In this document: positions 1 through 33,283 of the stretch, piece after piece | How the letters are laid out: the number at the start of each line of letters is the position of its first letter | Position numbering within the stretch: the stretch's first letter is position 1 | Origin: Treponema sp. | Lineage (GTDB): Bacteria; Spirochaetota; Spirochaetia; Treponematales; Breznakiellaceae | Direction: 5' to 3' | NCBI GenBank assembly: GCA_009784775.1 | Contig: WQXQ01000014.1 | Span: forward strand, 1-33,283 | DNA: 33,283 bases | Notes under the pieces: model-generated | The model's input: only the letters and a program-made list of their open reading frames with translations | Databases searched by the model: none | What the model was told of the DNA's origin: nothing | Translations under genes and position numbers: made by a program

Positions 1-41
1 GTAGACACGGTGATATAGGTATCTATGATATAATTGAGCCC

Positions 42-110
42 GATACCCGATACCCGATACCCGATACCCGATACCCGATACCCGATACCCGATACCCGAT
101 ACCCGATACC
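42..110. repeat. 7-bp tandem repeat array, GATACCC x 9.9
   Basis: Nine perfect head-to-tail copies of GATACCC are followed by a tenth that lacks its last base. There is no sequence variation between units. Because 7 is not a multiple of 3, three units (21 bases) encode a repeating seven-residue peptide in any frame, which creates a spurious reading frame across it. The array lies in the gene-free left end of the window, downstream of the XRE gene on its strand. The function is unknown. Uniform units suggest recent slippage expansion. Confidence 0.95.
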
Positions 111-204
111 AAGGGGTACCTATGTCCGCAAGTGCTATTCGACATGGGGTTCTGTCTACTCATGGCGGATTTTTCAATCATTGGGAGTATTATGTGGGTT
201 TCAG

Positions 205-223
205 GTTACCTTGTCAAGGTAAC
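205..223. repeat. perfect 9-bp palindrome next to the XRE stop codon
   Basis: GTTACCTTG and CAAGGTAAC flank a single central T. The palindrome lies 5 bases beyond the stop codon of the minus-strand regulator gene. It could be a short hairpin (8-bp stem, 3-base loop) ending that transcript, but no U-tract follows on the minus strand, so a protein-binding palindrome is equally possible. Apart from this and the heptamer array I see nothing else in 1-228. Confidence 0.5.
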
Positions 224-228
224 AGGTT

Positions 229-546
229 TTAGAAATTATCAAGGATTTTGGAGAGGGCGGCATTTGCTTTTTTCATAATATCACTTTTTTGTGTCGGCGC
301 AAGTTTTCTGGAAGGCTTTGATGCTGCACCATTGACCGGCTCATTTTTGAATAAATGCCAAGACTCAATTTTCAGTGCAAGGGCAAGCCGTTCAATCATG
401 CTTACCGATGGGAAGCGCTTGCCTGATTCTATTTCCCCAATATAACCGCTTGAAGAATCGCACAGTTCGGCCAACTGCAACTGGGAAATTTTTCGCAGTT
501 TTCGGTATGCCTTTAAATTGGCAATAAAAAGCTCCTGTATGGTCAA
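229..546 (-). CDS. XRE-family helix-turn-helix transcriptional regulator
   Basis: This 105-residue protein has a Cro/CI-type HTH domain over about residues 8-66. It shows the family features of the recognition region (SQLQLAELCDSSSGYIGEIE) and the following helix, then a lysine-rich tail of about 35 residues. The product should be a small cytoplasmic DNA-binding protein. The start codon is TTG at 546-544, the only plausible start that keeps the whole first helix; an AAGGA lies very close upstream, so the start is the least certain part. It is divergently transcribed from the LPP20/CsgG operon. A palindrome over that operon's -10 box is a candidate operator, which would make this its local regulator, but this is inference. 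Similar short regulators are common in treponemes. Confidence 0.9.
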   Translation of the reverse strand: MTIQELFIANLKAYRKLRKISQLQLAELCDSSSGYIGEIESGKRFPSVSMIERLALALKIESWHLFKNEPVNGAASKPSRKLAPTQKSDIMKKANAALSKILDNF

Positions 547-593
547 ATCCTTATATTCCGCCTTTTCTATGATATTAGCCTATAAACCAGCTA

Positions 594-623
594 TTGACAC
601 TGTGCTATAAGATTGTATATAAT
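594..623 (+). promoter_or_regulatory. sigma-70-type promoter of the LPP20/CsgG operon
   Basis: A perfect -35 box TTGACA (594-599) and a perfect -10 box TATAAT (618-623) are separated by 18 bases. The start codon region of the first gene lies about 40 bases downstream. This is the strongest consensus promoter in the window. Confidence 0.8.
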
Positions 624-632
624 GAATACAAT
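612..632. promoter_or_regulatory. candidate operator over the -10 box
   Basis: ATTGTAT (612-618) and ATACAAT (626-632) form a perfect 7-bp inverted repeat with a 7-base spacer. The repeat covers the -10 box of the operon promoter, so a bound dimer would block RNA polymerase. The divergent XRE gene is the obvious candidate binder, but nothing in the sequence proves it. Confidence 0.4.
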
Positions 633-664
633 GCTTTTAGCCTGTATAAAAATGGGAGATTATG

Positions 665-1666
665 ATGAGATTTAGGCGGATTTTGCTTCTATTTACCCTC
701 TTTTTTCCCCTATCTATTGCGTTCTCGCAGGATGCTCCCCGCTGGATAACCAATAAGGACACCGTATTTCCGCCGGCAACGTACATAAGCGGTCTGGGGG
801 AAGGGAAATCTGCCGCAGAAGCGCGGGACAGAGCCTTGATGCAAATATCCATGTATTTCAATACCACCATTCAAGCCCAGACCGACTTGTTGGTAACGTA
901 TCAGGAAACAACCCAAAACGGGAAAACCGGATTTACTGAAAATACCTCGGTTACCGAATCTGCGCTGATTAATACTCAGGCGGATTTTTTTGGCGTAACA
1001 TTTGAAGCGCCCTATACCAATCGCAGGGGAACGGTGTATGTACTGGCAAAAATCAACCGGGCCGAGGCTCTGGCCATCTACGATTCCCGGATACAAAATG
1101 CCATGGCACTGACAAACGATATATTGGCAAAAAATGAAACCAGTTCCAACCCTTACGCAGCCGTAAAAAAACTGAGAGAAGCCCGCAGTTTGGCGGAACT
1201 TGCCGCCGGATATGCGTCCATGGCAGTACTGATTAACAGCGCTTCTGCTGCGCGTTACGCGACGATTCCTGCCATCAATTCCCGTATTACCAATGCAATC
1301 GAACATAACAGAAAAGACATGACGGTGACCATTACCCTGAATGACAAGCGTACCAATTCCCTGGCGCTTGCAACTACGCACATTCTGCGCGAAGAAGGTT
1401 TTTTGCTGATTGATTCTGGCGGCACATATGACGCTGTTATACACATTACCTTGAATGAACAAAAAACCCAAAATTATAACACCGTTCAACCTCTGGTTGA
1501 TATTACATTCAGACTGCAAAACGGGCGGCCATTGGTGCGCTTCCAAAAAGAATATCCGGTTTTCAGGCATACAAACCTGAACGATGCTATTGGAAGGGCG
1601 CTTAGAAATATAGAACAGGATTTTACAGAAGATTTTATCAATCAATTGAGGAGGATTGAAGAATGA
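665..1666 (+). CDS. secreted LPP20-family protein
   Basis: The protein has about 333 residues. An N-terminal signal peptide ends near AFSQ, with the mature protein starting at DAPRW. The next 120 residues resemble the LPP20 lipoprotein family: a P-x-W opening, a Y-x-x-G-x-G motif, and an A-A-x-x-x-A helix (AAEARDRALMQIS), then a beta segment with Y-V-L-A-K. It has no lipobox cysteine, so it is probably periplasmic or outer-membrane associated rather than lipid-anchored. Two adjacent ATGs exist at 662 and 665; the GGGAG at 654-658 is better spaced for 665. The stop overlaps the next start as ATGA, so it is translationally coupled to the CsgG-like gene. LPP20 and CsgG/LpoB proteins often occur together in treponemes. 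The exact role is unknown. Confidence 0.75.
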   Translation: MRFRRILLLFTLFFPLSIAFSQDAPRWITNKDTVFPPATYISGLGEGKSAAEARDRALMQISMYFNTTIQAQTDLLVTYQETTQNGKTGFTENTSVTESALINTQADFFGVTFEAPYTNRRGTVYVLAKINRAEALAIYDSRIQNAMALTNDILAKNETSSNPYAAVKKLREARSLAELAAGYASMAVLINSASAARYATIPAINSRITNAIEHNRKDMTVTITLNDKRTNSLALATTHILREEGFLLIDSGGTYDAVIHITLNEQKTQNYNTVQPLVDITFRLQNGRPLVRFQKEYPVFRHTNLNDAIGRALRNIEQDFTEDFINQLRRIEE

Positions 1667-2685
1667 AAAAAATGATGATGGCTACCGTATTGATTTTCCT
1701 TGCGGTGTATTGTTTTGCGCAGGGTAACCCCCGGGTTGTCGTTATTCCGCTGGAAAACCGGGCAGGACAATCCCATAGGGATGACACGGAAACATTAACC
1801 GAGCTGCTGGTAAATTTTATTAACGATACACGGCGGCTGAGTGTTATTGACCGCGGCGCATTGAACGCCATGATGACGGCGCAGCGCTGGCAAATGGATG
1901 ACTGGGCGGATGAAGATAAAACCGCTGAAATGGGAAGGGTATTAAACGCCCAGTTCATAGTCCGGGGTACCGTTTCCATGCTTGGCAGTAATTTAGTTAT
2001 TTCTGCGCGTATACTTGATATCAATACCGCCGAAGTATTGGGATCCGCCAATGTACAAATTAGAGGCATGGATGAGGCGTATAATAAAATGGAGGAATTT
2101 GCCCGGAACCTGACCCGCACCATAGGAACAGCAGCCCAACAACGGCAACAAACAACCGCAGAGCCAAGACAGGATCGGGCATCAGATCAAAAAACCAGAC
2201 CTGCCAGAGATAACACTCTGGACGAAAACGCATGGGAAAATAGATTGATTTTTCTGGGTTGGAGACTTGGTATGGGTTTGGGAGAAAAAGAAAGAGCTGA
2301 TGAGACTTATGATTATTATGGTTATTATTATTATGATTATAGTTATGATTTATATTTGCCGGTGTCTTTGGGAGTTGCATTTGATTTCTGTCCGTTTCGG
2401 TGGCTAACGCTTTCGATTAATCCATCTATTGCATTTGATGTTTATTACTTTGAATTAGGATCATCTATCCCCCTGCTTGTAAGACTGGGCTATAAGTTTG
2501 ATACAGTCGAATTAACCGCCAATATCGGCGCTAACATTGGACACGGTTTTGCTTTAGGCGCTACTCTAGGATTCCGTCCGAGGAGGAAAGGGGTATTTTT
2601 TCTGGAATTAGGATATATGCCATATTATTCGTTGATTGAGCTGTCCCTCGGCGTAAAATACGGAATTGGAAACAGGAAATGGTAA
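1663..2685 (+). CDS. CsgG/LpoB-like outer-membrane protein with barrel-like C terminus
   Basis: This 340-residue protein has a signal peptide (residues 1-20, ending CFAQ). A CsgG/LpoB-type domain spans about 22-160, with the pattern VVVIPLENR...LTELLVNFI...LSVIDR...FIVRGTVS...ISARILD. A Gln/Arg-rich linker follows (about 158-200), then a Tyr/Asp-rich stretch at 216-231, then about 110 residues of alternating hydrophobic strands that look like an outer-membrane beta-sheet. AGGAGG at 1649-1654 lies 8 bases before the ATG, which fixes this start over the three following Met codons. Family members organise secretion pores or activate peptidoglycan synthases; which applies here cannot be told. The 2290-2650 part is more AT-rich than the front half. 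It overlaps the next gene by 7 bases. Confidence 0.75.
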   Translation: MKKMMMATVLIFLAVYCFAQGNPRVVVIPLENRAGQSHRDDTETLTELLVNFINDTRRLSVIDRGALNAMMTAQRWQMDDWADEDKTAEMGRVLNAQFIVRGTVSMLGSNLVISARILDINTAEVLGSANVQIRGMDEAYNKMEEFARNLTRTIGTAAQQRQQTTAEPRQDRASDQKTRPARDNTLDENAWENRLIFLGWRLGMGLGEKERADETYDYYGYYYYDYSYDLYLPVSLGVAFDFCPFRWLTLSINPSIAFDVYYFELGSSIPLLVRLGYKFDTVELTANIGANIGHGFALGATLGFRPRRKGVFFLELGYMPYYSLIELSLGVKYGIGNRKW

Positions 2686-3104
2686 AACTCATTACTGTTT
2701 CTGTATTGTTTTTTGTTGCCACATGGATTCCTGCCCAGACTGTTGATCCCTTTTCCGGATCAACCTGGCAGGGCAGGATTTCCTACAGGGACGCACATAA
2801 TCGCCCCCGTGCCGACAGGTATGAATTAATTCTGGTTAAAAACGGAACCTGCATTGTAACGGTTACCACAACCGTAAACAGAAAAGAACTGTTTCAGGAC
2901 GGCGACGGCTTATGGTCTTTTGACCGCAATATTTTCCGGCTTGAATGTGAATTCTTCGATGCGGCAATAGAACATCTGCCGTTTATTGACTGGAAAAGCG
3001 TATATGAACTTGATGAACATCAAAACTCATTTACCGTGCTCATCAAGCCATATCCAGAGGCAAAATCGAATATCAATGTACGATTCAACCGAATTGATGA
3101 CTAA
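2679..3104 (+). CDS. small secreted protein, third gene of the LPP20/CsgG operon
   Basis: The protein has 141 residues, with a signal peptide ending in IPAQ and a mature part of about 120 residues made of short predicted strands (WQGRISY, YELILVKNGTCIVTVT, WSFDRNIFRLECEF). That pattern is like a small lipocalin-type or other beta-barrel fold, but I do not recognise a family. There is one Cys pair candidate in the mature chain (Cys near VKNGTC and LEC). It overlaps the CsgG-like gene by 7 bases, so it is co-translated. All three operon proteins have the same style of signal cleavage site, which suggests they act together in the periplasm or outer membrane. Confidence 0.75.
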   Translation: MVKLITVSVLFFVATWIPAQTVDPFSGSTWQGRISYRDAHNRPRADRYELILVKNGTCIVTVTTTVNRKELFQDGDGLWSFDRNIFRLECEFFDAAIEHLPFIDWKSVYELDEHQNSFTVLIKPYPEAKSNINVRFNRIDD

Positions 3105-3154
3105 ATTGCGAAGGGTCCAGCCAGTATTTTTCTTTTGCAAACACTAAAGCAAAA

Positions 3155-3172
3155 CGCCATATTTCGCCATAT
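3155..3172. promoter_or_regulatory. two CGCCATAT direct repeats spaced one helical turn
   Basis: CGCCATAT occurs at 3155-3162 and 3165-3172, 10 bases apart, about 55 bases upstream of the extended -10 box of the next gene. That spacing is compatible with an activator site. I see no matching known operator. The rest of the 3105-3254 gap holds only the promoter. Confidence 0.25.
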
Positions 3173-3225
3173 ATAAGGTACAGGCTTGTGTGTGCATATT
3201 TTTACTGTGCACATTGCTGAAAGTC

Positions 3226-3234
3226 TGATATAAT
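3226..3234 (+). promoter_or_regulatory. extended -10 promoter of the coiled-coil nuclease-like gene
   Basis: TGATATAAT is a perfect TGn plus TATAAT extended -10 element. It lies about 20 bases upstream of the start codon. The -35 region is poor, as is usual for extended -10 promoters. Confidence 0.55.
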
Positions 3235-3254
3235 TATTACAGGAGATGAGCATC

Positions 3255-3923
3255 ATGGAAACGATCGTAATCGACAGACCGCCCCCAACCGGCGAAGGCC
3301 TCACCTTTGAAAAAGTGTGGGCAATGTTCCAGGAATCCGACCGCCGAAGGGAAGAAGAGCGGCAAAAAGAGGCCGCCGAACGGCGGAAAGAATATGAAGA
3401 ACGGCAGAAAGAGGCTGAAGAACGGCAGAAAGAGTATGACGAGCGGCAGAAAAAACTGGACAAGAAGTTTGATGATCTGAACCAGCAAATGGGCGGGTTG
3501 CACAACAGCTTTGGGGAGCTCGCGGAACATCTGGTGGCACCCGGTATTGCCGAAAAATTTAACGAAATGGGATGTCATTTTGACGGTATTGCCTCCGGCG
3601 GGTATGAAATTCTGGATGACCAGAAAAAAGTCATAGCAGAAGTAGATATACTGCTGGAAAACGGCGACTGCATTATGGCGGTGGAAGTAAAGTCCAAACT
3701 GAAGGAAAAAGATATTGAACACCACGAAAAACGGCTGCAAATATTACGGGATCACCGGAACAAAAAGCGCGATACCCGCAAAATATACGGCGCAATAGCC
3801 TGTGCGATATGGAGTGCCGGAGAAAAACAAGCCGCGATCGATGCCGGTTTCTACGTGCTGGAACAGACCGGCGACACCATGCAAATGGCTATCCCAGACA
3901 ATTTTGTCCCCAAAGAATGGTAA
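3255..3923 (+). CDS. coiled-coil protein with PD-(D/E)XK nuclease-like domain (DUF3782-type)
   Basis: This is a 222-residue cytoplasmic protein. Residues 34-75 are six uninterrupted seven-residue units (EERQKEA and variants), a highly charged coiled coil. The C-terminal domain has the nuclease-fold signature: Asp131 in EVDILL, then Glu144 and Lys146 in VEVKSK, the E-x-K motif on the core strand. Family members of this type are widespread, multi-copy and poorly understood in treponemes. AGGAG at 3241-3245 touches an ATG at 3246 directly but lies 9 bases before the ATG at 3255, so 3255 is the start. The gene stands alone with its own promoter. The substrate is unknown; the catalytic triad looks intact. 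Confidence 0.8.
   Translation: METIVIDRPPPTGEGLTFEKVWAMFQESDRRREEERQKEAAERRKEYEERQKEAEERQKEYDERQKKLDKKFDDLNQQMGGLHNSFGELAEHLVAPGIAEKFNEMGCHFDGIASGGYEILDDQKKVIAEVDILLENGDCIMAVEVKSKLKEKDIEHHEKRLQILRDHRNKKRDTRKIYGAIACAIWSAGEKQAAIDAGFYVLEQTGDTMQMAIPDNFVPKEW
3354..3479 (+). repeat. 21-bp coding repeats giving six coiled-coil heptads
   Basis: Six imperfect 21-base units encode EERQKEA, AERRKEY, EERQKEA, EERQKEY, DERQKKL and DKKFDDL. Unit length equals exactly two coiled-coil turns, so copy-number change would lengthen or shorten the stalk without breaking the frame. Confidence 0.85.
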
Positions 3924-3973
3924 GACACAAGTGCCAGAGCGTATACTGTGTCTGTTTGTGGTTAACTCCATAA

Positions 3974-4003
3974 TTGTATAAAAAAGCATTTTTATGGTAT
4001 AAT
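3974..4003 (+). promoter_or_regulatory. rubrerythrin promoter with palindromic spacer
   Basis: The extended -10 element is TGGTATAAT (3995-4003). A weak -35 (TTGTAT, 3974-3979) lies 18 bases upstream of the hexamer. The spacer holds an 18-base near-palindrome at 3978-3995 (16 of 18 positions symmetric, ATAAAAA / TTTTTAT arms), a candidate operator for a redox-responsive repressor. It does not match the PerR box that I know. Confidence 0.5.
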
Positions 4004-4037
4004 AACGGTATTCTATTACTATTCAAGGAGAGTATGT

Positions 4038-4577
4038 ATGAAAAAATGGGTTTGTTCAGTGTGTGGGTATGTACATACGGGCGATCAGCCGCCGGCACAA
4101 TGCCCCCAGTGCAAGGTTCCGGCAGAAAAGTTCAAGGAACAACAGGCGGGCGCGGCGTATGCGGCTGAACATATGGTCGGCGTTGCCAAAGGCGTTGACG
4201 CAGACATTGTAAAGGATCTGCAGGCGCACTTTAACGGCGAATGCTGCGAAGTGGGAATGTATCTGGCAATGGCCCGGGTTGCCGAACGCGAAGGCTACCC
4301 CGAAATCGCCGATGCGTTTCAGCGTTATGCCCTTGAAGAAGCGGAACACGCGGCTAAATTTGCAGAATTGCTCGGCGAAGTGATCAGCGACAGCACCAAG
4401 AAAAACCTTGAACTGCGCATTGAAGCCGAATTTGGCGCCTGTGCCGGCAAAACCGACATTGCCAAGCGGGCAAAAGAAAAAGGCCTTGACGCGATCCACG
4501 ACACCGTTCACGAAATGGCCCGCGACGAAGCCCGCCACTGCGCCGGTTTCAAAGGCCTGTTAAAGAGACACTTCTAG
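4038..4577 (+). CDS. rubredoxin-first (reverse) rubrerythrin / NADH peroxidase type
   Basis: The protein has 179 residues. The N-terminal rubredoxin-like iron site uses Cys6, Cys9, Cys22 and Cys25 (CSVCG...CPQC). It is followed by a ferritin-like four-helix domain with the di-iron ligands: Glu in NGECCEVGMY, the EEAEH motif, a Glu-rich third helix (LELRIEAEFG) and DEARH near the C terminus. This domain order is the reverse of classic rubrerythrin. The family reduces hydrogen peroxide in the cytoplasm using electrons from NADH or a partner reductase, protecting anaerobes from oxygen. AAGGAG (4025-4030) is 7 bases before the ATG. It is a single gene with its own promoter and no reductase beside it. 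Confidence 0.93.
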   Translation: MKKWVCSVCGYVHTGDQPPAQCPQCKVPAEKFKEQQAGAAYAAEHMVGVAKGVDADIVKDLQAHFNGECCEVGMYLAMARVAEREGYPEIADAFQRYALEEAEHAAKFAELLGEVISDSTKKNLELRIEAEFGACAGKTDIAKRAKEKGLDAIHDTVHEMARDEARHCAGFKGLLKRHF

Positions 4578-4590
4578 TTTCTATTCTCAA

Positions 4591-4737
4591 TTTTTCACAC
4601 GGAGAACACGGAGTTCCACGGAGACACGGAGAAAAGAGAAGAAAAGGATAATGAAAAGAGTCGCGTAATTTCAAATGCGCAACTCCTCCTTCTTTCCCTC
4701 CGTGCCTTTGTGAACCCCGTGCCTCTGTGTGCAAAAA
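4591..4737. repeat. long imperfect hairpin element, copy 1
   Basis: The left arm (from 4591) is built of repeated CACGGAG words. The right arm (to 4737) is its imperfect reverse complement (CCGTGCC and CTGTGTG words), with a short AT-rich centre. It fills the 179-base gap between the convergent rubrerythrin and mgtC genes. A second element built of the same words lies at 12838-12918. The position suits a bidirectional transcription end, but the element resembles a dispersed repeat family more than a simple terminator. Confidence 0.75.
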
Positions 4738-4756
4738 TACGAAAAAAATCCCCAGA

Positions 4757-5443
4757 TTAATATTTTTCTTTGATTTCGACTTTTGCTACGTGGTCGGCGA
4801 TTTTGAATGCTTTTGCCAGGGCGGCGACATCAAGTGATTCCGGAATACTGACAAGGAATCGAACTTTGGTTTTTTTCTTCTTGCCCGTGTTTTGTTTTAC
4901 ATCCGGGGACTGGGTCTGCAGCCCAAAGCTCATCAATATATCCTGCGCCGCCTTTATGTCAGGAGAAAATCCGCTTTTGTAGCGCAATTCAAGCACCTTA
5001 TTCCTTACCGTGGGGAAAAACCGTTTTTCCAGGCGGTCAAGAAATATCAATGTAACCAAACCGATAACTTCCGCAGCGGCAGCAGCGATATACATTCCCG
5101 CGCCAAGCACAAGCCCCACCGCGGCAACAAGCCAGAGAGAAGCGGCAGTAGTCAAACCTTTAACGTTATTGCCCAGACGGACTATTGCGCCCGCGCCAAG
5201 AAAACCGATGCCGGAAACAACCTGCGCGGCTATTCTGCCGGGATCACCAATTCTGCCGCCAACCTGCTGCGGTATCCAAATCGAGAGCAGCATAAGCAGC
5301 GTTGCCCCCAACGCGATAAGAATATGCGTCCTGAGACCCGCCACCTGATTGCGGCTTGAACGTTCAAATCCAATAATTGCTCCGGCGGCAAAACCAAGCC
5401 CAAGCCGTATCAGCATATCAATTTCAGTAATGTGATGGTGCAT
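4757..5443 (-). CDS. mgtC: MgtC/SapB-family membrane protein
   Basis: The 228-residue protein has about five hydrophobic helices in residues 5-140. The family signature is clear: GAIIGFERSSRNQVAGLRTH, then ILIALGATLLML, and GIGFLGAGAIV followed by GLTTAASLWL. A soluble C-terminal tail of about 80 residues resembles the ACT-like domain seen in many members. MgtC proteins sit in the inner membrane and are linked to growth at low magnesium and to regulation of ATP synthase or other membrane proteins; the biochemical function is debated. The ATG is 3 bases after the stop of the upstream gene, and AAGGAG lies inside that gene's last codons, so the two are translationally coupled. The symbol denotes the family. 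Confidence 0.9.
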   Translation of the reverse strand: MHHHITEIDMLIRLGLGFAAGAIIGFERSSRNQVAGLRTHILIALGATLLMLLSIWIPQQVGGRIGDPGRIAAQVVSGIGFLGAGAIVRLGNNVKGLTTAASLWLVAAVGLVLGAGMYIAAAAAEVIGLVTLIFLDRLEKRFFPTVRNKVLELRYKSGFSPDIKAAQDILMSFGLQTQSPDVKQNTGKKKKTKVRFLVSIPESLDVAALAKAFKIADHVAKVEIKEKY

Positions 5444-5446
5444 CTC

Positions 5447-6382
5447 TCAATACTCCTTTTTTATGCTTTCCAAATCAATATAATAAACATCCTTATGTTC
5501 CCTGTTTATGTATACATCAACGGTCTCTTTGTCCAACTGTATGTTTTCTATTTCTTTTTCCTTTAGATACTCACTATGAAATATCCTTCCGTCATATTCC
5601 GCTTCCAGCAGGCGCGGATGCCTTCTCCTTATCCGAACATTTACATCTTCAACAATGCCTGTTATATTTGCCTTAACCAATCTGCCTGTATGTCTGGCCT
5701 GTTGCTGCATTTTCTTTTTGTTGGTTTGTTTAGCCATTACTGTTATTGCCGCTGCTGTCATGAGTAAACCTATAGCGGCAAAGACAGCGCAAATAATTAC
5801 CAGCACCATAAGACTCCCTTCATAATCGACTTTTCCCATTATTCCTGCGCCTCCCATAAATACTGCAAACCCTGTAGATGTTATTCCTACAAGAAGCAGC
5901 ATGGGCGCAACCGTTATCAGCGGGTTTTTCATGGGGTCTTTTTTGGTTTCTTCTTTTACTACACTTTTTAAATCAACATAGTATTTTTTTGCATTATTAT
6001 TGTCTATGTATACATTAACGGTCTCATACTTTTCCGTTTGTCTTATATCGTCTTTTGTTATAATTTCACTAAGAAATACCATCCCGTTATGTTCCGCTTT
6101 CAGTTTATAATCTATATGCGTTCTTCCTTTACTTATCCATTTTTGTTCCGCAATGCCTGTTATTTTTGCCCTAACCAATCTGCCTGTTGTTACCAGTCTT
6201 TTACGCAGTATCTGTCTGACTCCTTCAGCGATGGTTAATATGCCCACAAGTATAAATAATCCCCCTACGCCTACAAGAGCAAACCTGTTGCTTTCCCCTT
6301 TATCCCAATCTGATATTCCTATTGCGAAAAAAAAGGTTCCCATTAACAAAAAAATAATTGCCACTACCAATCGTAATATCAT
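5447..6382 (-). CDS. membrane protein with internally duplicated domain (DUF3592-like)
   Basis: This 311-residue protein consists of two copies of the same module. Each copy has two hydrophobic helices (about 3-23 and 36-58; 158-180 and 190-215), then a soluble beta-rich domain with GRLVRAKITGI or GRLVKANITGI, and an ending like VNVYID...YYVDL or VDVYIN...YYIDL. The pattern resembles DUF3592-type membrane proteins, which usually have one copy. It is the promoter-proximal partner of mgtC, 3 bases apart. AAAGGAGC lies about 8 bases before the ATG. The function is unknown; coupling suggests that it works with or alongside MgtC in the membrane. Confidence 0.8.
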   Translation of the reverse strand: MILRLVVAIIFLLMGTFFFAIGISDWDKGESNRFALVGVGGLFILVGILTIAEGVRQILRKRLVTTGRLVRAKITGIAEQKWISKGRTHIDYKLKAEHNGMVFLSEIITKDDIRQTEKYETVNVYIDNNNAKKYYVDLKSVVKEETKKDPMKNPLITVAPMLLLVGITSTGFAVFMGGAGIMGKVDYEGSLMVLVIICAVFAAIGLLMTAAAITVMAKQTNKKKMQQQARHTGRLVKANITGIVEDVNVRIRRRHPRLLEAEYDGRIFHSEYLKEKEIENIQLDKETVDVYINREHKDVYYIDLESIKKEY

Positions 6383-6403
6383 TGTTTATTGCTCCTTTGT
6401 TAT

Positions 6404-6433
6404 ATAATCTCATACTTATTCGATTTTTGTCAA
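6404..6433 (-). promoter_or_regulatory. promoter of the DUF3592-like/mgtC pair
   Basis: On the minus strand a perfect TTGACA (6433-6428) is followed after 18 bases by GATTAT (6409-6404), 4 of 6 matches to the -10 consensus. It separates this pair from the upstream ligA gene on the same strand. Confidence 0.5.
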
Positions 6434-6461
6434 GCAAACGGAAAATCTTCAAATTGACGCG

Positions 6462-8456
6462 TTAAAACAACTCTCCCTGAACCGCCGGTGTTTTTTGAGA
6501 TTTGCTTGCTGGCTGGCCATCGCCTTTCTCCGCTTTGGCAAGCAGGACCAGGAATTGCTCTTCATCAATAATAGGTATGCCCAGCTCGCGGGCTTTTTTA
6601 TTTTTGCCGGAACCGGAGCCGGGATCGTTAGTGACCAGATAGGCAAGGTCTTTTACCACCGATGATTTGACCAATGCGCCCAGCAGCTTGATTTTCTCCT
6701 CGGCATGGCCGCGCTTCATGGCGGAAAGCTCGCCGGTAAAGCAAAAGGAAAGGCCGCGCAGGGGTTGGGCTCCATCAGGCGGAGGCGGGGCAATGCTGAT
6801 AATGTTCGCCTTCAGTACCGCATCCATTTCGGCGGCGGTTTCCCCAAGGCCGTCAACAATGACCCTGGCGGTAATTTCTCCCAGACCGTGAATGGCGGCA
6901 AGGTCTTCAATGGAGGCGGCGCGGATTTTTTCCAGAGTATTGAATCCGGCAACGGCAACTTTTTCCATGGTGGTTTCGGCGATGCCTTCAAGATCAAAGC
7001 CGGCGATAAAAGCGGCAAGGGAAAGTTCCCGCGGTGTTTGGATATGACGCACCACTTTTGCCGCGGAAAGTTCCCCCATGCGATCATATGCGGCAAGTTC
7101 TTCCGCACCAAGTGTATACAAATCGGCTATATGCCGCACCCGCTCTTTGTCAAAAAGCTGGCGCACCAATTTTTCACCTAACTCACGAATGTCCAATACC
7201 GCAATCCATTTTTCAAGGCGATGCAACAGACGTTTGGGACAGCCGGCATTGGGGCAGTACAGGCGGGTGCCTGCGTCCACCAGATCGGTACCGCAGGCAT
7301 TACATATAACGGGAATTTCGATTTCCTGTTCGTCATCGGCAATTTTGCCTGGAGCAAGGCCTTCAATTTTGGGGATAATTTCGCCGCGCTTTACCACCGA
7401 AACCGCCGAACCGATTTTCAGACCCAGAGCGCGGATCATGTCGGGATTGTTCAGGTTGGCCCGCTGCACGGTGGTTCCGGCAATGCGAACCGGATCAACA
7501 ATGCCAATGGGAGTATAGGTTGCACCGGACTCGCTCCATTCCACCTGCCTGAGTATGCTAAAAGCGGTTTCAAGCTCGAACTTAAAGGCAATTTGTTTTT
7601 CGGGCCGGGCGCGGCGCAAATCGGCCATGTCGGTGGCAATATCCTTCACCACCAGGCCGTCTATATCAAAGGGAAGTTTGTCCCGCATATTTGCCACTTT
7701 GTTACGGTACGCAATAACTGCTTCCGCATCATTGCACATGGTTACCACAGTGGTCTGGAAACCCTGTTTGCCAAGCCATTCCAGTTTTTGCGTCTCATCG
7801 GAAAAATAAAAATCGTCATCGTTTGCCGCAGCGTCATAGGTAATCATGTTGAGGTCTTCACAGCCGGAGCCGTCTTTGCGGCGCATGATGCCGTTCGCGG
7901 CATTGCGGCAATTGGCCTTGGTCTCATACTTTTCCCGCCACACAGTGCGGATCATTACTACTTCGCCGCGTACACCGCCGGAAAAGGGAAGACCCAGCTT
8001 GTCAGACACGCCTATCATGCGCCGGGCATTGGCGGTAATTTCATCGCCAATAATGCCATCGCCTCTGGTCACCGCCCGAACCAAAATGCCTTTTTCATAT
8101 TGCAGTTCAAGACTGGCCCCATCAAGTTTATACTGCACCAAAAATTGGGTTAGACCCTGTTTCTGCGCCCATGCGCGGAATTCTTCGGGGTTAGCAGCTT
8201 TATCCTGACTGCCCATGGGAATAATATGTTTAGCCTTGGGAAAACCATCAACACCGTGGGCGGCATCGCCGTGATGCGCAGCATCACTCCCCCCCCCCAC
8301 CCTTTTGATAACCGGGCTGTCGGGGGCAAGCGCCTTCAGTTCATCCCAAAGCAGATCAAATGCTTCATCAGCAATTTCCGCCTCACCATCATAATACGAT
8401 TTCTGGTACTGTGTTATCAGACGTTCAAGCGTTGTCTGCCGCCCCTCATTCCTCAT
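6462..8456 (-). CDS. ligA: NAD-dependent DNA ligase
   Basis: This 664-residue ligase seals nicks in replication and repair using NAD. In order it has: an N-terminal NMN-recognition part (YYDGEAEIADEAFDLLWDEL); the adenylation domain with the nucleotide-accepting Lys110 in KLDGAS; RGDG and GEVVM; KFELE; the OB part with VKRGEIIP; a zinc site (Cys385, Cys388, Cys401, Cys406); helix-hairpin-helix repeats; and a C-terminal BRCT domain from about 575. The sequence is divergent but all key motifs are present. Odd: residues 53-71 are a Gly/Ala/His-rich insertion between RVGG and FPK, encoded in part by a run of ten G. The start overlaps the trmB stop by 4 bases inside a 7-bp tandem repeat. It is the last gene of its operon. 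Confidence 0.95.
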   Translation of the reverse strand: MRNEGRQTTLERLITQYQKSYYDGEAEIADEAFDLLWDELKALAPDSPVIKRVGGGSDAAHHGDAAHGVDGFPKAKHIIPMGSQDKAANPEEFRAWAQKQGLTQFLVQYKLDGASLELQYEKGILVRAVTRGDGIIGDEITANARRMIGVSDKLGLPFSGGVRGEVVMIRTVWREKYETKANCRNAANGIMRRKDGSGCEDLNMITYDAAANDDDFYFSDETQKLEWLGKQGFQTTVVTMCNDAEAVIAYRNKVANMRDKLPFDIDGLVVKDIATDMADLRRARPEKQIAFKFELETAFSILRQVEWSESGATYTPIGIVDPVRIAGTTVQRANLNNPDMIRALGLKIGSAVSVVKRGEIIPKIEGLAPGKIADDEQEIEIPVICNACGTDLVDAGTRLYCPNAGCPKRLLHRLEKWIAVLDIRELGEKLVRQLFDKERVRHIADLYTLGAEELAAYDRMGELSAAKVVRHIQTPRELSLAAFIAGFDLEGIAETTMEKVAVAGFNTLEKIRAASIEDLAAIHGLGEITARVIVDGLGETAAEMDAVLKANIISIAPPPPDGAQPLRGLSFCFTGELSAMKRGHAEEKIKLLGALVKSSVVKDLAYLVTNDPGSGSGKNKKARELGIPIIDEEQFLVLLAKAEKGDGQPASKSQKTPAVQGELF
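8289..8298. repeat. G10 homopolymer inside ligA
   Basis: There are ten C on the plus strand, read as ten G in ligA (codons for Val-Gly-Gly-Gly at residues 53-56). Gain or loss of one base would frameshift this presumably essential gene upstream of its active site. Confidence 0.9.
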
Positions 8457-8471
8457 TCCTCATTCCTCATT
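8444..8471. repeat. 7-bp tandem repeat at the trmB/ligA junction
   Basis: There are four perfect copies of CCTCATT (minus strand AATGAGG). The array contains the last codons and stop of trmB, the ligA start codon, and repeated GAGG ribosome-binding words, one of which lies 8 bases before the used ATG. Confidence 0.95.
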
Positions 8472-9157
8472 TTTACAAATAGCAATTCCTTTACCTGATG
8501 ATTTTTTGCAAGTCCTTTTCGCTCAAAACTGGTGCGGGGCCGCCAGTCCTGCGGCGGAGCAAAATCAGCAGCAGAATTAACCAGACCTTCTGTTGCGCTT
8601 AACGCATCCAGCGCCCATTCGGCATATTGCTCCCAGTCGGTAGCCATATACAGATAGCCGCCCGGTTTCAGCCGGGACGCAAGGGTATCCGTAAAAGGCC
8701 GTTTGACCAGGCGCCGTTTGTGGTGCCGTTTTTTGGGCCAGGGATCGGGGAAAAAAAGATGTATCCCTTCCAGTGTATTGTGCGGAATCATTTTTTCCAA
8801 AACCGCAACCGCGTCATGTTCAATGATTCTGAGATTGACAAGCGATTGCCGTTCAATTTCCCAGAGGAGTTTGCCTATTCCCGGCCTGTGCACCTCAATG
8901 CCCAGATAATTTTTATCGGGATGCGCCGCGGCAATAATAGCCGTGGCCTCGCCCATGCCGAATCCAATCTCGATGGTAACCGGATTGTTATTGCCAAAAA
9001 CCACAGAAAAATCAAGCGGCCTGTTTTCAAAGGGAATGATTAATTGCCCTGCAAGGGAATCGTAGGAACGGCGCTGGGCGGCGGTTCCCCGTCCGGCCCG
9101 CAGTACATAACTTCGAATTGCAGCGGGAAAACCGCTTTTAACGGAGGGCGGTGACAT
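8453..9157 (-). CDS. trmB: tRNA (guanine-N7)-methyltransferase
   Basis: The protein has 234 residues and methylates N7 of guanine-46 in the tRNA variable loop using S-adenosylmethionine. The Rossmann-fold methyltransferase core starts at IEIGFGMGEA (SAM-binding glycines). The hallmark TrmB motif FPDPWPKKRHHKRR is intact and the later TDWEQYAEWAL motif also fits. The last six residues (MRNEE after VK) are encoded by a 7-bp repeat array. It overlaps the upstream lipoprotein gene by 20 bases and the ligA start by 4. No clear ribosome-binding site precedes the ATG, so translation probably depends on coupling to the upstream gene. Confidence 0.95.
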   Translation of the reverse strand: MSPPSVKSGFPAAIRSYVLRAGRGTAAQRRSYDSLAGQLIIPFENRPLDFSVVFGNNNPVTIEIGFGMGEATAIIAAAHPDKNYLGIEVHRPGIGKLLWEIERQSLVNLRIIEHDAVAVLEKMIPHNTLEGIHLFFPDPWPKKRHHKRRLVKRPFTDTLASRLKPGGYLYMATDWEQYAEWALDALSATEGLVNSAADFAPPQDWRPRTSFERKGLAKNHQVKELLFVKMRNEE

Positions 9158-9794
9158 CGGTATAGGCCGACATAAAATATTCGGCGTCTTCTGCCCAAAG
9201 CGCCGCCGTCCGGGCCGGAGCCGGAATGTTCAGATCATTCACCGAGCCGCTCAGCGTATCAAGTCTTGCGGTAAAAACATATTTACCCTGTTCATCATAG
9301 CAGACCAGGCGATTCACCGGATATGATGAAGTCACCGTATAGCTGCCCCCGCTTATCTCCAGATTGGGAAAAGGAAACCGGGGTTCTTCCGGCGCGTCAA
9401 AACTAAAATTACGTTCGGATTTTTCTCCGCCCTTGTTCACCAACACAGCCCGATACTGGCCCCTTGGCAGAATCTCATCCTCACCGATTGCGATACTTCT
9501 TGATCCGATCCATGTTTTTTCTTCATGGGTATAACTTATCCAGTCATCGCTTTTGATATGCCAGCGCAGCTGTTCGCGGTCATGGTACAGGTACAGGTCT
9601 TCCAGATTTTCAAGGCCGTCATCGTCTTCGGGAATAATGAAAAAAGAAAAATACTCCTGCGGTTTATTTTTATCCTGATAATAGACCAGTTGTATAAAAC
9701 CAAACGCAATTTTAGGCTCCGCCCGCGAACAGCCGGAAAACACCACCGCCAAAAAAAGCAAAACCAATAATGTTTTTTGTACTATCATGCGCAT
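9138..9794 (-). CDS. probable lipoprotein, function unknown
   Basis: This 218-residue protein has a signal peptide ending in a lipobox (VFSGC, lipidated Cys22). The mature part is rich in aromatic residues (FGFIQLVYY, EQLRWHIKSDDWISYT) and looks beta-stranded, like a substrate-binding or Ig-type fold, with GQYRAVLVNKGGEKSERNFSFD near the middle. I recognise no family. AGGAGG stands 7 bases before the ATG. It lies 11 bases after the preceding lipoprotein gene and overlaps trmB by 20. Conserved context with housekeeping genes suggests a chromosomal core lipoprotein rather than a recent acquisition. Confidence 0.8.
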   Translation of the reverse strand: MRMIVQKTLLVLLFLAVVFSGCSRAEPKIAFGFIQLVYYQDKNKPQEYFSFFIIPEDDDGLENLEDLYLYHDREQLRWHIKSDDWISYTHEEKTWIGSRSIAIGEDEILPRGQYRAVLVNKGGEKSERNFSFDAPEEPRFPFPNLEISGGSYTVTSSYPVNRLVCYDEQGKYVFTARLDTLSGSVNDLNIPAPARTAALWAEDAEYFMSAYTDVTALR

Positions 9795-9805
9795 AGTGGA
9801 ACCTC

Positions 9806-10456
9806 CTACCAGCTCATCTCTACCGTCAGGCCTTCTTCAAGGGCAAGCAGGTCTCCCAGGCCAATGACAGCCAAAACTTTTTTTCCCTGAGAAACCATTT
9901 GCGCAAACGAAACAGACGAGGGAATTGCCGTAAGGCTTGCGTTTTTGGGAGCGCTCAGGCTGACGCTTATGGTATAACCCGCGGCAATTTCCTGCAGCAG
10001 GGCAAGCAGGTCATCATCGGTAATGACGGCCGCTTCATCCAGCAGAACAAGGCGTAAGCTATTTTTTCCGTTTTCCTGCGTGAAAGACACGCCGGCGCCG
10101 GTATTGTCCAAAAAGGCCAACAGGGCGCCGGTATTATTAAATTCCAGCGTAACGTTGGTAACCAGATCTTTGCCGCCAAAGACATTCGATACACTTTTTG
10201 CAGAAAAAGCCGAAAGGCGCAGACCGGGAATTCTTGCGACACTTCGTTCAAAATCCGCCTTGCCAACAGGAATAGCCGGCCAGCGTTCATTGCCGTCCAG
10301 CCTGCCCATGGACTCCAGTACTTGCGAAACCCGGTACTCAAGGGCAATTTTTCCGGAACCATCGGCCCGTATGTGTATATCTGCCGAAACCCCAAGGCAG
10401 GAATTGAACGCTAAAGCCGCACAGAATAATAGCAACAGCCATTTAATAGTCTTCAT
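9806..10456 (-). CDS. probable lipoprotein, LppM-like domain
   Basis: The protein has 216 residues. The signal peptide ends with AFNSC, giving Cys20 as the lipid anchor. It is followed by a beta-strand pattern (ADIHIRADGSGKIALEYRVS) typical of LppM-type lipoprotein domains, and a C-terminal acidic and hydrophobic part (VLAVIGLGDLLALEEGL). GGAGG lies 7 bases before the ATG at 10456 and only 4 before an upstream TTG, so the ATG is chosen. The ATG shares one base with the TGA stop of the DUF503 gene (TGATG), so translation is coupled. The function is not known; the LppM assignment is from pattern only. Confidence 0.78.
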   Translation of the reverse strand: MKTIKWLLLLFCAALAFNSCLGVSADIHIRADGSGKIALEYRVSQVLESMGRLDGNERWPAIPVGKADFERSVARIPGLRLSAFSAKSVSNVFGGKDLVTNVTLEFNNTGALLAFLDNTGAGVSFTQENGKNSLRLVLLDEAAVITDDDLLALLQEIAAGYTISVSLSAPKNASLTAIPSSVSFAQMVSQGKKVLAVIGLGDLLALEEGLTVEMSW

Positions 10457-10743
10457 CAAAATTCCTCCGAATGGATACTCATGTCCTGTATGCGAACCGG
10501 AACTTCATTTTCAATCATCGCAAATGCTTTTTGTAATACGGTCTCGCCAAAAACCCGCGAGTTGGAAACCAGCGCCCCGCCTATCTGGGCAAAGGACAAC
10601 GAATCCTGCAAATCAACTTCGGCGGCGCTCATGTGGAAACGGCGCTGCAGCTTGTCCTTTACCGATTTGACAATGCGCCGTTTGTCCTTAAGGCTGCAAA
10701 CATCGGGCAATTCAAACAGCATCTGAATCATTGATACAATCAT
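10456..10743 (-). CDS. DUF503 (YlxP-like) small protein
   Basis: The 95-residue cytoplasmic protein has the DUF503 pattern: an opening strand [13 protein letters not shown], then the conserved SLKDKRRIVKSVKDKLQRRF, the strand with AEVDLQDSL and IGGALVSN, and a C-terminal helix and strand. In other bacteria (YlxP) this gene often sits beside infB and rbfA and is thought to act in ribosome or RNA metabolism, but no function is firmly established. Here it is between lipoprotein genes. Its ATG overlaps the upstream TPR gene stop by one base (TAATG). Confidence 0.88.
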   Translation of the reverse strand: MIVSMIQMLFELPDVCSLKDKRRIVKSVKDKLQRRFHMSAAEVDLQDSLSFAQIGGALVSNSRVFGETVLQKAFAMIENEVPVRIQDMSIHSEEF

Positions 10744-11729
10744 TATTCCGTTTTTTCCTCATCGTCTGCATTGTCCGTGTCATCATCCAGCCCGGATTTA
10801 TCGCTGCCGGCGGCAGTACTGAGCGTTTTGCTGACAGTGCGTCTTCCCTCGGTAACAATCGTCCGTAATGCATCTCTATTAGCGGCGCTTATACGCTCAT
10901 CGACAAGCAGCGCCTCGATTGCGTCAAAGTCAGAAAAACCTTCTTCCACCGCTTCCTGCAATTCGGTTATCCCTTCGGTACTGCCGGCATCGGCGATAAG
11001 AAGCACGCGGGCAATGGTAAAATGGAGTTCCGGCTTTGTGGGATTAACACTGCTGCTGGTAAGGCTTTCAAGAGCCGCGCGGTATTCCTCCAGGGCGCGG
11101 GCGTACAATTCCTGTTCTTCAAGCAATTGGGCATATTCGTAGCGGACTTTTGCATCGTCATTGTTAATAAGCCAGTTGGCAAAGGTATCAATAGCCTCGG
11201 GCTTGTTTTGTATCTTTTGGGTGCGGGCATAGAGCAGCAGAACATCGCTGTTATCCAGCAGGGCAAATTCATGATTCTTCAGCACCTGCTCCGCCTCGGC
11301 ATATTTTTCCATGGCAAACAATACAAGGGCGTAATTGTAACCGTCATCGGCGCTTTCAGGAACCAGTGCCAGCAGCCGGTCATACAGCGCCGACGCTTTT
11401 TTGAGATCGCCTAACCGTATCTGGGTATAGGCGGCGGCTTTCAGCGCCAGTACATTGCGGGGGTCGCGCTTTAGAATTGACTCAAAATGTTTTGCCGCAT
11501 CTTCATAGCGATCAAGCTCAAACGCAATACGCCCCAGATTGTACTCCGACGCGCTTTTGGTTCTGTCTTTTGCCTTTGCCCGGTTCAGCCATTTTTCCGC
11601 CTCGGCAAATTTCCCTATGTCATAATACGCCATGCCAATGGCAAAATATTCTTCCGCAGAAGCCGCCCCCCTGCTCGCGCAGCCGGCGAATATAACAATC
11701 GCAAGTAAGCATAACGTTATATATTTCAT
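10743..11729 (-). CDS. TPR-repeat lipoprotein
   Basis: This 328-residue protein has a lipobox IFAGC (Cys17). Residues 25-130 are three clear tetratricopeptide repeats ([60 protein letters not shown]), followed by more degenerate ones to about 235. The tail is Asp/Glu-rich and probably disordered. TPR lipoproteins scaffold envelope complexes, for example in outer-membrane protein assembly. The partner is unknown. It overlaps the upstream UPRT-like gene by ATGA and the DUF503 start by one base, so it is in a coupled operon. Confidence 0.88.
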
Positions 11730-12778
11730 TTTTTTGTGTCCAGTACCGTATCTTCTATTTTTCTAAGCTGAGAGCGGTACAGCCGCGCAATGTTGTCGCC
11801 GTAGTCCGCAATAAGCTGTATGATATTCCGGGGATGCAATTCCCCATCCCTGCCGTTGATGCGATCCCCCGCATCTCCCAGACCGGGCATAATATACGCC
11901 TGATCGTTAAGCATGGGATCCATCCAGAGAGTATACACAGTGCAGTTATCCAAAGCGCGGACAACCCGCAGCGCTCCCTTTAACGCGGCAATAACATTAA
12001 AAAACAGAATTGATCTTGGCTTTACCCCCGCATCCAGTAAATATTTCACCACTGTCACCAGGCTTCCGCCAGTGGCATTCATGGGATCGGCAAAAACCAG
12101 ATCTTTGCCATCAAGCTCTTCAAGCCTGAAATAGGAACGATCCAGATCCAGAATATACTCCATGTCCAGTTCTTTTCTGGAATCATCCCGCTGTATTTTA
12201 AACATGGCAAAAGGCGTTACATAACCGTGCGAGGAATACTCCTGAATTTCCTTGCTCATAATCATTGACGGCAGCAAGGCTCCCCGCAGCATAACGCACA
12301 TAACCGTATTTTCAATTTTATCGTCGATGTTGGTGATCTTGTGTACCGCATAATTGTGCACCGGAGCGGTAACCGGGGTTTGCACAATCAGATAGTTTTT
12401 ATCCGATCCGGGACTGCCCCCCCAGGCCAATTTGAACAGCATTTCGTAGGCACGCTGTATATAATAAATGAATTCCTGATTCTCTGTCCGCACATCCCGC
12501 AGTTTGGCAATAAGCCGCGAAGCCTCAGGATGGCTCTCCTGAGGGCTCTGGAAGCCGTACACGTGGATATTGGGGGCCATGCGGCAAATTTCCTGCATTA
12601 ATACCCCCATCTCGTTATACAGGGAGATGAGGCTGTCTTCCGCCTGCAAGCCCGAAGAAAGCCGGGTAAAACAGCGCATTGCCTGATTGTACAGATTGTC
12701 CATCCGGGCCAAATAGTCTTTATCCGCCGCGCTTAAGTACCCGTCAAGGTCCTCGGCCTTCAGAATGATTTTGCTCAT
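11726..12778 (-). CDS. uracil phosphoribosyltransferase-like protein with N-terminal extension
   Basis: The 350-residue protein has two parts. The C-terminal 200 residues match uracil phosphoribosyltransferase: [10 protein letters not shown], the PRPP-binding loop DPMNATGGS (231-239) and the uracil-binding stretch [13 protein letters not shown] (295-307). That would convert uracil and PRPP to UMP for pyrimidine salvage. The first 120 residues are an extra, helical region not present in the usual 210-residue enzyme. The active-site loops look intact. It is the first gene of the operon that ends in ligA. The -10 box lies just 7 bases before the ATG and no ribosome-binding site is visible, so the mRNA may be leaderless. 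Confidence 0.85.
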
Positions 12779-12785
12779 TTAGGCC

Positions 12786-12814
12786 ATTATAATAAAAGAC
12801 GCAAAATACCGCAA
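12786..12814 (-). promoter_or_regulatory. promoter of the UPRT-to-ligA operon
   Basis: On the minus strand TTGCGG (12814-12809) and a perfect TATAAT (12791-12786) are separated by 17 bases. Only 7 bases lie between the -10 box and the ATG, predicting transcription that starts at or next to the start codon. Confidence 0.6.
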
Positions 12815-12837
12815 GGTGGTGATCTCTCGAAATATAT

Positions 12838-12918
12838 CACACAAAGATCACGGAGTCCCACGGAGCACACAAAGAAGTTTTGAATTTGCTTCTTTGTACT
12901 CCGTGTTCCTCCGTGTTT
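12838..12918. repeat. imperfect hairpin element, copy 2
   Basis: The left arm from 12838 contains CACGGAG words and CACAAAGAAG. The right arm (12889-12918) is the imperfect complement with CTTCTTTGTACTCCGTG. The words match the element at 4591-4737. It lies between the end of the giant gene and the promoter of the UPRT operon, where it could end the giant transcript. Confidence 0.7.
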
Positions 12919-12924
12919 CAGCAA

Positions 12925-15900
12925 CTAGTAGCGCAGGTCGATTACCAGGGCTTCCGGCCGGTCAGCAACCAATGTTGTTGATTGTTCCCATATATCGGAA
13001 TAGCAGAAACTGTAGGTTAAACCATATGCGGATATTTCGTGCATGTATTTTGCATAGTGGTTCATCCTTATGTTGCCATTAAAGCCGGACTGATAATAGT
13101 AGTTGGATGGCACACTTGTCTGCTGCCCATGAGGAATAATTCGTCCATTCGCATCCAGCGGACCCCATGGATTGGTATTACCCGCTACGCTAGGCAGATG
13201 AGCAACACCTCTGGTAAATGCCGCGCAAATCTGCGCCTGTGCAGCCAGGCTGAATTCTCCAACGCCATTGGAGCTGTCGTCCAGCATTTCCCTGCCTTCC
13301 AGTACCGCCTGGGTGTTTGGTTTTCTGATAATAGCCTCTCCGGAGTTAAACAGAGCCGAGGAATTCGAGGTCCTTAATACCAGAACTTCTTCGGTATACG
13401 TTTGCGCACTATGATTCCTTCGTATATTATTTCTGGTTTCTATCTGCCCTCTATATAGGTGTCCCTCGCTGTTTACAATCGTTACCCCGTTAGTACCTGC
13501 GGCTCTCCACATGTCCCAAACCGCATCAATGTATGGCTGGAAATAGTTCCCATATCGCCGATCGGTGTTAAAGTCCATTTTACAGGGCGCTTCGATTCTA
13601 AGCGGCGTTTTCAGATGCCAGAATTCCGGCGGAACCCTTGCTTCCCATTGCCCGAAGATTTCGCTTCTGGGTAAAAATTCACCCGCCGTTAGATCTACCC
13701 GCTGTCCGCCTGGTGTCCTTCCAAGCACGCGGGCGATAACCGGGAAGCTGAAGAAGTCAACCCTGGTGGTATTGGCAAATAAACACCCGTCATTATCCCT
13801 TAAGGAAAACTCAAAATACTCATGATAGACATTGTAACCGGGGATAGTAGGATTGTTCAGATCCGGTCCGCCAAATCCGTTGACATTATTGCCGCTGCCA
13901 TGGAATTGTACCAATATGGGCTCGCCATAACTGATAAACAATCTTCCCGAATGAACCCTGTCTATGTAGACATATCGCGCTTCCGCCAGCGTAAATGAGA
14001 CATCCGCAAACCTGCCCGTTTCGGTATTGGGATGGGGCGGAATATGAATACTATTCATATTGGTATTTGCCCGAACCAGCGTACCGTTGTTTTCCGGACT
14101 CACAAAATGCCAGTTATTACCAGCGGCAGTCACTCGTCCCAAGATGACAATGTGAATCTGGTCATCCCTCCATGCTCCCTTGGTCAGGTTATTGAACTGG
14201 AAGAACAATCTGCCACGACCAGTAGGATCATCCGGAATACTGATGTCCCTTATCGGCAGCGGAAGACCATCGACAACTTCAATCAGAACAAAGGTTGAAG
14301 TAATGGTAAGATTGTTGCCGGGCATATCAAATGTTCTGGTAGCGCCGGCGTCATTACCGGTTCCGGTAAGGCCTGTTACGTTGGGACTAAACGTGATCGA
14401 TTGCAGCGCATAACCGGGACTTGGGTTGATCGTTACGGTTACTGATGAACCTGCCGTTGCAGCACCCGGACCACCCACGCCGCCGTTGGCGCCGTTGGTA
14501 TAGGTAATGGTATTCCCGGTGGCCGCCGCCGCTACTGAAACGGTTCTTGAAGATGTCACATTGGCGAAGCCGGATTGGGCTGACGCCGCTATTACAGTGA
14601 TATTGGTTCCAATTGCAACGCTTGTATTCACGCTTAAAATACCGTTTGCATTAATGCTCGCGCCGGCAACCGCAGGATTAATCGACCAGGTAACGCCTTC
14701 CGTAGCGCCGCCGGTAGCGGCAACATCCGCAACAAAGGTCATCGTGGAACCCCGCTGTATCGAAGCACCCGCCGCCGGAGTCGTAATGGTTACACTGGAT
14801 ACATTCGGCCCGGTTATCTGAACAGTTCTTTCCCCCCATATAGCGGTATTAAACACGGAAGTCGCTCTAATAGTAGCATTGCCAACCGTCGCGTTATTCG
14901 CAACAGTCAAAATGCCGCTTGTCGCATTCATGGTTAAGCCGGTAACGGCGGGCGTAACCGACCATGTAACAGATTCCGAAGCGCCGCCGTTAGCGATAAC
15001 GCCTGCGGCAAACGCCTGGGTTGTGCCTCGCGGTACCTGAGCATTAGCCTCCGGGAATGTAATGGTAACGTTGGTTACGCCAGGAGTCGCGCTCGACACA
15101 ATCTGAACGGTTCTTTCTCCAAATACACCCTGGGAAGTTGCCCTTATAGTGGCGTTACCAAGCGTTGCGTTATTCGCAACGTTCAAAACGCCGTCCGCGT
15201 TAATGGTTACGCCGGTAACGGCAGGGTTAACCGACCAAGTTACATTTGTCGACGAAACACCGTTAATGAGCGCTATCGCGCCAAATTGCAGGGTGGTATT
15301 GCGTAATACCTGCTGCCCGTTAGCCACCGGAGTCGTAATGGTAACCGTGTTTGTGGGGGGAGTAATTATCTGAACGGTTCTTTCCCCCCATACACTGGCA
15401 TTAAACGTGGAAGTCGCTCTTACCGTGAGGTTACCCAGTGTTGCGCCGGCTGTAAGGGTTACCACACCGGTTGTTGTGTCAATGGAGGCACCCGTAACGG
15501 CAGTGGGAATTGACCAGGTAACCGTTGTCGATGCGCCGCCGCTTGCGGTAACACTCGCGGTAAACTGATGGGTAGTGCCTCGCGCTATCTGCGCGCCCGC
15601 CGCATGAGAATTAATGGTGACACCGGTTACGGCGGGTGTTTCAGCCGCCACTATATTAACGATTCGTTCCCCAATTACGGTGGCAAAGCCGTCCTGGGCG
15701 GAAGCTGCTCTAATAGTAGCGTTACCCAGCGTTGCGGTATTCGAAACGGTCAAAAGACCGCTTGCGTTAATGGTTACGCCAGTAACGGCAGGCGTCACTG
15801 ACCAGGTCACATTTTGCGTAGCGCCGCCGGAAGCGACAACCGTTGCCGCAAATTGCAGGGTGGTGTTTCGCGCCACCTGCTGACCATTCGCTGCCGGGGT

Positions 15901-18900
15901 TGTTATAGTCACGCTGGTTACTTCGGGCGTCGGCGGAGTAACACTAATAAGTTCGATGTCAGAAATAAAGAAGTTGATACCACCCCTAACGGCAACTATT
16001 CTCCAGCCGGTTATAACAACGGAGCTTTGGGCAGCCAGGTTATTGCCTCCGTTGGTGAAATTCGCCAGCGGAATCTGAATATTCGTCCAGCCGCTGTCAT
16101 TATTGGCAGGCTGAGCGCCGGCTCCGCCTGCCAAAGTGCGGGTAACCGTAAATTGCGGGGCTGTCCATGCGGTAAAACCTGCAGTAGCACTGGTATGATT
16201 GCCGGTTCGCAGTTCAAAGGTAAGCGTATCCGCGCCGGTCAGCGTATCAGGACCTCGCGTATACACCCACAGCGAAACGGTTGCATGAGAATCTTTATAT
16301 TGCGTAACATTATTCACAAAGCTAGCGTTATTCCAGTTGGTTCTGGCAATGCTTAAATTGTCACCGCTGCCGCCAAGCTGCGCAGCGTTTCGTACGCCGC
16401 CGTGAGTCGTCGAGTTACCGGCGCCAGGTTGATTAGGATACACACCTGCCCACCATTCGTTACCGGTCATTACAAAACCCGCGTTGGTAACTACGGCAGG
16501 CATGGCTCCGCCTCCGCCGTTATTAATTGCACCGGCATCACTGAAAGCATCAATTACTATGGATGCTGGTACCGATCCTCCCGTTACCGAAACAGTTGCG
16601 GTGCCGAATACGCCGGTAAAGCCGGCCGCGCTGGATGTCGCCCTGACGGTGATGTTGGTTCCGGCGGCAACGCCTGCCCCAACGGTCAAGAGACCGCCTG
16701 CAACACTCGTGCCGGTAACAGCGGGATTTATCGACCAGGTAACGCCCGTTCCGGCGCCGTGCACCGCGTCAACATTCGCGGTAAACTGCAAAGTGGCGCC
16801 CGCCGCTACTGTTGCAGCACTGCCCGCCGCAGTAACGGTAATGCCGTTAACCTGCGGTACGTTAATGGTTTTTTCGCCGAATACACCCGTAAAGCCGGTC
16901 ACATTGGATGTCGCTCTGACGGTTATGCTGGCTTGAGTCTCATTCGAGGATATTCTTAAAAGACCGGCCGCGCTGATACTTGTTTGATTATTGGCAGGAC
17001 CAGTAGTGAAATGGCCGGTACTGGAAATTGACCAGACAACCGTTTGCGCCGCGCCGCCAGTAACCGTAACATTCGCGGTGAATTGCTCGGTATTGGTACC
17101 CCGCGCTACGACGGCGTTCGGTGAAGTAACGGTGATACCGGTTACCGCCGCTGCCGCTGTTACCGAAACAGTTGCCGCGCCGAATACATCGGTAAAATCA
17201 GCCGCGCTGGATGTCGCCCTGACGGTGATATTGGTTCCGGCTGCGACGCCCGCCCCAACGGTCAACAGGCCGCTTGCGTTCACGCTCGTACCGGTAACCG
17301 CAGGATTAACCGACCAGGTAACACCGGTTCCGGCGCCGTTCACCGCGTCAACATTCGCGTTAAACTGCAAAGTGGCGCCCGGCGCTACTGTGGCGGCACC
17401 GCCCGCTGCAGTAACGGTAATGCCGTTAACTACCGGCAGCAGTACCGTAATGGTTTTCTCGCCGTATTGGGTATTGTCGGCGGTGGATGTCGCCCGTACG
17501 GTTACGCTGGGCTGAGTTTCATTCGAGGATATTCTCAAAAGACCGGTCGCGCTGATACTGGTGCGATTATTGGCAGGACCAGTAATAAAATGACCAGTAC
17601 TGGAAATTGACCAGGTAACGGTTTCGACAGCGCCGCCAAACTGGGCGACAACCGCGCTAAACTGTTCGGTATTCGTACCCCGCGCCACAGTGGCGTTCGG
17701 AGAAGTTACCGTAACGCCGGTTACTCCCTGTATATTAATAACTCGTTCACCGAATACATCCGTAAAGTTCGCCACGGTTGATGTCGCCCGTACGGTTATG
17801 CTGGCTGCGGTTTCATCCGCCGCAACGGTCAACAGACCGCTGCCGTTGATGGTCGTTCCGGCGCTGGTGTGGCCGGTTCTTGTCCAGGTAACGGTTTGCG
17901 CCGCGCCGCCGGACACGTTGACATTTGCGTTAAACTGCAGGGTATTGCCCCGCAATAACGACAGAACGCCGCCGACAGCGGTAACGGTAATGTTATGTAC
18001 GGTTGGCGTATTTTCTTCTGATAATACTACGGTAATGGTTCTTGTATTGGCGGTTGTAAGACCGGGCTCGGCGGTTTGTGCTCTAATGGTGAGCACCTTA
18101 CCGTTGACCTCATTGGGGTCAACAATCAAGTTGCCGTTTGCATTAATGCTCGTGCCCGCTATGGGGTTGCCGTCCGAAATTGACCAGGTAACGTTCTGCG
18201 TGGCTCCGCCTGCCGCGGTGACAGCGGCGTTAAACTGCTGGGAAGAGCCTTGTTGCACCGTTGTATGGTTGCCCTCCGCAGTAATGGCAATGGCAGTTAC
18301 CTGCGGTATGTTTACGGTCAATTCGCCGAATACGCCGGTAAAGCCCGCCGCGCTGGATGCCGCTCTGACAGTGATGCTGGACTGGGTTTCACTCGCCCCA
18401 ACGGTTAAAAGCCCGCTCGCGCTGATGCTGGTACCAACAACATGGCCGGTACTGGTAATTGACCAGTTTACGCCTGTTCCGGCGCCGTGCACCACATCGA
18501 CATTCGCATTAAACTGCAGGGTATTCGTATTTCTGGGTACAAACGCAGCGCCGCCGGCCGCAGTAACGGTAATGCCGTTAACCTGTGGTACGTTAATGGT
18601 TTTTTCGCCGTATACACCGGTAAAATCAGGCACGCTGGAAGTCGCTCTGACGGTTATACTGGCTTGGGTTTCATTCGCCCCAACGGTTAAAAGCCCGCTC
18701 GCGCTGATGCTGGTACCAACATGACCGGTACTGGAAATTGACCAGGTAACCGTTTGCGCCGCGCCGCCAGTCACGGTAACATTCGCCGTGAATTGCTCGG
18801 TATTGGTGCCCCGCGCTACGGTGGCGTTCGGTGAAGTAACGGTTATATCGGTTACTGCCGCTGCCTCTGTTACCGAAACAGTTGCCGCGCCGAATACATC

Positions 18901-19548
18901 GGTAAAATCAGCCTCGCTGGAAGTTGCCCTGACAGTGATAGTGGTTCCGGCTGCGACGCCCGCCCCAACGGTCAACAGGCCGCTTGCGTTCACGCTCGCG
19001 CCGGCAACCGCAGGATTAACCGACCAGGTAACGCCCGTTCCGGCGCTGCCAACAACGTCAACATCCGCGTTAAACTGCAAAGTGGTGCCCTGCACTACCG
19101 ATGTGGCATCGGCGGTAACGGTAACACTGCGTACCGTTGGGGTGGGCGCTATTACCATAACGGTTTCTTCCCCAAATACATCCGTAAAACCGGACTGCAG
19201 AGAGTGCGCTTTAACAGTGATGGAGGTGCCGACCGGTACAGCCGCGCCAACACTCAAAAGACCATTATTTAAATCAATGGTTACTCCACTGACTGGAGGA
19301 TCAATCGACCAGGAGACGTCTTCCGTAGCGCCGTTATCGGCGGCAACAGTCTCATAAAACTGCAAGGTATCACCCTGCATTACTTCAGTGGCATCATTAT
19401 CAGCGCTCACCAAAATAGAGTGCACCACCGGACCATTGTAACTGGATGTGGATCCGACACCGTCTTTACAAGTGGTAAACAGCGCGAAGCTGCCTATCAT
19501 TAACAGAAAAGTAATCGCGGCAATGCCGGATACATACGTCTTTTTCAT
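12925..19548 (-). CDS. giant Ig-repeat surface protein with C-terminal GH64-like beta-1,3-glucanase domain
   Basis: The protein has 2207 residues. An N-terminal signal peptide ends near FTTC (Cys27, a loose spirochaete-type lipobox). Ten BIG2-type Ig-like repeats of about 90-100 residues run to about residue 990. A 209-residue beta-sandwich region follows (995-1203, carbohydrate-binding-like), then five more Ig repeats to about 1677, a short InlB-type bacterial repeat (1679-1757), and a 450-residue C-terminal region (1758-2207). I read the last region as GH64, a beta-1,3-glucanase of the thaumatin-like superfamily; the probable acid pair is Glu1913 in YFEFSL and Asp1931 in TRVDFFSFP. The likely role is a long surface stalk presenting a glucan-degrading enzyme. 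GGGGG stands 8 bases before the ATG. It is a single-gene transcription unit. GH64 assignment is from pattern memory and needs a profile search. Confidence 0.88.
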   Translation of the reverse strand: MKKTYVSGIAAITFLLMIGSFALFTTCKDGVGSTSSYNGPVVHSILVSADNDATEVMQGDTLQFYETVAADNGATEDVSWSIDPPVSGVTIDLNNGLLSVGAAVPVGTSITVKAHSLQSGFTDVFGEETVMVIAPTPTVRSVTVTADATSVVQGTTLQFNADVDVVGSAGTGVTWSVNPAVAGASVNASGLLTVGAGVAAGTTITVRATSSEADFTDVFGAATVSVTEAAAVTDITVTSPNATVARGTNTEQFTANVTVTGGAAQTVTWSISSTGHVGTSISASGLLTVGANETQASITVRATSSVPDFTGVYGEKTINVPQVNGITVTAAGGAAFVPRNTNTLQFNANVDVVHGAGTGVNWSITSTGHVVGTSISASGLLTVGASETQSSITVRAASSAAGFTGVFGELTVNIPQVTAIAITAEGNHTTVQQGSSQQFNAAVTAAGGATQNVTWSISDGNPIAGTSINANGNLIVDPNEVNGKVLTIRAQTAEPGLTTANTRTITVVLSEENTPTVHNITVTAVGGVLSLLRGNTLQFNANVNVSGGAAQTVTWTRTGHTSAGTTINGSGLLTVAADETAASITVRATSTVANFTDVFGERVINIQGVTGVTVTSPNATVARGTNTEQFSAVVAQFGGAVETVTWSISSTGHFITGPANNRTSISATGLLRISSNETQPSVTVRATSTADNTQYGEKTITVLLPVVNGITVTAAGGAATVAPGATLQFNANVDAVNGAGTGVTWSVNPAVTGTSVNASGLLTVGAGVAAGTNITVRATSSAADFTDVFGAATVSVTAAAAVTGITVTSPNAVVARGTNTEQFTANVTVTGGAAQTVVWSISSTGHFTTGPANNQTSISAAGLLRISSNETQASITVRATSNVTGFTGVFGEKTINVPQVNGITVTAAGSAATVAAGATLQFTANVDAVHGAGTGVTWSINPAVTGTSVAGGLLTVGAGVAAGTNITVRATSSAAGFTGVFGTATVSVTGGSVPASIVIDAFSDAGAINNGGGGAMPAVVTNAGFVMTGNEWWAGVYPNQPGAGNSTTHGGVRNAAQLGGSGDNLSIARTNWNNASFVNNVTQYKDSHATVSLWVYTRGPDTLTGADTLTFELRTGNHTSATAGFTAWTAPQFTVTRTLAGGAGAQPANNDSGWTNIQIPLANFTNGGNNLAAQSSVVITGWRIVAVRGGINFFISDIELISVTPPTPEVTSVTITTPAANGQQVARNTTLQFAATVVASGGATQNVTWSVTPAVTGVTINASGLLTVSNTATLGNATIRAASAQDGFATVIGERIVNIVAAETPAVTGVTINSHAAGAQIARGTTHQFTASVTASGGASTTVTWSIPTAVTGASIDTTTGVVTLTAGATLGNLTVRATSTFNASVWGERTVQIITPPTNTVTITTPVANGQQVLRNTTLQFGAIALINGVSSTNVTWSVNPAVTGVTINADGVLNVANNATLGNATIRATSQGVFGERTVQIVSSATPGVTNVTITFPEANAQVPRGTTQAFAAGVIANGGASESVTWSVTPAVTGLTMNATSGILTVANNATVGNATIRATSVFNTAIWGERTVQITGPNVSSVTITTPAAGASIQRGSTMTFVADVAATGGATEGVTWSINPAVAGASINANGILSVNTSVAIGTNITVIAASAQSGFANVTSSRTVSVAAAATGNTITYTNGANGGVGGPGAATAGSSVTVTINPSPGYALQSITFSPNVTGLTGTGNDAGATRTFDMPGNNLTITSTFVLIEVVDGLPLPIRDISIPDDPTGRGRLFFQFNNLTKGAWRDDQIHIVILGRVTAAGNNWHFVSPENNGTLVRANTNMNSIHIPPHPNTETGRFADVSFTLAEARYVYIDRVHSGRLFISYGEPILVQFHGSGNNVNGFGGPDLNNPTIPGYNVYHEYFEFSLRDNDGCLFANTTRVDFFSFPVIARVLGRTPGGQRVDLTAGEFLPRSEIFGQWEARVPPEFWHLKTPLRIEAPCKMDFNTDRRYGNYFQPYIDAVWDMWRAAGTNGVTIVNSEGHLYRGQIETRNNIRRNHSAQTYTEEVLVLRTSNSSALFNSGEAIIRKPNTQAVLEGREMLDDSSNGVGEFSLAAQAQICAAFTRGVAHLPSVAGNTNPWGPLDANGRIIPHGQQTSVPSNYYYQSGFNGNIRMNHYAKYMHEISAYGLTYSFCYSDIWEQSTTLVADRPEALVIDLRY
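12928..14277 (-). other. GH64-like catalytic domain of the giant protein
   Basis: Residues 1758-2207. Family-like landmarks in order are: LPLPIRDISIPDD opening; RYVYIDRVHSGRLFISYGEP; YFEFSL; TRVDFFSFPVIARVLG; YFQPYIDAVWDMW; AAQAQICAAFTRGVAHLP; YYYQSG; and NHYAKYMHEISAYGLTYSF with CYSDIW near the end. The order and spacing match the laminaripentaose-producing beta-1,3-glucanases as I remember them. Those act on laminarin, curdlan and fungal cell-wall glucan. Confidence 0.7.
14518..19428 (-). repeat. array of 15 Ig-like (BIG2-type) coding repeats
   Basis: Fifteen units share the pattern V-x-V-T, a variable turn, G-T-x-x-Q-F-x-A-x-V, V-T-W-S-I/V, G-L-L-T-V and I-T-V-R-A-T-S. Two subtypes alternate over much of the first block: one with TAAGGAATV and GAGTGVTWSVNPAV, the other with TSPNATVARGTNTEQF and WSISSTGH. 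The array is interrupted at 15940-16566 by the carbohydrate-binding-like module. Bases 17161-17340 and 18871-19050 are nearly identical (about 13 differences in 180), 1710 bases apart. Confidence 0.9.
15940..16566 (-). other. carbohydrate-binding-like beta-sandwich module in the giant protein
   Basis: Residues 995-1203 differ from the Ig repeats around them. They open with ASIVIDAFSDAG and contain TVSLWVYTRGPD, TLTFELRTGNH and a closing FFISDIELISV. That pattern of strands with a final D-I-E-L-I is typical of galactose-binding-like or CBM-type jelly rolls that follow sugar-binding enzymes. The family cannot be named from sequence alone. Confidence 0.5.
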
Positions 19549-19569
19549 CGTGTAATCCCCCTATAAGAT

Positions 19570-19600
19570 ACTATACCATAAATATACCATAAATTGTCAA
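19570..19600 (-). promoter_or_regulatory. promoter of the giant gene with an 11-bp tandem repeat as spacer
   Basis: On the minus strand TTGACA (19600-19595) and an extended -10 TGGTATAGT (hexamer 19575-19570) are 19 bases apart. Two perfect, abutting 11-bp direct repeats (ATACCATAAAT on the plus strand, 19573-19583 and 19584-19594) fill the spacer and run into the -10 box. The start codon lies about 20 bases downstream. Confidence 0.6.
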
Positions 19601-19621
19601 ATATTGGGTAAATTTGAATTT

Positions 19622-19641
19622 ATTTGGCTTTGCCGCCAAAT
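19622..19641. terminator. short hairpin after the Rnf/GH57-like operon
   Basis: ATTTGGC and GCCAAAT form a 7-bp stem with a 6-base loop, 24 bases beyond the last gene of the operon. No run of U follows on the minus strand, so it is at best a weak or factor-assisted transcription end. Confidence 0.3.
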
Positions 19642-19665
19642 GCAAGTTACGGGAAAGAACAGCAG

Positions 19666-21501
19666 TTAATGCGAAAATTTCAAGGTAAACTCAAGTTCCT
19701 GCGTTTCACCCGGTTTCAGCGACAGGGAAATACACGGCATTATGCAGTAAGCCTGATATAATTCCGCGCCTGTCTGGGGATCAGGAATACAGAGCGGTAA
19801 AAGTTTGCCGTTAAAAGAACGACTCGCTGTCAGAGTAATGTGCACTTCATTTTTAAGGTCATGGATTTTCAGGCTGTCGATACCGCGTAACAGCGATTGC
19901 GTAAGCGGCGTTTCTGCCCCGGCCTTGCTGATAAAAAAGCGGGCGCAGGTATCCCCTTTTCCCGGAAGGGCAAGATCAATTTCGGGGGCAAACTGAAATG
20001 GCACCGGCGTACCACCCTGATTGGTAAAGGTATACCCTGCGGACACTGTGTCTTTTTTTACCGAATATGTTTTTACCATTTCAATATTTCCAAACGGGAT
20101 GGATGCCGCGGCCGGGCGCAATACCAAACTCAACTTCCGGCGAACTTTATCCAGATTACTGATCTCATAACGCTCATTCCGGCAAAGCCGCGCAGCATCG
20201 ACAGCGCCGGGCACCAGTTTTTCAGGCGTTGTTCCGGCAGGCAGCAGGCGATCGGCAAAGGCAAACCTTCCATCGCAGGTGTCAAGATAATTCCATGCTC
20301 TGGGAAGGTAGTCCAACTCAAAAATTCCCCCGCCCAATGATTGCACATAACAGTTGATTTTTGAATCCTGAAAAAGCCACTCCTCCGCGCCGTCCATATT
20401 AAAGTCAAACGGCACCAGCGATGGAACAAATTTACTCTTTTCCCTGGTTATCTGCTCCGCTCTCAGAAGCGCGCTGTAGGCCGCACTGCGCAGCAGATGG
20501 TTATGCAAACCCTGTTGTCCCGTTCTGCAGAACAGGGCGTTCCCCTGCGCCTTCCAGAGCTCTTCGTGGGCGGAAAGTTTGCGGGACTTGTCGCCCCGCA
20601 GTTGATTTATCAATACATTGGTAAAAATCATTTTTGCATAGATTCCGCCCGCCTCGGGATGCGTAATAATAAAACGGCGGGGTGACATACCCTCTGTGCA
20701 GGCTGACGAATCGGGAAAATACCGTTTGGGCAAATTCCCAAGATTTTTGCACAATTTACCGGGACTGATTGTTTCGACAAATGGTTCGCAGCGGGCAATG
20801 TCTTCAAAAAAACGGCTCCATGCGCTGTCCATTGATTCATTTTTGGCAACATTAATTTTTTGGGGAAAGATCGAAACAAGCGTTTCGGCGCCTGCCGGCT
20901 GTTTTTTGCTGAAATTTTCCAGCACAAGAGCGGCATTTTTTTCGGCAATGGCCGTTTCCAAAGATTGCAAAACAGGAAACACGGTTATCAGCTTCCCCTG
21001 GTCTTCGCAAACGCAGGCATTTGTTGCCGCGCCGTTCGCAAGCGCAAACTGCCGTTCACTAAGGAAGGTAAAACCCATGCCGCAGGCGGCAAGCGGGCTG
21101 ACCAGACTTTGCTCCCAGGCAAAGGACGGTATCCAGCAGCCTTGGGGCCGTTTGCCAAACTGCTTGCGAATATAGGTAGTTAACAGTTCTATTTGACCTA
21201 TCTTGTCCTGCAAAGGCAGAAGGGGCAGCATCGGATCGTAAAATCCGCCGCCCAGTATATCAATTTGTTTACGGGCAATCATCTCTTCAATCGACATAAA
21301 CAAGCCCGGATGGTTACGCTCTATCCAGTGGAGCAACACTCCTGAATAATGCAGCGCTGCCGATATGCGGGGATATTTACACAGACTGGAAACAAAGGGG
21401 CGTACATGGTTCAGATATACATTTTCAAATTCGGCCGTATCCGCGCCATACGGCACATGCGCATGTGATCCCAAAATCAGGGTAATTTTTGCAGATGCCA
21501 T
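19666..21501 (-). CDS. GH57-like protein lacking both catalytic residues
   Basis: The 611-residue protein resembles GH57 4-alpha-glucanotransferase/alpha-amylase enzymes: an N-terminal (beta/alpha)-barrel opening with GSHAHVPYG, the helix with LLTTYIRKQFGKRPQGCW, and a C-terminal beta-sandwich like the DUF1926 domain. In active enzymes the segment after this Trp reads W-L-T-E-R-V-W and carries the nucleophile Glu; here it reads WIPSFAW, so Ser126 takes that place. The later D-D-G-E-K-F-G segment with the acid Asp is also missing (FPQKI here). It is therefore probably a non-catalytic relative. The length is near the usual 650. It starts 2 bases after rnfA, with no signal peptide, so it is cytoplasmic. 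Its role at the end of an Rnf operon is unknown; a sugar-sensing or scaffold role is only a guess. Confidence 0.75.
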   Translation of the reverse strand: MASAKITLILGSHAHVPYGADTAEFENVYLNHVRPFVSSLCKYPRISAALHYSGVLLHWIERNHPGLFMSIEEMIARKQIDILGGGFYDPMLPLLPLQDKIGQIELLTTYIRKQFGKRPQGCWIPSFAWEQSLVSPLAACGMGFTFLSERQFALANGAATNACVCEDQGKLITVFPVLQSLETAIAEKNAALVLENFSKKQPAGAETLVSIFPQKINVAKNESMDSAWSRFFEDIARCEPFVETISPGKLCKNLGNLPKRYFPDSSACTEGMSPRRFIITHPEAGGIYAKMIFTNVLINQLRGDKSRKLSAHEELWKAQGNALFCRTGQQGLHNHLLRSAAYSALLRAEQITREKSKFVPSLVPFDFNMDGAEEWLFQDSKINCYVQSLGGGIFELDYLPRAWNYLDTCDGRFAFADRLLPAGTTPEKLVPGAVDAARLCRNERYEISNLDKVRRKLSLVLRPAAASIPFGNIEMVKTYSVKKDTVSAGYTFTNQGGTPVPFQFAPEIDLALPGKGDTCARFFISKAGAETPLTQSLLRGIDSLKIHDLKNEVHITLTASRSFNGKLLPLCIPDPQTGAELYQAYCIMPCISLSLKPGETQELEFTLKFSH

Positions 21502-21503
21502 TG

Positions 21504-22127
21504 TTAACGAGCCCCCAAAACCTCAAAAAGAATAATCGCGCCGGAGCTGCATATCAGTGAAAGCAGACCCATGGAAATGAGGGAAAGAGGCCCGCCCCGC
21601 AGCCAGCGGGGAACTGCCTCCATTTTGGAACGCCGGCGAATTTCGCCCACTACCACAATGGCAAGCGCTATTCCCAGCGTAAAACCCAGTGCAAGAATAA
21701 TTACTTCCAGAAAATTGTTTGCGATATTCAAAGTGATAAACAACGCCGCAGCGATAGACGCGCCGCCAACAGGCGCGCCGGCCGCAAATATACCGGCAAA
21801 CAACGGCTTTACGCGCCACCCGGCAGCCCTCTTCGCAATAAAATGCTGCATCAAATATTCAAGTACCGAGAACATCAGGGCGCTGACCGGAAATAAAAAG
21901 ACATATTCCAAAAATCCCAAAAATAAAAACGCGCGAATAAACGCAAACACCAGCCAGAGCGCTATAACGGCGACAAAAAAGATTCCTGAAGCAACCAGAA
22001 GCCCTTCTCTGTTAATGGCTTTATTAAAGGCCGCGCCTTTCAGATCAAGGCCAAACTGTAAAATGATATTCATGGCCAAACCGGAAAAAACCGCCAGCAT
22101 TACCAGCCAGGCTGCGCTTGTAACCAT
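21504..22127 (-). CDS. rnfA: RnfA-like membrane subunit
   Basis: The protein has 207 residues with about six membrane helices and no soluble domain, the size and layout of RnfA/NqrE. Charged residues are few; the segment GAPVGGASIAAALFITLNIANNFLEVIILALGF holds the small-residue helix pair typical of the family, but sequence is divergent. In the Rnf complex RnfA and RnfE form an antiparallel pair in the inner membrane that carries an iron-sulfur site and links electron flow to ion transport. The order D-G-E-A supports the call over a simple transport protein. The ATG overlaps the rnfE stop as TAATG, with GGGAGG 7 bases upstream. RnfA and RnfE could be swapped on sequence alone. Confidence 0.7.
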   Translation of the reverse strand: MVTSAAWLVMLAVFSGLAMNIILQFGLDLKGAAFNKAINREGLLVASGIFFVAVIALWLVFAFIRAFLFLGFLEYVFLFPVSALMFSVLEYLMQHFIAKRAAGWRVKPLFAGIFAAGAPVGGASIAAALFITLNIANNFLEVIILALGFTLGIALAIVVVGEIRRRSKMEAVPRWLRGGPLSLISMGLLSLICSSGAIILFEVLGAR

Positions 22128-22759
22128 TAGACATCCTCCCGTGACGCATTAACGGGTCTAAAATACCGGTACAGCCCAAGGCAGTAACCCAAAAGCAGAA
22201 ATGCCCCGGAAGCGCTGGCAATGACACGAATGGGTAAAAAGGATTCGGTATTAAAAGAAAACAAAAACACCATTCCCTGCGCCCCTCCGGGGAAAGAAAG
22301 CGATAAAAAGCCAAACGGCTCCCGAATGAGCGCAAAAATAATGACCAGTATTCCCAAAGACAATGCTTCAAAACAGGAAGCGGAAAAAACATCGCTGAGG
22401 CTAAAGGTTTCAAGCCGTTTGAAAATGCCCGATACCATGCAAATCATGGGAATAAGCGCAATAATAAAAAATGTTTCCAGCGCGCACAGCGGTGAAAGCA
22501 GCCAGAGCAGCAAAAGATATATGCCGGCAATAAATGAGGCGATAAAGGCAAGCAATACCGATCGCAGCCGCCAGGGAAAAGCCTTTGCCCCGGCATGAGC
22601 AGCCAATGATGACAGGCCGTACACCCACAGCAGCGCGCCTGCGGTGGTAATGGCATGGGCAAGCCGGCCCGAAGCCATGATCAAAAGCGCCGTCCCCGAA
22701 AGATAGGTAAGCGAAGAAATATTATTCCACAAAACACGATTAGGCACAGTCCGGTTCAT
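22127..22759 (-). CDS. rnfE: RnfE-like membrane subunit
   Basis: The protein has 210 residues, about six membrane helices, and the opening NRVLWNNISSLTYLSGTALLIMAS, which suits the RnfE/NqrD family. The mid part ETFFIIALIPMICMVSGI and SCFEALSLGILVIIFALIREPFG fits the conserved helix with a Cys and the R-E-x-x-G motif common to RnfA and RnfE. It acts in the inner membrane as part of the ion-pumping ferredoxin:NAD oxidoreductase. The start overlaps the RnfG stop by 4 bases (ATGA) and GGAGG lies upstream. Confidence 0.78.
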   Translation of the reverse strand: MNRTVPNRVLWNNISSLTYLSGTALLIMASGRLAHAITTAGALLWVYGLSSLAAHAGAKAFPWRLRSVLLAFIASFIAGIYLLLLWLLSPLCALETFFIIALIPMICMVSGIFKRLETFSLSDVFSASCFEALSLGILVIIFALIREPFGFLSLSFPGGAQGMVFLFSFNTESFLPIRVIASASGAFLLLGYCLGLYRYFRPVNASREDV

Positions 22760-23193
22760 CGATGTATTTTTCCTCCTGCAGTTTCTATGCGGCGAACATA
22801 GATCTGAATCAAATTCTGCGGTATCCTGTCCAGCGCCTGCTTTGCATGGTTACCCAGCGGGATTATGTCCACAACCTCTCCCTTGCCGGAAACTTCCGCG
22901 CCGCAGGGAACAAGGATACCTTCCCGCATGATGGTAAATACAAAAAAGAGGGAATCGGATTCATGTACACTATACCAGCAGCCCAAAATTTGCCCGGTGG
23001 AACGATGGAGCAATGGCGCGGACAAACGCCTTTCGTCATCCATTGCGACTAATGCCTTGTTCGTTACCCGCATCAGACCGGCGGCCCGCGCAGGAAAGCT
23101 GAAAGACCAGAGCAGCGAAGCAAGCAGCACCAGACCGGCAACCCAGCCCAAAAAAACAGCCCTATCCTTTAATGCCGGAATAAAATCGTTCAT
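22756..23193 (-). CDS. rnfG: small, divergent RnfG-like subunit without flavin-attachment motif
   Basis: The protein has 145 residues. One N-terminal membrane helix (about 15-35, FLGWVAGLVLLASLLWSFSF) is followed by a periplasmic domain. Typical RnfG is about 200 residues and carries an S/T-G-A-T motif whose Thr binds FMN covalently; no such motif is visible here. The identity therefore rests on gene order (C-D-G-E-A) and topology. An ATG at 23235 would give 14 more residues, but AAAGGAG lies 7 bases before the ATG at 23193, which also overlaps the rnfD stop as ATGA, so 23193 is the start. It may act as a structural subunit or use a non-covalent cofactor. Confidence 0.6.
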   Translation of the reverse strand: MNDFIPALKDRAVFLGWVAGLVLLASLLWSFSFPARAAGLMRVTNKALVAMDDERRLSAPLLHRSTGQILGCWYSVHESDSLFFVFTIMREGILVPCGAEVSGKGEVVDIIPLGNHAKQALDRIPQNLIQIYVRRIETAGGKIHR

Positions 23194-24194
23194 GCCCCCG
23201 CTCCTTTGTACAGCAGATGCCGTTCCACCCTGCACAAAAGCGGAGTAAGGACATTAACCAGAGCAACAGCAAAAAAACCGCCGTACAGCGCGGGAGCAAA
23301 AATCCGGAAGATCATACTGAACACAGCGGCAAGAACCACGATAATCGCGCTGCCCGGCGCCGATTTTGCTCCGCTGGACGGATCGGCAATCAGGATAAAC
23401 GCAGTAACCAATGTACCGCCGGAAAGAAAGGTAAACAAAACATCGCCATTCCACCAGAGTCCGCCGGCCGGAAGGTCTCCGACCATTCGCACCAGAAAAC
23501 CAAAAACGGCAAGGTACAAAATGGACAGCCAGGAACGGCTTATTTCAAAAGCGGCAATGACCACAACGGCAAAAACCAGCACAAATACAGCCCGGTCGGC
23601 AATAATGCCCGGAGATTGCATCATAAAAAGATCGATATACCCCGAAGGCAATTCAGCGCCCAAAAATGAAAAGAGAGTCTTGTTAAAAAAAGTTCTTACC
23701 GACTGATCTATCGCGCTGCCTATATGGGGGAAATATCCGGTTGCGCTGTTAAACGAACCGTCAAGCGCCCCGGAAAAAGCAAGCGGCCAGGAAAACCGGA
23801 TAAAGAGCCAGCCTCCCAAAGCAGGATTCATCCAGTTTGAGCCCAGGCCGCCAAAACTGTGTTTGACCACAACCATCGCAAACGCCGCGCCCAGCGCCGC
23901 ATACACGGGGTGAATACTGTTTGGCAGTAAAAGGACCAGCACCATGGCAGAAGCCGCGGCGCTCCCGTCCTTTATTTTCCCCAACCCATATCTGGTACTG
24001 GTAACCAGCAATTCCGCCAAAACAGCGGAAACAAGAGCGGCAACCGCAACGGCAAATGACGCGCCGGAATCACTAATAGCGGATTGTATCACCGCAATAA
24101 ACGCGCAGGAAAACACCAGCCACATACGGGCAACCGTTGGACGCGCAATATTCACCTGAGGATTTAATTTGAGTTGTATTTCTCTGTCAATCAT
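23190..24194 (-). CDS. rnfD: RnfD subunit
   Basis: The 334-residue protein is hydrophobic with about nine to ten helices. The RnfD/NqrB signature is clear: KDGSAAASAMVLVLLLPNSIHPVYAALGAAFAMVVVKHSFGGLGSNWMNPALGGWLFIR. The segment DGSFNSATGYFP includes Ser150-Ala151-Thr152, which fits the S/G-A-T site where FMN is attached covalently to Thr in this family. The subunit sits in the inner membrane and takes part in ion-coupled electron transfer. It overlaps rnfC by 8 bases and the RnfG start by 4. Confidence 0.92.
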   Translation of the reverse strand: MIDREIQLKLNPQVNIARPTVARMWLVFSCAFIAVIQSAISDSGASFAVAVAALVSAVLAELLVTSTRYGLGKIKDGSAAASAMVLVLLLPNSIHPVYAALGAAFAMVVVKHSFGGLGSNWMNPALGGWLFIRFSWPLAFSGALDGSFNSATGYFPHIGSAIDQSVRTFFNKTLFSFLGAELPSGYIDLFMMQSPGIIADRAVFVLVFAVVVIAAFEISRSWLSILYLAVFGFLVRMVGDLPAGGLWWNGDVLFTFLSGGTLVTAFILIADPSSGAKSAPGSAIIVVLAAVFSMIFRIFAPALYGGFFAVALVNVLTPLLCRVERHLLYKGAGA

Positions 24195-25524
24195 GCAGAG
24201 CTCCAGACATTGGTTTTCCCATTATAACATCCGAAAGCGGTATATGTGAAGGACATACAAGCTCGCAGCAACCGCAGCCATGACATTCCTCTGCGCCGGG
24301 ATTCCGGGCAGCATGGAGAATGGTTATGCGCTTGTACAGTTCTTCGGGATCAAGCCCCACCGGACATACATTTCTGCACTCGCCGCAGGAGATGCAGTCC
24401 TGTTTCAGATAAGCGCCGGCCTGGTCTTTCAGCATGGCAAACACCGCATAGCTGGTTTTGGTAACCGGCTCGTCAAGATTCAATACTGCTTTTCCGGAAA
24501 GGGGCGAGCCGGTAGAAATACGGGAAGGAGTATCGATAAAACCGCCGCATTCCTCAAACAGATCACCCAGCCGTTTACCGACGCGAACCCGCATTACCTG
24601 AGGTCTCCGTACCGCCGATCCCCCCACCGCCACATAGCGATCAAGAATCGGGCGGCGATATTTTACCGCGTCATGCACTGCGGCAAGGGTAGCCGGACCA
24701 AGCATCAAAAGGGTGCCCAGCGTTACATTTTCTTTTTTTTCATAGTTCCGCAGCACCAGTTCCAGTTCCCTTCGGTTTCGCTGGGGGTACTTTGACCCGG
24801 TCAAAACCATGGATGATGTAATGCCATATCGCTCCGCATAGTGCGCCGCTTCGGCAAGCATGGATTCCCCTATTTCTTTTTCCCGGTGCGAGACGGCAAA
24901 TACAACGTGTTTTATTTTGCCGCCATACCGGGCGATAATAAAACTCCCCTCCACTATCGCCTGCAGCCGTTCTTTGCACAATACATAATCGGCAGCCAGC
25001 CAGGGATCATCAAACACACAACGAACAACCAGGGTCGAGGCTTGCGGCTTCCCCGTGCCGCGCAGTTCTGCAAGCATATCGGCAACAGGTCTGCCGGAGC
25101 CTTCCATTTCGACAATACCGTAATCAACAAGGACCTGCTGCAATTCCTGATAATTCATGCCCATGTGAAAAAAGTTCTCTTCTTTTTTGCCCAGACACTC
25201 AAAAGCGCCTTCCATGCGGATAATCAGCGCTTCATTATGCCGGCCTGAGCCGTCTTTCCATTTGACGATACGGACCACCCTGCCCGGAACCGTGGCATGG
25301 ACATTTGCCGAATCGGTATTTTCCCCCCTGCCAATAAGCATCCCTTCCCTGACCAGGTCCCCGGCAGAGACAAGAGTAGTCACCTGCCCTCCCGGATACT
25401 GTATCAGAGGTATTACTGAAAAGGCGGGCAGAAAAGCTACCACGCTGGAATTTCTGGGCGGAACGGTGGGATCTTCAAAAAAAAGTCCCCCCCGGGGAAA
25501 TGAATACACTTTCATGTGAACCAT
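24187..25524 (-). CDS. rnfC: RnfC subunit with two 4Fe-4S clusters
   Basis: The 445-residue protein is the NADH-binding, peripheral subunit of the Rnf complex. It opens with the family motif FPRGGLFFED and contains ADYVLCKERLQAIVEG. Two ferredoxin-type clusters lie at the C terminus: Cys377, 380, 383, 387 (CISCGECRNVCP) and Cys414, 417, 420, 424 (CHGCGCCELVCP, with one additional Cys419). It faces the cytoplasm and passes electrons between NAD and the membrane subunits. Seven G and eight T runs lie within codons 8-14. It follows the upstream membrane gene by 15 bases without a clear ribosome-binding site; a second ATG three codons later is possible. Confidence 0.93.
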   Translation of the reverse strand: MVHMKVYSFPRGGLFFEDPTVPPRNSSVVAFLPAFSVIPLIQYPGGQVTTLVSAGDLVREGMLIGRGENTDSANVHATVPGRVVRIVKWKDGSGRHNEALIIRMEGAFECLGKKEENFFHMGMNYQELQQVLVDYGIVEMEGSGRPVADMLAELRGTGKPQASTLVVRCVFDDPWLAADYVLCKERLQAIVEGSFIIARYGGKIKHVVFAVSHREKEIGESMLAEAAHYAERYGITSSMVLTGSKYPQRNRRELELVLRNYEKKENVTLGTLLMLGPATLAAVHDAVKYRRPILDRYVAVGGSAVRRPQVMRVRVGKRLGDLFEECGGFIDTPSRISTGSPLSGKAVLNLDEPVTKTSYAVFAMLKDQAGAYLKQDCISCGECRNVCPVGLDPEELYKRITILHAARNPGAEECHGCGCCELVCPSHIPLSDVIMGKPMSGALHD

Positions 25525-25539
25525 TGTTAGGGTACCGAA

Positions 25540-26985
25540 TTATGACGAAAGAATCAAGCCGGATTTTCGTAAGCCCCGCGCGAAAAAACGGGAGGGAAGT
25601 ATAAACAGCAATGGTACCAGAACAAGCAGCAATTCGGGGAACAGGGAACCATGGCGGGTTGTCGCGTAAAAGGACTGGAAAAAGTCAGCAAGGGGAAAGG
25701 GAGGGATATGCGGGGGTAATTCGACTGCCGCAAAACCGGCATACACCGGAAGACCGTCGGGGGCAAACTGGTAATTGCTCATGCCGGCGCGTTCCGGCGC
25801 ATACAATGATTTAACCGAGAAAACCGACTGGAACATATAGTGGGCGGCATAATCCGCTTCGGTAACAAGCGTTACACCGGGCGGCATAGCCGGCGGTATA
25901 ACCGTTGTAAAATCGGCCGGGGCTGAAACAGCGATGCGGTGTATCAAAACCAGCACCAGCGCCGCGGCGGCAAACGGCAGCATAACCCATGAAAAGCAAA
26001 AACCGGAAGAACGGCGGACCAATATAGGCACCGGGGAAAAACGCCGGTGCCCCGGGCTGAAAACCGAGGCAATAAACCGGTCAAACCGGTCAGCAATGGC
26101 GGTTTTCCGGGACACATTCCACAATGAAAAAAACAAAACACTGCAAAAAAGGATAATCACCACCAGGGTAAAAACAGGGGAAAGGCCTGAAAAAAAAGCC
26201 AGTACTCCGCAGAACAACAAAAGGAAAAACGCCAGCAATTTTGGCAGCACATACCGCCGCCGGGATTCAAACCAGTTCCCCGCAAGCAGTACCGCAAAAC
26301 CGGCAAGCAGGCTTGCCAGGGCAAAGCCGACGGCGCCTCCCAACGCAAGCGGGGCCAACAAAGGCAAGCAGGGTATCAGGCTGGTCAGATGAGGTTTTAG
26401 TTCCAGGCGCAAGGGACGCATAATAAAAAAAGTACAGGCAGCAAAACAAAATAAGGCTAATACATACACTGGCGGCAGCCCTGAACCGGCGCCCATGGCG
26501 TCACCGGCATGATACTCCAGAGCATAGGGAATAGCCCCCAAAGCGGCCGCAAGTTTTCGTTCCGTTTTTGCCGGATTTGCCAATGCCAAAGAACCAAGGG
26601 GAATGTATACAAAGCGCGTATCGTCCCGCACAAACAGGGAACGGAGTTTTTCCGCATAACCGTCATTGCGCGGATCAAAGGGAAGCACGCGCGTTTCGTA
26701 TTCGTCCAGCGGCACTTGTTCCATGCGGGAAAAAGAATCCAATAAAACCCACTGGCCGGATTCGGAAATCAGGCCCCCAAAACCACCGTTTTCAAGCCGT
26801 TCCCGTATGTCCCGATCAGGAATGTCTCCGCTGCATATCAGTACCGCCCATCCCTTTGCCGGCATCCCGCCGGCGGGCAGCACTATACCCAGGACCCAAA
26901 GCCCCGCGGCAATTAAAACCGAAATAAAGGCAATAACCAGCCAAAACAAAGTTCCCCTTTGCAATCGCGCACCGAGGCATACCAT
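25540..26985 (-). CDS. polytopic membrane protein upstream of rnfC, function unknown
   Basis: The 481-residue protein has one N-terminal helix (13-36), an extracytoplasmic domain of about 130 residues (ILICSGDIPDRDIRERLENGGFGGLISE), a block of about six membrane helices (175-300), one more helix near 340, a second outside loop of about 80 residues, and a final helix. I recognise no family. It is 9 bases after the PAP2-like gene and 15 before rnfC. The placement suggests an accessory role for the Rnf complex or envelope, but this is inference from position only. The weak ribosome-binding region is compatible with coupling. Confidence 0.75.
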   Translation of the reverse strand: MVCLGARLQRGTLFWLVIAFISVLIAAGLWVLGIVLPAGGMPAKGWAVLICSGDIPDRDIRERLENGGFGGLISESGQWVLLDSFSRMEQVPLDEYETRVLPFDPRNDGYAEKLRSLFVRDDTRFVYIPLGSLALANPAKTERKLAAALGAIPYALEYHAGDAMGAGSGLPPVYVLALFCFAACTFFIMRPLRLELKPHLTSLIPCLPLLAPLALGGAVGFALASLLAGFAVLLAGNWFESRRRYVLPKLLAFFLLLFCGVLAFFSGLSPVFTLVVIILFCSVLFFSLWNVSRKTAIADRFDRFIASVFSPGHRRFSPVPILVRRSSGFCFSWVMLPFAAAALVLVLIHRIAVSAPADFTTVIPPAMPPGVTLVTEADYAAHYMFQSVFSVKSLYAPERAGMSNYQFAPDGLPVYAGFAAVELPPHIPPFPLADFFQSFYATTRHGSLFPELLLVLVPLLFILPSRFFARGLRKSGLILSS

Positions 26986-26994
26986 ATGGACGCT

Positions 26995-27489
26995 TTACAA
27001 CACATTGAGGACCAGAGCGACAGCAATCCCCAAAAGCCCCCCAACAACTACTTCCAGAGGCGTATGTCCCTGAATTTCCTTGACCGCGCGGAAACTAATC
27101 CCTGTTTTTTCGGCAGTTTGTTTCCCCAGGGTATTCAAGGTTTTTGCCAAAAGACCTGCCAGCCGCCTGACCCCTATTGCGTCCCGTAATACCACCAGGG
27201 CAAACCAAAATGAAAGAATGAACAGATTTGACGCAAGACCTTCGACATAGGCGATGGAAGTGCACAGAGAACACACTATAGCCGCATGGCTGGACGGCAT
27301 TCCGCCGGTACTCCAAAAGACAACCTCGGCCAGTTCCCGCTTATTTTTCTTCTGCGTATGGCGGCTCAGGTACGAAAAGACCCCTTTGAGTATCTGGGCG
27401 CTGCACAGACTCAGAAGCGATGACAAAAAAGTCTTGTTCGCAAAAAGCTCCATGATCAAATTTGACTTATGTAATTCGCCGTCAACCAT
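26995..27489 (-). CDS. divergent PAP2-family (DUF212/YuiD-like) membrane protein
   Basis: The 164-residue protein carries the three motifs of the DUF212 group: GMPSSHAA (63-70), DAIGVRR (103-109) and GHTPLEV (141-147), with about four membrane helices. These correspond to the acid-phosphatase (PAP2) active-site motifs, so it may dephosphorylate a lipid or isoprenoid phosphate in the membrane. The start is uncertain; a second ATG at codon 13 exists and neither has a clear ribosome-binding site. It is placed between a DivIC-like gene and the membrane gene before rnfC. Confidence 0.88.
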   Translation of the reverse strand: MVDGELHKSNLIMELFANKTFLSSLLSLCSAQILKGVFSYLSRHTQKKNKRELAEVVFWSTGGMPSSHAAIVCSLCTSIAYVEGLASNLFILSFWFALVVLRDAIGVRRLAGLLAKTLNTLGKQTAEKTGISFRAVKEIQGHTPLEVVVGGLLGIAVALVLNVL

Positions 27490-27521
27490 TGTTTAACGAT
27501 GCAATGGAGTACAGGGCTTTG

Positions 27522-28016
27522 TCAAGTAGGAAAGGAAGCGGAAAAAGGGTATGTATCCATCTCTTTGAGCCAAAAAAAGTCACCAATCAGGAAATAGACC
27601 AGTATAACCAGCCCAAAAAGCGCGGATATTATCTTGATTGCTTTATCGGAAACATAATCCGGGTTTGCCGCATAGAGCACCTGCCCTTCAGGTATATCGA
27701 CCGTAAGAGCGACTGTCAGGCCCGTAATACGGATAAATCGTTCATTTGCCCTGCCATAGCCAAGCTGCCGCGCATATACTGATTTGGCGTCTTTATCAAA
27801 CATGAGGTTATTTTTGGTTTTAAGGATGTCCTGTTTGGTGTTTTCCAGCATAGTCCGGTTTTCCAGCAACCGTAAGTACTCCGCTTCAAGATGCTTCCGC
27901 GCGTACAGCCCGTTCTGTCCAAAGAAAAGAGAAAATAAAGAATAGACCAAAAATATCGTCCAGGGAACAAAAATGTACCGCAAAAGACGTCTAAAGTCAT
28001 ATCGCAAGAGACGCAT
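27522..28016 (-). CDS. DivIC/FtsB-like septum formation protein
   Basis: This 164-residue protein has a short basic cytoplasmic start, one membrane helix (about 14-32), and a coiled coil (about 38-70, ARKHLEAEYLRLLENRTMLENTKQDI) followed by the typical DARQLGYGR region. A second helix lies near 130-148, which is unusual for the family. FtsB/DivIC proteins link division proteins at the septum. The first 17 residues are an 8-residue tandem duplication (RLLRYDFR, RLLRYIFV) made by a 24-base repeat at 28013-27966. The gene follows the TPR lipoprotein by 46 bases. Confidence 0.82.
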   Translation of the reverse strand: MRLLRYDFRRLLRYIFVPWTIFLVYSLFSLFFGQNGLYARKHLEAEYLRLLENRTMLENTKQDILKTKNNLMFDKDAKSVYARQLGYGRANERFIRITGLTVALTVDIPEGQVLYAANPDYVSDKAIKIISALFGLVILVYFLIGDFFWLKEMDTYPFSASFPT

Positions 28017-28062
28017 TGTTTACTTATCGGCAAAAAATCCCCAAAAATGTACCCGAATTTCC

Positions 28063-28929
28063 TTACCGGTCAATGCGGATAAGGGTTTCGGCGGCGGCGG
28101 CCTCATTTCCCATGGAACGGAAAATTTCGGCGGAACGGAGGTACGCAAAACGGGCTGATTCGTGATCGTCCGCCTTTGTATACACATCGCCAAGCGCCCG
28201 CCAGTCGCTTGCCAGACCCCAGGAATTCTCAACACGGCGGTCAAAGGCAATGGCGGATTGCAGAGCCCGCGCTGCCCCCAGATAATCGCCCGCCATTGAA
28301 CGGAATGAGGCTATCATAAACCAGCTATAAGCCGCCAATTCAAAGCGGCGATCTTTTTCATATATTGCCAGACTGCGCTGGACTGCGGATTCCGCGGCAG
28401 GATAACGGCCAAGCTCCTTCTCCGCAAGGCCCACAACGGTCCAGGCAAAGGCGGTATAGAACCGGTCCGATTTGATCAGGCCCAAATCCCGGGCAACCTC
28501 ATCACGCACCGACTGCGCGGCAGTTTTGCCTTCGGGGGAAAGCAGTTTTCCCCGCCCAATATGGATGCGGCACAATGCCATTAATGCCTTGTTTCCCGCT
28601 CGTTCCGCCTCGCTCAAGGCCTCGTTCCAGCCTGCCTGCGCTTCTTCCCTGCGGCCCAGCGAGAACAGCACATTACTGCGGGAAAGCATTGCGCGCACCC
28701 GCAGACCCGGCTCGTCAACAACAACGGCTAGCCGGTACGCCTCGTCAAGTATAATCAGGGCGGCATCAAGGTTGCCGTGATCGGCCTGTTTGTTGCCCAA
28801 ATCAATCTGCGCTTCCGCCCGTTTCCGTATATCAAAAATATCACCCGGATCTTTAGGAGGCGTAGAGCACGCAGGGATAAAGAACAAAGAACAAAGAATA
28901 AAGCATAAAGAACAACTAATAACTCTCAT
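28063..28929 (-). CDS. TPR-type lipoprotein of the Mla operon
   Basis: The 288-residue protein has a signal peptide ending FIPAC (Cys21). Then follow at least five tetratricopeptide-like helical pairs, for example AAESAVQRSLAIYEKDRRF and LGDVYTKADDHESARFAYLRSAEIF. The start at 28929 gives a normal signal peptide and follows GGAG in the end of mlaD by 10 bases; an upstream ATG at 28968 would add 13 residues that overlap mlaD. A 7-bp tandem array (28879-28913) encodes the hydrophobic core of the signal peptide. The role is unknown, but the position directly after mlaD suggests a periplasmic or outer-membrane partner of the lipid transporter. Confidence 0.85.
   Translation of the reverse strand: MRVISCSLCFILCSLFFIPACSTPPKDPGDIFDIRKRAEAQIDLGNKQADHGNLDAALIILDEAYRLAVVVDEPGLRVRAMLSRSNVLFSLGRREEAQAGWNEALSEAERAGNKALMALCRIHIGRGKLLSPEGKTAAQSVRDEVARDLGLIKSDRFYTAFAWTVVGLAEKELGRYPAAESAVQRSLAIYEKDRRFELAAYSWFMIASFRSMAGDYLGAARALQSAIAFDRRVENSWGLASDWRALGDVYTKADDHESARFAYLRSAEIFRSMGNEAAAAETLIRIDR
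28879..28913. repeat. 7-bp tandem array inside a signal-peptide coding region
   Basis: There are five head-to-tail units: AAAGAAC, AAAGAAC, AAAGAAT, AAAGCAT and AAAGAAC. On the coding strand they are read as Leu/Phe/Cys/Ser-rich codons. Because all frames of this repeat encode mostly hydrophobic residues, insertions would change signal-peptide length, though single units would shift the frame. Confidence 0.85.
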
Positions 28930-28933
28930 TGTA

Positions 28934-29935
28934 TTAAAACTCCATATCTCTGGCGTATGATCCGCCAACGCTTGTTTCGGCCCGCTCAGGTATACCGCGC
29001 TTCAGCAGCGGGTTGTTGGTAAGGGCAATAAGCACATCTTCCGCAACGACAAGGGTGGAATTCAGGTCGGCAAGCAGGGCGGCAATTTGGGGCAATTGAG
29101 AGGGGAAAAAGCCGGTTACTGTTTCTACGTTTTTCAAAGTACCGGCAAAACCTTCAATCGCCAGAACAAGATTGGTATATACATCGCCTTCAGCATCCAG
29201 AATGGCCGCTATCGTGCCATCGGGATTGGCAATATCGTTGGCAAGCGTATCAAGACTGGTCAGAATAGGATTAAGCAGACTCATCAGGTCGCCGGGAAGC
29301 GTGTTCGCCATGACCTGCAGTCCTGCCATAGCCCCTTCCAGTTCTCCAAAGGTTCGCCCCAGAGTGGTGCGGTCGGTTCCCTGAAAGGCGTCTTTCAGAT
29401 CAGCCATAAGCACATTCAGGGTGCTTATGAGCGTTCCTACACCGTTCATTATATGGGCGATACTATCGTCCCCTCCATCAGTCTGCGTCGCAAGCCCGGC
29501 TGACACCAGCCACTTTCCTTCGGTTGAACTGGCTGAGGGAATAACATCGCCTTCGGAAAGACGCTCGCTTCCCAGGCCCGGATAAAATAAAAACTGGCTT
29601 CCCCCCAGGGCGCCAATCGGACTGACCATAACCTCAACAACCGATCCTCTCCGTACCCGGTCGATATAGGTATCGAAAATGGTAAAATTAACCTCAACGC
29701 TGTCGTCTTCGGCCAGTCTTATTGACTTGACCCGCCCAATCGTAAAGCCCTTATACGAAACCGGCATATTCTGGCTTAGACCGGTCGCCGAGCCGAAATA
29801 GGTTATAAAATTATAATCGCGGGAAAACCACCGCTGGTTTGATCCCAGCATAAATATTACAAAAACCAGCGCGCCCAAAGCCAAAATAATGAACGTGCCG
29901 ACAACCTGATCTGCATAACGGATTGGAAATTTCAT
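28934..29935 (-). CDS. mlaD: MlaD-type MCE-domain lipid-binding protein
   Basis: The 333-residue protein has one N-terminal membrane helix (11-31) and an MCE domain (about 40-119) with the motif GLSQNMPVSYKGFTIGRV and later SPIGALGGSQFLFY. The long C-terminal part (about 150-320) is helical, as in longer MCE proteins that form tubes or bridges. In the periplasm it binds lipids and passes them between the inner-membrane permease and the outer membrane. It overlaps mlaF by 4 bases (ATGA) and precedes the TPR lipoprotein by 4 bases. Confidence 0.92.
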   Translation of the reverse strand: MKFPIRYADQVVGTFIILALGALVFVIFMLGSNQRWFSRDYNFITYFGSATGLSQNMPVSYKGFTIGRVKSIRLAEDDSVEVNFTIFDTYIDRVRRGSVVEVMVSPIGALGGSQFLFYPGLGSERLSEGDVIPSASSTEGKWLVSAGLATQTDGGDDSIAHIMNGVGTLISTLNVLMADLKDAFQGTDRTTLGRTFGELEGAMAGLQVMANTLPGDLMSLLNPILTSLDTLANDIANPDGTIAAILDAEGDVYTNLVLAIEGFAGTLKNVETVTGFFPSQLPQIAALLADLNSTLVVAEDVLIALTNNPLLKRGIPERAETSVGGSYARDMEF

Positions 29936-30666
29936 GATGCTATACCTCTTTCGATATACCGGATAAGATCTTCATCGGCATCCATTTGTTCTTTGGTAAG
30001 ACGAAGGAACAAATGTCCTCCCAAAATCATGACCGTAACATCGGCCAGATTACGGACTATCCCCATGTTATGGGTTACCAGAATGACCGATACACCTTCG
30101 TTTTTAAGTTTTTTCACCATTTCAACCAGCCGTTGCGCGGCGTTTGGATCCAGAGACTCAGTCCATTCATCCAGATACAATAGCCGTGGACGGCACAGCA
30201 ATGCCCGGGCAAACGCAAGAAGTTTTTGTTCCCCCATGGAAAGCTGGGCAGGCCGTATTCCCAGTTCTTTTTTGTATCCCACTTCAGCCACAACCGATTC
30301 TATCCTCCTTACCCGTTCTGCTCTGGTCATTGCCGGAAAATGTATCAACAGGGGAAGTTCCAGAATCTGAAACAAATTCTGATTCGCCCATAATGCGGAA
30401 TCCTGAAAAACCACCGCCGCTTCACGCCTGAATGCAAGGCTGTCAAGACGCCCCATGCGGGCAATGTTTTTGCCCCGAAACAGTACTTCTCCCGCATCAG
30501 GAGGAAAAAGCCCGGCCGCAAGTTTAAGTACGGTACTTTTCCCCCCCCCGGAAGGACCCACAAGGGCTACGGCTTTTCCTTCTTCAAAGCCAAAGGAAAT
30601 ACCTCTGGCAAGTTTCCTGCCCTGCGCTATAAAATCAACGTTCTTCATTTCAACGATGCACGACAT
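29932..30666 (-). CDS. mlaF: MlaF-type ABC transporter ATPase
   Basis: The 244-residue protein has a Walker A GPSGGGKST (37-45), a Q-loop at Gln88, a signature LSMGE (142-146, a variant of LSGGQ), Walker B LLYLDE (162-167) and an H-loop (His199, VTHN). It powers lipid transport with MlaE in the inner membrane. The three Walker A glycines are encoded by nine consecutive G. GAGGAA stands 5 bases before the ATG. It overlaps mlaD by 4 bases and follows mlaE by 13. Confidence 0.92.
   Translation of the reverse strand: MSCIVEMKNVDFIAQGRKLARGISFGFEEGKAVALVGPSGGGKSTVLKLAAGLFPPDAGEVLFRGKNIARMGRLDSLAFRREAAVVFQDSALWANQNLFQILELPLLIHFPAMTRAERVRRIESVVAEVGYKKELGIRPAQLSMGEQKLLAFARALLCRPRLLYLDEWTESLDPNAAQRLVEMVKKLKNEGVSVILVTHNMGIVRNLADVTVMILGGHLFLRLTKEQMDADEDLIRYIERGIAS
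30541..30549. repeat. G9 homopolymer in the MlaF Walker A motif
   Basis: Nine C on the plus strand are read as GGG GGG GGG for the Gly-Gly-Gly of GPSGGGKST. A one-base slip would frameshift the ATPase at its nucleotide-binding loop. Confidence 0.9.
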
Positions 30667-30679
30667 TGCGGTTCCTCTT

Positions 30680-31450
30680 CTATACCACTGCTATATAATA
30701 CATGGCCGAGAGCAAAATTGCTACTAGTATACAACTGCCAAAGGCATTACTGACCGCCCTGAGCCCTGCAATGGGAACCTCGGTTCTGGCCCGTTCTACG
30801 GCAAGTCCCTCGGTTATGGCCACAACGGATATAATCATTCCAAAGGCTATACTTTTGACTATTGAAATAATGATATCCTCGATCCGTAAATGCTGCAAAA
30901 GGTTGTGGAAATAGTAATCCGCCGGCAAAGCGGTAAAGATTTGGGCAACGATGAACGAGCCGCCCAGCCCAAACAGGGAAAAATACAGGTTCAACAGGAA
31001 GACCGATATGGTTACGCCAAGAAAACGGGGAACAGCCAGATGTTCAATCGGATCAACGCCAACGGATATATATGCTTCCACTTCATGGTTGATAACCATG
31101 CCGGCGACTTCGGTGGCAATAGCGGTGGCCGAACGGGCAATGATAATAAATGCCGTCAACAGCGGCCCCAGTTCTCTGGTTATAATGGTGATCAACAGGG
31201 GATAAATAAGCTGCTGCTGGCCAATCATTTCCAGATAGGGGATGCCGATAACATTGACTGCCGCCCCTATTCCCAGGGCAAGCAGGCTGGAAATACTCAT
31301 GGCCTGCACAAAGGTAAAAAATATCTGCATTACCAAAATTTTTAATGAAACGTTCCGGCGCTTGGCAAAGTGAGTTACTGCCCTTAGAGTCCGGGCAAAA
31401 AAGCCCAGTCGGTAAAAAAGCCTTTGGACGCCTGCAGATACATTCTTCAT
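30680..31450 (-). CDS. mlaE: MlaE-type lipid-transport permease
   Basis: The 256-residue protein is hydrophobic with five to six helices. The MlaE family signature is strong: LITIITRELGPLLTAFIIIARSATAIATEVAGM and VDPIEHLAVPRFLG. It forms the inner-membrane channel of the MlaFEDB-type transporter. A longer reading from 31594 would add 48 residues that have no hydrophobic pattern and overlap the upstream permease gene, so the ATG at 31450 is chosen. A TATAAT lies just 7 bases before this ATG. The start is moderately certain. Confidence 0.9.
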   Translation of the reverse strand: MKNVSAGVQRLFYRLGFFARTLRAVTHFAKRRNVSLKILVMQIFFTFVQAMSISSLLALGIGAAVNVIGIPYLEMIGQQQLIYPLLITIITRELGPLLTAFIIIARSATAIATEVAGMVINHEVEAYISVGVDPIEHLAVPRFLGVTISVFLLNLYFSLFGLGGSFIVAQIFTALPADYYFHNLLQHLRIEDIIISIVKSIAFGMIISVVAITEGLAVERARTEVPIAGLRAVSNAFGSCILVAILLSAMYYIAVV

Positions 31451-31457
31451 ATTCTTA

Positions 31458-31463
31458 ATTATA
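31458..31463 (-). promoter_or_regulatory. candidate -10 box directly before mlaE
   Basis: A perfect TATAAT on the minus strand ends 7 bases before the mlaE ATG. The -35 region at the right distance (TTCCCC) is weak, and no ribosome-binding site is present. It could be an internal promoter giving a leaderless mRNA, or chance in an AT-rich gap. Confidence 0.3.
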
Positions 31464-31496
31464 TACCAAGATACCAGCCTGGGGAATAGCTTTTGG

Positions 31497-32768
31497 TTAA
31501 TACTTTCGCAGCAGATCCATGGGTTTGAGCTTTCCGGCACGCCGGGCGGGAAGCCACGAAGCGGCGACTGAACAGAGCACGGTAAAACAGCCAATCAGGA
31601 AAACGGCAGTCCAGTCGATAACAATGGGAATGGCCGCAAGGTAAAAGCCCGGATCCAGTATTTTGACCTCGGCGCCGCCCCACAGGCCGGAAAAAAAGCT
31701 GAACACGGTTTCCAGCGAATAGATCAGGGGATTGATGAAATTACCCAGTAACAAGCCAAGTATGATACCGATAATCGCGCCGCACAATCCGGTAAGGAAG
31801 CCCCCCCACAAAAATATGCCGCTTATCCCCCTTGCGCCCGCGCCGGTTACCTTCAATACCGCAATGTCCCGCTGCCGTTCCAGCGCCAGCATCGAAGTGG
31901 CGGACGAAACATTCACCGCCGCGACAATAACGATCAATGCCATGATAAACAAAAGCATTTGGCGCGTTGATTCATACGAACTGTACTGGGAACGCAGCAG
32001 ATCTTTCCAGGTATATACGCTGAAACCGGCGTCCAGTTCCGAGTACAGCGACCATGCCATAACATCCGCGTTTGAGTACGGATTATCGATTTTTACAATC
32101 AGGCTTGAGGAGGCCGACCCCGGAGAGAAGATACGCCGCCCGCCTTCGCGGGTAATGATGCACCAGAGCGCATCCAGTTCGTTGTATCCCGCAGAGACAA
32201 TGCCCGAAACGGTAAAGGCGGTAATACGGGGTATATTTCTGCCGTCAAAGCTGGTCTGAATGGTCATAAGCCGTACCGTATCGCCTGTTTCCACACCAAT
32301 GGAAGCGGCAAGGTTTTCACCTAACAGCATATCCCTATCGGTTTCGGGCCGGGCGGTTCCCGCGATCAATTCAAGGTATGCAAGACTCCCGCCATCTTCC
32401 CAAAAGGACGGATCGATGGCACGGACACTCGCGCCGGTTTTCCCTTCTTTGCCAACCAATACTCCCATGCCCCGCTGTTCAGCCCATACTCCCCGAACAC
32501 CGTCAATGTCCTGTATTTGTTCCGCAACTCTTTCCAGACTATCTATTTCCGTACTAATAAAACTGAATACCTGCAAATGACCGGTTCCCAGTTCCAGATA
32601 CCGGTCAATAATGCCCCGTATCATGCCATCGGCGACAATGAGGGTGACCATAATGGGAACAAGGCTGACGGCAATGCCGGCGGCAGCGCCCCGAAGGTAA
32701 CGCCCCCCCTCACGGGCGCGGCCAAGCAGGTAACGGATGGCGATAAAAAAACAGGTGCGGCTTTTCAT
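31497..32768 (-). CDS. LolC/LolE-family lipoprotein-release permease
   Basis: The 423-residue protein has an N-terminal helix (about 25-48), a large periplasmic domain (about 50-265) with the pattern LGTGHLQVFSF...FDGRNIPRITAFTVSGIV, and three C-terminal FtsX-type helices (about 270-290, 315-345, 380-405). Conserved family words are RDIAVLKVTGAGARGISGIFLWGGFLTGLCGAIIG and the last segment LPARRAGKLKPMDLLR. With LolD it releases lipoproteins from the inner membrane for transfer to the outer membrane. It overlaps the ATPase gene by ATGA. Whether it is LolC, LolE or a fused LolF type cannot be told from one gene. Confidence 0.9.
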   Translation of the reverse strand: MKSRTCFFIAIRYLLGRAREGGRYLRGAAAGIAVSLVPIMVTLIVADGMIRGIIDRYLELGTGHLQVFSFISTEIDSLERVAEQIQDIDGVRGVWAEQRGMGVLVGKEGKTGASVRAIDPSFWEDGGSLAYLELIAGTARPETDRDMLLGENLAASIGVETGDTVRLMTIQTSFDGRNIPRITAFTVSGIVSAGYNELDALWCIITREGGRRIFSPGSASSSLIVKIDNPYSNADVMAWSLYSELDAGFSVYTWKDLLRSQYSSYESTRQMLLFIMALIVIVAAVNVSSATSMLALERQRDIAVLKVTGAGARGISGIFLWGGFLTGLCGAIIGIILGLLLGNFINPLIYSLETVFSFFSGLWGGAEVKILDPGFYLAAIPIVIDWTAVFLIGCFTVLCSVAASWLPARRAGKLKPMDLLRKY

Positions 32769-33283
32769 GCGCCGGTACCTCCGCCGGTGCTTCCGCCGGT
32801 GCTTCCGTACTCGACCAGCAGGCCTTTTTCCAGGGTATAGCGGCTGGAAGCCCGCGCCGCAAGTTTTGCGTCATGAGTCACGACGAGCAGGGTTTTGCCC
32901 CATTTTTCCGCGCCGGCATAGAGCAATTCGGCAACCATGGCGCTGTTGTCCGGATCAAGGTTCCCCGTCGGCTCGTCGGCAAGGATCAGGTCGGGATCGT
33001 TTACCATGGAACGGGCCACCGCCACCCGCTGCCGCTCGCCGCCGGAAAGCTGGGACGGGTAATGCCCGCTGCGCTCAGCAAGCCGCACATCGGCCAGAAG
33101 TTCCCGCGCCCGTTCAATGGCCTCTTTCTTTTTCATGCCGGCTATATAGGCGGGCAGCATAACATTTTCAAGGGCGGTAAAATCCTTGAGCAGATAATGA
33201 AACTGAAAAATAAAACCTATTTTTTTACTGCGGTATACTGCAAGACCCTTTTCCGGCAGGGCGGTAATTTCCGCATCGCCGAC
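32765..33283 (-). CDS. lolD: LolD-type ABC ATPase, cut by the window edge
   Basis: 172 residues are visible; the N-terminal part with Walker A lies beyond the window. The reading frame stays open to the edge, so a short version starting at 33160 is not the real start. Present are the Q-loop region ([24 protein letters not shown], typical of LolD), the signature [14 protein letters not shown], Walker [13 protein letters not shown] and the H-loop VVTHD. It drives lipoprotein release with the adjacent permease. The C terminus ends in a Gly/Ser/Thr repeat ([14 protein letters not shown]) not usual for the family, encoded by 12-base repeats. Confidence 0.93.

Follow-up and report, generated by a model that had tools for sequence, protein, structure and literature searches.

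Enzymes of family GH64 hydrolyse beta-1,3-glucan through a direct-displacement mechanism in which a Glu serves as the acid and an Asp as the base. Structures are known for the laminaripentaose-producing enzyme (LPHase) of Streptomyces matensis (3gd0) and for the enzymes of Paenibacillus barengoltzii (5h9x) and Clostridium beijerinckii (5h4e), and the catalytic pair of LPHase is Glu154/Asp170 (PMC4758615). The one paper found for GH64 and Treponema names the family among those not observed, and the main text of the two Breznakiellaceae papers searched (including PMC11481507) makes no mention of it. Among the genomes sampled in this study, GH64 was present in 18 of 393 genomes of the phylum, mostly in Treponema, and in four of 200 genomes of Breznakiellaceae; the family was assigned through a GH64 locus of the same family (L002), which showed 90.8% DNA identity to a Gracilinema caldarium MAG. 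Typical spirochaetal GH64 proteins are 440-940 aa long, ricin-B or Big_2 modules being frequent among them, and those with complete N-termini begin with lipoprotein-like signal peptides. In the betaproteobacterial Silvimonas, Amantichitinum and Paraburkholderia (loci L022-L026 and L055), a C-terminal GH64 domain is found in proteins of 2370-2874 aa. The enzyme kind is therefore known and widespread in spirochaetes, and a large Ig-bearing GH64 protein has precedents. The earlier note on the locus presented here had proposed a new way to attack glucan, which is not supported, GH64 lipoproteins being frequent in Treponema and present in Gracilinema; the novelty of an Ig-stalked GH64 is likewise weakened by the Ig-bearing giants of Silvimonas and Paraburkholderia.

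The gene studied here lies on the minus strand at positions 12925-19548 of the window, i.e., the whole stretch of 33,283 nt that was analysed. It is a single intact ORF of 2207 aa with zero internal stops, which encodes a lipoprotein-like signal, an Ig-repeat stalk with a jelly-roll-like module and a GH64 domain. The last 450 residues (aa 1758-2207, positions 12928-14277, minus strand) are a GH64 domain, and the predicted fold agrees with this. Pfam PF16483 (Glyco_hydro_64) matched aa 1781-2204 with E 2.4e-43 (149.2 bits, the cut-off being 27), and phmmer recovered six chains from the PDB (best E 1.7e-33), each of them annotated as GH64 or as a beta-1,3-glucanase; NCBIfam gave no match for the domain. 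An AlphaFold model of the domain, built from 30 aligned rows, had a mean pLDDT of 69.9 and a pTM of 0.75, with pLDDT below 70 in about half of the model. It matched GH64 structures at Z 25-37 overall (5h4e, 37.2; 5h9x, 32.9; the laminaripentaose-producing LPHase 3gd0, 29.1), the next matches being thaumatin-like proteins at Z of about 10-11, and the Foldseek results were consistent with the GH64 matches. The GH64 assignment of the earlier note is thus confirmed by profile, PDB sequences and modelled fold alike, and its motifs and residue numbers were all correct in the ORF translation (YFEFSL, 1911-1916; TRVDFFSFP, 1928-1936; YFQPYIDAVW, 2002-2011; NHYAKYMHE, 2163-2171; CYSDIW, 2182-2187; E at residue 1913 and D at residue 1931).

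The domain is divergent. It is 30-35% identical to most relatives (mostly 28-35% to the spirochaetal and betaproteobacterial groups), it contains extra insertions, and its terminal branch in the tree is long (2.25). A single-sequence scan of the genome contigs detected zero close relatives; the alignment-based query for GH64 recovered 36 loci. Descent together with the other spirochaetal GH64s was considered and not supported, as the branch is long, no close kin is supported and the placement is unsure.

The candidate catalytic acids named in the earlier note stand. Glu1913 (codon 13810-13812, minus strand) and Asp1931 (codon 13756-13758, minus strand) are invariant in 30 of 30 rows of the GH64 alignment and align with Glu154 and Asp170 of LPHase, and they are therefore kept as the candidate general acid and the candidate general base, respectively. 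The residue aligned to Glu1913 is Glu in 5h9x and alanine in 5h9y. His2170 and the conserved NTT..D stretch are also retained in the 30-row alignment. However, residue 2184 is a Ser where the other 29 rows all have D, and Thr156, Asn158 and Trp163 of the +5 subsite of LPHase are replaced by Ser1915, Arg1917 and Phe1924, the columns of Asn158 and Trp163 being variable among the other GH64 rows too. Because the three +5-subsite residues differ, the size of the products could not be predicted, and in view of these changes and of Ser2184, endo-beta-1,3-glucanase is the safe name while "laminaripentaose-producing" is not established. The same substitutions, the long branch and a stalk architecture that would equally fit an adhesin are what could be expected if the protein had kept the GH64 fold, had lost or altered its catalysis and now served as a beta-glucan-binding surface adhesin by means of its thaumatin-like fold. 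This is regarded as improbable, since both catalytic acids, the NTT..D stretch and His2170 have been retained and since the eight GH16, the GH55 and the five GH3 proteins of the genome point to genuine hydrolysis of glucan. A working glucanase is the preferred reading of the domain.

The Ig stalk reported in the earlier note was also verified. Big_2 (PF02368) Ig-like repeats were matched in Pfam with E 6e-20, repeats are spaced about 280 nt apart in the DNA, and 15 V-x-W-S/T core motifs mark 15 Big_2 repeats, of which ten form the proximal stalk (16564-19431, minus strand; cores at aa 78-936) and five the distal stalk (14521-15930, minus strand; V-x-W-S cores at aa 1247-1619). The distal stalk is linked to the enzyme by a divergent InlB-B-like repeat (aa 1677-1757; 14278-14520, minus strand), which was not called by Pfam and matched the Flg_new_2-rich part of a GH16 protein on contig C77 of the same genome (BLASTP E 1e-7). 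At the N-terminus (19468-19548, minus strand) there is a signal peptide with a putative and atypical lipobox, Cys27 following ALFTT (TT-C). Near-identical signal peptides, ending in LLTGC and LFLGC, are found in a tandem pair of Big_2-GH16 proteins on contig C4 of this genome, and for this reason the protein is likely to be an exported lipoprotein, the lipid anchor being putative.

Between the two parts of the stalk, aa 994-1206 (15931-16569, minus strand) form a distinct unit of 213 aa, described as jelly-roll-like from a judgement of its strand pattern by eye. A sugar-binding-like module had been proposed earlier; its existence as a unit is borne out, but zero matches were found in Pfam, NCBIfam and PDB, a profile search against PDB also giving no match (best E 0.55), and a single-sequence AlphaFold model was unusable (pLDDT 38). 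The GH16 protein of contig C77, 1284 aa long, contains the same module (E 2e-9), as does a small lipoprotein from a genus-mate, and a carbohydrate-binding role is plausible because of this recurrence. It is thus treated as a candidate carbohydrate-binding module.

The repeats of the stalk could possibly mislead an assembly. The Ig repeats reach 93% identity across 300 nt, and the genome is a draft of 153 contigs with 1.8% contamination, so an unrelated GH64 might have been fused onto an Ig stalk through the repeats, or the contig might be a contaminant. We judge either event very improbable. The gene does not contain any exact repeat of 60 nt or longer, and unique sequence joins the GH64 part to the remainder of the gene; the GC content is even (50.2 in the window and 48.7 in the GH64 part); and the genome encodes further proteins with the signal peptide and modules of this one. 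Moreover, the genes flanking the GH64 gene are syntenic in four genus-mates (46-78% identical), and within this conserved synteny the GH57 gene beside it shares 61-73% identity with its counterparts in the four closest genus-mates, which assigns the contig to the Treponema sp. genome. Contamination is unlikely given the synteny, the even GC and the modules common to several contigs. The protein is accordingly taken as a genuine spirochaetal one, as the earlier note had assumed. Immediately next to the gene lie GH57, Rnf-type and housekeeping genes, so it does not belong to a PUL-like glucan locus. Elsewhere in the window, positions 5447-6382 (minus strand) gave a weak match, below the cut-off, to a TdeIII-type restriction endonuclease, and two adjacent ORFs of 217-218 aa (9138-9794 and 9806-10459, minus strand) were without a Pfam match.

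The enzymes that could accompany the GH64 protein are encoded elsewhere in the genome. GH16 was matched eight times, each of the eight proteins carrying the ExDx(x)E motif of that family, and the two that were checked are both laminarinase-like (E 1.5e-37 and 3.6e-32); five GH3 proteins are present as well. On contig C4, locus L081 (G000:C4:43000-53848) can be regarded as a beta-1,3-glucanase cluster from its gene content: all on the minus strand, two Big_2-GH16 lipoproteins of 1123 and 909 aa (ORFs 2924-6292 and 6463-9189) stand in tandem, adjoined by a GH55-like protein of 764 aa (ORF 504-2795) that matched SacteLam55A (4pew) with E 1.5e-106. The C77 protein (locus L108, G000:C77:5000-12322, ORF 2726-6577, plus strand) combines GH16 with eight InlB-B-like repeats and the module of the aa 994-1206 type. 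This complement of beta-1,3-glucan enzymes is unusually large, and genus-mates are largely devoid of them: GH64 was found in none of 39 and GH16 in five, with at most three per genome and none in the other 34, and as many of these genomes are incomplete, each single absence is weak evidence while the sum of the absences is not. The GH64 gene as a trait of the genus was accordingly rejected, the genus-mates lacking both GH64 and a large GH16 set. This enzyme context strengthens the glucan-attack reading, and the most fitting interpretation of the stalked GH64 is as part of a surface-displayed beta-1,3-glucan system specific to this lineage. In the same genome, further large lipoprotein-like proteins of 1000-1880 aa with Ig, YDG, InlB-like or F5/8-type parts were seen at loci L079, L080, L082, L083 and L085. 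A separate protein of 1077 aa (locus L109, G000:C3:16000-24000, ORF 4658-7888, minus strand), directly upstream of a GH16 gene, had by eye a glycosidase-like TIM-barrel region and an outer-membrane-barrel-like C-terminus, and was without a match in Pfam, NCBIfam and PDB.

The reading preferred here, with a probability of roughly 0.8, is that of an exported, probably outer-membrane-anchored lipoprotein in which a GH64 endo-beta-1,3-glucanase tips a stalk of 15 Ig repeats with a candidate glucan-binding module in mid-stalk. This reading builds on the homology and fold of the GH64 domain, the conservation of its acidic pair, the repeats of the stalk and the enzymes that accompany it in the genome. 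The lipid anchor would sit in the outer membrane, and the protein would presumably be exposed at the cell surface. An Ig domain measures about 4 nm, so the stalk may hold the enzyme some tens of nm off the cell, a reach that would let it act on insoluble or particle-bound glucan, and the module part-way along could help to grip this glucan. With Glu1913 as the acid and Asp1931 as the base, the GH64 domain would then cleave beta-1,3-glucan in a direct-displacement reaction, and the genome's GH16, GH55 and GH3 enzymes could trim the released oligosaccharides further.

Fungal cell walls, callose and laminarin should all be possible sources of the natural substrate. The earlier emphasis was on fungal or algal glucan, and a working GH64 glucanase directed instead at plant callose or a bacterial curdlan-like glucan is given slightly less than even odds. 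According to PMC11481507, Breznakiellaceae include termite-gut lineages living on lignocellulose, which would suit such a target, and GH64 and GH55 act on beta-1,3-glucan whatever its source; the present results fit any beta-1,3-glucan source alike. This alternative is compatible with the anchored, stalked glucanase proposed above, which leaves the source open. The family of the organism suggests that it may live in a termite gut or one like it. A further proposal, tentative and placed clearly below even odds, is that the species is a specialist on beta-1,3-glucan (fungal wall or callose) in a genus largely without such enzymes, that an Ig-stalked GH64/GH16 surface array grips and digests particles, and that aa 994-1206 represent a new beta-glucan-binding family. 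Termite-gut Breznakiellaceae have been described as hemicellulose degraders (PMC11481507), and GH64, GH55 and eight GH16 in one species of the family would suggest a beta-1,3-glucan niche for spirochaetes, possibly on fungal biomass or callose. Stalked lipoproteins would offer a testable mechanism for the attachment to and digestion of particles, with aa 994-1206 as a candidate new binding module.

Compared with the described systems, what stands out is the stalk, together with the lineage-specific set of beta-1,3-glucan enzymes; the GH64 enzyme kind itself is known. The protein resembles the enzymes of 3gd0, 5h9x and 5h4e in fold (Z 29-37), sequence family and the catalytic Glu and Asp, but differs in its extra insertions, the altered +5-subsite residues and an N-terminal stalk of 1757 residues. 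With the Treponema and Gracilinema GH64 lipoproteins (e.g., L027 and L036) it shares the lipoprotein-like N-terminus, the C-terminal GH64 and accessory modules; those proteins, however, have 440-940 aa and ricin-B or one Big_2 module instead of 15, and their GH64 domains, 30-35% identical to the one studied here, are not close kin in the tree. The betaproteobacterial giants are similar in exceeding 2300 aa and in having Ig domains and a C-terminal GH64, whereas the two that were scanned carry an N-terminal GH2, F5/8-type C domains and Ig domains of the I-set type rather than Big_2. The tandem Big_2-GH16 lipoproteins of the same genome agree in the near-identical signal peptide, Big_2 and a C-terminal beta-glucanase, and differ in having GH16 instead of GH64 and in their length of 909 and 1123 aa. 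The length of the stalk, the order of the modules and the form of a lipoprotein with 15 Big_2 repeats are new among the sampled loci, and the new architecture combines a putative lipid anchor, 15 Big_2 repeats, an unmatched jelly-roll-like module, an InlB-like repeat and a divergent GH64 domain.
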